Positions 1-64,000 of a stretch of DNA of 64,000 nucleotides are shown one piece after another. The notes under the pieces are model-generated. The model saw nothing but the letters and a program-made list of their open reading frames with translations, did no database searches and was not told the DNA's origin. The translations under genes and the position numbers were made by a program. Numbering within the stretch: the stretch's first letter is position 1; each line of letters begins with the position of its first letter. This stretch comes from Marivita hallyeonensis. GTDB lineage: Bacteria > Pseudomonadota > Alphaproteobacteria > Rhodobacterales > Rhodobacteraceae. Location of the stretch: assembly GCF_900129875.1 (NCBI RefSeq), contig NZ_FQXC01000002.1, forward strand, positions 248,001 to 312,000. The letters are read 5' to 3'.

Positions 1-138
1 GAACGGGCGGCCTTTGAACGACCGCTCTCCCTCTCCTCGTCTCGGTCCGGCGAGGTTAGCAGCGACACTCAGGATCGCAAGGGCCGTTCCCAAGCGGCGG
101 TATCCCTCAGCGCCACCCGACAACCGAAGACGCGGGGC

Positions 139-1635
139 TTAGTACAACCAGAACAACGTGATCGCCGGGAACATCACCAACAGGATCACCCGGACGATGT
201 CCGAAGCCACGAACCAGATCACCGCCTTGTAGGTCGCCATCATCGGCGTGTCCTTGTCCATCGAGTTGATAATGAACAGATTCATCCCCACCGGTGGCGT
301 GATCAGGCCAACCTCAACGACGATCAGAACAAGGATGCCAAACCAGATCGCCACCCATTCGGCTTCGATCCGATTGGCCATGCCCTGCGTGACACGAATG
401 TCGAGCGCCTGCATCTGCTCTCGGGTCAATTCCACCCCGCTCGCAATCGCCGCTTCGATCGATCCGAGCATGTCCTGCGTCATGCCCTCGGGTATGCCGA
501 CTGCCAGCACCTCCCGCGCCGCTTCCGCCTGCATCGCCGCAAGATCGACAAAGCCGAAATCCATGACCGAAATGACCGGAAAGAAGATCGGAATCGTCAA
601 GAGAATCATCGAAAGGCTGTCCATCAGGCAGCCAAAAATCAGGTAGAAGAGAAGGATCAGCGACAGCACCATGAACGGGCTCAAGCCCATGTCCACCACC
701 CAGTTCGACAATTCCTGCGGCACCTGTGTCAGCGCCAGAAAACCGTTATAGAACGACGCCCCCAGCACGATGAAAAAGATCATCGCGGTCGCCACCGCCG
801 TCTGAATGATGCTCTGCTTGAACACGTGCCAGGTCAGGTTGCCCGACGCCAGCGCAATCAGTCCGGTGCCCGCAGCCCCCACGGCGGCCCCTTCGGTGGG
901 CGTGAACCAACCCAGGTAGATACCACCAACGACAAGCCCGAACACCAGAAGAACCGGCCAGACATCGATCAGCGCGCGCAACCGCTCCGCATAAGGAACC
1001 GCCTCGCGCATCCCCGCGGCCTCCGGGTGGCGGCGCACATAGAGTGAGATGGTCAGCATGTAACCCAAAGCTGCCAGAAGCCCGGGGATGAAGGCCGCGA
1101 GAAACAGCTTCGCGATGTTCTGTTCGGTCAGGATCGCATAGATGACAAGGATCACCGACGGCGGGATCAGGATACCCAACGTGCCACCCGCCGCGAGCGT
1201 GGCGGTCGAAAACCCGCCGGAATATCCATTGCGCCGCAGTTCGGGCAACGCCACCCGGCTCATCGTCGCCGCCGTTGCCAGAGACGATCCACAGATCGCA
1301 CCGAACCCGGCACACGCCCCGACCGATGCCATGGCAACACCGCCCTTGCGGTGCCCAAGCCACGACTCCGCCGCCTTGAACAAAGCCGACGACATGCCGG
1401 ACAGGGTCGCGAACTGGCCCATTAACAAGAAAATCGGAATAATCGACAGCGAATAGCTGGAAAACGTTGAATATGTCTCGGACTTCAGTCGCGCCAGCAC
1501 CACATCCGGGCTGCCCAGGGCCAGCCACAACCCGCCAATCCCGCAGAGCATCATGGCCAGCCCGATCGGCGCGCGCAGAAAGATCAGTGCCAACAGCACC
1601 GGGAACGACCAGATGCCCAGTTCCAGCATGCTCAT
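139..1635 (-). CDS. dctM: TRAP transporter large permease (DctM family)
   Basis: The 498-residue, very hydrophobic protein looks like the 12-helix ion-coupled permease subunit of a TRAP uptake system for organic acids in the inner membrane. Family hallmarks visible are the GTLGILIPPS segment near residue 155 and LITPPVGMN near 445. It is longer than the usual 425-440 residues because a soluble, Ala/Glu/Met-rich stretch of about 65 residues (roughly 359-427) sits between IPIFFPV and WFGIL. Its ATG overlaps the dctQ stop by four bases, so the two are translationally coupled. The ligand cannot be told from the permease; neighbouring genes suggest a carboxylate. Confidence 0.93.
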   Translation of the reverse strand: MSMLELGIWSFPVLLALIFLRAPIGLAMMLCGIGGLWLALGSPDVVLARLKSETYSTFSSYSLSIIPIFLLMGQFATLSGMSSALFKAAESWLGHRKGGVAMASVGACAGFGAICGSSLATAATMSRVALPELRRNGYSGGFSTATLAAGGTLGILIPPSVILVIYAILTEQNIAKLFLAAFIPGLLAALGYMLTISLYVRRHPEAAGMREAVPYAERLRALIDVWPVLLVFGLVVGGIYLGWFTPTEGAAVGAAGTGLIALASGNLTWHVFKQSIIQTAVATAMIFFIVLGASFYNGFLALTQVPQELSNWVVDMGLSPFMVLSLILLFYLIFGCLMDSLSMILLTIPIFFPVISVMDFGFVDLAAMQAEAAREVLAVGIPEGMTQDMLGSIEAAIASGVELTREQMQALDIRVTQGMANRIEAEWVAIWFGILVLIVVEVGLITPPVGMNLFIINSMDKDTPMMATYKAVIWFVASDIVRVILLVMFPAITLFWLY

Positions 1636-2207
1636 AGGGCGTCAGATCCGCTTGCAGGCAGGATCGACCGCCCCGTCGCCGCGAGTGTCACTCGCCCGAT
1701 GGCGCAAAAAATCGCCGTCACCGACGCAACCAGCGCCGCGACAAAACTCGCCGCATAGGCCCACCAGATCGGAAACTGCAGCAAAAACGTCGTCTCACCG
1801 TTGTTGATCTTGTCCATCATCCCGGCGCTCAACCGCCAGGTGATCAGGAGGATGACCAGCGTCAAGACGACCTCCCAGAAGGCCTGCAACCAGCGGTTCA
1901 CCCGCTCCGACATGGCCGAGGTGAAGATGTCCACGGTCGCGTGCCCGGAATAAAGCTGGCAGATCGGCAGAAACGCAAAGATCGCAAAGGCTATGCCCGC
2001 CTCCACCAGTTCGAAATCGCCCGTCACCGGCCCGACTCCGGTGCCAATCAGCCAGGCACCGAACCCGTCGGTGACAAGATCGGAATGCCCGAACGTGTTG
2101 AGCCCCCGGCCCAGAACCGACACGCAGGTCAAAATCACCAGAAGGGTTAGTACAACGCCCCCCAGAACCGCCATGATCCGCGCAAGACGTTCAATCGCCG
2201 TCTTCAT
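1632..2207 (-). CDS. dctQ: TRAP transporter small permease (DctQ family)
   Basis: This 191-residue protein has four predicted membrane segments, as expected for the small TRAP permease that partners DctM. The open frame continues upstream to 2270, but the ATG at 2207 gives a normal N-terminus (MKTAIERLARIM). The upstream part would run through the dctP-dctQ hairpin and is unlikely to be translated. The gene lies between dctP and dctM on the same strand and overlaps dctM by four bases. Position, size and hydropathy make the family call secure, although small permeases are poorly conserved in sequence. Confidence 0.88.
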   Translation of the reverse strand: MKTAIERLARIMAVLGGVVLTLLVILTCVSVLGRGLNTFGHSDLVTDGFGAWLIGTGVGPVTGDFELVEAGIAFAIFAFLPICQLYSGHATVDIFTSAMSERVNRWLQAFWEVVLTLVILLITWRLSAGMMDKINNGETTFLLQFPIWWAYAASFVAALVASVTAIFCAIGRVTLAATGRSILPASGSDAL

Positions 2208-2236
2208 GCCGCTGATGCCCCCTGCCCGTATCGACC

Positions 2237-2263
2237 GCTGCCCGGACACGATGCCCGGGCAGC
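2237..2263 (-). promoter_or_regulatory. Hairpin between dctP and dctQ
   Basis: A perfect 9-bp inverted repeat (GCTGCCCGG and CCGGGCAGC with a 9-nt loop) lies just after the dctP stop codon. It has no U-tract, so it is more likely an mRNA-stabilising or attenuating hairpin than a full terminator. Such a structure could keep dctP message more abundant than the permease message, as is common in binding-protein-dependent transport operons. Confidence 0.6.
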
Positions 2264-2273
2264 GCGCCACGCC

Positions 2274-3308
2274 TTACTGCGTGTTGTGCTTTTCAAGCAG
2301 CTCGTCCTTGCGCGCAATGAGCGCCTCGGCGTCGATGCCCTTCTCGTTCATTTCGGCAATCCACTCCGCCGTGGTCGCCTCGGCCGCCGCACGCCAGGGC
2401 GCCGCCGCCTCTTCCGAGATCGTGATGACGTTGTTGCCTGCGTCGAGCGCCGCCTCACGCGACGGTCCATCGTCGGATTGCATCTGCGCCCCGGCCATCC
2501 GGCTGAACTCCAGCCCGGAATTGTCGTCGATCACCGCCTTGAGGTCATCCGGCAGCGCCTCGTAGGCATCCCTGTTCATCGCGAAGATAAAGGATGTGGT
2601 GTAAATCGCGTTGCCCTCGAACTCGGTATGGTTCTCCACCAGCTCGGCCACTTTCAAAGCGCCGACCACTTCCCACGGGATCACCGCACCGTCGACCACA
2701 CCTTTGGAAAGCGATTCAGGAATCGCGGGTACAGGCATGCCCACGGTGGTTGCACCAAGGTTGCCGAACAGCTTTGTCGTCACCCGCGTCGGAGCGCGCA
2801 GCTTGACCCCGTTCAGATCCTCGGGGCTTTCGATCGGATCAGCCGAGTGGATCACCCCCGGGCCGTGCACCCAGACGCCCAGCACTTTGAAATCGGCAAA
2901 GTCCTGATCCATCATCTGCTCTTCCGCCAATTCCCAATAGGCCGCCGACATGTCACCGGCATCGGTCATGGTGAACGGCAGCTCGAACACCTCGGCCCGC
3001 GGGAAGCGGCCCGGCGTGTAGCCCGCCACGGTCCACACGATATCGGCCACGCCATCGATGGCCTGGTCGATCAGTTGCGGCGGCGTGCCCCCCAACTGCA
3101 TCGACGGGAAGTGCTGGATCTCGATCCGCCCGCCGGACGCCTCCATCACCCGCTCGGCCCAAGGCACGAGCACGTTTTTCGGCACATTGGCCTGCGCTGG
3201 CAGAAACTGGTGCATCCGCAGCGTGACCTCCTGCGCCAAGGCGCCGGTGGCCAGCACCGCCGCCACAGCTGTCGTCCCAGCGAGCTTCAGAAATGCGCGC
3301 TTTATCAT
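2274..3308 (-). CDS. dctP: TRAP transporter substrate-binding protein (DctP family)
   Basis: This 344-residue periplasmic solute-binding protein begins with a classic signal peptide (MIKRAFLKLAGTTAVAAV, cleavage expected after ALA). The start at 3308 is preceded by GAGGAGAT; the longer upstream frame to 3368 has no such site. The conserved DctP region includes APTRVTTKLFGNLGATTVGMPVP (here about residues 170-192), whose Arg normally pairs with the ligand carboxylate. It is first in the dctP-Q-M operon and is followed by a hairpin. The substrate is unknown; the family mostly binds C4-dicarboxylates, 2-oxoacids and related organic acids. Confidence 0.93.
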   Translation of the reverse strand: MIKRAFLKLAGTTAVAAVLATGALAQEVTLRMHQFLPAQANVPKNVLVPWAERVMEASGGRIEIQHFPSMQLGGTPPQLIDQAIDGVADIVWTVAGYTPGRFPRAEVFELPFTMTDAGDMSAAYWELAEEQMMDQDFADFKVLGVWVHGPGVIHSADPIESPEDLNGVKLRAPTRVTTKLFGNLGATTVGMPVPAIPESLSKGVVDGAVIPWEVVGALKVAELVENHTEFEGNAIYTTSFIFAMNRDAYEALPDDLKAVIDDNSGLEFSRMAGAQMQSDDGPSREAALDAGNNVITISEEAAAPWRAAAEATTAEWIAEMNEKGIDAEALIARKDELLEKHNTQ

Positions 3309-3375
3309 GGATATCTCCTCCCTGTGTTTTCTGGCGGTATAAACGCACGAAGCCCAAAGGGAATCCAAGCGGAAA

Positions 3376-4107
3376 TTACCCGCGCCCGATATAGGGCATC
3401 GTCGTCGCGATGACCGTCATGAACTGAACATTGGCGTCCAGGGGCAACTTGGCCATGTGCAGAACCGACGATGCCACATGTGTCACGTCCATCGTCGCGT
3501 CAAATGGTTGTCCTGCCGCCTCGGCCTGCGCGCGCAGGTTCGCGACAATCTCGGTCTCCGCATTGCCGATATCGATCTGACCGCAGGCGATGTTGAAGGG
3601 TCGCCCATCCAGAGACAGAGACCGCGTCAGCCCGGTGATCGCGTGTTTGGTCGCCGTATACGGCACCGATCCCCACCGCGGCACATGGGCCGAGATCGAC
3701 CCGTTGTTGATGATCCGTCCACCTTGCGGGTCCTGCCGACGCATCTGCGCAAACGCCGCCCGCGCGCAGAGGAAGCTCCCTGTCACGTTGATGTCGACAC
3801 AGCGCTGCCAGTCGTCCAAGGCGATCTCGTCGATCGTCGCCCCGAAAGTGCCCACGCCAGCATTGTTGAAAAGCGCATCGATGCGCCCCCAGGTTGCGAC
3901 AGCGGTGGCAAATGCGGTCTCGACCGCCGCCGCATCCGCAACATCACAGGGCAGTGGCAATGCGTCCTCATATCGATCCGCAATCTCTTGCAACGGTCCC
4001 TCGCGCCGCCCGATCAGCCCGACGCGCCACCCGTCGCCAAGAAACGCCTCGGCGCAGGCTTTGCCAATCCCGCTTCCCGCGCCCGTGATGATGATGCTCG
4101 GGCCCAT
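3376..4107 (-). CDS. SDR family oxidoreductase
   Basis: This 243-residue classical short-chain dehydrogenase/reductase has the N-terminal nucleotide motif TGAGSGIG (residues 8-15), the NNAG motif near residue 82, and a catalytic Ser-Tyr-Lys set (NGSIS, then YTATK near 150). Arg residues after the second strand (GRREG) favour NADP(H), although this is inference. It lies 67 bp upstream of dctP on the same strand and is probably co-transcribed with the TRAP genes, so it may oxidise or reduce the imported compound. The actual substrate is not evident. Confidence 0.9.
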
Positions 4108-4198
4108 GACACCCCTCCCAGATGACCCACATACGTTCTGGACAATCCGCCAGCGGACAGCAAGTCTCGCTCAACAGGGATCAAGAGGAAGACATCAC

Positions 4199-4540
4199 AT
4201 GATCGAACGCATGGAAATCGGCCAACGCATGTCGAAGATCGTCAAGCACAATGGCACGGTCTACCTTTGCGGTCAGGTGGGCGCAGGCGACACGGTCACG
4301 GAACAGACACAAGACTGCCTCGCCCGTGTCGACGCGCTTCTCCAACAGGCCGGATCGTCGCGCGAACAGATCCTTCAGGCGATCATCTGGCTGTCCGATA
4401 TGAAGGATTTTGCCGAAATGAACGCCGTCTGGGACGCTTGGGTGCCCGAAGGCCACGCCCCCGCCCGCGCCTGTGGCGAGGCCAAGCTGGCCCGCGATGT
4501 GCTCAAGGTCGAGGTGATCGTGACGGCGGCTTACGACTGA
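4199..4540 (+). CDS. RidA family protein (YjgF/Rid)
   Basis: This 113-residue protein has the compact RidA/YjgF fold features: VYLCGQVG near residue 21 and a C-terminal [18 protein letters not shown] segment carrying the usual Arg. RidA-type proteins hydrolyse reactive enamine or imine intermediates such as 2-aminoacrylate, or act on related intermediates in catabolic clusters. The ATG at 4199 is preceded by AAGAGGAA; the open frame upstream to 3590 is antisense to the SDR gene and was rejected. It is divergent from the SDR/TRAP operon, so both may share the short promoter region. Confidence 0.88.
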
Positions 4541-4610
4541 GACATGTCGGTCTTCCAACCGCATATCCGGCAACGGCCATTTGAAAAGATAAAGTGAACA
4601 ACGCGGTGCA

Positions 4611-5159
4611 GTGGTGATCGTGTTCCGCAATCTCCTAGCGATGATTGGAGCCGTCTGCGTCTTGGCATCGTGCACGCAGTCTTACGAAGCGACCGTCCGC
4701 CTCGGCACACAGAAGAGCGCCTCGATGACAGTAGAGGGGATGTTCGGTCTTCACAGTGATTGGCACAGAACCTTCACAATCAGCGACGGGGCGAACACAT
4801 CCTCGATCGAACTTTTCCCAGACACTGGCTGGTGGCGCGGATCGCATCTCTTTCTCCACGGATCAGGGACCTATGTCTTGCACGAAGGACAGCTTGGTTG
4901 CACACGCTTCGCGCTGGAACCGCTCACGTTCGATCCGCCAGAGCGCATTCTGTGTGCCAAGACCTCTCAATCCGACACCGATGTCGAAGCTGCGCAGGAC
5001 CGATTGAACGGATACCCCAAATCGCGATTCTACGAAGGACTCTATTACATAGGCAGGTTTATCGAGGCGCACGCATCCGGCTCGGACAACACAGATGCGC
5101 CTCTTGTGTTTCAAACCCACGAACACCATCCGGAAACCGAACTGCCGGCCAGATTGTAG
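4611..5159 (+). CDS. Hypothetical lipoprotein
   Basis: This 182-residue protein of unknown function starts with a short hydrophobic segment followed by a lipobox (VLASC, Cys near residue 21), so it is probably lipidated and anchored in the periplasm. The start is a GTG (GTG-GTG-ATC), with another in-frame GTG close by. The mature part is rich in aromatic and charged residues and has four further Cys, but no motif I recognise. It converges on the ketopantoate-reductase-like gene and has no obvious operon partner. Confidence 0.7.
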   Translation: MVIVFRNLLAMIGAVCVLASCTQSYEATVRLGTQKSASMTVEGMFGLHSDWHRTFTISDGANTSSIELFPDTGWWRGSHLFLHGSGTYVLHEGQLGCTRFALEPLTFDPPERILCAKTSQSDTDVEAAQDRLNGYPKSRFYEGLYYIGRFIEAHASGSDNTDAPLVFQTHEHHPETELPARL

Positions 5160-5192
5160 GCTCGTTCGAACAAACGCGTGCTGCTGTGCGCC

Positions 5193-6167
5193 TCAATAAA
5201 GCCCCGCCACCTTGCCGCGCAGCTGCACCAGCGCCAGCACCGTGTCGATGGTCGGCGTCGGCACCCCGACGATCCGACCCAATTCCTGCACCGACCCGAC
5301 CAGGGCGTCGATCTCCATCGGACGCCCCTGATCGAGGTCCTGCAACATCGATGTCCGGTGCGCGCCCACGGCGGCCCCGCCGTCAATGCGCCGCTCCACA
5401 TCGATCGGGAACTTCACTCCCAGCATTTCGGCAATCTCCTGCGCCTCGAGCATCATGCCCCGCGCCACGGCCCGCGTGCCCGGCTCGGTGCAGAGCACAT
5501 CGAGCGTCGCATGCGTCAAGGCCGAGATCGGGTTGAACGACAGGTTGCCCCACAGCTTGACCCAGATCTCGTCCCGCAGCCGCGGCCGCACCGGCGCCTT
5601 CAATCCTGCCGCCGACAAAGCCTTCGATAACGCCATGGCCCGCTCGGACTTCGACCCGTCCGGCTCACCCAGCGAAAACCGATTGCCCTCGATATGCTTG
5701 ACGACGCCGGGTTCAATCACCTCCGCTGCCGGGTAGACCACGCAGCCCAGAACCCGGTCCGGACCGAACCCGTCCCACTGCTTGTTCCCCGGATCGACCG
5801 TCTCGAGCCGCGTGCCGTCGTATTGCCCGCCCAGCTTGTGGAAGTACCACCACGGCACGCCGTTCACGCCCGACACGATCGTGGTCTCCGGCCCAATCAG
5901 CGGTTGCATCTTATCGACGACCCCTGGCACGGAATGGGCCTTGAGCGTGACGATCACGTAATCCTGCACGCCGAGAGCGGACGGATCGTCCGATGCCGAT
6001 ACATCGACCGTCGCCTCACCGTCTTCTTCGATCAGCTTGAGACCGTTCTCCTGCATCGCCGCCAGATGCGGCCCGCGCGCCACCAGGCTCAGGTCCGCCC
6101 CCGCCTGCGCCAGCTTGACCCCCATATAGCCGCCAATCGCGCCCGCTCCGAACACGCAAATCTTCAT
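5193..6167 (-). CDS. Ketopantoate reductase (PanE/ApbA) family protein
   Basis: This 324-residue protein has the N-terminal Rossmann motif FGAGAIGGYMG (residues 5-15) and the PanE/ApbA C-terminal helical domain, including KLWGNLSFNPISALT near residue 209. The Lys and Asn positions are typical of ketopantoate reductases. Members reduce 2-dehydropantoate with NADPH, but many paralogues in catabolic islands act on other 2-oxoacids. It lies about 120 bp downstream of the acyl-CoA ligase gene on the same strand. Pantothenate synthesis is possible, but the context suggests a paralogue with a catabolic role. Confidence 0.88.
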   Translation of the reverse strand: MKICVFGAGAIGGYMGVKLAQAGADLSLVARGPHLAAMQENGLKLIEEDGEATVDVSASDDPSALGVQDYVIVTLKAHSVPGVVDKMQPLIGPETTIVSGVNGVPWWYFHKLGGQYDGTRLETVDPGNKQWDGFGPDRVLGCVVYPAAEVIEPGVVKHIEGNRFSLGEPDGSKSERAMALSKALSAAGLKAPVRPRLRDEIWVKLWGNLSFNPISALTHATLDVLCTEPGTRAVARGMMLEAQEIAEMLGVKFPIDVERRIDGGAAVGAHRTSMLQDLDQGRPMEIDALVGSVQELGRIVGVPTPTIDTVLALVQLRGKVAGLY

Positions 6168-6232
6168 CGCTCACCCCAAAAGCGATCCGCCGCGTCACCG
6201 CGAACCGCTCCTCCTTCATCTTGCCCAATAAA

Positions 6233-6244
6233 CTCCCGCCGGAG
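6233..6244. repeat. Short intergenic hairpin (CTCC/GGAG)
   Basis: CTCC-CGCC-GGAG lies in the gap between the acyl-CoA ligase and the PanE-like gene, preceded by TTGCCCAATAAA. Similar CTCCCGCCGGAGG elements are common between genes in Rhodobacterales, usually after stop codons; that is recalled knowledge, not something computed here. It may act as a weak terminator or mRNA end. Confidence 0.35.
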
Positions 6245-6285
6245 GCTCCCGGCGCCGCTCTTGCGTGCCGACATCAGATCGGCGA

Positions 6286-7815
6286 TCAGGCCGGTTCCAC
6301 CAGCCCCAGCTTCTCCGCCATACCGATCCGCTGCATCTTGCCGGTGGCCCCTTTCGGGATCTCGTCCATGATGACAACTTTGCGTGGCACCTTGAAATCG
6401 GCCATGCGTTCCGCCGCGAAATCGCGGATATCGCGTTCCGACGCCTCGGACCCTTCCTTCAGCACCACGGCCGCCGCGACCTCTTCCCCGAGTTTTGGAT
6501 GCGGCAATGCAAAGGTCACCACCTGCGCAATGGCCGGGTGATCCAGGAGCACGCCATCCACCTCGAGCGGCGAGACCTTCTCGCCGCCGCGATTGATAAT
6601 CTCTTTCAATCGCCCGGTGAGATGCAGGAACCCATCCTCGTCAAACGCCCCCTGATCGCCTGTGCGGAACCAGCGCTGCCCCTCCGCCTCGAAGAAGTTC
6701 TTCGCATTGGCGTCCGGATTGCTCTCATATCCCGGTGTTACATTCGGCCCCGAGATAACGACCTCACCCGTACCCTCGATGAGACGATTCTCCGTCTCAT
6801 GCGCGATCTTCACCTCCGGTCCGGCCGCGACGCCAACCGCACCCGGCTTCTGCCGGTCAAACGGGTTGCAGCACATCTGGTGCGCCGCTTCTGTCATGCC
6901 ATAGGCCTCGATCACAGGGGCGTTGAAGGTCTCGCGCAGCGCCTCCATGACCTGCGCCGGCAAGGATGCCGATGAGGATCGCAAGAACCGCAACGGCACG
7001 TCCTCAATCACATCGGCATTGCGCTTGGCGCGTGTGAGGATCGCCTGATGCATCGTCGGCACCGCCGTGTACCATGTGGGCCGCGCGTCCTTCATCCAGC
7101 CGAAGAAGCGCAGCGCGTCAAACCCCGGCGCGCACCAGATCGACGCGCCGACGGACAGAGAGGCCGACACAGCCGCGACCAGCCCGTGAATATGGAACAA
7201 AGGCATCACGTTCAGGCAGCGATCCGAGGCCGACAGTTTCAGGGACGCCGCGATATTCTGCGCCGAGGCTGCAACGTTTGACTGCAAGAGCGGCACAATC
7301 TTCGGGCGAGATGTCGTTCCCGACGTGTGCAGGATCAGCGCCACATCGTTCTCCGACGGATCGCGCGGCGGTACGGCTTCGCCCGCAGCACCGTCGACCG
7401 AAAGGGTAAAGGTACCCGCAGGCTGATCTGGGTCCACAACCGTCCGCAGGATCATCAGCCCAAGCGACTTGGCCGCCGCATAGGCCGGGCCGTCATAGCC
7501 ATCGGCCAGCACGATGGCCTTTGCGTTCAGATCTTCGAGGTAAAAGGCGTATTCGTCCTCGCGATAGGCCGGGTTCAGCGGAGCCGTCGTTGCCGCCTGC
7601 GCGATGGTGACAAAGGCCGACGCCATCTCCGGTCCGTTCGGCAGGACGATGGCGACCCGGTCACTCGGCCCGATTCCAAACCCGCGCAGCGCACGGCTTA
7701 CCTCCGCAGACAGATCGCGCAGCCCTCCGTAAGTCAGCCATCCACGCCCCGGTGCTCCGATTGCCAGGCTGTCTGCCGCGTGCTTTGCCAGCAAGGCTTT
7801 CATCGTCGTTGCCAT
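6286..7815 (-). CDS. AMP-forming acyl-CoA ligase, oxalyl-CoA-synthetase-like
   Basis: This 509-residue protein belongs to the ANL superfamily. The P-loop LHTSGTTSRPK is near residue 163, EAYGMTEA near 300, the adenine/ribose motif WFRTGDQG near 380, the hinge GRLKEIINRGGEKVSP near 400, and the catalytic Lys in PKGATGKMQR near 490. The TSGTTSRPK variant and overall length match the AAE3/Pcs60 group, which activates oxalate to oxalyl-CoA. This is a family resemblance, and other short carboxylates are possible. It lies 29 bp after tctA on the same strand and is probably in the tct operon. Confidence 0.9.
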   Translation of the reverse strand: MATTMKALLAKHAADSLAIGAPGRGWLTYGGLRDLSAEVSRALRGFGIGPSDRVAIVLPNGPEMASAFVTIAQAATTAPLNPAYREDEYAFYLEDLNAKAIVLADGYDGPAYAAAKSLGLMILRTVVDPDQPAGTFTLSVDGAAGEAVPPRDPSENDVALILHTSGTTSRPKIVPLLQSNVAASAQNIAASLKLSASDRCLNVMPLFHIHGLVAAVSASLSVGASIWCAPGFDALRFFGWMKDARPTWYTAVPTMHQAILTRAKRNADVIEDVPLRFLRSSSASLPAQVMEALRETFNAPVIEAYGMTEAAHQMCCNPFDRQKPGAVGVAAGPEVKIAHETENRLIEGTGEVVISGPNVTPGYESNPDANAKNFFEAEGQRWFRTGDQGAFDEDGFLHLTGRLKEIINRGGEKVSPLEVDGVLLDHPAIAQVVTFALPHPKLGEEVAAAVVLKEGSEASERDIRDFAAERMADFKVPRKVVIMDEIPKGATGKMQRIGMAEKLGLVEPA

Positions 7816-7844
7816 CGCCCCGTCCCCTTTATTCAGTCAGTCTT

Positions 7845-9362
7845 CTATTCCGCCGGAGCCACGCTCCGACGTCCACCCTTGCGCAGATACTTAACAAGCG
7901 GGAGCACAAAGAAAAGCGCCGCGAGCGCAATAAACGTCGCCGACAGCGGTCTTTCGACAAACGCAAGCACGTTCCCCTGCTCCGCGATCAGCGTCTGACG
8001 GAAGCTCTTTTCCATCAGCGGACCTAGCACCAGCGCCAGCACCAAGGGGGCCAGGGGGTAGTCCGCTTTCCGCAAAAGATAGCCCGCCACACCGAAGCCC
8101 GCGATCAGCCAGACGTCATGCATCTTCTGGCTCGGCGCAAAGCCCCCGACGATACACAGCACCATCACCAGAGCGCACAGCACGGTGAACGGCATCCGCA
8201 GTGCCCAGACAAAGAGCGGGATCAGCGCGATATTGATCGCCACGGCAGCGAAGTTGGCGGTGTAGAGTGACGAGATCAGCCCCCAGACGAAGTCCGGCTG
8301 TTCGATGAACAACATCGGCCCCGGCATCAGACCCCACATCACCATGCCGCCCAGCAGAAGGGCGGTCGTCGGCGAGCCCGGAATGCCCAGCGTCAGCATC
8401 GGCAAGAGCGAGCCCGTCGAAGCCGCATTGTTCGCGGTCTCCGGCGCGGCAACGCCTTCGATATTGCCCTTGCCGAAGGTCTCGGGCTGTTTCGATGTCG
8501 ACCGCGCAATCCCATAGGCCATCAGCGATGCAGGAGTCGCTCCCGCCGCGGGCAGCATGCCGACAAAGAAGCCAAGGAACGACCCCGTGCCCATGGTCTT
8601 CCACATGCGATTCATCGCCCTGAACCCGGCCCCCAGCTCTTTGAACGTGATTTTCGCCGGCGTAACCGACGGCGCGGTGCGCGAAGTCTCAAGCGTGTAA
8701 AGGATCTCCCCGATCCCGTAGACTCCAATCGCCAGCACGAGGAAGCTGATCCCCGCATAGAATCCCGGCAGGTCGCCAAACACCAATCTCGGCGACCCCG
8801 AAATCAGATCGAGCCCGACGGTGCTCAGCACCAACCCAAGACAGATCATCACGATGGTCTTCAGCACATCGTCGCCGCCAAGTCCCACGAATGTCGTGAA
8901 TGCGAGCAACACCAAGGCGAACTCCTCGGCGGGCCCGAAGGCCAGCGCGAGGTCCGCCAACGGTACGGCAAACAGTGTGAACAGTACGACCGAGATCGTT
9001 CCACCGACGAACGAGGCCACCGCCGCCGCGATCAGCGCAAGCCCGGCCTTACCCTGTTGCGCCATCGGCCGACCGTCAAAGGTCGTCGCCACCGCCGTTG
9101 ATGCGCCCGGTATCCCCAGCAGGATCGACGATATCGCGCCGCCGTACATCGCGCCGTAGTAGATCGCGCAGAGCAGGATGATCGCCGACGAGGGCGGCAC
9201 GATGAATGTCAGCGGCAGTACAATCGCCACCCCGTTCACCGATCCCAGCCCCGGCATCGCGCCGATAAACAGCCCCGCCGTCACGCCGAGGATGACGATC
9301 ATCAGATTGAGCGGCGACAGAGATGTCGCAAACCCGTCGGCCAGAAGCGCAAGCGTTTCCAT
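7845..9362 (-). CDS. tctA: Tripartite tricarboxylate transporter permease TctA
   Basis: This 505-residue integral membrane protein has the TctA signature GAMPGLGSVNGVAI near residue 33 and a second related repeat, GMLPAAGATPASLMAYG, near 268, as expected for this internally duplicated 11-12-helix permease. TctA is the large subunit of a secondary transporter that uses a periplasmic binding protein to take up citrate-like or other carboxylates. It follows tctB after a 15-bp gap and precedes the acyl-CoA ligase gene. Confidence 0.95.
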   Translation of the reverse strand: METLALLADGFATSLSPLNLMIVILGVTAGLFIGAMPGLGSVNGVAIVLPLTFIVPPSSAIILLCAIYYGAMYGGAISSILLGIPGASTAVATTFDGRPMAQQGKAGLALIAAAVASFVGGTISVVLFTLFAVPLADLALAFGPAEEFALVLLAFTTFVGLGGDDVLKTIVMICLGLVLSTVGLDLISGSPRLVFGDLPGFYAGISFLVLAIGVYGIGEILYTLETSRTAPSVTPAKITFKELGAGFRAMNRMWKTMGTGSFLGFFVGMLPAAGATPASLMAYGIARSTSKQPETFGKGNIEGVAAPETANNAASTGSLLPMLTLGIPGSPTTALLLGGMVMWGLMPGPMLFIEQPDFVWGLISSLYTANFAAVAINIALIPLFVWALRMPFTVLCALVMVLCIVGGFAPSQKMHDVWLIAGFGVAGYLLRKADYPLAPLVLALVLGPLMEKSFRQTLIAEQGNVLAFVERPLSATFIALAALFFVLPLVKYLRKGGRRSVAPAE

Positions 9363-9377
9363 GTCATCGACCCCCGA

Positions 9378-9866
9378 TCAGAAGAACATTGCGTAAAGCG
9401 GGAAGAACAGCGGCTCAGTGATCCCCTTGGGCAGCAGGATCTTGAGCGTCACTTCGAAGAAGAAGAACAGAAACAGCGGCGTGCCAATGGTCAGACACAG
9501 GGTCAGCAACCAGGAATGCCGTCCGAAAACCTTGACGTACCAAAAGATGAACAGCGGGATCGCGATATAAGCTCCCACAACCGGGATCAGCGCGATCGTC
9601 GCGAATAGCGCGACCACAACAAGGATGACCGATTTCAGCATCACCCCATCGAAGAAAGACTGCCCGCCATCGTGCCGGCCGATGCTCCGGACAAGGATAC
9701 CCGCGGCACACAGCATCATGATCAGCGAAAGCCAGAACGGAAACGCGCCCCCACCCGGACCGCCTGTCATACCGTTCCACCCGATCGGCAATTCCACCGC
9801 ATGCCACATGAAATAGGCTGAAAGGCCCATGATCGCGATGGCGATCACCCTGTCCGCTACAAGCAT
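9378..9866 (-). CDS. tctB: Tripartite tricarboxylate transporter small permease TctB
   Basis: This 162-residue protein has four predicted membrane helices and the usual TctB N-terminus followed by a GGPGGGAFPFWLS-type segment near residue 35. It is the small membrane subunit of the TctABC system, with unknown mechanistic role. Gene order is tctC, hairpin, tctB, tctA. Family assignment rests on size, hydropathy and position as well as the glycine-rich segment. Confidence 0.9.
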   Translation of the reverse strand: MLVADRVIAIAIMGLSAYFMWHAVELPIGWNGMTGGPGGGAFPFWLSLIMMLCAAGILVRSIGRHDGGQSFFDGVMLKSVILVVVALFATIALIPVVGAYIAIPLFIFWYVKVFGRHSWLLTLCLTIGTPLFLFFFFEVTLKILLPKGITEPLFFPLYAMFF

Positions 9867-9927
9867 AGCCGTCTCCCCGAATGTCTTGGTGCTTGGCCCG
9901 GATCACCCCAATCCGGGTGCCAAAAGA

Positions 9928-9952
9928 GGCCGGGGCGCTTTCGGCCCCGGCC
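9928..9952 (-). terminator. GC-rich hairpin after tctC (attenuator-like)
   Basis: A perfect 8-bp stem, GGCCGGGG/CCCCGGCC with a 9-nt loop, lies about 36 bp after the tctC stop. On the transcribed minus strand it is followed by TCTTTTGG, a partly U-rich run. It could end most transcripts after tctC and allow a smaller amount of tctBA message, matching the usual need for excess binding protein. Confidence 0.6.
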
Positions 9953-9987
9953 CGCTTGGTCGCGCTTTGGCTCTCGGCAAAGCGGCC

Positions 9988-10977
9988 TTACGAAGACCCG
10001 TCGCCTTCCATGTCGGCGAGGATGGCGGCGTGCTTGTCACGCTCTTCGATGAAGTATGCTTGAAGCTCATCGCCCGACAGGAAGTCGGCCATCAGGGCCT
10101 TGTCCGTGGTGTACTGCTGCCATTCCTCGGTCTGGCTCAGCTTTTCAAACATCTCGGTGTAATAGGCGACCGCCTCTGCCGGCATGTCTTTCGGTGCCAC
10201 AAAGGACCGCTGCATCCAGTAGACGATGTCATGACCCAGCTCGCGCGCTGTCGGCACATCCGGGAACACGTCAAGCCGCTCCGGTGTAAAGGCCGCGATG
10301 GGGCGCGACTTGCCGGCCTGGTAGAAGCCCATCTGCTCGGACGGGTTGTTCACGGTGCTGTCGATGTGACCACCGACCAGGTTCTTCGCAACGTCACCGC
10401 CCCCTTTGAACGGCACATAGGTGACCTTGATGTCGAATTCCTTTTCCAGCATCGCGGTCACGAGGCTGTCTTCCTGCCCGGTGCCGGTGCCGCCCATTTT
10501 CCATTCGCCGCCGGACGCTTTGACCGCAGCAACCCAGTCATCCATCGTTTGGATATCGCTGTCTGCGCTGACCCACAGCACGAAGGTATCCAGCGCCATG
10601 CGCGCGATCGGCGTGAACTCTTCGATATCGACGCCAATGTCGTTGCGGATCGGCGTGGTGTAGTAGCTGTTCAGCGTAGCCATGATCTTGTGCGCGTCGC
10701 CCTCATTGTCCTTGAGGTAGCGCAGCGCTTCCGCGCCCGAACCACCGCCTTTGTTCACGGGCAGGACCGGCATCGAGGCGAGGTTTTCCTTCTGGATGAT
10801 CGACTGGAACAGACGCGCCAGACGGTCCGCCCCGCCACCCTGACCGGCCATGATAACCATTTCGATGGGTTTCTGCGGCTTCCAACCTTCGGCCAAAGCG
10901 GATGTGGCGCCTGCGGCGATCATCGCAATCGAGGCCACCCCGGCCAGTGCTGCACGACGTGTCATCTTGTAGATCAT
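9988..10977 (-). CDS. tctC: Tripartite tricarboxylate transporter substrate-binding protein TctC (Bug family)
   Basis: This 329-residue periplasmic binding protein starts with MIYKMTRRAALAGVASIAM and a signal peptide ending in SALA. The ATG at 10977 has GGAGGATAT just upstream, whereas the longer frame to 11199 would overlap the divergent regulator. The Bug-family features PIEMVIMAGQGGGADRLAR near residue 38 and KMGGTGTGQEDSL near 162 form the carboxylate-binding loops. It is the first gene of the tctC-B-A-ligase operon and is divergent from an XRE/ScfR regulator. Confidence 0.92.
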   Translation of the reverse strand: MIYKMTRRAALAGVASIAMIAAGATSALAEGWKPQKPIEMVIMAGQGGGADRLARLFQSIIQKENLASMPVLPVNKGGGSGAEALRYLKDNEGDAHKIMATLNSYYTTPIRNDIGVDIEEFTPIARMALDTFVLWVSADSDIQTMDDWVAAVKASGGEWKMGGTGTGQEDSLVTAMLEKEFDIKVTYVPFKGGGDVAKNLVGGHIDSTVNNPSEQMGFYQAGKSRPIAAFTPERLDVFPDVPTARELGHDIVYWMQRSFVAPKDMPAEAVAYYTEMFEKLSQTEEWQQYTTDKALMADFLSGDELQAYFIEERDKHAAILADMEGDGSS

Positions 10978-11110
10978 GTAATATCCTCCCAATATCGAAG
11001 CCCGCTCCCGACGACCATAGACGCCGCCACTTCCTCTTCGGACTTGGCAGATACATACCTGTACGAAATATAATTTCACGCAGATTGCGGTCATCGCGTT
11101 AATTCTTGCT

Positions 11111-11141
11111 TTTACAACTTTTGTATTTGTAATGTTGTAAA
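11111..11141. promoter_or_regulatory. Inverted-repeat operator overlapping the regulator's translation start
   Basis: TTTACAAC, a 15-nt spacer, and GTTGTAAA form a perfect 8-bp inverted repeat that ends one base before the regulator's ATG at 11143. TTTGTA also recurs inside the spacer. No Shine-Dalgarno sequence is present there. ScfR/RamB-type regulators are known to bind TTTGCAA-like repeats, so this AT-rich repeat is a good candidate for autoregulation and perhaps for control of tctC. Confidence 0.6.
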
Positions 11142-11142
11142 C

Positions 11143-12549
11143 ATGAGCAAGACCTTTGTTGGCCCCCAATTGCGGCAACTTCGCCGCCAGCACAAACACA
11201 CGCAGGCCGAAATGGCTCAGCGTCTCGGCGTCTCGCCCGCCTATGTGAACCTGTTGGAAAACAACCAGCGCAGCCTATCCGTGCAGGTGCTTGTCGCGCT
11301 CACCGAAGCCTACGGCGTCGACATGCGCAGCCTCGTCACCAATACCGAGGCGACCAAGCTCGCTGATCTGCGCGCCGCCGTGCGCGACCCGGTCTTCGCC
11401 AACGATCCGCCCGACCTGGCCGAGCTGCGCGGCGCGCTCGATCACGCGCCCACACTGGTCGACCGATTCCTGCAGCTCCAACAGACGCATCGCTCCATGG
11501 CGGACCAGTTCCGGAAACTGGCCGGTCAGACCGCTGCCAGCGACATCCACTTCAAAACACCCGAAACCGCGATCCACGACGTGTTTCGCGCCCACGAAAA
11601 CCATTTCGACCCGCTCGAACGGCAGGCCGAAGACCTGCGCGCGCGTCTCGGCGGATCCCATGACGATATGTACGCGCTTCTGAAACGCCATTTGCGGCTG
11701 GAGCACAGTGTCACCAGCACGGTTCAGAAGCTCTCCGACATGCCGGGTGCGCTGCGGCTCTTTCGCGAAAGCGACGGCATCGTGCACCTGTCCGAAGCAC
11801 TCGACCACCCGAACCGCGTCTTCCAACTGGCCCATGTCATTGGCCTTCTCGAAGCGCGTGAGACCGTGCAAAGTTATGTCGCCGCCAGCGGTATTACCGA
11901 GGACGCAGGCCGAGCGCGGCTCACCGTCGAACTGACGAACTACTTCGCCGCCGCGCTGCTAATGCCCTACACCGAATTCCTGACGCTGGCCGAAGCCACG
12001 CGTTATGATATCGACCGCATCATCTCGGGCTTTGGCGTCAGCTTCGAAATGGTCTGCCAGCGCCTTACCACCCTGCAGCGCGACGGCCAGCGCGGCATCC
12101 CGTTCTTCTTTCTCCGCGTCGACCGCGCAGGCAACGTGTCCAAGCGCTTCAACGCCACCACCATCACGCTCGCAGAAGAGGGCGGCGCCTGCCCGGTCTG
12201 GGACATCCACGGCGCGTTTCAGGTGCCCGGGCAACTCCTTCCGCAGTTTGTAGAGATGCCGGACAACGGCCGCTTCTTCACCCTGTCGCGCACTTCCGAC
12301 CGCCCCGTCGTCGGCGCAAGGCTCGGCGAACGCCGCCTCGTCGTCGCCATCGGCTGCGACATCGATCAGGCGCACCAGGTCGGCTACGCCTCGCGCTTCA
12401 ACATGGAGGACCCCACGCTCTTCGCGCAGATCGGCACAAGCTGCCACGTTTGCCCCCGCACCGCCTGCCCGCAACGCGCCCACCAGCCACTACACGTCAC
12501 CCTGCCCGTCGACACCAACCGCCGCGGCCAGACCCGGTATGAGAGCTGA
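11143..12549 (+). CDS. XRE family, short-chain fatty-acyl (ScfR/RamB-type) transcriptional regulator
   Basis: This 468-residue protein has an N-terminal XRE helix-turn-helix (residues 8-62, RLGVSPAYVNLLENNQRSLS), a central ImmA/IrrE-like region (about 160-290) without HExxH, and a C-terminal domain ending in CHVCPRTACPQRAHQPL with clustered Cys. This order and length match the COG3800/RamB group, which senses short-chain acyl-CoAs and regulates acetate, propionate or glyoxylate genes. It is divergent from tctC and near an acyl-CoA ligase gene, so an acyl-CoA made from the imported acid may be its ligand; that link is inference. Confidence 0.9.
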   Translation: MSKTFVGPQLRQLRRQHKHTQAEMAQRLGVSPAYVNLLENNQRSLSVQVLVALTEAYGVDMRSLVTNTEATKLADLRAAVRDPVFANDPPDLAELRGALDHAPTLVDRFLQLQQTHRSMADQFRKLAGQTAASDIHFKTPETAIHDVFRAHENHFDPLERQAEDLRARLGGSHDDMYALLKRHLRLEHSVTSTVQKLSDMPGALRLFRESDGIVHLSEALDHPNRVFQLAHVIGLLEARETVQSYVAASGITEDAGRARLTVELTNYFAAALLMPYTEFLTLAEATRYDIDRIISGFGVSFEMVCQRLTTLQRDGQRGIPFFFLRVDRAGNVSKRFNATTITLAEEGGACPVWDIHGAFQVPGQLLPQFVEMPDNGRFFTLSRTSDRPVVGARLGERRLVVAIGCDIDQAHQVGYASRFNMEDPTLFAQIGTSCHVCPRTACPQRAHQPLHVTLPVDTNRRGQTRYES

Positions 12550-13234
12550 TCAATCCAACGTCACCCCTCACTGCGGGTCGACCAAACCGACTGGGACACA
12601 TTAGTAAAATTCGGCAATGGTGGGCTTTGTCCACAATGGCAACAGCCTCGCAAGTGCTCATGCGGCGGAGTTGCGCCCCTTGACTACGCGCGGATGATCT
12701 CTGGTACGGGGGACAATAAAACTGTCTTAACAGTCCTTCGAACACGTTTATCAGCGGAGTGCGGGCACGCGAGGACGGCTGTGCAGGACGACGTAACCGT
12801 TCGCTTCAGGGACATAAACGACAGTGTGGCAATTGGCATGGTCTGACGTGGCTTAGGCTGCGGTGAGCTCGCAGTGGAAAAAACCAGCGATCGATCTGCC
12901 GGCACGATTGAACGAAACTTCGCAGTGTTGCGACTATAGGCCGAAACGGTACGGTACTCGTCGAGCCCGCTCATGTTCCCAAAGCTCTCTGCGGTCGGCC
13001 CTAGCAAGGGCAGGCTTTCGCGGTGGGCGAAGAGCTTTCCGATCATGGCCGAATGTCTTGCCCACCAACGCAATTAGGGGCGCTCGGTCTGGGTCACCCT
13101 GGCCTCGGGAGAGGCGATGGCCAATTCGTGCCAGACCGAAGCGCCGGTGAAGTCGACCTGGGCTGCGTTGCCCCGGAGCTTGGTGTTTCGATACTGTGTA
13201 GAAGCGCCTCCATGACGGGCGCTTTTGCGGACGC
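12550..13234. other. Gene-poor region, possible decayed sequence
   Basis: No open frame in these 685 bases has a ribosome site, recognisable domain or conserved-looking start. The small inverted repeat ACTGT-CTTA-ACAGT is at 12721-12734. On the minus strand, just downstream of the NTF2-fold gene, a frame from about 13230 to 13077 reads like protein but lacks a start. The stretch may be a gene remnant; I see nothing that can be named. Confidence 0.4.
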
Positions 13235-13756
13235 CTACTGATGCAGGCTTGCGAGCAGGTCGATGATGGGCGCCGACAGATCGGTGTGGTGATGGACCAT
13301 GCGCCAGCCATCCTCGGTCCGCGTGTAGACGTTGGTCACCCGGTATTCGAGCGCGATCTCTTTGCCTGCCAGCGTGGCTTGGCCCGTCTCGACCCCGGTT
13401 TCGACTGCGGTATCACCAAAGATGGCGATGGCCTGATCCTGAAGCGCGATCTCTCCTCCCTCCGCAAGGCTTGCCACGCCGTCGAAAGCTCCGGCCAGGG
13501 TGTTGAGCCCTATGTCGCGCCCGCCGATGGGGTGCTGTGCGGTGACGCCGTCTGCGTCAAGCCAGAGCGGCGCGATCTCGTTCGAGACCGGAGTGCCAGC
13601 CAGCATGTCGTTCAGCGCCGCGTAGAACGCGCTCGAGACCATCGAGACGCCGGCCGCGCCGCCATCGTCTGCCTGTGCGGACCCGGCCACGAGCACCCCT
13701 AACGCAAGAGCGCTCGCCGCGCCGCGCATTGCAACTTTCTTTTTTTCCTCGAACAT
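13235..13756 (-). CDS. Exported SnoaL/DUF4440-like (NTF2-fold) protein
   Basis: This 173-residue protein starts at an ATG with the strong ribosome site AAAGGAGT seven bases upstream; the long frame to 14527 is antisense to the LysR gene and was rejected. A signal peptide (residues 1-32, ending GSAQA) is followed by a single NTF2-like domain, with the typical strands EIALEYRVTNVYTRTEDGW and MVHHHTDLS near the end. Such domains bind small ligands or act as isomerases or hydrolases, but no catalytic set can be assigned. It is divergent from a LysR regulator, its likely controller. Confidence 0.8.
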   Translation of the reverse strand: MFEEKKKVAMRGAASALALGVLVAGSAQADDGGAAGVSMVSSAFYAALNDMLAGTPVSNEIAPLWLDADGVTAQHPIGGRDIGLNTLAGAFDGVASLAEGGEIALQDQAIAIFGDTAVETGVETGQATLAGKEIALEYRVTNVYTRTEDGWRMVHHHTDLSAPIIDLLASLHQ

Positions 13757-13801
13757 GTCGTACTCCTTTCTGGATTTGACCCGCGCCCGGCGGGAATGAC
13801 G

Positions 13802-13837
13802 ACACGTTAGCGGCGTGTTTTTTCGAAATATAACGAA
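13802..13837. promoter_or_regulatory. Inverted repeats in the NTF2-protein/LysR divergent region
   Basis: ACACG-N7-CGTGT (13802-13818) and TTCG-N8-CGAA (13822-13837) are two adjacent inverted repeats in the 96-bp gap between the divergent genes. LysR proteins usually bind interrupted palindromes in exactly this position, so these are candidate operator half-sites. Confidence 0.4.
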
Positions 13838-13852
13838 CAGTCTGCATGCCTC

Positions 13853-14788
13853 ATGAGCAAAATTAATCTGAGCAAGATAGACCTGAACCTGCTGGTCACG
13901 TTCGAGGCGCTGATGGACACGGGCAGCGTCACCAAGGCCGCCGAAAAGGTGGGCCGCACGCAATCCGCCGTCAGCCACGCGCTGGCCCGATTGCGCGATC
14001 AGGTGGGTGATCCGCTGATGGTCAAGGTCGGCAGCAAGATGCAACCGTCGCCCTTTGCGCTGCAGATGATTAAGGACGTCCGCCCCATCCTGCGGCAGAT
14101 CGAACAGGTGGTCGCGCCCCCGCGCGCCTTCGACCCCGAGACCAGCACCAGACGCTTCCGCGTCGCTGTCCCGGCGATTACGGCGCTCATCGCCGAGGTC
14201 TTTGCACGGGTTAACAAGGAGGCACCGAACGTGGCCGTGGAATGGGTGGGTCTGGGTCCGCATCTCTATCAGGCGGTCGCAGACGAGGAGATCGATCTGG
14301 CACTTCTTGGCGCTGACACACCCCTGCCGGAAGGTCTGATGGAGCAGGTCATGCCGACACTCAAGCGCTATACCTACATGCGGAAAGACCACCCGGCGGC
14401 AGAGAACTGGAACAAGCAGGCGTGGCTCGACTGGCCTCATGTCATGGTGGGATTGTCCAACGCGGCGCGCCAGACCGTGGAGGACAAGATAAAACGCGAT
14501 GGGCTCGAACGCCGCATCGGGGCGCATCTGCCGGAGTTTTCGGGCGTGGCACCTCTGCTTGCGCGGACGAACATGCTTGGCACCTCAGCCCAGCTTTTCA
14601 TGGCCCAAGATGTTCAGACCTATGGCCTGATCGCCAAGACCCCGCCAATCGATCTGCCGGACATCACCTTTCGCTTTTTCTGGAGCGCACGCCTGTCGCA
14701 AGACCCGGGCAGCAAATGGCTCAGATCGCTTGTCATCGGTGCCTATGAGACGATCGCCGAAAGAGCCCAGCTTGCGAGCAAGACTTAG
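13853..14788 (+). CDS. LysR family transcriptional regulator
   Basis: This 311-residue regulator has an N-terminal winged helix (residues 9-68; TKAAEKVGRTQSAVSHALARL recognition region) and a periplasmic-binding-like sensor domain from about residue 95. It is divergent from the NTF2-fold exported protein gene and probably regulates it. It resembles the LysR protein encoded tail to tail 341 bp away, sharing the DLNLL-TFEAL start, the KMQP-P-AL segment and the F-WSAR---DPG--WLR C-terminal block, so the two are paralogues. Its effector is unknown. Confidence 0.93.
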   Translation: MSKINLSKIDLNLLVTFEALMDTGSVTKAAEKVGRTQSAVSHALARLRDQVGDPLMVKVGSKMQPSPFALQMIKDVRPILRQIEQVVAPPRAFDPETSTRRFRVAVPAITALIAEVFARVNKEAPNVAVEWVGLGPHLYQAVADEEIDLALLGADTPLPEGLMEQVMPTLKRYTYMRKDHPAAENWNKQAWLDWPHVMVGLSNAARQTVEDKIKRDGLERRIGAHLPEFSGVAPLLARTNMLGTSAQLFMAQDVQTYGLIAKTPPIDLPDITFRFFWSARLSQDPGSKWLRSLVIGAYETIAERAQLASKT

Positions 14789-15129
14789 TCGCGGCCGTCA
14801 GACCAACTTTGACAAAAAACGCCCGGTAGTCTCGTAGGCTCGGTCGTTATGACCAAACTAAAGAACGCAGCTTTGCCAAATCGGCCACTCGCTGCGGTAG
14901 CAAATTCCTAGCTCGTCCACGCTAACAATAGACGCGACCAAGCCAAGGTACAGAACGCGTTTCAAATTGTCGCTTACGAGTCACCACGTACCTCGGCCAT
15001 TCCATCAGGGTATTCATTGCAAATCTAGAAGACCAAACATTCCCGTGACGGTTCGGCCTGAGCAAATTCAAACTTGCGGTCAGTGGGATGAGCAATCCCA
15101 TACCACAGCACAGAAGACCGAGGCCTCTC
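14789..15129. other. Intergenic region between two convergent LysR genes
   Basis: These 341 bases hold no frame with a credible start or ribosome site, and no terminator with a U-tract. A short inverted repeat, GGTC-GTTAT-GACC, lies at 14842-14854. A TTGACA sequence near 14809 looks like a promoter -35 element but lacks a fitting -10. The base composition is more AT-rich than the flanking genes. I see nothing that can be named. Confidence 0.4.
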
Positions 15130-16086
15130 TCAGTTGCGAAGCGGGATCATGACTGCACCAAGCTTGTGGTTAATGTCGGCTTGGTGGTCTTCATACGCTG
15201 CGATCACCGTGTCGCGCAGCCAGTTGTTTCCGGGGTCGGAAGCGTTGCGGGCGGACCAGGCAAAACGCATTGGAAAGTCTTTGGGTGCCGCAACCGGTTC
15301 AAGCACTTGCAGGTCATAGCGCGTCCACATCTCTGCCATAACGAAGCTCGGTTGTGTGGTGATAAGATCTGTTGCGGCAAGCATAGACCCGATAAGGGAG
15401 AAATCATGCACCTTGCCGCCCAATGTTCTTGGACGGTTGAGAACCCTGTGCTCCTTTTCGATCGGCGTGCCGCCCGTGTCTTCGACCGCGACTTGAAGAT
15501 ACCTGTACTTCGCGGCGTTCTCCGTGCTCCATTCCTTGGTCACAGGATGGCCGTTTCGCACGAAACTGAAAAACGTGACTGGCGAGAGATCGATGGACGC
15601 AATCCCATCCATCAAATACGCCGGGCCGCCGACATGCAGAAGGTCGATCAACCCGTCGGCCAGATCATTCTGGTTGCTCGGTTTGATGCGAACCCACTCG
15701 ATCATGACGTTCGGCGCGGCTCTCAGGATGTCCGTCGTCATCTGCGCCATGAAGGTGGGTGAGGTGTGAAGAGCAATCCGAAAGACGCGGTCACTGGTGG
15801 CTGGATCGAAGGGAGCTTGCGGCTCAAGCGCACGACGCAACCCACGCAGCACGGGCGACAGTTCATCTGCCAGAAGGAGCGCCTTGGGCGTCGGTTGCAT
15901 TTTGCCGCCGATCCGTACCAGAAGCGGGTCGTCGAATTGCGTGCGCAAACGCCCCAGCGCGTGGCTGACCGCAGAGGGCGTCAGATGAAGTCGATCCGCC
16001 GCCGCCGCGACGCTGCCCTCCTCAATCAGCGCCTCGAACGTCGCCAATAAGTTGAGGTCCATCTTATGTAGCTGAATTTGGCTCAT
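15130..16086 (-). CDS. LysR family transcriptional regulator
   Basis: This 318-residue LysR protein has its winged helix at residues 8-66 (AAAADRLHLTPSAVSHALGRLR) and an effector domain from about residue 92. It is a paralogue of the convergent LysR gene at 13853-14788, with matching motifs along the whole length. It is divergent, across about 280 bp, from the SAM methyltransferase gene and may regulate it. The ligand is unknown. Confidence 0.92.
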   Translation of the reverse strand: MSQIQLHKMDLNLLATFEALIEEGSVAAAADRLHLTPSAVSHALGRLRTQFDDPLLVRIGGKMQPTPKALLLADELSPVLRGLRRALEPQAPFDPATSDRVFRIALHTSPTFMAQMTTDILRAAPNVMIEWVRIKPSNQNDLADGLIDLLHVGGPAYLMDGIASIDLSPVTFFSFVRNGHPVTKEWSTENAAKYRYLQVAVEDTGGTPIEKEHRVLNRPRTLGGKVHDFSLIGSMLAATDLITTQPSFVMAEMWTRYDLQVLEPVAAPKDFPMRFAWSARNASDPGNNWLRDTVIAAYEDHQADINHKLGAVMIPLRN

Positions 16087-16368
16087 GCGGGCCTGAAATC
16101 GTTTCGCTGGACTGAAGTGACCATCGCGCTGAAGATGTTCCCACGTCCAGAAAAAAGCTTCAGTGACGGCGAGAATCTCAAGCCAAGGCGCTGAAAATTC
16201 ATGCAGCTTTCGATCTGAGCGTACCGAATAAAAGACGGTCGACCCGTGGATGGGCGGCCGAGAAACAGACCTGAGCTGAAATCATGGCGGGCCACCCGCA
16301 GCGTGTCGATTTTCGACCGAACGGGAAAGATGTGCCTTCCGACCGCGCCATCTAAGGAGGAAAGACCG

Positions 16369-17193
16369 ATGACTGTGATCGACACCACCATGGCGACCAC
16401 ACCCGCGCGCAGCGGGGAGACCAACGGACGAGCCTGGGGCTTGCGCGCCACGGACTGGGCCAACATTCAAGAGGCGCAGTGTGCCCCGGCCTATCACGCG
16501 GTCTTCGACAAAGCGGTTGTGGGTTCTGAAACACGGCTGCTGGACGCGGGCTGCGGTGCGGGTATGGCTTTGTATTTTGCCGCGGACCTCGGAGCACGCG
16601 TGTCTGGCATCGACGCCTCTACCGCGCTGCTCGAAGTGGCCCGGAGCCGGTTGCCGAACGCGCATCTGGTGCATGGCGATCTCGAGGAATTGCCGTTCGA
16701 AGACAACAGCTTCGACGTCGTGTCCGGTTTCAACTCGTTCCAGTATGCCGCCAATCCCACCACTGCGTTGAAAGAGGCCCGCCGTGTGACCAGGCTAGGA
16801 GGCAGGGTTTTCACCATGACGTGGGGCGCGCCCGAAACAATGGAGGCCACAGCACTGGTGGCGGCACTCAAGCCCCTGCTGCCCCCGGCCCCGCCGAATG
16901 CCAATGGACCATTTGCGCTGTCAGTTCCGGGTAAATTGGAAGAGCTGGCGGCCTCTGCCGGATTGACCCCAGTGGAGGTTTTCGATGTGGACGCGCCATG
17001 GTCTTACCCGGACCTTGCCACCGCGCAAAAGGGTCTTGGATCGTCCGGCGTCGCCGCGAAGGCCGCCGAGGTCAGTGGCCAAGAGGCGCTTGATGCAGCA
17101 CACGCTGCAGCCCTCGCTCCGTTCCGCCAGCCCGATGGCAGCTACCGGATCAGGGCCACGTTCCGCGTCCTCATGGCCGAAAACCACCACTGA
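16369..17193 (+). CDS. Class I SAM-dependent methyltransferase
   Basis: This 274-residue protein begins at an ATG preceded by AAGGAGGA. It has the class I methyltransferase motifs in order: LLDAGCGAGMALYFA (motif I, near residue 57), GIDAS (acidic end of strand 2), HGDLEELPFEDNSFDVV (about 103-119) and a GGRVF strand. It groups with UbiE/Methyltransf_11-type enzymes acting on small molecules, but the substrate is not evident. It is first of a loose series of four plus-strand genes with exported or membrane products, and is divergent from a LysR regulator. Confidence 0.9.
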   Translation: MTVIDTTMATTPARSGETNGRAWGLRATDWANIQEAQCAPAYHAVFDKAVVGSETRLLDAGCGAGMALYFAADLGARVSGIDASTALLEVARSRLPNAHLVHGDLEELPFEDNSFDVVSGFNSFQYAANPTTALKEARRVTRLGGRVFTMTWGAPETMEATALVAALKPLLPPAPPNANGPFALSVPGKLEELAASAGLTPVEVFDVDAPWSYPDLATAQKGLGSSGVAAKAAEVSGQEALDAAHAAALAPFRQPDGSYRIRATFRVLMAENHH

Positions 17194-17267
17194 GACCGCC
17201 TCCGCGCCGGTTCGAAGGGGCCGGCCGCACTATTCCCGTATTTCTCAAATCGAAAGGAGTTCACCAA

Positions 17268-17717
17268 ATGAAAACGATGCTCAAGACCCTATCGGTCGTC
17301 GCGGTTGCCAGCCTGGCTTTCGCGCCAGCGGCCCGTGCAGAAGTGTCCGAACACTTCATCATTCACGAGTTGGAGCAGACACCGCAGGAGGCCGCCACGC
17401 TGATCCGCGATTTCATCGCGATGAGCGATGACTGGTCGCTCAACGGCGAATTCGAAATGATGGGCGGCGCTGCCGTCGGCATGAAGATCTGCTTCAACGC
17501 GATGCGTGGCTACGTTGCCGCGGCGGGCTTGCACAACCTCGCCCTGATGCCGTGTGGCAACATCGCCTTTTACGAAGAGGACGGTCAGTCGTACCTGTCG
17601 ATGCTAGACGTCGGGTATATGACGACACTGTCGCCACACCCCGAGCTCGAGGCGGGCGTGGCCCTCGCGCGTCCGGCCTATGCCGCGATGTTCACCGAGG
17701 TTCTGAGTGTCGACTAG
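17268..17717 (+). CDS. Small exported protein, DUF302-like
   Basis: This 149-residue protein has a clear signal peptide (MKTMLKTLSVVAVASLAFAP, cleavage near ARA) and a ribosome site AAAGGAG. The mature domain, with NLALMPCGNIAFYEEDGQSYLSM and a following YMTTL segment, resembles the DUF302 fold, where a conserved core precedes a short aromatic strand. The resemblance is weak. It lies 74 bp after the methyltransferase gene and is followed by a very strong hairpin. Confidence 0.65.
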   Translation: MKTMLKTLSVVAVASLAFAPAARAEVSEHFIIHELEQTPQEAATLIRDFIAMSDDWSLNGEFEMMGGAAVGMKICFNAMRGYVAAAGLHNLALMPCGNIAFYEEDGQSYLSMLDVGYMTTLSPHPELEAGVALARPAYAAMFTEVLSVD

Positions 17718-17723
17718 GGCGCC

Positions 17724-17770
17724 TTGTCTTGTCGCGCATTCACTCGCAACCTGCGTGCGCGACAAGACAA
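17724..17770. terminator. 14-bp perfect inverted repeat downstream of the DUF302-like gene
   Basis: TTGTCTTGTCGCGC and GCGCGACAAGACAA pair perfectly over 14 bp around a 19-nt loop, beginning 7 bases after the stop codon. No U-tract follows, so it may be a factor-assisted terminator, an mRNA-stability hairpin or a palindromic mobile repeat. The length of the perfect stem is unusual for this window. Confidence 0.6.
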
Positions 17771-17957
17771 ATCCTGGCACCGGGACACCGGGCCAGGCCT
17801 GTAACCAAACGTTTTCTCGCCCGCCTGCCTAAAGTGCGTACAAACGGTCTAGCAAACATTGCGCCGCGTGTTTCCTGCGATTGAAATCGACGGTGTAGCG
17901 CAGTATCGTTTTATCGCAGTTGCCGGACTACATTTTCTCAGTCATTTGGAGACCACC

Positions 17958-18440
17958 ATGCCCCAGATCCTACAAGTCGCGGCCATCGCCCTGGCGACGC
18001 TCGGAACAGGCGCTGCAACACTGACCGTCATGAACGAAGATATTCCGGATTTCCAAGTGCCCGAAGGGGCATGGACGGCGAGTGGCGCTCTTGATGGGAG
18101 GTCTTTTGACATCCTTGGAACAGACCCCAACAGCGGAGCCGTTCTTGAGGACCTCATCGTGTTTCGAGACGGCAAGTTTCAGTCGGTCGATTGCCAGAAT
18201 TACTGCGACTTTGGCTGGTCCGATTATCAAACGAAAGAGATCGACGGTGTAATCCATTTTACCGCGCGCACCATTTGTCCTGACGCGCCACATACCGTGG
18301 TCTGGTACGGCAGGGTTGATGGCGACGACGTCGTTGTCGATGGCACCTGGACCACGCGGCGCTGGTACTGGACCAACCAGATCGAGATCACGGCAGTGGG
18401 CAATTCTGTAACCCCCGTAGACGAAAACATCTCCGGCTGA
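17958..18440 (+). CDS. Hypothetical exported protein
   Basis: This 160-residue protein of unknown function starts at an ATG with GGAGA six bases upstream; a longer frame from 17859 has no ribosome site. A short hydrophobic N-terminus (residues 1-20) is probably a signal peptide. The mature part is a single beta-rich domain with many Trp, Thr and Asp residues and three Cys (CQNYC near 82-86, then TIC near 106). It resembles lipocalin-like or avidin-like exported domains only in general texture. It precedes the VTT-like membrane gene by 10 bases, suggesting an operon. Confidence 0.68.
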   Translation: MPQILQVAAIALATLGTGAATLTVMNEDIPDFQVPEGAWTASGALDGRSFDILGTDPNSGAVLEDLIVFRDGKFQSVDCQNYCDFGWSDYQTKEIDGVIHFTARTICPDAPHTVVWYGRVDGDDVVVDGTWTTRRWYWTNQIEITAVGNSVTPVDENISG

Positions 18441-18450
18441 GGCAAGGCGC

Positions 18451-19107
18451 ATGGCACCAACCGGTTTGCGTTTGCGCGCACTTCTCTTGCGCGTTGCGAT
18501 CCTCATCGCGGTGATTGTGCTCGCCACTTGGGGGGCGCATGAGATCCGGGACGCCCTGAGCCTGCAGATCCGGCCCGATAACGAACAGCAGGTGCACCGC
18601 GCTATCATGTGGGGGTCGGTGGCTTATATCGGGTTGCTCGCACTTCCTTTCGTGCCGGGAGCAGAGATCGGAATTGCGATGCTGGCCGCTTTCGGCCCGA
18701 GTATCGCCCCGCTGATTTACGTCTCCACGGTGGCGTCGATGATGCTTGCCTTCACAATCGGGCGCTTTCTGCCGATCGGCGCGTTAGAGCGGTTTTTGGC
18801 CCTTCTGCGTATGCGCCGGGCTGCGGCGCTTGTCGCCAGCGCAGCTCCCTTGTCAGGCGACGAGCGGCTGGCGATGCTGCTCGATGGACAATCGAAACGC
18901 GCAGTGAGCCTTGGCCTGCGCTATCGCTACATCGCGCTGGCGCTGGCGGTTAACACACCGGGAAACTCCATCATCGGAGGCGGAGGCGGCATCATGATGA
19001 TCGTTGGCCTGAGCAGGATTTTCTCACCCATCGCAACCTTCATAACCATCGTGTTCGCTGTCTCTCCGGTTCCTCTTGCGATGATTTTTTTCGGCTTGCG
19101 GTTTTAA
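18451..19107 (+). CDS. VTT/TVP38-like integral membrane protein
   Basis: This 218-residue protein has about five hydrophobic helices. The GAEIGIAMLAAFGP segment (about 68-81) and NTPGNSIIGGGGGIMM (about 168-183) match the pattern of the SNARE-associated/DedA (VTT) domain, whose members move lipids or maintain membranes. The call is from these glycine-rich re-entrant-type segments only. It begins 10 bases after the exported-protein gene and the two are probably co-transcribed. Confidence 0.7.
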   Translation: MAPTGLRLRALLLRVAILIAVIVLATWGAHEIRDALSLQIRPDNEQQVHRAIMWGSVAYIGLLALPFVPGAEIGIAMLAAFGPSIAPLIYVSTVASMMLAFTIGRFLPIGALERFLALLRMRRAAALVASAAPLSGDERLAMLLDGQSKRAVSLGLRYRYIALALAVNTPGNSIIGGGGGIMMIVGLSRIFSPIATFITIVFAVSPVPLAMIFFGLRF

Positions 19108-19288
19108 AGCGACGCCTTGGTATCCATAGATGGAAACGGGTTAGAACTGGATGAGGTCCGGACGGATTAAGTATCCTCTGGGTCCGTGTAAACTCCCATT
19201 TTCTAGTAGTAAGCATCGGCCTTCAGGCACATACAGCGAACTTCCGAATGCCGCGCGCCGTAAACACCCGAACCTTAACAAACACTTA

Positions 19289-19348
19289 ATAGGTCCACTT
19301 CGGATCCAATGTTTCGCGTGCGAAACAATATGGCCAAAACGGACCTAT
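19289..19348 (-). terminator. Nested inverted repeats at the 3' end of the ntr operon
   Basis: An outer pair, ATAGGTCC (19289-19296) and GGACCTAT (19341-19348), encloses an inner palindrome TGTTTCGC-GT-GCGAAACA (19310-19327). The element lies five bases after the ntrX stop on the minus strand and is followed by a T-rich run (TAAGTGTTTGTTAAGG). It is the likely end of the dusB-ntr transcript, or the 3' stem of a small RNA. Confidence 0.55.
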
Positions 19349-19352
19349 CCAC

Positions 19353-20768
19353 TCACGACGCTGCTTCGGCCCCCTCTTCGAGATACGCGACCCGGCTGCC
19401 CGCTTTGGAGCTTGTGACCACGCCCAGCGACTTCAGCTTCCGGTGCAGCGCGCTGCGTTCCATGCCGACGAAGCTCGCCGTGCGGCTGATGTTGCCGCCG
19501 AAGCGGTTGATCTGGGTGAGCAGGTATTCCCGTTCGAACGCCTCGCGCGCCTCGCGGAGTGGCATGGTGGCCAGCGTGCCCGACAGGACCACCCGGCCCT
19601 CCTCGTCCGCCGTAGGCGCCGTGTCCTGCGGCAGTTCGCGGGCCGAAATGTCGCCCGTCCCCTCACCCAGGATCAGCACCCGTTCGATCAGGTTCTTGAG
19701 CTGCCGCACGTTACCCGGCCAGACCATCGTCTGAAGGAGCGCGACCGCATCTGTGCTCAACCCCCGCGCCGGCAGACCCTGGCTCTGGTTGAAGAACTCC
19801 ACGAAGTGCCGCGCCAGCATCGGGATGTCCTCGCGCCGGTCTTCGAGGCTCGGGACCGAGATCGGCACCACGTTGAGCCGGTGATAAAGCTCCTCTCGGA
19901 ACGTCCCCGCCGCAATTGCGTCCTGCAGGTTGCGGTTGGTCGATGAGATCACGCGCAGGTCCACCCGCACCTTGTCCGCCCCACCGACGCGCTGGAACTG
20001 CTGATCCACCAGCACGCGCAGGATTTTGGACTGCGTGCCGACCGGCATGTCGGCGACCTCGTCGAAATAGATCACCCCGCCATGCGCCTGCTCCAGAAGC
20101 CCCGGTTCGACCCCGCGCTCGGGCGTTTCGCGGCCGAACAGCACCTCTTCCATCGTCTCGGGTGCTACGCCCGCGCAATTCACGGTGACGAACGGCGCAC
20201 TGGCGCGGTTCGAATTGGCGTGGATATAGCGCGCCGCGACTTCCTTGCCGCTGCCCGCCGGCCCCGACAGCAGGACGCGCCCGTTGGATTTGGTCACCTT
20301 GTCAAGGTTCGACACCAGCGTGCGGTAGGCTCCGCATTCGCCCACCATCTGCGCCACCTCGGTCTCGCGCCGCTTGAGCTTGTGGTTTTCGCGGCGCAAC
20401 CGGCTGGTTTCCATCGCACGACGGATCACCACCAGAAGCTGGTCGATATTGAACGGCTTCTCGATGAAGTCATAGGCCCCCTGTTTGATCGCCGCCACGG
20501 CGATCTCGATATTGCCGTGGCCCGAGATGATGACCACCGGCACATCCGGGTTGTCGCGCTTGACCGTCTTGAGGATATCGATCCCGTCCATCTTGCTGTC
20601 CTTCAGCCAGATATCGAGGATCAACAGCGCGGGTTCCTCGGCGTTGATCTCGTTCATCGCCTCGGAGGAGTTGCCCGCAAGCCGGGTGGTATAACCTTCG
20701 TCTTCGAGGATATCCCCGATCAGTTCACGGATATCGCGTTCGTCGTCTACAATCAGAATGTCGCTCAT
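19353..20768 (-). CDS. ntrX: Nitrogen regulation response regulator NtrX
   Basis: This 471-residue response regulator has a receiver domain (residues 1-120, phospho-acceptor Asp in LLILDIW near 54), an AAA+ domain (about 140-370, Walker A GPAGSGKE, Walker B VIYFDE) and a C-terminal Fis-type helix-turn-helix. The GAFTGA loop that contacts sigma-54 is absent: the region after NCAG runs straight to LFGRETPERGVEP. It is the partner of the membrane kinase NtrY, encoded 27 bp upstream, and controls nitrogen, redox or envelope genes in relatives. Binding without sigma-54 is inferred from the missing loop. Confidence 0.95.
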   Translation of the reverse strand: MSDILIVDDERDIRELIGDILEDEGYTTRLAGNSSEAMNEINAEEPALLILDIWLKDSKMDGIDILKTVKRDNPDVPVVIISGHGNIEIAVAAIKQGAYDFIEKPFNIDQLLVVIRRAMETSRLRRENHKLKRRETEVAQMVGECGAYRTLVSNLDKVTKSNGRVLLSGPAGSGKEVAARYIHANSNRASAPFVTVNCAGVAPETMEEVLFGRETPERGVEPGLLEQAHGGVIYFDEVADMPVGTQSKILRVLVDQQFQRVGGADKVRVDLRVISSTNRNLQDAIAAGTFREELYHRLNVVPISVPSLEDRREDIPMLARHFVEFFNQSQGLPARGLSTDAVALLQTMVWPGNVRQLKNLIERVLILGEGTGDISARELPQDTAPTADEEGRVVLSGTLATMPLREAREAFEREYLLTQINRFGGNISRTASFVGMERSALHRKLKSLGVVTSSKAGSRVAYLEEGAEAAS

Positions 20769-20795
20769 CGCCTCACCCTTGTCTAAAGGTCCTCG

Positions 20796-23138
20796 TTACA
20801 TCTCGTCGTCTTGTCGGTCCGCGAGCCGTGCGGCTGCGTCGGACTCGGTCGTCTGTATCACCGCGCCTGCATCGAGCACCGGCAGCCGGATCACCGCCAT
20901 CGCGCCGACGCGGTCGGTGTCTCCGAACGGCTCTGCCGGTTCCAGCACCAGCGTCCCGCCATGTTCTTCGATGATCTTCTTGACGATCGGCAGTCCCAGT
21001 CCGGTGCCTTTTTCGCGCGTCGTCACGTAAGGTTCGAACAGCCGGGATGTGTCTTCGGGGAGCCCGATGCCGTTGTCGGAAATGCGGATCTCGGCGGTGC
21101 CATCGGTCAGTTCGCAGCGTACACGGATTTCGGGGCTGAACCCGTCTTCGGAGCCGCTTTCCTGATAGGTTTCAATCGCTTCTCCGGCGTTCTTCACAAG
21201 GTTTATGAACGCCTGTCCAATCATTGTGGCGTCGATTTCGGCCGGGATCGGTTCTTTCGGAAGATCGACAGTGAACCGCACGTCGGGTTGACCGGTCTCT
21301 TGCAAAAGAATCGCTCCGCGAAGGATGTCGACGACGTCCTCAGGCTTGCGATCCGGTTCCGGCATACGCGCAAACTTGGAGAACTCATCAACAATGCGCC
21401 GCAAGTCATTGGTTTGACGAACAATCACGTCTGTCATCTGTTCGAGATCGCCGGCATCGGACTCGGGCAGTTGGCGGCGGAACTTGCGGCGGATGCGTTC
21501 GGCGGACAGTTGGATGGGCGTCAAAGGGTTCTTGATCTCATGCGCGATGCGACGCGCCACGTCACCCCAGGCCGCCATGCGCTGTGCGCTGACCAGATCG
21601 GTCACATCGTCAAAGGCGACCACGTAGCCTTCGAGGCTGCCGTCTTCGCGGCGTCTGGTGGAGAGACGCACCAGCAGGTTTTCCAACCGGCCTTCCCGAC
21701 TCACCTTGATCTCTTCCTGTGCCGTCTCGATGCCCTGTTCGCGCAGCCGGTCGAAGAGAGGCCCGAACTCAGGCACGGCGACGGTGATCTGTACCGTCTT
21801 CTGGGTCTCATGCCAGCCGAGAAGGCGCTCGGCGGACCGGTTCACGAAGGTGACCCGCCCGTCCTCGTCCAACCCGACCACGCCGGACGTGACCGAGGTC
21901 AGGACGGAGTCGAACAGGCGCTGGCGCCGTTCGATCTGGCGGGTGTTGTCGAGCAGGGTTTCGCGCTGGCCCTTGAGTTGTCGCGTCATCTGGTTGAAAT
22001 AGCGACCTAGCATGGCGATCTCATCGTCGCCGTCGTCTTCGATCACTTTCACATCGAGGTCCCCTGACCCCACCTGCTGCGCGGCGCTGGTGAGGCGGCC
22101 CACGGGGCGGCTTAGCCGTTCGGCGAACCAGAGACCCAACCAGACGGCGGCGAGGATCAGGAGGAAGGCAAAGCCCAGGTAAAGCAACGCGAAATCAAAC
22201 AGGACGCGGCCCCGGTCGTTTTCCTGTTGCTGATAAAACCGTGCGGTTTCCTGGGTGTCGTCGAGCAGGTTCAGAATCTGCCCGTCCACTTCGCGCGTGA
22301 TGAAGAGATAGCGGTCCGCGAAAGCCCGCAGCGGGACAAGAGCGCGGAATTCGTTGTTATCCCAATCAGGGACAAGCGAAATGCCGGTCTCGTTGGCTTC
22401 ATCAAAATTGGCCTCGGTCGGTCGCTCATAGTCAAAGAGGTAGGACCGCTCGCCCCGCGCCCGGATTTCGCCTGCGCCATCAATGACATAGGCCTCCCGC
22501 AGCCCGCGCTGGATCTGCGCCTGGCCCTGACTGAGCGCTTGACGCAATTCGCCGTCGTCCATGATGAATGTGGCGCGGCGATTGGCATCGAGGAACCCGG
22601 CCAGAGCACGGGCATCCTGGGTCAAGCCTTCCCGGTGTTCCTGCTCGTAGGCCTCTGCCGCAGACAGCGAGGCCCCGACGACATTGCGCACGCGCTCGGA
22701 AAACCACGTCTCGAGCCCGATATTGATCGTCAGGACAGCGAAGACCGCGACGGTGATCGTGGGAAGAAGCGCCATCAGCGCAAACGCACCGGTCAGGCGC
22801 AGGTGCAGGCGCGACCCGGCGGATTTGGCGCGGCGTGCCGCGATCAGGTTCGCCACGCGGCTGAGCACCAGCGCAGCGAGAAGCAGGACGTAGATCAGGT
22901 CCGCCAGAAGAACCAATCGCAGGTTCAGCTGCGCGCCAGTGCCGGTATCGAGTGGCCCGAGAACAAGGATCGTGGCAATCGCGAGGATAGGGCCTAGCAA
23001 CACCAAACCAAGCGTCACAGCGTTCTGGTAGCGCCGCTGGCGGCGCAACCGGCTCAGCCGTGTCCAAGTCAAAGAGCGTGCCCAGGTGGCCACAGCCAAC
23101 CCCCGCCTAGATGTGCCGCGCAGCCCGGCCACCACCAA
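20796..23138 (-). CDS. ntrY: Nitrogen regulation sensor histidine kinase NtrY
   Basis: This 780-residue membrane kinase has an N-terminal region with three to four hydrophobic helices and a periplasmic segment (about 35-345), a HAMP domain (near 350-400), a PAS domain (about 415-515), a HisKA helix with the phospho-His in [16 protein letters not shown] (near 545), and a HATPase domain (NLVKNAGEA, DNGIGLPE, GTGLGLPIV). The frame opens with TTG at 23138 followed by two GTG codons, and any of these may be the start. It phosphorylates NtrX and lies between ntrC and ntrX. Confidence 0.95.
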   Translation of the reverse strand: MVVAGLRGTSRRGLAVATWARSLTWTRLSRLRRQRRYQNAVTLGLVLLGPILAIATILVLGPLDTGTGAQLNLRLVLLADLIYVLLLAALVLSRVANLIAARRAKSAGSRLHLRLTGAFALMALLPTITVAVFAVLTINIGLETWFSERVRNVVGASLSAAEAYEQEHREGLTQDARALAGFLDANRRATFIMDDGELRQALSQGQAQIQRGLREAYVIDGAGEIRARGERSYLFDYERPTEANFDEANETGISLVPDWDNNEFRALVPLRAFADRYLFITREVDGQILNLLDDTQETARFYQQQENDRGRVLFDFALLYLGFAFLLILAAVWLGLWFAERLSRPVGRLTSAAQQVGSGDLDVKVIEDDGDDEIAMLGRYFNQMTRQLKGQRETLLDNTRQIERRQRLFDSVLTSVTSGVVGLDEDGRVTFVNRSAERLLGWHETQKTVQITVAVPEFGPLFDRLREQGIETAQEEIKVSREGRLENLLVRLSTRRREDGSLEGYVVAFDDVTDLVSAQRMAAWGDVARRIAHEIKNPLTPIQLSAERIRRKFRRQLPESDAGDLEQMTDVIVRQTNDLRRIVDEFSKFARMPEPDRKPEDVVDILRGAILLQETGQPDVRFTVDLPKEPIPAEIDATMIGQAFINLVKNAGEAIETYQESGSEDGFSPEIRVRCELTDGTAEIRISDNGIGLPEDTSRLFEPYVTTREKGTGLGLPIVKKIIEEHGGTLVLEPAEPFGDTDRVGAMAVIRLPVLDAGAVIQTTESDAAARLADRQDDEM

Positions 23139-23192
23139 ATATTGTAGCCCCGTCCCACTGCGTCACCGGCGAGGCACTATTATGTGGCAGTT

Positions 23193-24563
23193 TTACATCA
23201 ATTTGCGGCGGCGTGTCACCTGAATATCCAGATCCGTGATCTTCTTTCTGAGTGTATTTCGATTAATGCCAAGCAAATCCGCGCATTTTGCCTGATTGCC
23301 GCCCGTTGCCTCGAGCGCAATCTCGATCAGCGGGGCTTCGATCTCGCGAAGGATCCGCGGGTAGAGGCCCGGCGGCGGCAGCATTGTTCCATGAAGATCG
23401 AAGTATCGGCGCAGATGCCGCGCGACCGACGCGCTAAGCTTTTCGCTGTCACCGCCACGCAGGACCGGGCCGGTGTCCGGCTGGTTGCCCAGCACGTTTT
23501 CAACCTCGGCGCGGCTGATCTCGTCCGCACGCGATGTGAGGCTGAGACGACGCACCACGTTCTCCAACTGCCGGACATTGCCGGGCCAGCTATAGGCGCG
23601 GAAGAGATCGGCGGCGTCTTCGGACAGCCAACGCTTGGCACCACCGTCCTTTTCCGCGCGGGTCAGGAAGTGTTCGCTCAAAAGCGCGATATCGTCGACC
23701 CGTTCGCGCAGCGACGGGACGGAAATCGTCGCGCCACTGATGCGGTAATAAAGATCTTCGCGGACACCACTGTTCGAGATGCCCTGCCCCGGATCGGTCT
23801 GGCTGGTCGCGATGAAGCGTGGGACGTGTTCACCCGGCCCGTCCATCATCCGGACGATGCGCGCCTGCACCTCGTCTGGCACGTCGGCCAGTTCGTCGAT
23901 AAGAAGCGTCCCGCCCCGCACCCGCGCCAGGATGCGCGCGGGGCCTTCGATGTCGGCCAGATCGCTGCCCGTCACGGTGACGAACGGCAGGGACCGTCGG
24001 TCCGAGAAATCGTGCAGCGCCCGAGCGATAAGAGACTTGCCCGTGCCAGACTCGCCGCAGATGAGGACCGGCAGATCCGTGTTCATGACCTTGGCCACGA
24101 GCCGGTAAAGCGCTTGCATCGCCGGTGTCTTGCCGATCAGGGGAAGGTCATCGGGGCCATTGTCGGCTGGCGTGTCCGGTGCTGACCGCGGCGCGCGCAT
24201 GCGACTGTCGAGCGCCTTGGCCGTGCGCTTCATCAGGTCGGGCAGGTCAAATGGTTTGGGCAGGTAGTCATAAGCCTCTGCCTCGGCGGCCTGGATCGCC
24301 GTCATGATGGTGTTCTGGGCGGAGATCACGATCACCGGCAGTTCCGGGCGGTCTTGCGAGATCTTCGGCAGCATTTCGAGGCCGTTGCCATCCGGCATCA
24401 TCACGTCCGAGATCACCACATCGCCTTTGCCCTCGGCCACCCAGCGCATCAACGTCGTCAGCGACGACGTGGCGTGGACTTTGCAGCCCGCGCGGGTCAG
24501 CGCCTGCGTCAACACCGTGCGAATCGTGCGGTCGTCATCTGCAACAAGAACTGTGCCATCCAT
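23193..24563 (-). CDS. ntrC: Nitrogen regulation response regulator NtrC (sigma-54-independent type)
   Basis: This 456-residue protein has a receiver domain (Asp near residue 54 in [11 protein letters not shown]), an AAA+ domain (Walker A GESGTGKS near 172, Walker B LLIDE) and a C-terminal Fis-type helix-turn-helix ([16 protein letters not shown]). The GAFTGA loop is missing, as in Rhodobacter capsulatus NtrC, which activates through the housekeeping sigma factor. The ATG at 24563 shares its A with the ntrB stop (TGATG), so the two are translationally coupled; the longer frame overlaps ntrB. It is phosphorylated by NtrB under nitrogen limitation. Confidence 0.95.
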
Positions 24564-25669
24564 CAGTTTGACTCCTTCTTTGTCCGCGGTGCCAAGGGCA
24601 GCGAAATGCGAAATCTGGTTTTGCCCGGGATCGAGTCCACGGCGACCCATCCATCGTGGTCGGAAATGATCTTGCTCACCAAGGCGAGACCGAGTCCGGT
24701 GCCGTTCTCGCGGCCAGACACAAATGGATCAAAGACGTCGCCTTTGATTTCTGGCGGCAGGCCCGGCCCGTCGTCGATGACCTCGACCTGAAGTGGAAGA
24801 GACTGGCCGGACCCGTCGGCGCGGCGCAGGCTGTAGCTGTGTTCGTAATAGGTGTGTAGCCGGATTGTTCCGCCCTGTTTGGGATCGGCGGCCTCGGACG
24901 CGTTCTTGATGAGGTTCATGAAAACCTGCAGCAACTGGTCGCCGTCCCCAAGGGCGAGCGGCAGCGACGGGTCGTAATCCTCGACGATCTTCATGTGCGC
25001 GCCGAAGCCCAGAAGCGCCGAACGGCGCGCGCGGTCGAGCACGTCGTGCAGGTTGACCGCTTTGCGTTCGGGGGCGGAGAGATTGCCGAATTGCTCCACC
25101 TGCCCCAGCAATTTCACGATGCGGCGCGTCTCGGCCACGATCAGATCGGTCAGTTCCAGATCGCCGTTGCTGAGGTTCATGCTCAGCAATTGGGCGGCAC
25201 CGGTGATGCCCGCTAGCGGGTTCTTGATCTCGTGCGCCAGCATCTCTGCCATGCCGATGGCGGATTTCGCGGCGGATTTGACGGTCTGACTTTGATTGAC
25301 GCGACCGGCCAGTTCGCGGGGGCTGATCAAAAGGATCATGCACCCCTCATAGCCCTGCACCGGGGCGATCTGCAGGTTGCAGACCAGCGGCGGTCGGGTT
25401 CCGGGCCCGATATCGACGTCATTGACGAAAAGCGGCGTGCCGTTCTTGCGGGCACGGGCGAGGCTTTTCTCCATCGGTGCATCGACGGTGAGGCGATCCC
25501 AGATCGGTTGACCCCGCAACCACTTTGCGGAGTTGTTCATGAAGCCTTCCGCGGCGGGGTTCATGTCGACGATGTTCTCATCCGCGTCGATGACGATGGC
25601 CGGGGCTGGCAATGACGACCAGATGGATGTCGCATCGACCTCTGGCACGTTGAAATCCTCGGTTTTCAT
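24563..25669 (-). CDS. ntrB: Nitrogen regulation sensor kinase NtrB
   Basis: This 368-residue soluble kinase has a PAS domain (about 12-120), a HisKA helix with the phospho-His in [16 protein letters not shown] (near 140), and a HATPase domain ([27 protein letters not shown]). No membrane segments are present. It phosphorylates and dephosphorylates NtrC under control of PII. It overlaps dusB upstream by four bases and ntrC downstream by one base, giving a tightly coupled dusB-ntrB-ntrC operon. Confidence 0.96.
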
Positions 25670-26649
25670 GCCGCTTGCTTCCTGTCGGACAGAAGCGCGT
25701 CCTGCAGGGCCGCGAAGACAAAGGCCGGTTCTCTCGCGGTCAGGATGGTCTTGCGCAATCCGGCTTCCGTTCCGGCGTCATCCATGTACCAGCCAAGGTG
25801 CTTGCGGGCGACGCGGGTGCCGAGGTCCTTGCCGTAGAAGCCCAGCATCGCGTCGTAATGGCCGGAGACCATATCGACGAGTTCTGGCCCGGACGGAACA
25901 TGAGGTGCCGCCGTGCCATAGATCTCAGACGCCACTTGCGCCAACAGCCAGGGACGCCCTTGCGCGCCGCGGCCGATCATGACGCCATCCGCGCCGCTTT
26001 GCTTGAGCGCCATACGCGCGGTTTGCGTGTCCACGATGTCGCCGTTTGCGATCACGGGGATCGAGACCGCCTCTTTGATCTTGCGGATGGCGCGCCAGTT
26101 GGCGTGTCCCTTATAGAACCGGCAGCGTGTGCGCCCGTGGATCACAAGCATCGCCACGCCGATCTGTTCGGCCCGAACGGCCAGTTCCGCGGCGTTGAGG
26201 CTGGCGTCATCCCAGCCCAGCCGCGTTTTCAGCGTGACGGGCACCGAGACCGCGCTGACAACTGCATCGATGAGCCGGCAGGCGTGGTCGAGGTCGCGCA
26301 GCAAGGCGGAGCCGGAGTAGCCGCCCACCACCTTCTTGGCGGGGCAACCCATGTTGATGTCGATCACCCGAGCGCCCATGTCTTCGACCATGCGCGCGGC
26401 TTCAGCCATGGCCTCGGGTGCGCGACCGGCAAGCTGGACGGATGTGTTTTCGAACTCTGCGCCCAATTCGGCCTTCTCGCGGGCGCCGGGGCGCGCGGTC
26501 AGGAACTCTCCGCTTGCGATCATCTCGGACACGACTCGACCGGCTCCGAACCGCGACACCAGCGTTCGGAACGGAAGATCAGTGATCCCGGCCAGCGGTG
26601 CCAGAAGCACGGGCGGCGAAATCAACAGTCGAGGGTCTGTCGGAGACAA
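25666..26649 (-). CDS. dusB: tRNA-dihydrouridine synthase DusB (NifR3)
   Basis: This 327-residue flavoprotein reduces uridine to dihydrouridine in tRNA. It has the FMN-binding N-terminus [14 protein letters not shown], the catalytic Cys in [11 protein letters not shown] (near residue 105), the KTRLGWDD segment and [11 protein letters not shown] near 170. NifR3-ntrB-ntrC is the classic arrangement in Rhodobacter and other proteobacteria. It is first in the operon, and its upstream region carries a palindrome suited to NtrC. Confidence 0.95.
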
Positions 26650-26713
26650 GACGGCAATCCTTGATCAGATGAGATTGAGCTACGCCGTGGCGTGCAACCA
26701 TTCAATGATATTA

Positions 26714-26760
26714 GCCTGAAAAACAGACCGCCAAAGCCGATCTGCCTAATTTATAGGCAG
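26714..26760. promoter_or_regulatory. Candidate tandem NtrC sites upstream of dusB-ntrBC
   Basis: CTGCCTA-ATTTA-TAGGCAG (26742-26760) is a perfect 7-bp inverted repeat. Its core is TGC-N11-GCA, the spacing of the enteric NtrC site, with an AT-rich middle. A weaker copy, GCC-TGAAAAACA-GAC, lies at 26714-26728, centred 30 bp away, about three helical turns. The pair sits between the divergent dusB and ispF genes. That NtrC binds here is inference. Confidence 0.5.
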
Positions 26761-26830
26761 TGAGCGCGAGTCGATTGCACAGGCCACGGACACACCGTAC
26801 ACATCCGGCCAACTTGTCAGGGAGCTTTCC

Positions 26831-27310
26831 ATGCGCGTTCGGCTGGGCAACGGCTATGATGTACACCGGTTTGGTCCCGGTGATCATGTCATTCTCTGCG
26901 GCGTGAAAATTCCGCACGATCAGGCTCTTATGGGGCATTCCGACGCCGACGTGGGGATGCACGCGATCACTGATGCGCTTTATGGCGCGTTGGCGAAGGG
27001 TGACATCGGACGCCACTTCCCGCCATCCGATCCGCAATGGAAGGGTGCCGCCAGCGAAATCTTCCTTCGTCACGCCGTGGAGCTGGTCCGAAACGAAGGG
27101 TACGAGATCTCGAATGTGGATTGCACGCTGGTGTGCGAATACCCGAAAATCGGCCCACATGCAGGGGCGATGACGGCCGCGCTGGCAAAGATCATGGACC
27201 TTCCCGCAGACCGGATTTCGGTCAAGGCGACCACCTCGGAAAGACTCGGCTTCACCGGGCGCGGCGAAGGCATTGCCAGCCTCGCAACCGCAGCGTTGAT
27301 CTCGGCATGA
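26831..27310 (+). CDS. ispF: 2-C-methyl-D-erythritol 2,4-cyclodiphosphate synthase IspF
   Basis: This 159-residue enzyme forms the cyclic diphosphate in the MEP isoprenoid pathway. The metal-binding residues are in GYDVHRF (residues 8-14) and the following His ([10 protein letters not shown], near 41), and the C-terminal substrate motif is [17 protein letters not shown]. Many alphaproteobacteria carry a fused IspDF protein; here only IspF is encoded and the region upstream has no IspD sequence. Its stop overlaps the pgpA start (ATGA). Confidence 0.96.
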
Positions 27311-27795
27311 TGAAGCTTGTTGCCACGTTTTTCGGGGTTGGATTGCTCAGACCCGCGCCGGGCACCTGGGGGTCACTGGCTGCGCTTCCGGTGGCCTATG
27401 GAATCCTGTCGATTGGCGGGTTCTGGTTTCTGGTCAACCTGACGGTGTTTGCCTTCATCTCGGGCCTGATCGCCACGCGCGCGGTGACGGAGGGGCAGCC
27501 CGATCACGACCCGTCCTACATCGTCATCGATGAAGTCGTGGGGCAATGGATTGCCCTGTTTCCAGTCGCTTACGGCGCGATGATGATGCAAGCTCCGCTG
27601 GAGCGACTGTGGCCCGGCTGGCTGGCCGCATTTGTGCTCTTCCGCCTTTTCGACATCACCAAACCGTGGCTGGTTGGCAAAGCGGATGCGCGGAATGACG
27701 CTATGGGTGTGATGCTCGATGACGTGGTCGCGGGCGTCTTTGCGGCCATCGGTGTCAGCGCACTGGCTGCCTTTGCCCATCTGGTGCTTATGTGA
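27307..27795 (+). CDS. pgpA: Phosphatidylglycerophosphatase A
   Basis: This 162-residue membrane enzyme dephosphorylates phosphatidylglycerol phosphate. It shows the family motifs RPAPGTWGS near residue 15, [15 protein letters not shown] (near 68) with the catalytic acidic residues, and [10 protein letters not shown] (near 118). There are three to four hydrophobic helices. The start at 27307 overlaps the ispF stop by four bases and the gene overlaps pncC at the other end (GTGA), so ispF-pgpA-pncC form an operon; the longer upstream frame covers ispF and was rejected. Confidence 0.95.
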
Positions 27796-28271
27796 GCCGG
27801 GCCTTGGCAACCGAGCTGCTCGACCGCGCGATGGCGGCGGGCGCGACCGTGACCACGGCGGAAAGCTGCACCGGCGGGATGGTGGCGGCTGCGATCACCG
27901 ATGTTGCCGGATCGTCGAACATTTTCGACCGCGGCTTTGTCACCTATTCCAACGACGCGAAACGCGATCTGCTTGGCGTGTCGGCATCGACTTTGGATAC
28001 TTGTGGCGCGGTTTCGGAGCCTGTGGTCAAGCAAATGGCCATAGGCGCGTTGAACGCGGCGGGCGCGTCTGTCGCGGTGGCCATCAGCGGCATCGCGGGT
28101 CCGGGCGGGTCAGAGCACAAGCCGGAAGGCCGCGTTTGTTTCGCAATCGCAACCGCCGACACGGTGAAAAGCGAAACGGTGGAGTTTGGCGCACGCGGCC
28201 GCGCGCAGGTCAGAGACGCGGCGACGGAGCATGCATTGGCGCTCTTGCTGCGTGCGTTGGGCGAACTTTGA
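27792..28271 (+). CDS. pncC: Nicotinamide-nucleotide amidohydrolase PncC (CinA C-terminal family)
   Basis: This 159-residue protein is the single-domain CinA family, which hydrolyses nicotinamide mononucleotide to nicotinate mononucleotide. It has TTAESCTGGMVAAAITDVAGSS (Ser nucleophile near residue 22), VTYSNDAKRDLLGV and SGIAGPGGSEHKPEGRV near 95. The start is a GTG overlapping the pgpA stop. The N-terminal competence-damage domain of full-length CinA is absent. Confidence 0.93.
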   Translation: MSRALATELLDRAMAAGATVTTAESCTGGMVAAAITDVAGSSNIFDRGFVTYSNDAKRDLLGVSASTLDTCGAVSEPVVKQMAIGALNAAGASVAVAISGIAGPGGSEHKPEGRVCFAIATADTVKSETVEFGARGRAQVRDAATEHALALLLRALGEL

Positions 28272-28326
28272 TTACTTCCTGATCGTTCTGGGCCTTTTTT
28301 GCCCATTATTTGATCAAAACCATGTC

Positions 28327-28373
28327 TGCCTGAAAATTTGGCGCGCACTGGCGCGGTTGCCTCTTTTTTCCGC
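28327..28373. promoter_or_regulatory. Candidate tandem NtrC sites upstream of amtB
   Basis: TGCC-TGAAAATTT-GGCG (28327-28343) differs from the dusB upstream palindrome TGCC-N9-GGCA at one end base and shares its AT-rich spacer. A weaker copy, GCC-TCTTTTTTC-CGC, lies at 28359-28373, centred about 31 bp away. The same arrangement upstream of the ntr operon makes NtrC control of amtB a reasonable inference. Confidence 0.45.
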
Positions 28374-28428
28374 GCCACCGATGCGCTTTGAGCCGGGCAA
28401 AACCCTTCAAGAAAAAGGATCGGGACAG

Positions 28429-29607
28429 ATGAACGGAGCCGATACGGCCTGGATTATTGTGGCCACAGCCCTTGTGCTATTCATGACATTGCCGGGGCTT
28501 GCCCTGTTTTACGGCGGCCTCGTGCGGGCGCGAAACGTACTCAGCGTCTTCATGCATTGCTACGCCATTGCCTGTTTGATGAGCGTTCTGTGGCTTGCCG
28601 TCGGCTACTCCATCGCCTTCGGTGACGGCGGCGCCTATTGGGGCGGCTTGGGCAAGATGTTCCTCTTGGGCGTCAGCGCCGACGACCTGTCAGGCACCCT
28701 GCCCGAGGTTCTGTTCTTCGCCTTCCAGATGACCTTCGCGATCATCACGCCTGCGCTCATTGTCGGTGCATACGTTGAGCGGGTTGGCTTCGGGTTTGTG
28801 CTGCTTTTCTCGGCGCTTTGGATGCTGCTTTGCTACGCGCCGGTGGTGCATTGGGTCTGGGGCGGAGGCTTTCTGTCGGATGGCGGCATTTTCGGCGAAA
28901 CCGGTGTGCGCGACTTTGCAGGCGGCATCGTTGTGCACGAAACGGCCGGTATCGCGGCGCTTGTCCTTGCGGTGTTCCTTGGGCCGCGCAAGAACCAGAC
29001 CACGCCTCCACACAATCCCGGTTACGTGATGATCGGGGCCGCGATGCTTTGGGTCGGATGGTTCGGGTTCAATGGCGGGTCTCAACTGGCCGCCGATGGC
29101 GGGGCCGCGATGGCGCTGACCGTGACACATATCTCTGCCGCGACGGCCTCTTTGACATGGGCGCTGTGGGAAAAGATCAAGTTCGGCAAGGCGTCGCTTG
29201 TGGGCATGGTCACTGGGACGATTGCGGGTCTGGCCTCGATCACGCCGGCCTCTGGCTTTGTTGGTCCGGTCGAAGCGCTCATCATCGGCGCGGTGGCCGG
29301 TGTCCTGTGTCAGGAAGCGGTCAATCTGATCCGGAACAAGCTGAAGATCGACGACACGTTGGACGTGTTCGCAGTGCACGGTGTCGGCGGCATCTTCGGC
29401 ACGATTATGATCGCCGTCTTCGGCGCGGGCAGTTTTGCCGCGCAGATCGGATCACTGGCGATTGTCGGCGTGTTTACCGTTGTGGTGAGCGTGGTGCTGG
29501 TCTTTGTCGTCAAGGCCATCACGCCGTTGCGGGTGGACGAAGAGACCGAAAACTCGGGCCTGGACATCATGGTGCACGGCGAACGGGCCTACGACCACGC
29601 ATCGTGA
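28429..29607 (+). CDS. amtB: Ammonium transporter AmtB
   Basis: This 392-residue channel has 11 predicted helices and the Amt hallmarks: DTAWIIVATALVLFMTLPG at the N-terminus, the phenylalanine gate region, the twin-His pore residues (VVHWVWGGG near 139 and AVHGVGGIFG near 314) and FAGGIVVHETAG near 161. The ATG at 28429 follows AAGGA; an earlier in-frame ATG at 28381 has no ribosome site. No PII (glnK/glnB) gene adjoins it, which is unusual. It ends at a hairpin shared with the convergent ratA. Confidence 0.95.
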   Translation: MNGADTAWIIVATALVLFMTLPGLALFYGGLVRARNVLSVFMHCYAIACLMSVLWLAVGYSIAFGDGGAYWGGLGKMFLLGVSADDLSGTLPEVLFFAFQMTFAIITPALIVGAYVERVGFGFVLLFSALWMLLCYAPVVHWVWGGGFLSDGGIFGETGVRDFAGGIVVHETAGIAALVLAVFLGPRKNQTTPPHNPGYVMIGAAMLWVGWFGFNGGSQLAADGGAAMALTVTHISAATASLTWALWEKIKFGKASLVGMVTGTIAGLASITPASGFVGPVEALIIGAVAGVLCQEAVNLIRNKLKIDDTLDVFAVHGVGGIFGTIMIAVFGAGSFAAQIGSLAIVGVFTVVVSVVLVFVVKAITPLRVDEETENSGLDIMVHGERAYDHAS

Positions 29608-29615
29608 CACGGGCG

Positions 29616-29641
29616 CGCGCGGCGGGTGATCCTGCCGCGCG
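29616..29641. terminator. Bidirectional hairpin between amtB and ratA
   Basis: An 11-bp stem with one G:T pair, CGCGCGGCGGG and CCTGCCGCGCG around a TGAT loop, fills most of the 39-bp gap between the convergent amtB and ratA genes. It is very GC-rich and can serve both transcripts, although neither side has a strong U-tract. Confidence 0.6.
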
Positions 29642-29646
29642 GCTCT

Positions 29647-30090
29647 TCAGGCGTAGAGCTCTGCCGCGCGACGCTCGAAGGCGCGGACGATACGCTGCAT
29701 CGCCTCGTAGAAGAACATGCCAGCCGCCCCCTGCAGGATACGGTTCTTGAATTCGAAATCCACGTAGAACGTCACCTCGCACCCGGCCTCCACATCCTTG
29801 AAGGACCAGTTGGAGTGCATGTGCCGGAACGGGCCGTCGAGGTATTCGGTGTCGATCTTGCGCTGTTCCGGCCAGAGCACCACGCGGCTGCCAAAGCGTT
29901 CGCGGAAGACTTTGAAACTGATCACGAGATCCGCCAACATCTCTTCATGGTCCCCACGATCCTCGCGAGAGCGGATGCGCGCGGCAGCGGTCCAAGGCAG
30001 GAACTTCGGATAATTGCTCACATCGGCCACCAGATCATACATCTGTTCCGCAGTGTAAGGCAGTGTTTTGGTTTCGGAATGCGTGGGCAT
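29647..30090 (-). CDS. ratA: RatA/Coq10 family START-domain protein
   Basis: This 147-residue protein is a single polyketide-cyclase/START-like domain, beginning [33 protein letters not shown] as in RatA and Coq10 proteins. In alphaproteobacteria these are ubiquinone-binding proteins linked to respiration; the RatA toxin activity (50S subunit association) is known from enterobacteria and is not shown here. No antitoxin RatB-like gene is adjacent. It is convergent with amtB and divergent from hpt. Confidence 0.85.
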
Positions 30091-30164
30091 CTGCTCTTTA
30101 TGGTTTTGATCGTGACAGTGGCCGGGGATGTCGTATTCTGCGCCCGAAAAATCAAGGAAAACCT

Positions 30165-30707
30165 ATGTCAGAGCGTCCTTATGTCATCGACGAAATGATC
30201 TCGGCCAAGGCCATCGCGGCGCGCATCGAAGAGCTGTGCGTGGCGATCCGGGCAGACTTCAAGGACACCGACAAGCTGGTCGTCGTGGGGCTTCTGCGCG
30301 GAAGTTTCGTGTTTATCGCCGACCTGGTGCGCGAACTGGACCTACCCGTCGAGGTCGATTTCCTTGAGGCGTCGTCCTATGGCGACAGCATGGAATCGAG
30401 CCGCGAGGTGCGTATCCTGAAAGACCTGCGCGGTCAGATCGAAGGGCGCGACGTGCTGGTGGTCGAGGATATCGTCGATACGGGCCACACGTTGAAACAC
30501 GTCACCGGCCTCTTGGCCTCGCGAAAACCGGGGCGGCTGCGCACTATTGCCCTGCTCGATAAACCGTCGCGCCGGGAGACGGATGTGGCGGCGGACTGGA
30601 TCGGGTTTTCGATCCCGGACGAATTTGTCGTGGGCTACGGCATCGACTACGCGCAGCGCAATCGCAACCTGCCCTATATCGGTAAGGTCCGTTTCCCCGA
30701 GGCATGA
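30165..30707 (+). CDS. hpt: Hypoxanthine phosphoribosyltransferase
   Basis: This 180-residue purine salvage enzyme converts hypoxanthine (and guanine) with PRPP to the nucleotide. The PRPP loop [12 protein letters not shown] (about residues 104-115) and [17 protein letters not shown] near 44 are clear, as is [20 protein letters not shown] near 155. The ATG at 30165 follows AAGGAAA; the earlier frame overlaps the divergent region. Its stop overlaps the small membrane gene downstream by four bases (ATGA). Confidence 0.94.
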
Positions 30708-30889
30708 CTGTTCTGCAGCTTCTTCGTATGGCGAAATGGGCACGACATCCGGTGAGCCTCGGGAGGGTCAAATTGGTGCTGGTGATTGCGCTGATCTGTT
30801 TGACCGTGTTCGTCATCGAACGCTGGGTTGGTTGGCCGGCATGGATGCTGTTGGATGCGGAACGCGTCCCAAACCGTGTGGTGCGCTAG
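30704..30889 (+). CDS. Small single-helix membrane protein
   Basis: This 61-residue protein has basic ends and one membrane segment ([19 protein letters not shown], about 24-42). It overlaps the hpt stop by four bases, so it is translationally coupled to hpt, and overlaps the convergent LysR gene by four bases. Coupling and clean hydropathy support a real gene. No function is recognised. Confidence 0.7.
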
Positions 30890-31755
30890 CCGCGCGGATC
30901 ATCCCCGGCCAAGGCTGCCTGATGCGGGACGAAAAGCTTTTCGATTGAACCCATGAGTGAGCGCAGCTTCTCGCTTCCCGCCAGATCACGATGACACGCG
31001 ACCCAGACGGGGACGGTGAAGTCGGGCATCCGGGTCTCAACCCTTTTGAGCCGCGGTGTGGAATCGCCGATCAGGCAGGGTAAAATGACCTGACCCGCGC
31101 CCTCCTGCGCCATTCGGGCCAGTACGGCAAAACTGTCGGACGTCGCTGCGATGTCGATTGCTGCCACCGACCCGGCCATCCATTTCGCCGGCACAGAATT
31201 CGCCAGCGGCCCCGCCAGCCCCAACCACGGTCCCTTTACGCCCTCTCGGCTGAAGACGCCAAAGCGCATCAGGCCGATTTGCCTTCCGAACAGGTCGTCC
31301 GCCAAGGTCGCGGCGGGTCGGATTGTGAGGTCGGCATGCAACCGCGCCATGTCGAGATGCGCGTTGGACGACAGGATCGCCAGACGGTCCGGCGCGGCAC
31401 GCCGCGCCAAGGCGGGCAAGATCTTTGGCAGGAGTGTCTGGCACAGCGTATCCGTGGAAGTGATGCGCAAAATGGAGGCCACGCCCGCGCTTCCACCGCG
31501 CATCAAGGCTTCAGCAGCGGACACATGTTGCGCAGCGTGGCGTGCGGCCTCGATCACCTGCGCGCGGTCGGGACGCAGCCGGTAGCCCGACTTCTCACGC
31601 TCGAACACGGGGCCACCGCAGGCATCCTCGAAAGCCGCGATTCGGCGGAGCACGGTCGCATGGTTGACGGATAGCGCCTTGGCGGCGGCGTTCACCGATC
31701 CGGTCTCGGCCACGGCCAAGACGAAGCGCAGATCATCCCAGTTCAGGTTGTGCAT
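30886..31755 (-). CDS. LysR family transcriptional regulator
   Basis: This 289-residue regulator has the LysR winged helix at residues 5-64 (VNAAAKALSVNHATVLRRIAAFE) and a short effector domain. It is unlike the two LysR proteins earlier in the window: the recognition helix carries NHATVLRRI, as in regulators of the YdcI/LrhA-unrelated, short-sensor type. It is divergent from the cytochrome operon and may control it. Confidence 0.9.
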   Translation of the reverse strand: MHNLNWDDLRFVLAVAETGSVNAAAKALSVNHATVLRRIAAFEDACGGPVFEREKSGYRLRPDRAQVIEAARHAAQHVSAAEALMRGGSAGVASILRITSTDTLCQTLLPKILPALARRAAPDRLAILSSNAHLDMARLHADLTIRPAATLADDLFGRQIGLMRFGVFSREGVKGPWLGLAGPLANSVPAKWMAGSVAAIDIAATSDSFAVLARMAQEGAGQVILPCLIGDSTPRLKRVETRMPDFTVPVWVACHRDLAGSEKLRSLMGSIEKLFVPHQAALAGDDPRG

Positions 31756-31825
31756 GAAACGGGACCCCGTCCGCAGATTCTCACAATTATTTTGAGCTTT
31801 TTGCCGTGCATACTACTTCAACGGA

Positions 31826-31831
31826 TATAAT
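31826..31831 (+). promoter_or_regulatory. Promoter -10 element of the cytochrome operon
   Basis: A perfect TATAAT sits 21 bp upstream of the cytochrome c ATG, in an AT-rich gap. A TTGCCG at 31801-31806 is the only -35 candidate, but the 19-bp spacing is longer than ideal. AGGGAG follows at 31838 as the ribosome site. Confidence 0.5.
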
Positions 31832-31852
31832 ATTTCAGGGAGTTGCGTGAGA

Positions 31853-32314
31853 ATGAAACATCTTAAAACTGCGATTGCGTTGGCAGCCATGGTGTCAGGC
31901 ACAGCCGTCTACGCACAAGACGACTTTTCCGCCCAGTTGAAAGCGCGACAGGGCCAGTTCCGGATCATGGCCATCAATCTTGGCATTCTGGGCAGCATGG
32001 CGAAAGGCGAAACCGAATACAGCGCCGAGGCTGCGCAGGCGGCCGCCGACACGCTGGTGGCGGTGTCGATGATCCAACAAGGACCGATGTGGCCCGAAGG
32101 ATCCAACGACATGGCCATCGACGGCACCCGCGCGCAGACAACAATCTGGGAGCAGAACGACGATTTCCTCTCCAAGTGGTCGGATTTCGGAACAGCGGCT
32201 CAGGCAGTGCAGGCTTCGGCGGGCAATGGTCAAGAGGCGCTTGGTCCGCTTCTGGGTCAGATCGGCGGCACCTGTAAGGCCTGCCACGACACACATCGCG
32301 CACCAGCCAACTGA
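31853..32314 (+). CDS. Cytochrome c' / c-556 family protein
   Basis: This 153-residue periplasmic cytochrome has a signal peptide (MKHLKTAIALAAMVSGTAVYA) and a C-terminal CKACH haem site (near residue 143), the layout of the four-helix cytochrome c'/c556 family. An upstream in-frame GTG at 31847 would add two residues, but AGGGAG is better spaced for the ATG. It is followed six bases later by a second cytochrome gene, so the two are an operon. No partner oxidoreductase is encoded here; the role may be in electron transfer or nitric oxide binding. Confidence 0.9.
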   Translation: MKHLKTAIALAAMVSGTAVYAQDDFSAQLKARQGQFRIMAINLGILGSMAKGETEYSAEAAQAAADTLVAVSMIQQGPMWPEGSNDMAIDGTRAQTTIWEQNDDFLSKWSDFGTAAQAVQASAGNGQEALGPLLGQIGGTCKACHDTHRAPAN

Positions 32315-32320
32315 TCCGAC

Positions 32321-33205
32321 ATGCGGCGCGGCCTGATCTGGAGTGCGGCCGGACTGGCCGCTGTGGCGGCCGCCGGGCTTTTCGTGACCCGGGCCGTGCC
32401 GGATGAAACCGACGGATTGGCCGCGCTGACGGGGGATGTGGCCAATGGCGAGGTGGTCTTCATCGCGTCTGGCTGCGCCTCGTGCCACGCGGCGGACGAT
32501 GCCGAAGGCGATGCCAAGCGCGTCCTGACCGGCGGACACCGCCTTGCGTCGGATTTCGGAACCTTCGTTGCGCCCAACATCTCGATGGACGCGACGCACG
32601 GGATCGGGGACTGGACGCTTGACGACTTTGCCACCGCACTGCGCGCCGGTGTGTCGCCGGACGGACAGCACTACTACCCCGCCTTTCCCTACGCCTCTTA
32701 CGCGGGCATGACCGATCAGGACGTGGTGGACCTTTGGGCCTTCATGCAGACGCTGCCTGCCGACGCGACGCCAAGCGCGCCGCATGACATCGGCTTTCCG
32801 TTCAACATCCGCCGCGCGGTGGGTGTGTGGAAAACTCTGTATCTGAATGACGACTGGGTGGTGACCGACGTCCCGTCGCCCGAGCTTGAACGTGGCCGGT
32901 ACCTCGTCGAGGTGCTCGCGCATTGCGGTGAGTGCCATACCCCGCGCGATGCGCTTGGTGGGCTGGACCGCGCGGCGTGGATGGCGGGCGCGCCCAATCC
33001 GTCGGGGCGCGGAACCATTCCGGCCTTGACGCCGGACGAGTTGACGTGGTCAGCGGCGGACGTCGCGTATTACCTGGAGACCGGCTTCACCCCGGATTTC
33101 GACAGCGCAGGCGGAAGCATGGCGGATGTGGTGACAAATTTCGCGCAATTAAGCGCAAGCGACCGGCAAGCGGTGGCCGCTTACATCAAGGCATTGCCGC
33201 GATAA
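32321..33205 (+). CDS. Membrane-anchored dihaem c-type cytochrome
   Basis: This 294-residue protein begins with an uncleaved-looking hydrophobic segment (residues 5-24) and carries two haem sites, CASCH (near 52) and CGECH (near 203), each in a cytochrome c domain. The layout resembles the cytochrome subunits of alcohol, aldehyde or nicotinate dehydrogenases, but no catalytic subunit gene is nearby. It is co-transcribed with the cytochrome c-556 gene and ends 7 bp from the convergent lipA. Confidence 0.9.
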   Translation: MRRGLIWSAAGLAAVAAAGLFVTRAVPDETDGLAALTGDVANGEVVFIASGCASCHAADDAEGDAKRVLTGGHRLASDFGTFVAPNISMDATHGIGDWTLDDFATALRAGVSPDGQHYYPAFPYASYAGMTDQDVVDLWAFMQTLPADATPSAPHDIGFPFNIRRAVGVWKTLYLNDDWVVTDVPSPELERGRYLVEVLAHCGECHTPRDALGGLDRAAWMAGAPNPSGRGTIPALTPDELTWSAADVAYYLETGFTPDFDSAGGSMADVVTNFAQLSASDRQAVAAYIKALPR

Positions 33206-33212
33206 CCAATGA

Positions 33213-34163
33213 TCAGGCGTTTGCGAGCTTTGCTTCCCGATTGGCGCGCAGGCGGGCGAAGTCATCACCCGCGTGATAGGATGATCGGGTCAGCGGCGTG
33301 GCCGAGACCATCAGGAAGCCTTTGCCAAACGCCGCCTTTTCGTATGACGCGAACTCTTCGGGTGTGACGAACCGGTCGACAGCATGGTGTTTCGGTGTCG
33401 GCTGCAAGTACTGGCCGACGGTCAGGAAATCCACATCGGCCGCGCGCATGTCATCCATGACCTGCATGACAGACTGGCGATCCTCGCCGAGGCCCACCAT
33501 GATGCCGGATTTGGTGAAAATCGACGGATCGAGTTCCTTGACCCGCTGCAACAGCCGCAGGGAGTGGAAGTAGCGCGCACCGGGCCGAACCTCCGGATAG
33601 AGGCCCGGTACCGTTTCGAGGTTGTGATTGAACACATCCGGGCGCGCCTCGACCACCGTCTCCAGCGCGCTTGGCGGGCATTTGATGAAGTCTGGGGTCA
33701 GGATCTCGATCGTGGTGTCCGGCGACCGGTGGCGCACGGCGCGGATGGTCTGCGCGAAATGGGCGGCACCCCCGTCTTCCAGATCGTCGCGATCCACTGA
33801 AGTGATGACCACGTGATTGAGGCCCAGCTTCTGCACGGCGTCGGCCACGCGGCCCGGCTCGAACGCGTCAAGCGCGTCCGGTCGGCCGGTGGCGATGTTG
33901 CAGAAGGTGCATCCGCGGGTGCAGATATCGCCCATGATCATCATGGTGGCGTGCCCCTGCCCCCAGCACTCGCCCGCGTTGGGACAACCCGCTTCTTCGC
34001 AGACCGTCACCAGTTTGTGCTCGCGCATGATCTGGCGGGTTTTCTCGTAGCCGTCACCGCTGGGCGCTTTCACGCGGATCCAGCTTGGCTTTTTGGGCTG
34101 CACATTGTCCGGGCGATGGGCCTTCTCCGGGTGGCGCTGTTCAGGTATCTTGAGGTCTCGCAA
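33213..34163 (-). CDS. lipA: Lipoyl synthase
   Basis: This 316-residue radical-SAM enzyme inserts sulfur into octanoyl chains to make lipoate. The auxiliary cluster Cys are in [12 protein letters not shown] (near residue 55), and the radical-SAM cluster is [13 protein letters not shown] (near 81). The C-terminal family signature [12 protein letters not shown] is present. The start is a TTG (giving [13 protein letters not shown]), with GGGGAAAA upstream; no ATG occurs until far into the conserved region. It is encoded alone. Confidence 0.95.
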
Positions 34164-34313
34164 CGGTTTTTCCCCGCAAAGTGAGATTTCTTATCCCCTA
34201 GCATATGTATTCGCGGGAGGTAGTACCAGTGTTGCATAGCCGCATTGCGGCTTCAAATTCCCACCGTATCGAGTTCCTCTCGCACCCGTCGAGCCGGAGC
34301 GATGTACGTGCCG

Positions 34314-35354
34314 CTAGCCGATGAGCACCCCCTCTTTCGACAGTGTTGTGGCGTAGAACAAGCTGAGACGTTGCAGCGCGATGCGCAGCACAACCTTGCC
34401 GGACCGCGCCGACCAGCCCATGCGTTTCTCGGTCGCTTCCAGCCCTTCGCGCAGACAGCAGCAGCGCACGACCACATCGCTTAGCCCCGGTCCCAAATCC
34501 CGCACCGCGTCCAGTGTGCGCAGCGTCGCGTCCTTGCGCCGGTGATCTTCAGTCGCGTTGGCGCGTGCGTAGAGCGGATTGAGAGAGTCGGGCGTTTCCC
34601 ATCCCAACAGGTCCGTTTTGGCGAAATCAGAAATCGCGAAATCCTCTTGCAGCCGGTCGCCCGCAGCAAGATGTTCTGACGACAGGAACGGCTGCCCATC
34701 CGACCCGCGCCGCCGCGCCAGGGCCATGAGCGGGCTCTCGGATCCCGGCCCGTTGGCCTGCGTGCGATCCCGCGAGCGTCGGTCCGGTTTGTGATCGGAA
34801 AAGTCGTCAAGCACGCTTTCCATGTCTCGCGACGCCCGACGATCCCGCGTGGCAACCAAAGCGGGCAATGATGCACGACCGTCGGGCGTGACCTTGTAGC
34901 GTTTCACGCCAGTTCCACCATCCTGCGCTATCCACCCGCGCATCACCAATGCGGCCGCGATGGCAAGCGTGAGTGTGGACAGGACGCACGCGTCCCCTTC
35001 GCCGGTTGTTTGCACAATCGCCGGCTGCGACACGTCGACGGTGTACAGCATCATCGCGCCGGGTTTGCACAAGTCCCGCAGGGCTGTGGCGGCTGCGTCG
35101 AGAACCGCGTCGGAACAGGGTGAATCGACGTCGTCCCCCTCGGTGACGGACAGCGCTTTGTCGACCAAAGGGTCGTCACGCATCGACTCGGTCTTGCGGA
35201 CCTGCCGCAGGACGGTCGAGGCATGGCATCCCGCCTCCCGCGCGATGTCGCGGATCGGTCGGCCATCGGTTGTATGTGCCAGATACCGACGCGCGGCGTC
35301 GGGCAATAGTGTGGCAAAACTTACTGGTGATTGAACATGCTGCAGTTCACTCAT
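34314..35354 (-). CDS. DUF6456 helix-turn-helix protein
   Basis: This 346-residue protein has an N-terminal helix-turn-helix (DIAREAGCHASTVLRQVRKTE, near residue 34), a middle winged-helix-like part (GWIAQDGGTGVKRYKVTPDGRASL) and a C-terminal DUF6456 domain (SPLMALARRRGSDGQPFLSSEHLAAGDRLQEDF and CCCLREGLEATEKRMGWSARSGKVVL). This family is typical of Rhodobacterales. The ATG at 35354 has GGGGGA upstream; a TTG four codons earlier is less likely. It is divergent from a DUF6477 gene with an AT-rich region between. The domains suggest a DNA-binding regulator. Confidence 0.85.
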   Translation of the reverse strand: MSELQHVQSPVSFATLLPDAARRYLAHTTDGRPIRDIAREAGCHASTVLRQVRKTESMRDDPLVDKALSVTEGDDVDSPCSDAVLDAAATALRDLCKPGAMMLYTVDVSQPAIVQTTGEGDACVLSTLTLAIAAALVMRGWIAQDGGTGVKRYKVTPDGRASLPALVATRDRRASRDMESVLDDFSDHKPDRRSRDRTQANGPGSESPLMALARRRGSDGQPFLSSEHLAAGDRLQEDFAISDFAKTDLLGWETPDSLNPLYARANATEDHRRKDATLRTLDAVRDLGPGLSDVVVRCCCLREGLEATEKRMGWSARSGKVVLRIALQRLSLFYATTLSKEGVLIG

Positions 35355-35397
35355 GAGGTCCCCCAAATTATCAGTCTGTCAAAAACAATCCCCAGGC

Positions 35398-35465
35398 TTT
35401 TCCACAGACACTTTCAACCTAAAGATGTATTTGTTTCTGATTTGTTAACTTTCAGATGTGTGAAA
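35398..35465. promoter_or_regulatory. AT-rich divergent promoter region of the DUF6456/DUF6477 genes
   Basis: This is one of the most AT-rich stretches in the window. It holds TTTCA-N6-TGAAA (35450-35465) and one TTTTCCACA that fits the DnaA-box consensus (35398-35406), plus repeated TTTGTTTC-like words. Divergent promoters are likely here; no single regulator can be named. Confidence 0.4.
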
Positions 35466-35601
35466 CCTTTTGTTTCCAATTCGTAAACAATACCTAACGC
35501 GACCGCGCGCAGGTTCGGGCGCAGCGCAACACTACCTCCGGTTGTGCGACATACACCCCCAGCGCCTTTGGGCACATCTCGCTTCTGACTGGGGAAAACG
35601 C

Positions 35602-35916
35602 ATGCAAGACTTACTCACACAGATCACGACTCTGCGCCGCCCGCGGCTTTTGATCCGCGCCGCTCGTATCGGGGCTCAGGATTACCGCCGCGACGCACGA
35701 TTGCCCCGCCTTCTGGGCTATGGTGTTCTGCCGCGCACTGGCGCAGCTCTGGTTAAACTTATGGCCATGGAAGCCGAGATGAACGAGCAACGGAAAACGG
35801 GCGATGCCTGCTATGGCATCGCCCGTCATGTGGATGTGCTGACCGCGATCATGGGCGAAACGCAGTTGCTGCAGGCGCAGGTCGACGCCAAGATCGAGCG
35901 ACCGGGATTTACATGA
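35602..35916 (+). CDS. DUF6477 family protein
   Basis: This 104-residue protein has the DUF6477 features LRRPRLLIRAARIGAQDYRRD near residue 11 and a second block (ACYGIARHVDVLTAIMGET) near 69. It starts at an ATG preceded by GGGGAAAA; the frame upstream to 35470 lacks a ribosome site. It is paired with a divergent DUF6456 gene, the usual arrangement in Rhodobacterales, and overlaps the convergent MttB-like gene by eight bases. The function is unknown; basic helices suggest a nucleic-acid or protein-interaction role. Confidence 0.8.
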   Translation: MQDLLTQITTLRRPRLLIRAARIGAQDYRRDARLPRLLGYGVLPRTGAALVKLMAMEAEMNEQRKTGDACYGIARHVDVLTAIMGETQLLQAQVDAKIERPGFT

Positions 35917-37453
35917 AAGCGTCCGGCATGGAGGCTTTCTTCGCCGCAACAAAGTCTTTCAGCGCCTCGTGTATTCCCGGATCGAGCGGAGGCTGCTGGT
36001 ACGTGTCAAGCAAGCGCTGAACACGCTCAGCCGCAAGCGCCATCGTGTCGCGAGCCCCCTCCTCGGACCATGTCTCGTAGGGTTTGAAATCAAACACCTC
36101 GGACCGCCAGAACGCCGTCTTGAAATTGGCTTGCGTGTGCGCGCACCCAAGGTAGTGCCCGCCCGGGCCAACCTCGGCAATCGCGCCCATCGCTTGCGCA
36201 TCTTCGTCCACCGCGATCCCTTGCGCCATCTTGTGCAACGCACCAAGCTGATCGGCGTCCATGACGAACTTCTCGAAAGACGCGACCAGTCCACCTTCGA
36301 GCCAGCCGCAGGCGTGCAGCATGAAATTGACGCCAGACAGCAACCCCATGTTGAGGCTGTTGGCCGTCTCGTAAGCCGCCTGCGCGTCGGGGAGTTTGGA
36401 GCCGGTAAAGCTCCCTGCCGAGCGGAAGGGCAGCCCCATGCGCCGTGCCAGTTGTCCGGCACCGTAGGTGATCTGGCTGGCCTCGGGCGTGCCGAAGGTG
36501 GGGGCACCTGAGTTCATGTCGATGGAGGTCACGAAGGCGCCGAAGATAACCGGTGCGCCGGGACGGACGAGCTGGCTGTATGCGATGCCCGCCATGACTT
36601 CGGCCAGAACCTGCGTCAGGGTGCCCGCGACCGAAACCGGTGCCATAGCGCCACCGACGATGAAGGGGCTGATGATGCAGGCCTGATTGTTCCGTGCGTA
36701 AACTTCGAGCGCGCCCATCATCACATCGTCGAAGGTCATCGGCGAGTTGATGTTGATGAGCGAGGTCATCACGGTGTTGTTCTGCACGAAGTCCTTGCCG
36801 AACAGAATCTCGCACATCTCCACGCTGTCCTGCGCGCGGCTGGGTTCGGTGACGGAGCCCATGAACGGCTTATCCGACAGCGTCATATGCGCCATCAGCA
36901 TGTCGAGATGGCGCTTGTTCACGGGGATATCTGTCGGCTCGCAAACGGTCCCGCCGGAATGGTGCAGCCATTTCGACATGTAGCCCAGTTTCACGAATTT
37001 CTCGAAATCCGCCATCGTTGCATAGCGGCGCCCTCCGGAGGCGTCATGCACGAAAGGCGGTCCGTAGACCGGTGCCAGCACGAGGCTGCGACCGCCGATC
37101 TCGACGTTGCGTTGCGGGTTACGGGCGTGCTGGGTGAATGTCGACGGCGCCGTCTGGCACAGCTTCCGCGCCAGCCCCTTTGGAATGCGAACGCGTTCGC
37201 CGGTGATGTCAGCCCCCGCCTCGCGCCACAAATCAAGGGCTGCGGAATTGTTGACGAAGGCGACCCCGATTTCCTCGAGCACGGTCTCTGCATTGGCCTC
37301 GATGATGTCGAGCGCTTCTTCGTTCAGGATCTCGAAATTCGGGATGTTGCGTTCGATGTATTTCGCTGTGTCCACCGAAACCGCGCTGCGTTCCGCGCGG
37401 CGCGCCGCACCGCCGCCGCCCCGTGCCCGTTTGCGCGTTGTTGCCTCTGCCAT
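35909..37453 (-). CDS. MttB-family (trimethylamine methyltransferase-like) protein
   Basis: This 514-residue protein belongs to the trimethylamine:corrinoid methyltransferase (MttB) superfamily: a TIM-barrel recognised from INSPMTFDDVMMGAL, APVIFGAFVTSIDMNSGAPTFGTPE and GLPFRSAGSFTGSKLPDAQAAYE. There is no in-frame amber codon, so it lacks pyrrolysine and is of the MtgB/non-Pyl type, whose members act on glycine betaine or related quaternary amines. The N-terminal basic segment (TRKRARGGGGAARRAER) is unstructured. No corrinoid protein gene adjoins it, so the methyl acceptor is unknown. The ATG at 37453 was chosen because GGAGACAG precedes it. Confidence 0.9.
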   Translation of the reverse strand: MAEATTRKRARGGGGAARRAERSAVSVDTAKYIERNIPNFEILNEEALDIIEANAETVLEEIGVAFVNNSAALDLWREAGADITGERVRIPKGLARKLCQTAPSTFTQHARNPQRNVEIGGRSLVLAPVYGPPFVHDASGGRRYATMADFEKFVKLGYMSKWLHHSGGTVCEPTDIPVNKRHLDMLMAHMTLSDKPFMGSVTEPSRAQDSVEMCEILFGKDFVQNNTVMTSLININSPMTFDDVMMGALEVYARNNQACIISPFIVGGAMAPVSVAGTLTQVLAEVMAGIAYSQLVRPGAPVIFGAFVTSIDMNSGAPTFGTPEASQITYGAGQLARRMGLPFRSAGSFTGSKLPDAQAAYETANSLNMGLLSGVNFMLHACGWLEGGLVASFEKFVMDADQLGALHKMAQGIAVDEDAQAMGAIAEVGPGGHYLGCAHTQANFKTAFWRSEVFDFKPYETWSEEGARDTMALAAERVQRLLDTYQQPPLDPGIHEALKDFVAAKKASMPDAFM

Positions 37454-37637
37454 ACCTGTCTCCATCGGGAACGTCCCGTCCCACCAGCCGTCTCTGAGAC
37501 CTGCATAATATGCAGGCCCCGCGCCGCGCGGGCGGATTGCGGCCTGTGCGTGGCGAAAGCGACATTCCGCGATGCGCCAGATCAAAGATCCCGGGGCGCT
37601 GTATGCTAGATTGCGCGGCAATCGATGGAGGGCATTC

Positions 37638-37808
37638 ATGGATTGGAAAAGGAAGAAGACACCCCTGATGGGACTGATCGGAGGACTCGGCGTCGTGGCC
37701 TTTCTCGGCGGCGTGGTCGCTGGGCTTTACAGTATGGGCATGGCCGTATTCCTTGCCTTCGCCATTTGGATTGTCGGTGCAACGCTCATCAACGTTCTAA
37801 TCGACTGA
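37638..37808 (+). CDS. Small two-helix membrane protein
   Basis: This 56-residue protein starts with MDWKRKKTPLMGL and has two hydrophobic helices (about 11-31 and 34-53). ATGGAGGG seven bases upstream of the ATG is a good ribosome site; the longer frame from 37572 is not preferred. It lies 51 bp upstream of guaA on the same strand and may share its transcript. No function is recognised. Confidence 0.7.
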   Translation: MDWKRKKTPLMGLIGGLGVVAFLGGVVAGLYSMGMAVFLAFAIWIVGATLINVLID

Positions 37809-37859
37809 ATTGGCCGCGAAGCTCTTGCGCGTCTTGCAGAGCAGCCCTATTGCGCTTTC

Positions 37860-39437
37860 ATGAGCACAGTACCGACCGACCACGACCGCCTTCTCATCAT
37901 CGATTTCGGCAGCCAGGTGACGCAATTGATCGCGCGCCGCCTGCGTGAATTGAACGTCTACTGCGAAATCCACCCTTACCAAAACGTCACGGACGCGTTT
38001 CTGACCGAGTTCGCGCCGAAAGCGATCATCTTTTCGGGTGGCCCGGACAGCGTGATGCGCGACGGCTCTCCGCGCCCGCCGAAAGCGGCGTATGAGATGG
38101 GCGTTCCGATCCTTGGTATCTGCTATGGGCAACAGGTCATGATGCATGATCTGGGCGGCAAGGTCGAAGCTGGGGAACACGCAACGGCAGAGTTTGGCCG
38201 CGCCTATGTGGTGCCAAGTGACGCACGAAGCGACCTGCTGTCGGGCTGGTTCATGGATGGTTCGGGGCGCGAACAGGTCTGGATGAGCCATGGTGACCAT
38301 GTCTCTGAAATCGCTCCGGGTTTTGAGGTTCTGGGAACATCGCCGGGCGCGCCTTTCGCCATCACCGCTGACCGGAACAGGCATTTCTACGCGGTTCAAT
38401 TTCACCCAGAGGTACATCACACGCCAAATGGGCGGACCCTGTACCAGAATTTCGTGCAGTTGGCCGGCTTCACCGGCGACTGGACAATGGGGGCCTATCG
38501 CGAAGAAGCGATCCGTAAGATCAAGGAGCAGGTCGGCGACAAGAAGGTGATCTGCGCACTTTCGGGCGGGGTCGATTCCTCGGTCGCGGCGGCGCTTCTG
38601 CATGACGCTATCGGTGATCAGCTGACCTGCGTTTTTGTCGATCACGGGCTTTTGCGGCTGAATGAGGCCGACGAGGTCGTCGCGATGTTCCGCGATCACA
38701 TGAACCTGTCTGTGATCCACGCGCAGGAGCAGGAGCTGTTCCTCGGTGCGCTTGAAGGCGTCAGCGACCCCGAGACAAAACGCAAGACCATCGGCAAGCT
38801 CTTCATCGACGTCTTCCAGAAATACGCCAACGAGATCGACGGCGCGGAATTCCTCGCGCAGGGCACGCTCTACCCGGACGTGATCGAGTCAGTCAGCTTC
38901 AGCGGTGGCCCGTCGGTCACGATCAAGTCGCACCATAATGTCGGCGGGTTGCCCGAGAAGATGGGGCTCAAGCTCGTCGAACCGCTGCGCGAGTTGTTCA
39001 AGGACGAAGTGCGCGCCTTGGGCCATGAACTCGGTCTGCCCGACAGCTTCATCGGGCGGCACCCCTTCCCCGGCCCCGGCCTTGCCATCCGCTGCCCGGG
39101 AGAGATCACGCGCGAAAAGCTGGAGATCCTGCGCAAGGCCGACGCGGTCTATATCGACCAGATCCGCAAGCACGGGCTCTACGACGAAATCTGGCAGGCC
39201 TTCGTCGCCATTCTGCCGGTGCGGACCGTGGGCGTCATGGGGGACGGACGGACCTATGACTATGCCTGTGCCCTGCGCGCCGTGACCTCGGTTGACGGGA
39301 TGACAGCGGATTACTACCCGTTCAGCCACGACTTCCTCGGCGAGACCGCGACGCGGATCATCAACGAGGTGAAAGGCATCAATCGCGTCACCTACGACAT
39401 CACGTCGAAGCCGCCGGGCACGATTGAATGGGAATGA
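37860..39437 (+). CDS. guaA: GMP synthase (glutamine-hydrolysing)
   Basis: This 525-residue enzyme converts XMP to GMP with glutamine and ATP. The class I glutamine amidotransferase domain has its nucleophile Cys in [13 protein letters not shown] (near residue 86) and the His-Glu pair in FHPEVHHT (near 181); the ATP pyrophosphatase domain has [10 protein letters not shown] (near 237); and the C-terminal dimerisation domain ends with PPGTIEWE. Length is normal. It overlaps the next gene by ten bases. Confidence 0.97.
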
Positions 39438-40048
39438 TGCGCGTCTTTGTGCTGCTTGCACTCCTCGTGCCCGCAGTGGCGACGGCGGAACCCAGCTATC
39501 ACCGGGTTTCCGGCGTCGCGGCGTATGATGTCCTCAATATCCGCAGCGCGCCGTCCGCCAGCAGCCAGGATATCGGCGACCTCGCGCACGATTCCCGCGC
39601 GGTCGAGGTTCTGGGGTTTGATCCTTCCGGCAACTGGGCACGTATCGCTCTGAATGAACGCGACGGTTGGGTTTCGACGCGCTTTCTTGATCGGGATGAG
39701 GTGCCACGCATCGACGCGACGTCTGTTCCGGAAGGTCTTATCTGTGGCGGCACGGAGCCATTCTGGGCCTTGGGCCTCTATGGAAACACCGCACGCTATT
39801 CGCACCCAGAGGACGGCGACACCGATTTCACATTCGACAGCGCCTCGGTGGCTGAAGGCCGGTTGGGCGCGCCCGCGCTCGTGACACTTGCGACGGATCG
39901 AAACGAGGTGATCGAGGCCACCCTGACAGGTGCCACATGCAATGACGGTATGAGCGACCGCTCCTATGGCTGGTCGATCACCATGCAGCTGATCGCGCCG
40001 GGCAAACGCCGCTTCCTCGAAGGCTGCTGCCACCTGCCGCGCGACTGA
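39428..40048 (+). CDS. Exported SH3b-domain protein (COG3650-like C-terminus)
   Basis: This 206-residue protein has a signal peptide ([18 protein letters not shown]) then a bacterial SH3 domain ([20 protein letters not shown], to GWVSTRFL near residue 97), and a C-terminal segment with [19 protein letters not shown], the mark of COG3650 proteins. SH3b domains bind cell-wall peptides. It overlaps guaA by ten bases, so translation is probably coupled, although no functional link to purine synthesis is evident. Confidence 0.85.
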
Positions 40049-40093
40049 TGAAGCGACTTGCAGCTGCGACAGACTGGCCGTAACGCTGCGCGG

Positions 40094-40957
40094 ATGACCA
40101 TGTCTCCTACCCTGCGTGCCTGCCTCTGGATGATCGGCGCCATCGTGTCCTTCACGGCCATGGCGATTGCGGGGCGCGCCGTGAGCCTCGATCTCGATAC
40201 GTTCGAAATCATGATGTACCGAAGCCTGATCGGGATCGTCATCGTCGTGACCGTGGCGCTCTTTGCACGGACACTGCATGAGGTGCGCACGCAGAAAGCC
40301 GGTCTGCATTTCATTAGAAACGTCAGTCACTTCGCAGGACAGAACCTGTGGTTTTACTCGATCACTGTCATTCCGCTGGCGCAGGTCTTTGCCTTGGAAT
40401 TCACATCCCCACTTTGGGTGATGCTGTTGGCCCCGCTGGTTCTGGGCGAGAAACTCACGCGGTCGCAGGCCATTGCAGCCGTGATTGGTTTTCTCGGTAT
40501 CCTCATCGTCACACGGCCAAGCCCGGACACGTTCGAGATTGGCATCCTGACCGCTGCGCTCGCCGCGATCGGCTTTGCCGGATCGGCCGTTTTGACGCGC
40601 AAACTGACCCGCACGGAGACGATCACCTGCATCCTCTTTTATCTGACAGTCATGCAAGCAGGTCTTGGCATCGCATTCGCAGGATTTGATGGCGATGTCG
40701 CTCTGCCGACTTGGGGAAATCTGCCTTGGGTTGTGGTTATTGCGGTCGCAGGGTTGGTCGCGCATTTCTGCCTGACGATCGCCTTGTCGCTTGCGCCAGC
40801 CACAATCGTCATGCCCATCGACTTCACGCGGCTGCCGGTGATCGCGATTGTCGGGATGCTGCTTTATGCCGAACCGCTCGACCCGTTTGTTCTGCTGGGT
40901 GCTGCGCTCATCTTTGGCGCGAATTATTACAATATCTGGTCAAGCACCCGGTTGTGA
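40094..40957 (+). CDS. DMT superfamily (EamA) transporter
   Basis: This 287-residue protein has ten predicted helices in two EamA repeats (first about 5-130, second about 145-280), as in drug/metabolite exporters such as RhaT or YdcZ relatives. The start was taken as the ATG at 40094; a second ATG follows two codons later. It has no substrate-defining motif that I can name. A hairpin follows the stop. Confidence 0.88.
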   Translation: MTMSPTLRACLWMIGAIVSFTAMAIAGRAVSLDLDTFEIMMYRSLIGIVIVVTVALFARTLHEVRTQKAGLHFIRNVSHFAGQNLWFYSITVIPLAQVFALEFTSPLWVMLLAPLVLGEKLTRSQAIAAVIGFLGILIVTRPSPDTFEIGILTAALAAIGFAGSAVLTRKLTRTETITCILFYLTVMQAGLGIAFAGFDGDVALPTWGNLPWVVVIAVAGLVAHFCLTIALSLAPATIVMPIDFTRLPVIAIVGMLLYAEPLDPFVLLGAALIFGANYYNIWSSTRL

Positions 40958-40959
40958 CT

Positions 40960-40984
40960 CCTTTGTAACGCTACGGCACAAAGG
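40960..40984. terminator. Inverted repeat after the DMT transporter gene
   Basis: CCTTTGT and ACAAAGG form a perfect 7-bp stem around an 11-nt loop, starting two bases after the stop codon. No U-tract follows. It may be the transcript end of the DMT gene, or an operator upstream of fadL. Confidence 0.45.
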
Positions 40985-40998
40985 ATTACATGACGCTT

Positions 40999-41012
40999 GG
41001 TCAAAATTGACC
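40999..41012. promoter_or_regulatory. Palindrome upstream of the FadL-type porin gene
   Basis: GGTCAA-AA-TTGACC is a near-perfect palindrome (6-bp arms) 85 bp upstream of the FadL start. Its TTGACC half could double as a promoter -35. Regulators of the GntR or TetR type use palindromes of this size and often control fatty-acid uptake genes; none is identified here. Confidence 0.45.
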
Positions 41013-41097
41013 GTTCGAGAGGCGTTTCGCTACGCCATGCAGCAGAATAAGAAGTCACCAGAATACAGATGGAAGTATCCAAGGGATGAGGGTCCGG

Positions 41098-42423
41098 ATG
41101 AAATACGTCACCACCAGCGCACTTGCGCTCACCATCGCTGCGGGCGCTGCTTCGGCAGGCGGCATTGAGCGATCCAACAACGATTACGGTTTTCTGTTCT
41201 CCGAAAACGATCGGCTGCAGCTGAGCTTTTCGCACGTCATGCCCGAAGTCTCGGGCACGTATACCGCTGCGCTGACAGCGGCCGGTGGCGGTGAGGATGA
41301 CACCGGCAACATGGCGAACGATTACACGAACTACGGGTTTGCCTATAAGAACAACTTCACCGAAAAGCTGACTTTCGGCCTTTACGTGAACAACCCCTAT
41401 GGCGCCGGTGCCGAATACACTCAGGGCATCTATTCCGGCCTCACGGCGGATTGGGACAGTGACCAGATCGCGCTCGTCGGCAAGTACCGCGTGACGGACC
41501 GCGTGTCGGTCTTCGCCGGTACGCGCTACGTCGAAAGCGATGCGCAGATTACCATCCCCGACCTTCTGGTTCGCAGCGCCGTTGGCCGCAACGCCCAAGG
41601 GCTTGGTGCGCAAGCACAAGCGCTCGGCGCCGAAGCAGCCGCGCTGGGTGCACAGGCACAGGCAGCGGGCGCAGCAGGCGACGCCGCACTGGCGCAAGAG
41701 CTCGGAGCACAGGCCGCGGCTTTGGGCGCAGAGGCACAGACCCTTGGCGCCCGTGCCCAGACCCTTGGCGGTGCCGCGCAGAACTTCGGCACATCGATGG
41801 AATTCAATGCCAGCGGCGACCGTGTCGGCGACTGGGGCGCGATCCTTGGTGTTGCTTACGAGATTCCGGACATCGCGCTGCGCGTTGCATTGTCCTGGCA
41901 AAGCGAAATCGAGCACAACTTCTCGACCAGCGAAACCATTCCTGGCCTCGGGATCGACGCCGATAATGGTGAGACCAAAGTCACCATGCCACAGACGGTC
42001 GCGCTTGATGTCCAATCGGGCATTGCGCCGGGCACACTGGTGTTTGGTCAGGTCAAGTGGGTCGAATGGTCGAAATGGGAAGTCCGCACGCCGGAATACG
42101 AAGGGGCAACCGGCGGCGCGGTCACCGGCTTCGACAATGACCGCGTGACCTGGACGCTCGGGATCGGCCGCCAGTTCACCGAAGACATGTCTGGCTTTGC
42201 GCAGGTCAAATACGAAGCACAGAACGGCGATGAAGTGTCCCGTCTGTCGCCGCGTGACGGCTTTGTGAGCTTTGGCGTCGGTGGACAGTACAAGATGGAC
42301 AACATGACCCTGCGCGGTGGTGTTGAATACGCTTGGGTTGGCGAAGCCGAAGATGGCTCCGGCACAAAGTTCGACGACAACTCCGCTCTTGGTTTCGGCG
42401 TCTCTCTGACCGTCGATTTCTAA
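41098..42423 (+). CDS. OmpP1/FadL family outer-membrane transporter with heptad-repeat insert
   Basis: This 441-residue outer-membrane protein has a signal peptide (MKYVTTSALALTIAAGAASA) and alternating barrel strands ending in the C-terminal Phe. It belongs to the OmpP1/FadL family of hydrophobic-compound channels. Residues about 165-230 form a run of seven-residue units (LGAQAQA, LGAEAAA and so on) not usual for the family, probably one or two long amphipathic helices in an extracellular loop. ATG at 41098 follows GATGAGG; the ATG at 41086 has its ribosome site too close. An intrinsic terminator follows. Confidence 0.88.
   Translation: MKYVTTSALALTIAAGAASAGGIERSNNDYGFLFSENDRLQLSFSHVMPEVSGTYTAALTAAGGGEDDTGNMANDYTNYGFAYKNNFTEKLTFGLYVNNPYGAGAEYTQGIYSGLTADWDSDQIALVGKYRVTDRVSVFAGTRYVESDAQITIPDLLVRSAVGRNAQGLGAQAQALGAEAAALGAQAQAAGAAGDAALAQELGAQAAALGAEAQTLGARAQTLGGAAQNFGTSMEFNASGDRVGDWGAILGVAYEIPDIALRVALSWQSEIEHNFSTSETIPGLGIDADNGETKVTMPQTVALDVQSGIAPGTLVFGQVKWVEWSKWEVRTPEYEGATGGAVTGFDNDRVTWTLGIGRQFTEDMSGFAQVKYEAQNGDEVSRLSPRDGFVSFGVGGQYKMDNMTLRGGVEYAWVGEAEDGSGTKFDDNSALGFGVSLTVDF
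41590..41787 (+). repeat. Imperfect 21-bp (7-residue) tandem repeats inside the FadL-type gene
   Basis: About eight units of 21 bp encode LGxxAxx heptads: LGAQAQA, LGAEAAA, LGAQAQA, then a spacer AGAAGDAALAQE, then LGAQAAA, LGAEAQT, LGARAQT and LGGAAQN. DNA of the units varies at third positions, so the protein pattern is maintained by selection or is an old duplication. Confidence 0.75.
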
Positions 42424-42447
42424 AGCGTAAACAAGCCAATTTAAAAG

Positions 42448-42480
42448 AACCCTGTCAGGCGCGTCCTAGCAGGGTTTTTT
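42448..42480 (+). terminator. Intrinsic terminator after the FadL-type gene
   Basis: AACCCTG and CAGGGTT pair around an inner AGG/CCT stem and are followed by TTTTTT. It lies 24 bases after the stop codon and is a textbook rho-independent terminator on the plus strand. Confidence 0.9.
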
Positions 42481-42537
42481 CGTGCCTTGCGCAGGATTCG
42501 GGTCGCCTGAGACGCAGTACGCGGGTAGAGCCGGATC

Positions 42538-43449
42538 ATGACACCGCAAACAAGCCTTTCCAGCCGTGCCTGGGCCGAAATGACCCTTCTCGGCGTGATT
42601 TGGGGCGGGTCTTTCCTCGCCATCCGAACGGCATTGGACGAGATCGGACCACTGACCTCTGTGCTGCACCGGACGTTCTGGGCGATGCTGGTGCTTTGGG
42701 GTGTCGTGAGTCTGCGAGGCCTGACCATTCCCAGGGGCCCGCGGATCTGGGGCGCGTTTCTGGTGATGGGCCTTTTGAACAATGTCATCCCGTTCAGCCT
42801 GATGGCGTGGGGACAGCTCTACATCCCCACAGGGCTGACCTCGATCTTCAACGCGGCCACGGCCGTGTTCGGAGTGCTGGTCGCTGCGATGGTCTTTGCC
42901 GATGAACGTCTGACCCCGCGCAAGGCGCTCGGCGTGTCGCTTGGCTTTTGCGGCGTGTGTCTGGCCATTGGTCTTGACGCGCTGAGGCAGTTCGACACCA
43001 CCTCCCTTGCCCAGCTTGCCATTGTCGCGGGCACCGTCTCTTACGCGTTTGCAAGTGCCTGGGCGCGCAAGATGCTGGGCGGCGTGCCGCCCGTGATTGC
43101 AGCGGCAGGCATGCTGACCGGGTCGTCACTGGTGATGATCCCTCTGGCGATCTCGGTTGAAGGCGCTCCGACCCTCGCCCTGGACCTGACGACCTGGGCC
43201 GCGATCGGGTACTACGCGATCATCGCAACAGCCTTTGCCTACCTGCTGTACTACCGCGTGCTGGGCATGGCGGGCAGCGGGAACCTGATGCTGGTTACGC
43301 TGCTCATCCCGCCCGTGGCGATCACGCTGGGTGCCATTGTTCGAAACGAAACGCTGCATCCCGGAGAATACCTTGGTTTTGCGATCCTCGCGTTGGGTCT
43401 GAGCATCATTGACGGACGTCTCTGGCGCCGCTGCGCGACAACCGTTTGA
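42538..43449 (+). CDS. DMT superfamily (EamA) transporter
   Basis: This 303-residue protein has ten predicted helices in two EamA repeats, with WGGSFLAIRTAL in the first (near residue 22) and ASAWARKMLG plus ALAYLLYYRVL-like (AFAYLLYYRVL) sequence in the second. It is the second DMT exporter within three kilobases but is not closely similar to the first. The substrate is unknown; relatives export amino acids or metabolites. Confidence 0.9.
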   Translation: MTPQTSLSSRAWAEMTLLGVIWGGSFLAIRTALDEIGPLTSVLHRTFWAMLVLWGVVSLRGLTIPRGPRIWGAFLVMGLLNNVIPFSLMAWGQLYIPTGLTSIFNAATAVFGVLVAAMVFADERLTPRKALGVSLGFCGVCLAIGLDALRQFDTTSLAQLAIVAGTVSYAFASAWARKMLGGVPPVIAAAGMLTGSSLVMIPLAISVEGAPTLALDLTTWAAIGYYAIIATAFAYLLYYRVLGMAGSGNLMLVTLLIPPVAITLGAIVRNETLHPGEYLGFAILALGLSIIDGRLWRRCATTV

Positions 43450-43505
43450 CGCCCCCGCCCCTCACCGCTAATCCCAAGCGACACGGGATTTCGGGAAGAC
43501 GCGGC

Positions 43506-44372
43506 ATGATCTATACCTCGGGACAGCACTGGCATGACGCACCGAACAAGCGCGTCGTCCTGTTCGCCATGTCCGGTCTGGGCAAAACACACCTGTCCAA
43601 CATGTTACGCGCGACCGGTACCTGGTTTCACTATTCCATCGATTACCGCATCGGCACTCGGTACATGGGTGAATACATCGCCGATAACGCCAAACGCGAG
43701 GCGATGAAGGTCCCGTTCCTGCGCGATCTGCTGATGACCGACTCGATCTACATCGGCTCCAACCTCAGCTTCAACAACCTCGCCCCTGTCGCGGCATATC
43801 TGGGCAAGCCCGGTGACCCGGCCAAGGGCGGCGTGCCGATTGAGGAATATCGCAAGCGGCAGGAGCAGTTCCGCCGCGCCGAGATGGCGGCGCTTCTGGA
43901 CACAGGATACTTCATCGACCGGGCGCAGGATCTCTACGGATATCCGCATTTCGTTTGCGACACCGGCGGTTCGATCTGCGAATGGGTCGATCCGACCGAT
44001 CCGAACGACCCGATCCTGCAGGCACTATCCGAGCGCGCGCTGATGGTCTGGGTCAAAGGCGACGACGCCCACACGCAAGAGCTCATCCGCCGCTTCGACA
44101 AGGCGCCGAAACCGATGGCCTATCAGCCCGAGTTCCTGACGCGCACCTGGGACGAATATCTGCGGGAAAACAACGTCAAACCGGGAGACGTTGATCCAGA
44201 TGCCTTCATCCGGTGGACCTATGCCCAGGCGCTGGCACACCGTCATCCGCGCTACGAGGCGATGGCGCAGAACTGGGGGATCACTCTTGAGGCCCACGCC
44301 CTTGCAGATGCCCGTGATGCACATACGTTCGATGCCCTGATCGCCGACGCGCTCGACCAACGGAAGCCCTGA
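43506..44372 (+). CDS. P-loop ATPase-like conserved protein
   Basis: This 288-residue protein has a Walker A-like sequence LFAMSGLGKTHLSNML (near residues 18-33) and a DTGGSICEW segment near 152. The rest is rich in aromatic residues and resembles a P-loop kinase or ATPase, but no known enzyme is recognised. The ATG at 43506 gives a start just before the P-loop domain; the longer frame overlaps the DMT gene. It precedes metA by three bases, so the two are an operon, and may help homoserine or methionine metabolism. Confidence 0.75.
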   Translation: MIYTSGQHWHDAPNKRVVLFAMSGLGKTHLSNMLRATGTWFHYSIDYRIGTRYMGEYIADNAKREAMKVPFLRDLLMTDSIYIGSNLSFNNLAPVAAYLGKPGDPAKGGVPIEEYRKRQEQFRRAEMAALLDTGYFIDRAQDLYGYPHFVCDTGGSICEWVDPTDPNDPILQALSERALMVWVKGDDAHTQELIRRFDKAPKPMAYQPEFLTRTWDEYLRENNVKPGDVDPDAFIRWTYAQALAHRHPRYEAMAQNWGITLEAHALADARDAHTFDALIADALDQRKP

Positions 44373-44375
44373 CCC

Positions 44376-45320
44376 ATGCCCATCAAACTGCCCGACAACC
44401 TGCCCGCCTATAACGTGCTGAAGCGCGAAGGCGTGATGGTGATGTCGGAAGAGTTGGCCGCAAAGCAGGACATCCGCCCGTTGCGCATCGCGCTGCTCAA
44501 CCTGATGCCCAAGAAGATCCAGACCGAGAACCAGTTCGCGCGTCTGATCGGCGCGACGCCGCTGCAGATCGAGTTCAACCTGATCCGCATGTCGGAACAC
44601 CAGACACGCAACACTGCGGCAGAGCACATGGAAAGCTTCTACCGCCCGTTTGCCGAGGTTGCCGACAGTGGCGAAAAATTCGACGGCCTGATTATCACAG
44701 GCGCGCCAATCGAACATTTGCCATTTGAAGAAGTGACTTACTGGGAAGAGCTCACGCAGGTCATGGATTGGACCCAGACCCATGTGCATTCGACCTTCGG
44801 TGTCTGCTGGGGTGGCATGGCGATGATCAACCACTTCCACGGCGTGCCGAAAATCGACCTACCGCAAAAGGCGTTCGGCTGCATCCGTCACAAGAACCTC
44901 GCGCCCGCGTCCCCTTACCTGCGCGGGTTTTCGGACGACATGGTGATCCCGGTCAGCCGCTGGACCGAACTGCGCCGCGAGGACATTCAAAACGCCAGTC
45001 TGCCTATTCTGATCGACAGCGCCGAAACCGGCCCCTGTCTGGTCGAAGACCCAGATCACCGGGCGCTCTATGTCTTCAACCACTTCGAATATGACAGCGG
45101 TACGCTCAAGGATGAATACGACCGCGACGTTGCCAACGGCACGCCGATCAACGTGCCCGCCAATTATTATCCGGATGATGACCCAAGCCAGATCCCGCAG
45201 AACCGTTGGCGCAGTCACGCGCATTTGCTCTATGGCAACTGGGTGTCCGAGATCTACTTAACGACTCCATTTGATATCGATTTGATCGGCGCAGCCCGTA
45301 CGGACCTGCGCGACACGTAG
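44376..45320 (+). CDS. metA: Homoserine O-acetyltransferase (MetA family)
   Basis: This 314-residue enzyme acylates homoserine at the start of methionine synthesis. The family motifs are [18 protein letters not shown] (near 42), the catalytic Cys in FGVCWGGMA (near 145) and the His-Glu pair in [11 protein letters not shown] (near 236). In the Escherichia coli succinyl-CoA enzyme the residue after TGAPL is Gly; here TGAPIE has Glu at that position, the change known to confer acetyl-CoA specificity. It lies three bases after the ATPase gene and has no room for a SAM-II leader. Confidence 0.93.
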
Positions 45321-45329
45321 GAGGCCGTT

Positions 45330-46283
45330 TTGGCGTTACGGACGTTTGGGGTACTGGCCGGATGCGCGGCCATCTTGATGCTGACCACCGCTTGCACCGC
45401 GCAGTATCGCGAAGCGCAGGCCGAAGAGGCGTTCCCGCCCGTCGGGCAGTTTGTCGATGTGAATGGCACGCAGGTCCATTACGTAACCAAAGGCTCCGGC
45501 CCCGACATCGTCCTGATCCACGGCGCATCTGGCAATTTGCGGGATTTCACCTTCTCCCTTGTGGACAAGCTCGCCGACAGCTATCGCGTCACCGCCTTTG
45601 ACCGCCCGGGCCTTGGGTACACCGAACGCGTGAATCTTGAGGGCACCTCGATTAACCAACAGGCGATCCTGCTGTCGGATGCGTCGCTGCAGCTTGGTCT
45701 CGAAAAGCCGATTGTTCTCGGGCAGTCCTATGGCGGCGCCGTTGCGCTCGCTTGGGCGGTCGAACGGCCCGATAACATCTCGGCCCTCGTCTTGACCGCC
45801 GCAGCGTCGAACCCATGGACCACCGGGCTAAGCACCTTCTATCAGGTCACGTCGAACCCGATCGGCAGCGCCACGGTCGTGCCCGCGATTACCGCCTTCA
45901 CGCCGACGAGCATCGTCAGCGAAGCGATCGACGGCGTGTTCCACCCGCAGGAAGCGCCGGAAGGCTACGCAGAGCATATCGGCGCGCCTCTGACATTGCG
46001 CCGCGTGTCCATGCGGGCCAACGCCATGCAGCGCGCGAATCTGCTGGGCGAAATCGAAGCGCTGCACACCCGATACGGCGAAATCGACGTGCCCACCGAG
46101 ATCGTGCACGGCGACGCGGACACCACTGTGGGGCTGTCAATCCACTCGATCCCGCTGTCCAACCAGATCGACGGCGCAAACCTGACCGTTCTCGAAGGTA
46201 TCGGACACATGCCGCATCACTCTGCCGAACCCGAGGTCATCGCCGCAATCAACCGCGCTGCCGCACGCGCGGGTTTGCGTTAA
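45330..46283 (+). CDS. Alpha/beta hydrolase, probably lipoprotein
   Basis: This 317-residue hydrolase begins with a TTG preceded by GTAGGAGG. The N-terminus ends in LTTAC, a fair lipobox (Cys near residue 22), so the enzyme is probably anchored in the periplasm. The alpha/beta hydrolase core has the oxyanion HGASG (near 66), the nucleophile elbow GQSYGG (Ser near 133) and the catalytic Asp and His toward the C-terminus ([17 protein letters not shown]). Its substrate is unknown. It begins nine bases after metA. Confidence 0.88.
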
Positions 46284-46324
46284 TCGGATTAACATCCCAT
46301 ATTCACCTGTAAGAGCAGTTACAG
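46279..46324. promoter_or_regulatory. Two adjacent palindromes upstream of ppk2
   Basis: GTTAATC-G-GATTAAC (46279-46293) is a perfect palindrome overlapping the hydrolase stop codon, and CTGTAA-GAGCAG-TTACAG (46307-46324) is a second one, ending 11 bp before the ppk2 start. Their position suits operators for a regulator such as the TetR protein encoded immediately downstream. Confidence 0.5.
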
Positions 46325-46335
46325 AAAGACCGAGT

Positions 46336-47205
46336 ATGGACCTTCCGTTTGACGGCGCAATCAGCGCCTTCTTCGAGAACGATGCGCCCGACAGCATCCG
46401 GAACGCGATCAAACGCGCGGAGAAAGGTGACATCATCAATCCGCATTATCCGTATTCGGATCGTATGCCGCGCAAGGCCTACGAAAAGGATCTCTACGCG
46501 CTGCAAACCGAACTGGTGAAAATGAAGGCCTGGGCCAGGGACACCGGTGCCCGCGTCGCCATCGTGTTCGAGGGACGCGATGCTGCTGGAAAAGGCGGCA
46601 CAATCAAACGGTTCAGGGAACACCTTAACCCTCGCGGCGCACGCGTTGTTGCCTTGTCGAAACCGACAGAGACCGAGGCCACGCAATGGTATTTCCAGCG
46701 CTACATCGACCACCTGCCCGCCGCTGGCGAACTCGTGTTCTTCGACCGCAGTTGGTACAACCGCGGCGTTGTGGAGCATGTCTTCGAGTTCTGCACGCCG
46801 GAGCAGCGTCAGCATTTCTTCCGGCAGGTGTCGGACGTTGAGAAGATGCTCGTGAATGACGGGATTCACCTGTTCAAGATCTGGCTCAATGTTGGACGCG
46901 CCGAACAACTACGACGGTTCCTGGCGCGCGAGAGCGATCCGCTGAAGCAATGGAAGCTAAGCTGGATCGATGTCGAAGGGCTCAAACGCTGGGACGCCTA
47001 TTCGGATGCCATTCGCGAAACCTTCGACAAATCCCACAGCGACCACGCACCCTGGACCGTTGTGCGATCCGACGACAAACGCCGCGCGCGCATCAACGCA
47101 ATCCGAAGCGTGCTGTCGCAGCTCGACTACGCGCGCAAGGACGCAAAGGCCGTAGGGAGTGTCGATGACAAAGTCTGCGGCGGACCGGACATCTGGGATG
47201 CCTAA
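46336..47205 (+). CDS. ppk2: Polyphosphate kinase 2
   Basis: This 289-residue one-domain PPK2 transfers phosphate between polyphosphate and nucleoside diphosphates. It has the P-loop [11 protein letters not shown] (Walker A, near residue 78), the lid/Walker B sequence [15 protein letters not shown] (near 134) and [15 protein letters not shown] near 110. It is a class I-like single-domain enzyme. It overlaps the downstream TetR gene by 41 bases, and two palindromes lie just upstream. Confidence 0.95.
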
Positions 47206-47815
47206 GCGTGGGTACCATCACGGCAATCTGCGGCAAGCGCTGGTCGACGCGGCGCTTGAACTGATTACCGAGAAGGGTCCGACCGGGTTTACCCTGTCGG
47301 AAGCGGCCAAGCAGGCGGGCGTGACCCCTGCTGCTGTCTATCGCCATTTCGAAGGCCGTGAAGACCTGATCGCCGAAGCCGCGTTGCAGGGTTACGAGAT
47401 TTTTGCGGACGTCATGCAATACGCCTATGACAGCGGCCAACCCTCGGCCCTAGCAGCATTCGAGGCGACGGGCCGCGCATACTTAGCTTTTGCGCGAAAA
47501 TACCCCGGCCATTATATTGCGATGTTTGAAAGTGGGATCTCGGTCAACCGCACCCCGGAACTCGCCGCCGCCTCAGCCCGTGCGCGCGGCGTGTTGGAGA
47601 AAGCCGCCGAAGACCTGTCGCAACACATCCCACCCGACAAGCGCCCACCGGCCACGATGTTCTCGGCCCATATCTGGGCGATGAGCCACGGCGTGGTCGA
47701 GCTTTTCGCGCGGAACTCGCCCGGCACCAAGTCCCCGTTCCCACCAGAAGACCTACTTGAATCCGCCGTTGGCATCTACCTGCGCGGTCTTGGGCTGGTT
47801 GCCCCCGATCAGTGA
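47165..47815 (+). CDS. TetR/AcrR family transcriptional regulator (WHG domain)
   Basis: This 216-residue repressor has a TetR helix-turn-helix ([28 protein letters not shown], near residues 40-67) and a C-terminal WHG-type domain. It overlaps ppk2 by 41 bases in another frame, with GTAGGGAG upstream of the ATG, so it is co-transcribed with ppk2. The two palindromes upstream of ppk2 are plausible binding sites for it. The ligand is unknown. Confidence 0.9.
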
Positions 47816-47851
47816 CGTGACAAACACCGCTCAAGAACATACATCGCCCGC

Positions 47852-49204
47852 ATGACACAGGAACTTCATATCGTCGGCGGCGGCATGGCCGGGTCCGAGG
47901 CCGCCTGGCAGGCCGCCAATCGCGGCATCCAGGTTGTTATCCACGAGATGCGGCCCAAGGTCGAAACCTTCGCCCACAAGACGGGCGATCTGGGTGAGAT
48001 GGTCTGTTCGAACTCCTTCCGTTCGGACGATCACGAACAGAACGCAGTGGGTCTTTTACACTGGGAAATGCGCGAGGCCGGTGGCCTGATTATCGATACC
48101 GCGCATCAGCATCGTCTGCCCGCCGGTGGCGCGCTGGCCGTGGACCGCGATGCCTTCTCTGCCGAGATCACCAAACGCCTGCACGCGCATCCAAACGTGT
48201 CGGTCAGTCACGAGGAAGTCACCGACCTGCCTGATCAAGGCCACTGGATCATCGCGACCGGCCCGCTCACCAGCGCGGCTTTGGGTGAAGCGATCCAGAA
48301 GGAAACCGGAACCGACCGTTTAGCCTTCTTCGACGCCATCGCGCCCATCGTCTATGCCGACAGCATCGACATGTCGAAAGCCTGGCTGCAGTCGCGCTAC
48401 GACAAGGGCGAGACCGAGGAAGAGCGCCGCGCTTATATCAATTGCCCGATGGATCGCGACCAGTACGAGGCCTTCATCGATGCGCTGCTCGCGGCGGATA
48501 AAACCGAGTTTCACGACGGTGAGACGGCGGGATATTTCGACGGGTGCCTGCCGATTGAAGTGATGGCCGAACGCGGCCGCGAGACGTTGCGACACGGGCC
48601 GATGAAACCCGTGGGTCTCACCAACCCGCATGATCCGGAAACGAAGTCCTACGCCGTGGTGCAACTCCGCCGCGATAATGCGCTGGGGACTCTCTACAAC
48701 ATCGTCGGCTTTCAGACGAAGATGAAGTACGGCGCACAAACTTCTGTTTTCAAGATGATTCCAGGCCTTGAGAACGCCAGTTTTGCACGCCTTGGCGGGA
48801 TACACCGCAACACGTTCCTGAACAGCCCGACGCTGCTCGATGCGCAGATGCGCCTGCGGTCCAGGCCGAACATCCGCTTCGCCGGTCAGGTCACGGGTGT
48901 CGAAGGGTATGTCGAATCCGCCGCCATGGGTCTGCTCGCCGGGCGCATGGCCGCGGCTGAACTCTCCGGTGCGCCGCTGCCGACCGTGCCGCAGGACAGC
49001 GCGCATGGCGCTCTGATCCATCACATCACTGGCGGTGCGGAAGCAAAGACGTTCCAACCAATGAACGTGAATTTCGGCCTCTTCCGCCCGGTTGATGGCC
49101 TCAAGGGCGGACGTCGTGGCCGCAAGGACCGGTACAAAGCCTATACCGACCGCGCCAAAGCCGCATGGTCCGCATGGCTCGCGGCACAGGTGGAATACGC
49201 ATGA
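47852..49204 (+). CDS. trmFO: Methylenetetrahydrofolate-tRNA-(uracil-5-)-methyltransferase TrmFO
   Basis: This 450-residue flavoprotein makes 5-methyluridine 54 in tRNA using methylenetetrahydrofolate. It has the FAD-binding start [17 protein letters not shown], the [11 protein letters not shown] motif near residue 50 with the catalytic Cys, and the family block [27 protein letters not shown] at the end. The next gene overlaps its stop by four bases. Confidence 0.95.
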
Positions 49205-49422
49205 ACTACGTTCTGGCCCTCTTTCTGCCGCCAGTGTCGATCCTTCTGACCGGCCGCGTGATCACCGCCATTGTTGTCTTCATCATCTGGGTGCCCGCGA
49301 TCATCTTCTCGGGCGGACTGACCCATCCGATGTTCATCCTTCTTGCGTGGATCCTCATCTACCAGAAATCCGAAGACCGCCGCGCCCGCACCTACGGCTA
49401 CCGCCGGGACGAAGACCACTAG
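49201..49422 (+). CDS. Small two-helix membrane protein (Pmp3/YqaE-like)
   Basis: This 73-residue protein overlaps the trmFO stop (ATGA). Two hydrophobic helices (about 2-18 and 22-52) and [15 protein letters not shown] recall the Pmp3/YqaE family, in which LLPPLAVFL occurs at the same position. The C-terminus is charged ([18 protein letters not shown]). It precedes gluQ by seven bases, so trmFO, this gene and gluQ form an operon. The family call is tentative. Confidence 0.7.
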
Positions 49423-49429
49423 GCGTGCC

Positions 49430-50275
49430 ATGCGGTTCGTGACCCGCTTTGCGCCCAGCCCGACCGGCCAGTTGCATCTGGGGCATGCCTATTCCGCGCT
49501 GCTTGCGCATGACATGGCACAAGAGGCCGGAGGACGGTTCCTTCTGCGCATCGAAGACACCGACGCTGCGCGCTGCACCGAGGCCTTCGAGGCACAGATC
49601 TACGACGATCTGGAGTGGCTCGGGGTCCGGTGGGAGGAACCGGTTCTGAAGCAATCACAGAATACGGCGGCCTACGACGCCGCGCTTTCGGTGTTGGCGG
49701 ACAAGGGTGTGCTCTACCCCTGTTCCTGCACGCGGGGCGATATCCGTCGCGCCATGTCCGCACCGCAGGAGGGCGCGCCTCTGCACGGACCTGATGGTGT
49801 GATCTATCCTGGCACCTGCCGCGACCGGCTTTGGGAGGACAGAACCGACACCGATGCAGTGCGGCTCGACATGCGCAAGGCGATGACACAGGCAGGCGCT
49901 CTTCGGCAATATGAGGAGACCGGCATTCACCCGGCCTTAAGGTTAACCGCCGAGCATTTCATCGACCAGATCGGCGATGTGGTTCTGGCGAGGCGCGACA
50001 CGCGCACCGCCGCCTACCACCTCAGCGTCGTTGTCGATGACGCGGCGCAAGACATCACGCATGTGATCCGGGGCGAGGACCTGGCGACCGCCACGCCAAT
50101 CCATGTGCTTCTCCAACAGCTGCTTGGATTGCCGATACCCATCTACCATCACCACAAGCTGATCCGCGACGAGGCCGGAAAACGCCTTGCGAAACGCGAC
50201 GATGCGCGCGCGATTGCGGCCTATCGTGCTGACGGAAAAACACCGTCCGAGATCCGCTCCATGGTCGGGCTCTGA
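49430..50275 (+). CDS. gluQ: Glutamyl-Q tRNA(Asp) synthetase
   Basis: This 281-residue protein is a truncated glutamyl-tRNA synthetase lacking the anticodon domain; it glutamylates queuosine 34 of tRNA(Asp). It has the HIGH-type FAPSPTGQLHLGHAYSAL (near residue 6), the Cys pair of the zinc site in LYPCSCTRGDIRRAM (near 100) and the KMSKS-type AGKRLAKRDDARAI (near 253). The ATG at 49430 was chosen because the longer frame overlaps the small membrane gene. It is convergent with hisI. Confidence 0.93.
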   Translation: MRFVTRFAPSPTGQLHLGHAYSALLAHDMAQEAGGRFLLRIEDTDAARCTEAFEAQIYDDLEWLGVRWEEPVLKQSQNTAAYDAALSVLADKGVLYPCSCTRGDIRRAMSAPQEGAPLHGPDGVIYPGTCRDRLWEDRTDTDAVRLDMRKAMTQAGALRQYEETGIHPALRLTAEHFIDQIGDVVLARRDTRTAAYHLSVVVDDAAQDITHVIRGEDLATATPIHVLLQQLLGLPIPIYHHHKLIRDEAGKRLAKRDDARAIAAYRADGKTPSEIRSMVGL

Positions 50276-50315
50276 TCACGCGTAGCGCTTCTTCTTTTCA
50301 AAAATATGCAGACGC

Positions 50316-50678
50316 TTAGGCTGTCACAGGTGCCATGATCTCCACTTCGGCGCCGTCCTGAACTTCGGTATAAAAACACGACCGGCGGAGCGTGTGGCAG
50401 GCTGGCCCGGTCTGGTTCACCGTCACCAAGAGGCAATCCCGGTCGCAATCCACGCGCAGGGCGACAAGCTCCTGCACGTGGCCCGAGCTTTCGCCCTTGA
50501 CCCAGAACGCCTCCCGCGACCGGGACCAATAGGTCACGCGCCCTGTCTCGAGCGTGCGCGCGACTGCCTCGGCATTCATCCACGCCATCATCAAGACCTC
50601 ACCGCTTGCGGCGTCCTGTGCAATCGCCGGGATGAGCCCCGCATCATTATAGACCAAAGTCGCAGGATCAAATGTCAT
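50316..50678 (-). CDS. hisI: Phosphoribosyl-AMP cyclohydrolase
   Basis: This 120-residue histidine-synthesis enzyme has the metal-binding DCDRDC (near 78) and [11 protein letters not shown] (near 91) motifs, and [22 protein letters not shown] near 46 for substrate binding. It is the single-domain form without HisE. It is encoded apart from other his genes and is divergent from the Fe-S scaffold gene. Confidence 0.95.
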
Positions 50679-50746
50679 GGGGAAAAACCTTTTTGCATCC
50701 GCCGCTTGGTCGCCTATCTATGAGGAGAACCGCGAAAGGGAAAGCC

Positions 50747-51199
50747 ATGTCTGGCGAGACCGATCTGATCAAACTCTATTCCGCCCGCATTCTTGAGCTT
50801 GCGGCAGACATCCCGCATCACGGGCGGCTGGATGCGCCCGCTGTGACGGTCAAGAAACGTTCGCCGCTCTGCGGGTCGACAGTGACCGTCGATCTGACGT
50901 TGGAGGACGGAAAGGTCAGCGCGTTTGGACAGGACGTCAAAGCCTGCGCATTGGGTCAAGCCGCCGCGTCGGTGGTTGGTGGGGCCATCATCGGCACCAC
51001 ACTGGAGCAGGTCACGCAGGCCCGCGCCGAATTGCGTGCGATGCTGAAAGAGGACGGACCGACGCCGTCGGCCCCATTTGACGGGCTTGAGGTGCTGCGC
51101 CCTGCCGTTTCCTACAAGAACCGCCACGCTTCCATCCTGCTGACGCTGGATGCCGCGTGCGAAGCGGCGGCGCAATTGGCGGAAACGCAAACCGCCTGA
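50747..51199 (+). CDS. Iron-sulfur cluster assembly scaffold protein (IscU/NifU-like)
   Basis: This 150-residue protein has the scaffold fold with Cys in KKRSPLCGSTVTVDL (near residue 38), KACALGQAAASV (near 67) and DAACEAA (near 141), the three positions that bind Fe-S clusters in IscU-like proteins. The ATG at 50747 follows GAAAGGGAAA; a longer frame from 50672 is rejected. It is not near other isc or suf genes. Confidence 0.88.
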   Translation: MSGETDLIKLYSARILELAADIPHHGRLDAPAVTVKKRSPLCGSTVTVDLTLEDGKVSAFGQDVKACALGQAAASVVGGAIIGTTLEQVTQARAELRAMLKEDGPTPSAPFDGLEVLRPAVSYKNRHASILLTLDAACEAAAQLAETQTA

Positions 51200-51213
51200 T
51201 CCCATAATCCGAT

Positions 51214-51252
51214 AAAAAAAACCGCCGCACTTCAGGGAACTGAAGGCGGCGG
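51214..51252 (-). terminator. Intrinsic terminator on the minus strand
   Basis: A 13-bp stem (CCGCCGC, a bulged A, then CTTCAG, pairing with CTGAAG and GCGGCGG) around a GGAA loop is followed on the minus strand by eight U residues. It is a textbook rho-independent terminator, placed to end the transcript of the 44-residue membrane peptide gene upstream on that strand. Confidence 0.9.
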
Positions 51253-51385
51253 CAAGTCGCGTGTTCGTTGGGGCCGTCAAAGCTTGTGAAGGCAGGCAAC
51301 CTTCGCTTGGGACAGGTGCATCACAGTTGGGACAAGATGCGAAAGCTATCGGGCGGGAGCACGCAGGCAGAAAAAGGTAACAGGG

Positions 51386-51520
51386 TCAGACAAGCACCGG
51401 CAGATGCAACGCGGCCACCAGCATGACAATCAGCGACATCGCCCCAAGCGCGTCCTGCAGAAGCGCCGTATTGGTCTGGGCCTTTGCTGTGTGAAGCGTG
51501 GTTTTGATCCGCTGCATCAT
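51386..51520 (-). CDS. 44-residue single-helix membrane peptide, candidate SOS-induced
   Basis: The frame encodes MMQRIKTTLHTAKAQTNTAL and then a C-terminal hydrophobic helix (about residues 23-44, DALGAMSLIVMLVAALHLPV). Arg and Lys residues at the N-terminus favour an N-inside orientation. AAGGAGGACATCACA gives a near-perfect Shine-Dalgarno sequence. Upstream lies a GAAC-N7-GAAC LexA-type box and a further half-site; downstream is a strong intrinsic terminator. It is 87 bp after recG. SOS-induced small membrane proteins of this design include Caulobacter SidA and enteric TisB; that comparison is functional, not homology. Confidence 0.72.
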   Translation of the reverse strand: MMQRIKTTLHTAKAQTNTALLQDALGAMSLIVMLVAALHLPVLV

Positions 51521-51543
51521 TGTGATGTCCTCCTTGTTGCCGC

Positions 51544-51601
51544 TTTGTTCTCATATCCCGCACACCAAGTAAAGAACTTTTTGAGAACATTTGAGAACAA
51601 A
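51544..51601 (-). promoter_or_regulatory. LexA/SOS box upstream of the 44-residue peptide
   Basis: GAAC-TTTTTGA-GAAC at 51574-51588 is exactly the alphaproteobacterial LexA box (GTTC-N7-GTTC on the other strand). A third GAAC follows at 51595-51598 with N6 spacing, and TTTGTTCTCA at 51544-51553 is the inverse of TGAGAACAAA at 51592-51601. On the minus strand a TATGAG (51550-51555) is a possible -10. The element lies between the recG stop and the peptide start. Confidence 0.7.
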
Positions 51602-51606
51602 AGTGG

Positions 51607-55928
<4,322 letters not shown>

Positions 55929-55971
55929 TCACAGGATCAAGAAAGCCTCGAGGCAAGTTGAAGGAGGACCC

Positions 55972-56061
55972 ATGTCGCGGACCACACAACGACGACGCGC
56001 CGATCACGCGCCTATGGCGATCTTTCCGGTATCCGCGGTGTCCGGATCGCGAAGGACATAA
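55972..56061 (+). CDS. Possible 29-residue ORF antisense to the ctrA 3' end
   Basis: AAGGAGGACCC precedes an ATG and a 29-codon frame ([20 protein letters not shown], then SAVSGSRRT). The basic start and excellent ribosome site are the only support. It lies in the gap after ctrA and overlaps the last part of ctrA on the opposite strand, so a spurious match is quite possible. Confidence 0.25.
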
Positions 56062-56714
56062 CCCCTGCCCCAGACCGTTTCGATGTAACTGCCATCGCCG
56101 GTGGCTTCTGCCAGCTTCTTGCGCAGCTTGCAGATGAACACGTCGATGATCTTGAGTTCCGGTTCGTCCATGCCGCCATAGAGATGGTTGAGGAACATCT
56201 CTTTGGTGAGCGTCGTGCCTTTGCGCAGGCTGAGAAGTTCGAGCATCTGATACTCCTTGCCGGTCAGATGCACCGCATTGCCTTCGACCTGCACCGTCTT
56301 GGCGTCGAGGTTCACCTCGACCTTGCCGGTGCGGATGATCGATTGCGAATGCCCTTTGGACCGTCGGATGATCGCGTGAATGCGCGCAACCAGCTCTTCG
56401 CGGTGGAATGGCTTAGTGAGGTAATCGTCGGCACCAAAGCCGAAACCCTTGATCTTGTCGTCGCTGGCATCGTTGCCGGAAAGGATCAGGATCGGCGTTT
56501 CAATGCGCGCCAGACGCAACTGTCGCAGGACATCGAAACCGTTCATATCCGGCAGGTTCAGATCGAGAAGGATCAGATCGTAGTCATAAAGCTTGGCCAG
56601 ATCGATCCCTTCTTCCCCGAGATCGGTGGAATAGACATTCAGATTGGCATTGCCCAGCATCAGTTCGATGCTTTTTGAAGTTGTTGGGTCGTCTTCGACC
56701 AAGAGCACACGCAT
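56004..56714 (-). CDS. ctrA: Cell-cycle response regulator CtrA
   Basis: This 236-residue regulator has a receiver domain (Asp near residue 51 in [17 protein letters not shown]) and an OmpR-type winged helix ([30 protein letters not shown]), ending in [11 protein letters not shown]. The sequence is that of CtrA, which in Caulobacter controls cell cycle and in Rhodobacterales controls motility and gene transfer agent genes. It lies downstream of the sciP gene, whose product restrains CtrA in relatives. A TTAA-N7-TTAT sequence upstream resembles a CtrA site. Confidence 0.96.
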
Positions 56715-56768
56715 CAGGGTTCTCCGCTATATCAGCGTCCGGCAGATGCGACACTGGAGTGAAAAGGT

Positions 56769-56783
56769 TAATCTGAGGTTATC
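56769..56783. promoter_or_regulatory. Candidate CtrA-binding site upstream of ctrA
   Basis: TTAA-TCTGAGG-TTAT matches the CtrA consensus TTAA-N7-TTAA at seven of eight fixed bases. It lies about 55 bp upstream of the ctrA start, in the gap before sciP, so it could mediate autoregulation. One further partial match (TTAA-N7-TAAG) overlaps the region on the other strand. Confidence 0.45.
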
Positions 56784-56831
56784 ATCGGGACAGGACTTGA
56801 AACAACCTTAGATTGCATTAACTCGTCACGA

Positions 56832-57104
56832 TTACCTAAATCGTTGCACGGCTGTTGCCTTCAGGGCTTCGCGGCCATGGTTCTTGGCCGCCCCAATCCA
56901 GCTATCGAGCTCTTCTTCACTCAACGCATAGCGGTCCAACGCTTCCTTTCGTGTGATCAAGTGATGCACCACCGCATCCACAACGATCGCCTTGCGCGAC
57001 GCGACCCAACGGTAAGTGTTCGAGGGCGGCAAATCCGCCCGCGTGAGGATCGACCCATCCGACAGGGTCACGGTGCGTGGCCCATCCGCTTTCTTCAAAT
57101 ACAT
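56832..57104 (-). CDS. sciP: CtrA inhibitor SciP (DUF1153 family)
   Basis: This 90-residue protein begins MYLKKADGPRTVTLSDGS and continues SNTYRWVASRKAIVVDAVV, the DUF1153 signature of SciP, a small protein that binds CtrA and blocks its transcriptional activity in Caulobacter. The start at 57104 was chosen for the normal family length; upstream in-frame starts (57128, 57227) add residues with no match to the family. It lies just upstream of ctrA on the same strand, the known arrangement. Confidence 0.9.
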   Translation of the reverse strand: MYLKKADGPRTVTLSDGSILTRADLPPSNTYRWVASRKAIVVDAVVHHLITRKEALDRYALSEEELDSWIGAAKNHGREALKATAVQRFR

Positions 57105-57247
57105 CCCTCGGCCCTTTCCCGCGGCCATAATCTTGTGCTGGGTCGGTGTTACCGCTTGCAGCCTTAATGCGACGTGAAGCGAAGGGTTGAGACTACGTAG
57201 CATTTGCCTATATTTCGCCCGATCCACCCCGACCTCCGGAGACCCTC

Positions 57248-58390
57248 ATGGCCCTCGACGCGCCGCAGCTGAATTCATTGGGCTTTGCCAAGCCGCCCTC
57301 CGAGACGCGCGTCGTTGTCGCGATGTCCGGCGGCGTGGACAGCTCGGTCGTGGCGGCTCAGCTGGCCGAAGAAGGCTATGATGTGGTCGGCGTGACGCTC
57401 CAGCTCTACGATCACGGCGCGGCTCTGGCCAAGAAAGGCGCGTGCTGCGCCGGCATTGATATTCACGACGCGCGCCGGGTCGCCGAGGATATGGGCTTCC
57501 CGCATTACGTTCTGGACTACGAAAACATCTTCAAGGACGCGGTGATCGACGAGTTTGCCGACAGCTATCTCGCCGGGGCGACGCCAGTTCCCTGCATCCG
57601 CTGCAACGAACGGGTGAAGTTCAAGGACCTTCTGGAAACCGCCAAGGACCTCGAGGCCGACTGCATGGCGACGGGCCATTACATTCAGCGCAAGATCGGC
57701 GCGCAGGGGCCCGAACTGCATTGCGCTGAGGACGCCAACCGCGATCAAAGCTACTTCCTGTTCTCGACCACCCCGGAACAGCTGGCCTACCTGCGCTTTC
57801 CGCTGGGCCATCTGCCGTCGAAAGATGCGACACGCGAATTGGCGGCGCGCTACGGTCTGCAAGTGGCTGACAAGCCTGACAGCCAGGACATCTGTTTCGT
57901 CCCCAACGGCAATTACGCCAGTGTCATCGAAAAGCTGCGCCCCGGCGCGGCGGAACCGGGCGAGATCGTGCATGCGGACGGGCGCGTTCTCGGTCAGCAC
58001 AACGGCGTCATCCATTATACGATCGGACAACGGCGCGGCCTCGGCATCGGCGGGCTGGAAGAGCCGCTTTACGTGGTCAAACTCGATGTTGACGCCAAGC
58101 AGGTCATCGTCGGGCCGAAAGACATGCTCTCGACCCGCATTGTGCCGGTGCGTGAAATCAACTGGCTGGGCGACGCCCCATTCACCAGCCGCGATGAGTG
58201 GCACGTATCCGTCAAGGTGCGTTCCACCCGCCCGCCGCGCGAGGCCATTGTCCGGCCCGTGTCGGACACCGAGGCACAGGTGGAGTTGCTGACGCCCGAA
58301 GAAGGCGTGTCACCGGGCCAGGCCTGCGTGTTCTACGAAACCGAAGGCAGTCGCATTCTGGGTGGCGGCTGGATTTGGCGCGGTTACTGA
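57248..58390 (+). CDS. mnmA: tRNA-specific 2-thiouridylase MnmA
   Basis: This 380-residue enzyme thiolates U34 of several tRNAs. It has the PP-loop [19 protein letters not shown] (near residue 26), the first catalytic Cys in [13 protein letters not shown] (near 118), the second in [12 protein letters not shown] (near 217), and the family end ILGGGWI. It is divergent from sciP across a short region. Confidence 0.96.
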
Positions 58391-58565
58391 CCGGCGTTTG
58401 TAATTCAGTGTCAGCGGCGACCGTGCAAACGTTCCAGACCGGGGCCTATCGCTATTGAGGCCCGCCTCCGTGCCGCCGCTCCGCGAAGTCATCCAATTCC
58501 AGAATTGCGATCCCGGCATGGCGTAGGCACACTCGGAACACCCAGAAGTCGAGTCCTGACGATCC

Positions 58566-60371
58566 GTGTCCCACGCTCCGCCCACATCAGTCTATTGTAT
58601 CGTGCCGCGGCTTGGCACGGACGTCGGAGGCGGCAAGATCCATGCGATCTATCGCCGGATGAACCTGTTTGCCGCGCGCGACAACACATCTGTGACCCTT
58701 GTCGGCCTGCACCACAGCGTCAACCAGCGGATCAACTTCGCGCATCTGCAAAGCGATGGGGTGCTCGACACCCGGATACGCTTTCAATCCCTCGTGGACC
58801 TAAGCGCGCCGGACGATCACCGTTCGAACGTATCGAACCACACCCGGTTTCCGGACTGGGACCTAAAGGAAACGAAACCCGGCCATAAGACGCGTCACAG
58901 CTATTTCGCGGGTCACGCACTCGTCATGCAGGACACGTCCGAGGCAACCGCCGCTGGCCTGTTGACGATCCGGAGGGTGCTGACCGATCCTTCCCGCGAC
59001 ACGCGATTGAAGTATTTTGACGGCATCTTGGTTGAAAGCCTGTCGCGTTTCGGTGACGGGGTGGTCGAAAGGATGTTCTATGCAGACGGCCGGTTGATCG
59101 CGTCCACGCGGCACGAGAACAAGGCCTTCCTGTCCGCCGAAAACACCGTCACCCGGCAACGCTGCAGCGACGAATTCCAGTTGCAGAAGACACTGGCGCA
59201 AAACGCCTTTCCCGCGGACGGCGTTGTGTTCATCGATGGCATCACCTCCGCCTATCTCGCGCCTTTCATTGGGTCGCGCAAGGTGCTGTTCTTGCACGCA
59301 GATCATCGATCGCCGAAAGGTCGTATAATGCCGCGATCCCGATTGATGATCGATCAGTTCGACGGCGACGCCATCGTGACGGCGACGCATAAACACAAGG
59401 CCAGACTGGAGGCCGATTTACGTCCCGGGGCTCCGATCCGCGTGATCCCGCATTATGTCGACCGACAGCCCCCGCTGGACCAGAATCGCCGCGATATCTG
59501 TACCGTGTCGCGTCTGTATCTGGACGGCAAACCGATTCACCACTGCATCGAGGCCTTCACCCGCGTGATGCACCTTCTCCCCGATTGCAATTACGTGATC
59601 TACGGCGACGGCACCGGTCGCGCCCGGCTCGAGCAATTGATCAAGCACCATCGCTGCGAAGAACGTGTGTTCGTGAGAGGCCATACCCCGGACGCCGAGC
59701 AAGTCTTTGCAACCTCGCTGATGTCGCTGGCGCCAACCCGAACGGAAGGATTCGGCCTGGCTCTGCTCGAGTCGTTGACACACGGCTGTCCGGTGATCAG
59801 TTACGATGTGGACTACGGCCCGCGTGAATTGATCCACCCAGGAGTAAATGGGGAATTGGTGGCGCCCGGCGACATCGATGGCATCGCGCGTGCGATCCTG
59901 AAGGTGCACGCGCAGCGCGACGCCTATTCGAACGCCAGCCTCGAAACGGCGGACAGATACAGCTTTGACGCCTACCGCGACAGGTATTTTCACCTCATGG
60001 ACGAAATCGTGGGCTTGGGCCGCCACTTCGACATCCAGGCGCCCGACCTGCTGCAAGAAACGCGCGCCGCCATTGACGCGGCGCCATTCCGGCACAAGGC
60101 GCGACTGTTGGATCTTTGCATCGCGTTGAGTTCAGACCGACGCGACCTGGAGGGCGCGTATTGGGCGTTCCAACAGAAAGTCGACCTGTTCCCGCAAGCG
60201 CAACGCCCACTAAAACGGTGTATCTGGCTAAGTTTGCGCCTCGGCCGCATGGACGCGTTCCGCGCGCATCTCGCCCTCTTCGCTCACCGCTTTCCCGACC
60301 ACTACAGCGACTTCGTGGCTCAACATCCGGATATTCTCGCCTCGGCCGAAGCCGAGGATGCAGCGACCTGA
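58566..60371 (+). CDS. Glycosyltransferase family 4, TarM/TagE-like
   Basis: This 601-residue enzyme is a GT-B glycosyltransferase. The C-terminal half carries the GT4 block TRTEGFGLALLESLTHGCPVI then YDVDYGPRELI, with the EX7E-type Glu residues, and the N-terminal half has a domain of the TarM/TagE class, whose relatives glucosylate wall teichoic acid in Gram-positive bacteria. A C-terminal 100-residue tail follows. A GTG at 58566 is the likely start. In an alphaproteobacterium the acceptor cannot be teichoic acid; a capsular or glycerol-phosphate polymer is a guess. Confidence 0.88.
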   Translation: MSHAPPTSVYCIVPRLGTDVGGGKIHAIYRRMNLFAARDNTSVTLVGLHHSVNQRINFAHLQSDGVLDTRIRFQSLVDLSAPDDHRSNVSNHTRFPDWDLKETKPGHKTRHSYFAGHALVMQDTSEATAAGLLTIRRVLTDPSRDTRLKYFDGILVESLSRFGDGVVERMFYADGRLIASTRHENKAFLSAENTVTRQRCSDEFQLQKTLAQNAFPADGVVFIDGITSAYLAPFIGSRKVLFLHADHRSPKGRIMPRSRLMIDQFDGDAIVTATHKHKARLEADLRPGAPIRVIPHYVDRQPPLDQNRRDICTVSRLYLDGKPIHHCIEAFTRVMHLLPDCNYVIYGDGTGRARLEQLIKHHRCEERVFVRGHTPDAEQVFATSLMSLAPTRTEGFGLALLESLTHGCPVISYDVDYGPRELIHPGVNGELVAPGDIDGIARAILKVHAQRDAYSNASLETADRYSFDAYRDRYFHLMDEIVGLGRHFDIQAPDLLQETRAAIDAAPFRHKARLLDLCIALSSDRRDLEGAYWAFQQKVDLFPQAQRPLKRCIWLSLRLGRMDAFRAHLALFAHRFPDHYSDFVAQHPDILASAEAEDAAT

Positions 60372-60379
60372 CCGTAAGC

Positions 60380-61045
60380 TCAGAGACTGCACTTGTCCCG
60401 CATAAAGGCCAGCGCGACCGACAGGCCATCCGGCGCGATCCCGTGCGCCGTGCCTTTCATGATGTGTGCGTAGACGTCTTCCCATCCGGCGCCTTGCAAC
60501 GCTTCGGCCGCTGCCGGAAGGGATTGGACCGGCACAACATCATCCTGATCGCCGTGCACCAAAAGGATGGGGAAGCGGCTCACCACCTCGTCCGCCAGCA
60601 GCTCCGGCGCTAGCAACCGGCCCGAGAAGCCGACCAGCCCGGCCACGGCCTCGTCCCGGCGCGGGGCCACGTGCAACGCCATCATGGTCCCCTGACTGAA
60701 GCCGAACAGCACCACCTGCTCTGGCAACAAATCCTCATCGACCATGAGCGCGTCCAGAAACGCGTTCAGATCATCGACCGCGCGTGCCATACCCGCCATC
60801 GATTCCTCTTCCGACGATCCGTCGATCCAGGGAATCGGGAACCACTGAAAACCAAAGGGGGCACCGGCACAGGCCTCGGGCGCGTCCGGAGCCACGAACA
60901 GCGTGTCGGGCAGATGCTCACCCAGAGGGTCAGCCAATCCCAGAAGGTCCGCCCCGTTCGCCCCATAGCCGTGCAGGAAAACGACCGCTGATCGCGTCTC
61001 TCCGGACACTGCTTCCTTGCGGCCTGCGTTCAACACCCGTGTCAT
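60380..61045 (-). CDS. Phospholipase/carboxylesterase family hydrolase
   Basis: This 221-residue alpha/beta hydrolase has the oxyanion HGYGANGADLLGL (near residue 25), the nucleophile in LFGFSQGTMMAL (near 117) and the Asp/His pair LLVHGDQDDVVP and GTAHGIAPDGL. It belongs to the carboxylesterase/lysophospholipase group. The ATG at 61045 overlaps the stop of the upstream glycosylase gene by four bases; the longer frame was rejected. It is convergent with the glycosyltransferase gene. Confidence 0.9.
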   Translation of the reverse strand: MTRVLNAGRKEAVSGETRSAVVFLHGYGANGADLLGLADPLGEHLPDTLFVAPDAPEACAGAPFGFQWFPIPWIDGSSEEESMAGMARAVDDLNAFLDALMVDEDLLPEQVVLFGFSQGTMMALHVAPRRDEAVAGLVGFSGRLLAPELLADEVVSRFPILLVHGDQDDVVPVQSLPAAAEALQGAGWEDVYAHIMKGTAHGIAPDGLSVALAFMRDKCSL

Positions 61046-61671
61046 GCGATCCCCTCTCGATCTTTCGCCACATGGTAGTAGGCCCAGAGCGCGCGCGCCG
61101 CAACCGATCTCCAGGGACTCCACGCCTCGGCCATCTCCCGCAGGGCTTTTTCCCGAGGACGCTCCGGCAAGTCGAACAAAACGCGGGCACTTTCCTGCAA
61201 AGCCAGATCACCGGGGGCAAAGACATCCGCCCGGCCAAGACTGAACATCGCATAGATCTCTGCCGTCCAGACACCGATCCCCGTCACCGCCGTCAGCGTC
61301 TTGACGACGTCCTCGTTCGGCGCGAGCCGTAACGCGTCATAGTCGATCCTCGCCTCGGCCAAGGCGCAGGCATATCGCGCCTTCTGGCGGCTGAGGCCCA
61401 GCTCTTTCATGCCGTCGAACCCGCGCGCCTCAACAGCTTCGGGAGTAACCGCATCGGCCGCTTCGAGCTTGGCCCAGATGGCGCGTGCAGAGGCAACGCT
61501 GACCTGTTGGCTGACGATCGCGCTCAGAAGCTGCGCGAACCCGTCCGGGCGCCGCCGCAACGGCAATGGTCCGGTCTGCGCGACCGCGTCCGCAAAGCGC
61601 GGCTCTTGCGCCGTCAGCCAGGCAACGCCTTCCGCAACACAGGCGTCGGTTTCTATCAGACGTCCAACCAT
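61042..61671 (-). CDS. DNA-3-methyladenine glycosylase II (AlkA-like)
   Basis: This 209-residue base-excision repair enzyme has the helix-hairpin-helix TLTAVTGIGVWTAEIYAMFSLGRADVFAPGDLALQ, with the catalytic Asp in PGDLALQ (near residue 153). It lacks the N-terminal domain of Escherichia coli AlkA but has the common single-domain form. It overlaps the cobK stop by sixteen bases and the esterase gene by four bases, so all three are transcribed together. Confidence 0.92.
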   Translation of the reverse strand: MVGRLIETDACVAEGVAWLTAQEPRFADAVAQTGPLPLRRRPDGFAQLLSAIVSQQVSVASARAIWAKLEAADAVTPEAVEARGFDGMKELGLSRQKARYACALAEARIDYDALRLAPNEDVVKTLTAVTGIGVWTAEIYAMFSLGRADVFAPGDLALQESARVLFDLPERPREKALREMAEAWSPWRSVAARALWAYYHVAKDREGIA

Positions 61672-62399
61672 AGCGCGGCCTCACTCCATCTCACGGCATC
61701 CTCGACCCGGCTCACCGTCGGACCCGTAGGCACCCGTTCCCGCGCGATCATGTAGACCGGCAGTCCCAACGCCCGCGCCGCTGCAACCTTGGGCCAGCCA
61801 CCGGTCCCCCCTGCATTCCGCGTCAGCACCGCGTCAATCCGGAACCTGCGCATCACGGTGATCTCGTGGGCCACGGTGAACGGCGGATCGCCGTGCAGAA
61901 ATCGACCGTGACGTAGCGGGAAGACACGATTGTGGCGCGATAACTGTCTGACAAACGCATGCGCGTGGCGAAATGCGCTCATCTCCGGCAGCACGGGACG
62001 GCCAAGCGTCACCAGCACGCGCGCGCCTACCGGAATGTGGCGCGCCGCCTCACGCACGGTGCGGACCGAGACCCAGTGATCCCGCCGTGACGGCCGCCAG
62101 GCCGGACGCATCAGGGTGAGATGCGGAATCGACAAAGCACCTGCCATGGACGCGCCAAGACGCAGCGACTCCACATCACAAGGATGCGGGGCAATGATCA
62201 GTGCGGACGCGCCCGACGCCCATTCGGCAAACCCCGTCTGGCGGGCTCTGCCCTGCCCTGTCACCCGGTCACGCGCTGGCAACCACAACCGCGCGCGCGC
62301 ACCCAACTGCTGCGCCAGATCTCGCGCCTCAGCGGACCCGCCAAGGATCGCGATCTGCCCTGCACCGGGGCGGTCTGTACCGTTGAAATCCCTCATCAT
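61656..62399 (-). CDS. cobK: Precorrin-6A reductase (CobK/CbiJ)
   Basis: This 247-residue enzyme reduces precorrin-6A in cobalamin synthesis. It has the start IAILGGSAEARDLAQQLGAR, the ARVLVTLGRPVLPEMSAF segment near residue 115 and TRNAGGTGGWPKVAAARALGLPVYMIAR near 203, all typical of CobK. No other cob genes adjoin it, although cobK is often encoded alone. Two ATG codons in a row serve as the start. It is divergent from an MFS transporter gene. Confidence 0.92.
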   Translation of the reverse strand: MMRDFNGTDRPGAGQIAILGGSAEARDLAQQLGARARLWLPARDRVTGQGRARQTGFAEWASGASALIIAPHPCDVESLRLGASMAGALSIPHLTLMRPAWRPSRRDHWVSVRTVREAARHIPVGARVLVTLGRPVLPEMSAFRHAHAFVRQLSRHNRVFPLRHGRFLHGDPPFTVAHEITVMRRFRIDAVLTRNAGGTGGWPKVAAARALGLPVYMIARERVPTGPTVSRVEDAVRWSEAALWLDV

Positions 62400-62486
62400 T
62401 GCATCGCTTACCCAATGACGAGGCAAAGCGCCACAACTCTACCGGTCCACTTGCAGCAATTGGGATTTGCCCCTACGCCTTCCCAA

Positions 62487-63725
62487 ATGAGTGCCACCGA
62501 CCAGATCACCGCCGACGACGCCCGTCAGCATGCCCGCGCGAAACGGAACGTCACCGTTCTGGTGATCGCGCAGGCGATTCTTGGCGCGCAAATGCCGATG
62601 GTCTTCACCGTCGGTGGACTCGCCGGCCAGTCACTGGCGTCGAACATCTGTTTTGCGACCTTGCCGATCTCGCTTATCGTGCTTGGGTCGATGATCACGG
62701 CCTCGCCGATTTCGAGCTTCATGCAGAAATATGGTCGTCCGGCAGGCTTCACCGTCGGCGCCTTGGGTGGCGCACTGGGTGGTGCAGTGGGCGCATACGG
62801 GCTTTATATCGCGTCCTTCCCGGTCTTCCTTCTCGGCAGCTTCCTCACCGGCATCTACATGTCGGCGCAGGGCTTCTACCGTTTCGCCGCGGCGGACACC
62901 GCGTCGGAGGCCTTCCGCCCCAAGGCGATTTCCTATGTCATGGCGGGCGGTCTGTGTGCGGCGATCCTTGGCCCGCAACTGGTGAAAGCGACGACCGACG
63001 CCTACGTCATCCCGTTCCTCGGCACCTACGCCGCCATCATCGCACTCAACCTGATCGGCGCCATCGTTTTCTGGTTCCTCGACATTCCGATTCCCGAAGC
63101 CCCGGCCGACGACGCACCGAAGGGACGCACCCGATTGGAATTGATCACCACACCCCGCATCGCTGTCGCGATCATCTGCGGGATGGTCACCTACGCTCTG
63201 ATGAACCTTGTCATGACATCGACACCGCTGGCCGTGGTCGGGTGCGGCTACACCGCGGGAAATGCTGCCGACATCGTCTCGGCGCACGTGCTCGCAATGT
63301 TCGCGCCGTCTTTCTTCACGGGTCACCTCATTGTGCGTTTCGGGGTCGAAAAGATCGTGGCGACCGGGCTGGTGATTCTCGCCGCCGCTGGGGCCGTCGC
63401 GCTGCAGGGCGTGGCGCTTGAGAATTTCTATATCGCCCTGATCCTTCTTGGGTTTGGTTGGAATTTCGGGTTCATCGGCGCGACAACGATGCTGACCGCT
63501 GCGCACGAACCGCATGAGCGCGGACGCGTACAGGGCATGAACGACGTTCTTGTCTTCGGCGGCGTCACCGTCGCCTCTCTCGCCTCCGGCGGATTGCTGA
63601 ATTGTTCTGGCGGATCCCCGGTCGAGGGGTGGAGCGCCGTGAACATGGCCATGGCCCCGTTTCTCATGCTCGCGGGCGGCGCGTTGATCTGGCTGGTCCT
63701 GAGACCGCGCGAAGAAGCGGTCTGA
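62487..63725 (+). CDS. MFS transporter
   Basis: This 412-residue protein has 12 predicted helices, with the loop motif FMQKYGRPAGFTVGALGGALGG near residue 77 and the second-half equivalents. It is a major facilitator of unknown substrate. The ATG at 62487 is favoured because the preceding residues to 62415 are polar and unlike an MFS N-terminus; neither start has a clear ribosome site. It is divergent from cobK. Confidence 0.88.
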   Translation: MSATDQITADDARQHARAKRNVTVLVIAQAILGAQMPMVFTVGGLAGQSLASNICFATLPISLIVLGSMITASPISSFMQKYGRPAGFTVGALGGALGGAVGAYGLYIASFPVFLLGSFLTGIYMSAQGFYRFAAADTASEAFRPKAISYVMAGGLCAAILGPQLVKATTDAYVIPFLGTYAAIIALNLIGAIVFWFLDIPIPEAPADDAPKGRTRLELITTPRIAVAIICGMVTYALMNLVMTSTPLAVVGCGYTAGNAADIVSAHVLAMFAPSFFTGHLIVRFGVEKIVATGLVILAAAGAVALQGVALENFYIALILLGFGWNFGFIGATTMLTAAHEPHERGRVQGMNDVLVFGGVTVASLASGGLLNCSGGSPVEGWSAVNMAMAPFLMLAGGALIWLVLRPREEAV

Positions 63726-63793
63726 TCCGTAAAATGCGAACCACTTAAGACGCGTGCGCTAAGCGCGTGTTCACACGAGACCTGCATCACCCA

Positions 63794-63819
63794 AGACACC
63801 TGCAACCAGAATGGTGTCT
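63794..63819 (+). promoter_or_regulatory. Hairpin directly before a lipoprotein start codon
   Basis: AGACACC and GGTGTCT pair over 7 bp around a 12-nt loop and end two bases before the ATG at 63822. The stem occupies the place of the ribosome site, so it could limit or control translation of the lipoprotein gene. Confidence 0.45.
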
Positions 63820-63821
63820 CT

Positions 63822-64000
63822 ATGCTTCGCCCTCTTGCCCTAAGCCTTCTTGCCGCCCTGCCCGGACTGACCGCCTGTCAGCACTACGACAAGGCCGCAC
63901 ATTTTGCCGCCGGCGCGGCGGTCTCGCATATCGTCGCCACGGAGACCAACAACAAGGCGGCCGGCTGTGCCGCTGCCGTTGCGGTGGGTCTGGCAAAGGA
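63822..64000 (+). CDS. YfiM-like lipoprotein (partial at window end)
   Basis: The frame starts MLRPLALSLLAALPGLTACQ, with a lipobox LTAC (Cys near residue 19), and continues DKAAHFAAGAAVSHIVATET, as in small YfiM-type lipoproteins. It runs off the window at 64000 after 59 codons, so its length is unknown. A hairpin precedes the start codon. Confidence 0.75.
   Translation, partial: MLRPLALSLLAALPGLTACQHYDKAAHFAAGAAVSHIVATETNNKAAGCAAAVAVGLAK

What the first reader, a model, noticed from the sequence alone, without database searches (positions are those of the whole stretch)
51214..51601. Candidate SOS-induced 44-residue membrane peptide with a LexA box and its own terminator
Downstream of recG on the minus strand there is GAAC-N7-GAAC (51574-51588), a third GAAC half-site, a near-perfect Shine-Dalgarno sequence, a 44-codon frame with a basic N-terminus and one hydrophobic helix, and an intrinsic terminator with eight U residues. 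Established knowledge: alphaproteobacterial LexA binds GTTC-N7-GTTC, and SOS-controlled one-helix membrane peptides exist (Caulobacter SidA, enteric TisB). Inference: this is a damage-induced division inhibitor or membrane-active peptide next to a repair helicase. I know of no named family that fits it.
Basis: partly seen in the sequence, partly recalled or inferred. Interest (0 to 1): 0.8.

Follow-up and report, generated by a model that had tools for sequence, protein, structure and literature searches.

The report
DNA-damage gene: membrane peptide plus RNA
Next to a DNA-repair gene, most sampled bacteria of one large family carry a tiny, unnamed damage-response gene that seems to make both a 40-residue membrane peptide and a folded RNA, which together probably hold back cell division while DNA is repaired.

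Summary
In 126 of 149 sampled genomes of the same family (Rhodobacteraceae by named relatives) a relative of the 44-residue frame was found. Of those 126, 121 have GTTC-N7-GTTC upstream (reversed control 0 of 126) and 121 lie directly behind recG. The peptide is under purifying selection, with one hydrophobic helix and no K/R in its tail. Pfam, NCBIfam and PADLOC give no convincing match.

Its conserved unpaired UCUGCCUG is complementary to CAGGCGGA in the ftsZ Shine-Dalgarno region, present in 40 of 40 genomes read; 0.6% of 678 control start regions pair as well, 7.1% with the longer motif.

Best reading: a LexA-repressed gene with two products, peptide and RNA, that delays division after damage. 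LexA control, coding and RNA structure are well supported by sequence. The ftsZ target and the peptide's action are inferred. No expression data.

The parts
51574..51598 (-). LexA operator: GTTC-N6-GTTC-N7-GTTC; the canonical GTTC-N7-GTTC is 51574-51588
   Evidence: box in 121 of 126 genomes, triple half-site in 97 of 126, reversed control 0 of 126
51536..51550 (-). second, inverted LexA-like box GAAC-N7-CAAC, 38 nt from the first; similar TGAGAAC layout in the recA promoter of this genome
51527..51535 (-). Shine-Dalgarno AAGGAGGAC
51386..51520 (-). 44-codon frame: one-helix membrane peptide of an unnamed family; D23, G26 and L38 invariant in 62 aligned members
51254..51376 (-). conserved structured RNA between stop codon and terminator
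   Evidence: covariance model built without the window finds it, E 4e-4; covariation in relatives
51362..51375 (-). single-stranded conserved motif UUUUUCUGCCUGCG; UCUGCCUG at 51364-51371 is complementary to the ftsZ start region
51318..51340 (-). hairpin H1, loop with UGUCCC
51288..51304 (-). hairpin H3, loop with UUGCCUG
51360..51364 (-). closing stem P1, 5' arm GCGUG
51259..51263 (-). closing stem P1, 3' arm CACGC
51214..51253 (-). intrinsic terminator with eight T
51607..53700 (-). recG, the conserved upstream neighbour
50672..51199 (+). convergent iron-sulfur scaffold-like gene (name recalled from its sequence); a relative found in 22 of the 30 first loci

Best explanation
This is a chromosomal LexA-repressed gene, as a rule in one copy, with two products. 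In undamaged cells LexA sits on two facing operators (a triple GTTC array and an inverted GAAC-N7-CAAC box) and keeps it silent. After DNA damage one transcript is made. Its 5' part is translated into a ~40-residue bitopic peptide (N-terminus in the cytoplasm, C-terminus outside) that acts in the inner membrane, most likely on the septal machinery in the way SidA does. Its 3' part is a structured RNA, released or still attached, whose single-stranded C-rich segments pair with the Shine-Dalgarno region of ftsZ (ACAGGCGGACA) and lower FtsZ synthesis, in the way DinR and DicF do. Shown by sequence: operator, coding, RNA fold in relatives, synteny. Inferred: actual LexA binding and induction, the ftsZ target, the divisome target, and that both halves serve division arrest.
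For: LexA: box in 121 of 126 genomes, reversed control 0 of 126; boxes of the same kind before lexA and recA of this genome; LexA domain in 143 of 149 genomes. Peptide: family in 126 of 149 genomes, with a second, weak match in only 3 of the 126; dN below dS in 2189 of 2281 non-independent pairs, median 0.42; best 18-residue stretch above 1.8 KD in 243 of 245 sequences; no K/R in the last 12 residues in 245 of 245 (the 245 count some genomes twice); one continuous helix. RNA: arms pair better with their own partner than with swapped partners, z -9.3, -10.1, -6.5 and -10.8, shifted controls 0.1, -1.9 and 0.5; covariation 0.345 against 0.140 shuffled (0 of 500) and 0.04-0.06 slid, 24 of 24 pairs with double changes; 65 of 69 genome matches lie directly behind the peptide frame. 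ftsZ: CAGGCGGA before the start in 40 of 40 genomes read; the window's own motif against its own ftsZ ranks 1 of 56 start regions, the consensus motif 2 of 56; the 8-nt core pairs with ftsZ better than with 99.4% of 678 control start regions.
Against: No transcript, translation or damage data. The ftsZ pairing shows no co-variation because both sides are conserved (z -1.0). With the 12-nt motif 7.1% of controls pair as well as the ftsZ median, with H2 7.4%, with H1 15.6%, with H3 36.9%. 10 of 200 scrambled seeds do as well on 20 ftsZ regions. The four own seeds summed rank only 6 of 56. Only 62 of 126 RNAs hold a full 8-nt complement in their first 45 nt (70 of 126 in 150; 4.65 and 8.15 expected). 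The ftsZ motif is also present in genomes where no RNA was found. The window's RNA body alone does not fold better than shuffles (z -0.98, 33 of 200). 23 of 149 genomes gave no profile hit, 82 of 149 no RNA-model hit.
Confidence: 0.45

Rival explanations
1. A SidA-like SOS division inhibitor peptide; the 3' RNA only protects or terminates its mRNA and has no target in trans.
For: Conserved one-helix peptide with LexA boxes; Caulobacter SidA is a 29-residue inner-membrane SOS inhibitor acting on FtsW (PMC4211646, passages read); Paracoccus versions are only 31 residues.
Against: A stabilising tail would not need conserved unpaired UUUCUGCCUG and UGUCCC segments (TTCTGCCTG in 49 of 100 tails where shuffles give 0.47).
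Confidence: 0.25
2. Mainly a structured regulatory RNA whose C-rich loops bind other mRNAs or an RNA-binding protein, with the peptide a minor or separate output.
For: Repeated C-rich single strands in a closed multibranch fold; ftsZ evidence is only moderate; R. sphaeroides has 3'UTR RNAs behind a small-protein gene, such as CcsR1-4 behind ccaF1 (PMC8625941, passages read).
Against: Selection on the peptide; the core motif fits ftsZ better than 99.4% of control start regions.
Confidence: 0.15
3. A type I toxin of the TisB sort that depolarises the membrane and favours dormancy.
For: Small hydrophobic peptide with LexA boxes; TisB is LexA-controlled (PMC8145889, start of abstract in a listing).
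Against: One main copy, behind recG in 121 of 126 genomes, unlike mobile toxin loci (recalled); no sign of pairing between the 5' region and the 3' RNA in 45 loci (z +2.5 and -2.0). No search for an antisense RNA was made.
Confidence: 0.08
4. Chance: a spurious frame with a chance box and a terminator that simply belongs to recG.
For: The box alone is about as frequent as chance in window and genome.
Against: Conservation of operator, frame and RNA; the unit keeps operator and frame in five genomes where recG was not seen next to it.
Confidence: 0.02

Closest known systems
SidA (Caulobacter crescentus) and other one-helix SOS division inhibitors such as SosA and YneA
   Same: LexA-controlled, small, one transmembrane helix, C-terminus outside (SosA), made after DNA damage (SidA: PMC4211646, SosA: PMC6851548, passages read; YneA: PMC13396833, start of abstract in a listing)
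   Different: No sequence link found: among 385 class genomes the profile hits only its own family, bar three marginal hits in long frames. It lies next to recG, not lexA. It carries a structured RNA. SidA's letters were not available for a direct comparison.
DinR, processed from the 3' part of LexA-controlled dinI mRNA in Klebsiella, represses ftsZ at its ribosome-binding site (PMC10907235, passages read)
   Same: SOS mRNA for a small protein, 3' RNA ending in a Rho-independent terminator, proposed target the ftsZ start region
   Different: DinR's pairing stretch lies in a region specific to Klebsiella; here the RNA is conserved in many members of a family and folds as a closed multibranch structure. 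The protein is a membrane peptide, not DinI. Processing and pairing are unproven here.
dicBF operon of the E. coli Qin prophage: small protein DicB plus RNA DicF, both acting on FtsZ (PMC10448788, passages read)
   Same: One transcript with a small protein and an RNA that both act on division
   Different: Prophage-borne and repressed by DicA; here a chromosomal gene with LexA boxes.
ccaF1-CcsR1-4 of Rhodobacter sphaeroides
   Same: Small-protein gene with stress RNAs in its 3'UTR in the same bacterial family (PMC8625941, passages read)
   Different: Other protein and several RNAs; other RNA motif (CCUCCUCCC) and other promoter type (both recalled).

Membership tests
LexA/SOS regulon of Alphaproteobacteria | direct repeat GTTC-N7-GTTC at the promoter, conserved among relatives | tested here: met
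   121 of 126 genomes, reversed control 0 of 126
LexA/SOS regulon of Alphaproteobacteria | same kind of box at lexA and recA of the same genome, and LexA present | tested here: met
   recA GAACAAGAGGTGAAC, lexA GAACATCCGTAGAAC, LexA found
LexA/SOS regulon of Alphaproteobacteria | induced by DNA damage and de-repressed without LexA | not testable with these tools
   no expression data held
SidA-type SOS division inhibitor | small inner-membrane peptide with one transmembrane helix | tested here: met
   by prediction only: hydropathy and charge pattern of 245 sequences; one helix predicted
SidA-type SOS division inhibitor | sequence relationship to SidA | tested here: inconclusive
   no hit outside the own family above chance in 385 class genomes; SidA itself not at hand
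SidA-type SOS division inhibitor | binds FtsW/FtsN and blocks septation | not testable with these tools
   needs experiments
Type I toxin-antitoxin (TisB/IstR sort) | antisense or cis RNA that silences the toxin mRNA | tested here: inconclusive
   no clear own-over-swapped pairing of the 5' region with the 3' RNA in 45 loci (z +2.5, -2.0); no antisense RNA search made
Type I toxin-antitoxin (TisB/IstR sort) | patchy, mobile distribution (recalled as usual for such loci) | tested here: not met
   126 of 149 genomes, 121 of 126 behind recG
DinR-like SOS 3'UTR RNA | 3' part of a LexA-controlled mRNA, conserved, with Rho-independent terminator | tested here: met
   LexA control and co-transcription by sequence only
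DinR-like SOS 3'UTR RNA | pairs with the ftsZ ribosome-binding site | tested here: inconclusive
   core motif better than 99.4% of controls, 12-nt motif better than 92.9%; no covariation
DinR-like SOS 3'UTR RNA | Hfq-dependent, released by RNase E | not testable with these tools
   needs experiments
Named protein or RNA families (Pfam, NCBIfam, PADLOC, Rfam) | match above cut-off | tested here: not met
   Pfam best E 0.1, in 1 of 62 members; NCBIfam best 0.064, in 1 of 62; PADLOC none up to 0.1; Rfam none at gathering in 8 loci, and in window 50900-51900 only SNORD16 far below its gathering score. PHROGs was not searched.

The most novel reading that the evidence does not exclude
A core SOS gene of a whole bacterial family makes one RNA that stops division twice: its 5' half is translated into a membrane peptide that acts on the divisome, and its 3' half is a multi-loop antisense RNA that shuts off ftsZ translation, the loops and the unusual ftsZ Shine-Dalgarno sequence being kept together by selection.
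Probability: 0.33. Interest if true: 0.9.

Novelty: new variant of a known kind. Interest (0 to 1): 0.75.

Why it matters
How Rhodobacteraceae, a major group of marine and phototrophic bacteria, hold division after DNA damage did not turn up in the paper searches made here ([quoted passage not shown] This locus is a widespread candidate with a clear operator, a conserved peptide and a new structured RNA. If the ftsZ pairing holds, it would show peptide and RNA control of division on one SOS transcript in a core genome. The prediction is direct: one deletion, two separable halves and one reporter can settle it.

Tried and rejected
Family libraries gave nothing convincing, nor did Rfam (8, 73) or solved structures (47: two chance hits, E 3.4). 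A consensus promoter scan found no sigma-70-like site (3), so the -35/-10 positions stay open.

A first RNAalifold run on a sequence-only alignment of 57 RNAs recovered just the terminator (60), so I turned to swapped-arm tests and a covariance model. Pairing of the 3' RNA with the unit's own 5' region was tried in two ways on 45 loci and not supported (80). The ftsZ co-variation test was uninformative (89). A 'chance frame' reading was rejected on conservation; a leader-peptide-only reading was rejected because the protein is under selection.

Rows dropped: from 118 named loci, 3 whose contig piece ends inside the unit (L196, L203, L242); from the 115 left, 16 with under 200 nt of tail or no T-run at 105-270 nt (99 kept plus the window). 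My first, stricter frame pattern recognised only 62 of the 118; the looser one recognised 115. For one search I gave 57 of the 89 non-redundant RNAs, for 11, for the window plus 99 of 118 named loci, for 53 sources. In one search I gave 62 of the 83 diverse proteins. The 40 ftsZ regions come from the 45 genomes with the best RNA matches; one has no FtsZ hit and four I skipped. The z of -0.17 printed for the window used a wrongly trimmed end; (-0.98) replaces it.

Full report
What is there. On the minus strand behind recG (51607-53700) the window holds a compact unit: three GTTC half-sites at 51574-51598 (GTTC-N7-GTTC at 51574-51588), an inverted GAAC-N7-CAAC at 51536-51550, a Shine-Dalgarno at 51527-51535, a 44-codon frame at 51386-51520, a ~130-nt tail, and a terminator at 51214-51253. 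The box alone is not significant in the window or genome.

Conservation of frame and operator. A single-protein search hit 73 of 149 genomes of the family. A profile of 30 members hit 126 of the same 149, 112 of 132 among good-quality genomes; three of the 126 have a second, weak match. The profile was built from that sample, so this is a count of presence, not an independent test. In the 126 genomes (the window's own included), GTTC-N7-GTTC lies within 400 nt upstream in 121, the triple array in 97, the inverted second box in 108, and the two boxes sit 37-39 nt apart in 102; the reversed control pattern occurs in 0 of 126. recG is directly upstream in 121 of 126. The five others (L071, L106, L111, L112, L139) keep operator and frame; L111 has little sequence upstream before its contig ends. 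For the 23 profile-negative genomes, 19 had a match to the RecG end, one of them only inside a 1163-residue frame, and 18 downstream regions were read. By my reading 13 of these 18 still show a diverged one-helix frame, each with at least one LexA-like box (L279, L280, L282-L286, L289, L292-L296), and five show none (L281, L287, L288, L290, L291).

117 of 118 lie behind recG, and the 118th (L250) carries the frame too. 115 of 118 show the whole frame by the looser criterion (62 by the stricter one); 3 pieces end inside the unit. Outside the family, 385 class genomes gave 8 hits: five in the same family, three marginal (E 0.008-0.01) inside frames of 290-429 residues.

LexA. One LexA domain was found in the window's genome, and 143 of 149 genomes have one. 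The recA promoter of this genome has GTTCTCTTTTTGATC (one mismatch to the box) followed by TGAGAACAAGAGGTGAAC, a similar two-facing-operator layout with 28 instead of 38 nt offset. lexA has GAACATCCGTAGAAC. A D. shibae study predicted LexA sites at lexA, recA and others, and its main text does not contain the word recG (PMC6473078; passages read).

The peptide. Invariant residues in 62 diverse members are M1, D23, G26, L38, with P41 nearly so. dN is below dS in 2189 of 2281 pairs among 81 frames of 40 residues, pairs that share ancestry; median 0.42. The best 18-residue stretch exceeds 1.8 KD in 243 of 245, and none of 245 has K or R in its last 12 residues (some genomes are counted twice), which by the positive-inside rule gives N-in, C-out. 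AlphaFold gives one helix, residues 3-43, mean pLDDT 77, lower in the first 20 residues. Four of 115 named members are 31 residues long; two of these loci, L185 and L233, are titled Paracoccus. So the helix with its D..G and LP motifs is the core.

In 100 tails (99 named plus the window), TTCTGCCTG occurs in 49 and TGTCCC in 82, where shuffles give 0.47 and 12.1. Single folds of 14 loci agree, by eye, on an unpaired UUUCUGCCUG, a long closing stem and up to three hairpins whose loops show UGUCCC, CUGCCUG and UGCCUC, then the terminator. Arms pair with their own partners better than with swapped ones: z -9.3 (n 66), -10.1 (75), -6.5 (59), -10.8 (48); shifted controls give 0.1, -1.9, 0.5. A covariance model from 11 relatives, not including the window, finds the window RNA at 51254-51376 with E 4e-4 among 100 sources. 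On its alignment of 73 matches, which leans to the structure and holds a few misplaced weak rows, 87.7% of cells pair against 70.2% shuffled, covariation is 0.345 against 0.140 (0 of 500) and 0.04-0.06 when slid, and 24 of 24 pairs show double changes. A second model (50 rows, the window and loci of some searched genomes among them, so their scores are partly by construction) hits 67 of 149 genomes with 69 matches at E up to 0.05, 65 of them directly behind the peptide frame. Mean fold z without terminator is -1.86 over 100 tails (46 below -2). The window's own body is only -0.98, with terminator -3.62, so for the window the structure rests on relatives and on the model hit. Rfam has no match.

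A candidate target. Because Klebsiella DinR, cut from a LexA-controlled mRNA, represses ftsZ at its ribosome-binding site (PMC10907235; passages read), I chose ftsZ before looking at any ftsZ start region; pairing with the unit's own 5' region had been tried before. FtsZ was found in 145 of 149 genomes. In 40 read (of the 45 with the best RNA matches) the start region holds CAGGCGGA in 40 of 40, ACAGGCGGACA in 21. In 30 further loci, two genomes overlapping, CAGGCGG is seen in 24; in four no start was found. UCUGCCUG pairs with CAGGCGGA over eight positions with one G-U. The window's motif against its own ftsZ is the best of 56 start regions, the consensus motif second. The 8-nt core pairs as well with only 0.6% of 678 control start regions; these come from a simple gene caller and are often the same few genes around recG, so they are not independent. 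Against this: with the 12-nt motif 7.1% of controls do as well, with H2 7.4%, H1 15.6%, H3 36.9%; 10 of 200 scrambled seeds do as well; the summed own seeds rank 6 of 56; only 62 of 126 RNAs have the full complement early on; and the ftsZ motif occurs where no RNA was found. One genome (G018) has CAGGCAGA at ftsZ, a perfect match to its own UCUGCCUG.

Reading. A LexA-repressed gene with two products, placed behind a repair helicase and kept through most of a family, most simply delays division during repair. SidA (29 residues, FtsW; PMC4211646, passages read), SosA (PMC6851548, passages read) and YneA (PMC13396833, start of abstract in a listing) are the peptide precedents; DinR and DicF/DicB (PMC10448788, passages read) the RNA precedents. 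Which half does what is inference, weighed in the confidence values. I found no paper on this locus in searches, which cover open-licence papers only. Two family sRNA surveys (PMC4809877, PMC5107571) and a UTR-sRNA study (PMC8625941) do not contain the word recG in the main text; their supplements could not be looked at.

Noticed in passing
L031:1350-1400: recA promoter of the same genome has two facing LexA boxes (the first with one mismatch) around TGAGAAC, 28 nt apart instead of 38, about one helical turn less.
   Followed up: partly
L185, L233, L253, L271: In some relatives (L185 and L233 are Paracoccus; the titles of the other two were not seen) the peptide shrinks to about 31 residues, keeping only the helix with its D..G and LP motifs, and the tail differs.
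   Followed up: partly
L071, L106, L111, L112, L139: In five genomes the unit keeps operator and frame although recG was not seen next to it, so it may move as a unit.
   Followed up: no
L360-L399: ftsZ start region in this family carries a strictly conserved, unusual Shine-Dalgarno CAGGCGGA (40 of 40 read), and CAGGCGG also in genomes where no tail RNA was found.
   Followed up: partly
window 53697-56714 (-): Upstream of recG lie an NAD-dependent DNA ligase-like frame (53697-55820) and a CtrA-like response regulator frame (56004-56714), names recalled from their sequences; the SOS unit thus sits near a likely cell-cycle regulator.
   Followed up: no
G132:C153:3502-3600, G147:C185:5073-5154, G034:C1:2633012-2633136, G105:C19:132185-132313: Four weak matches of the RNA model away from the peptide frame; could be chance or further RNAs of the kind.
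   Followed up: no
L279-L296: 13 of 18 profile-negative recG loci read still have a diverged one-helix frame and a LexA-like box behind recG, so presence is higher than 126 of 149.
   Followed up: partly
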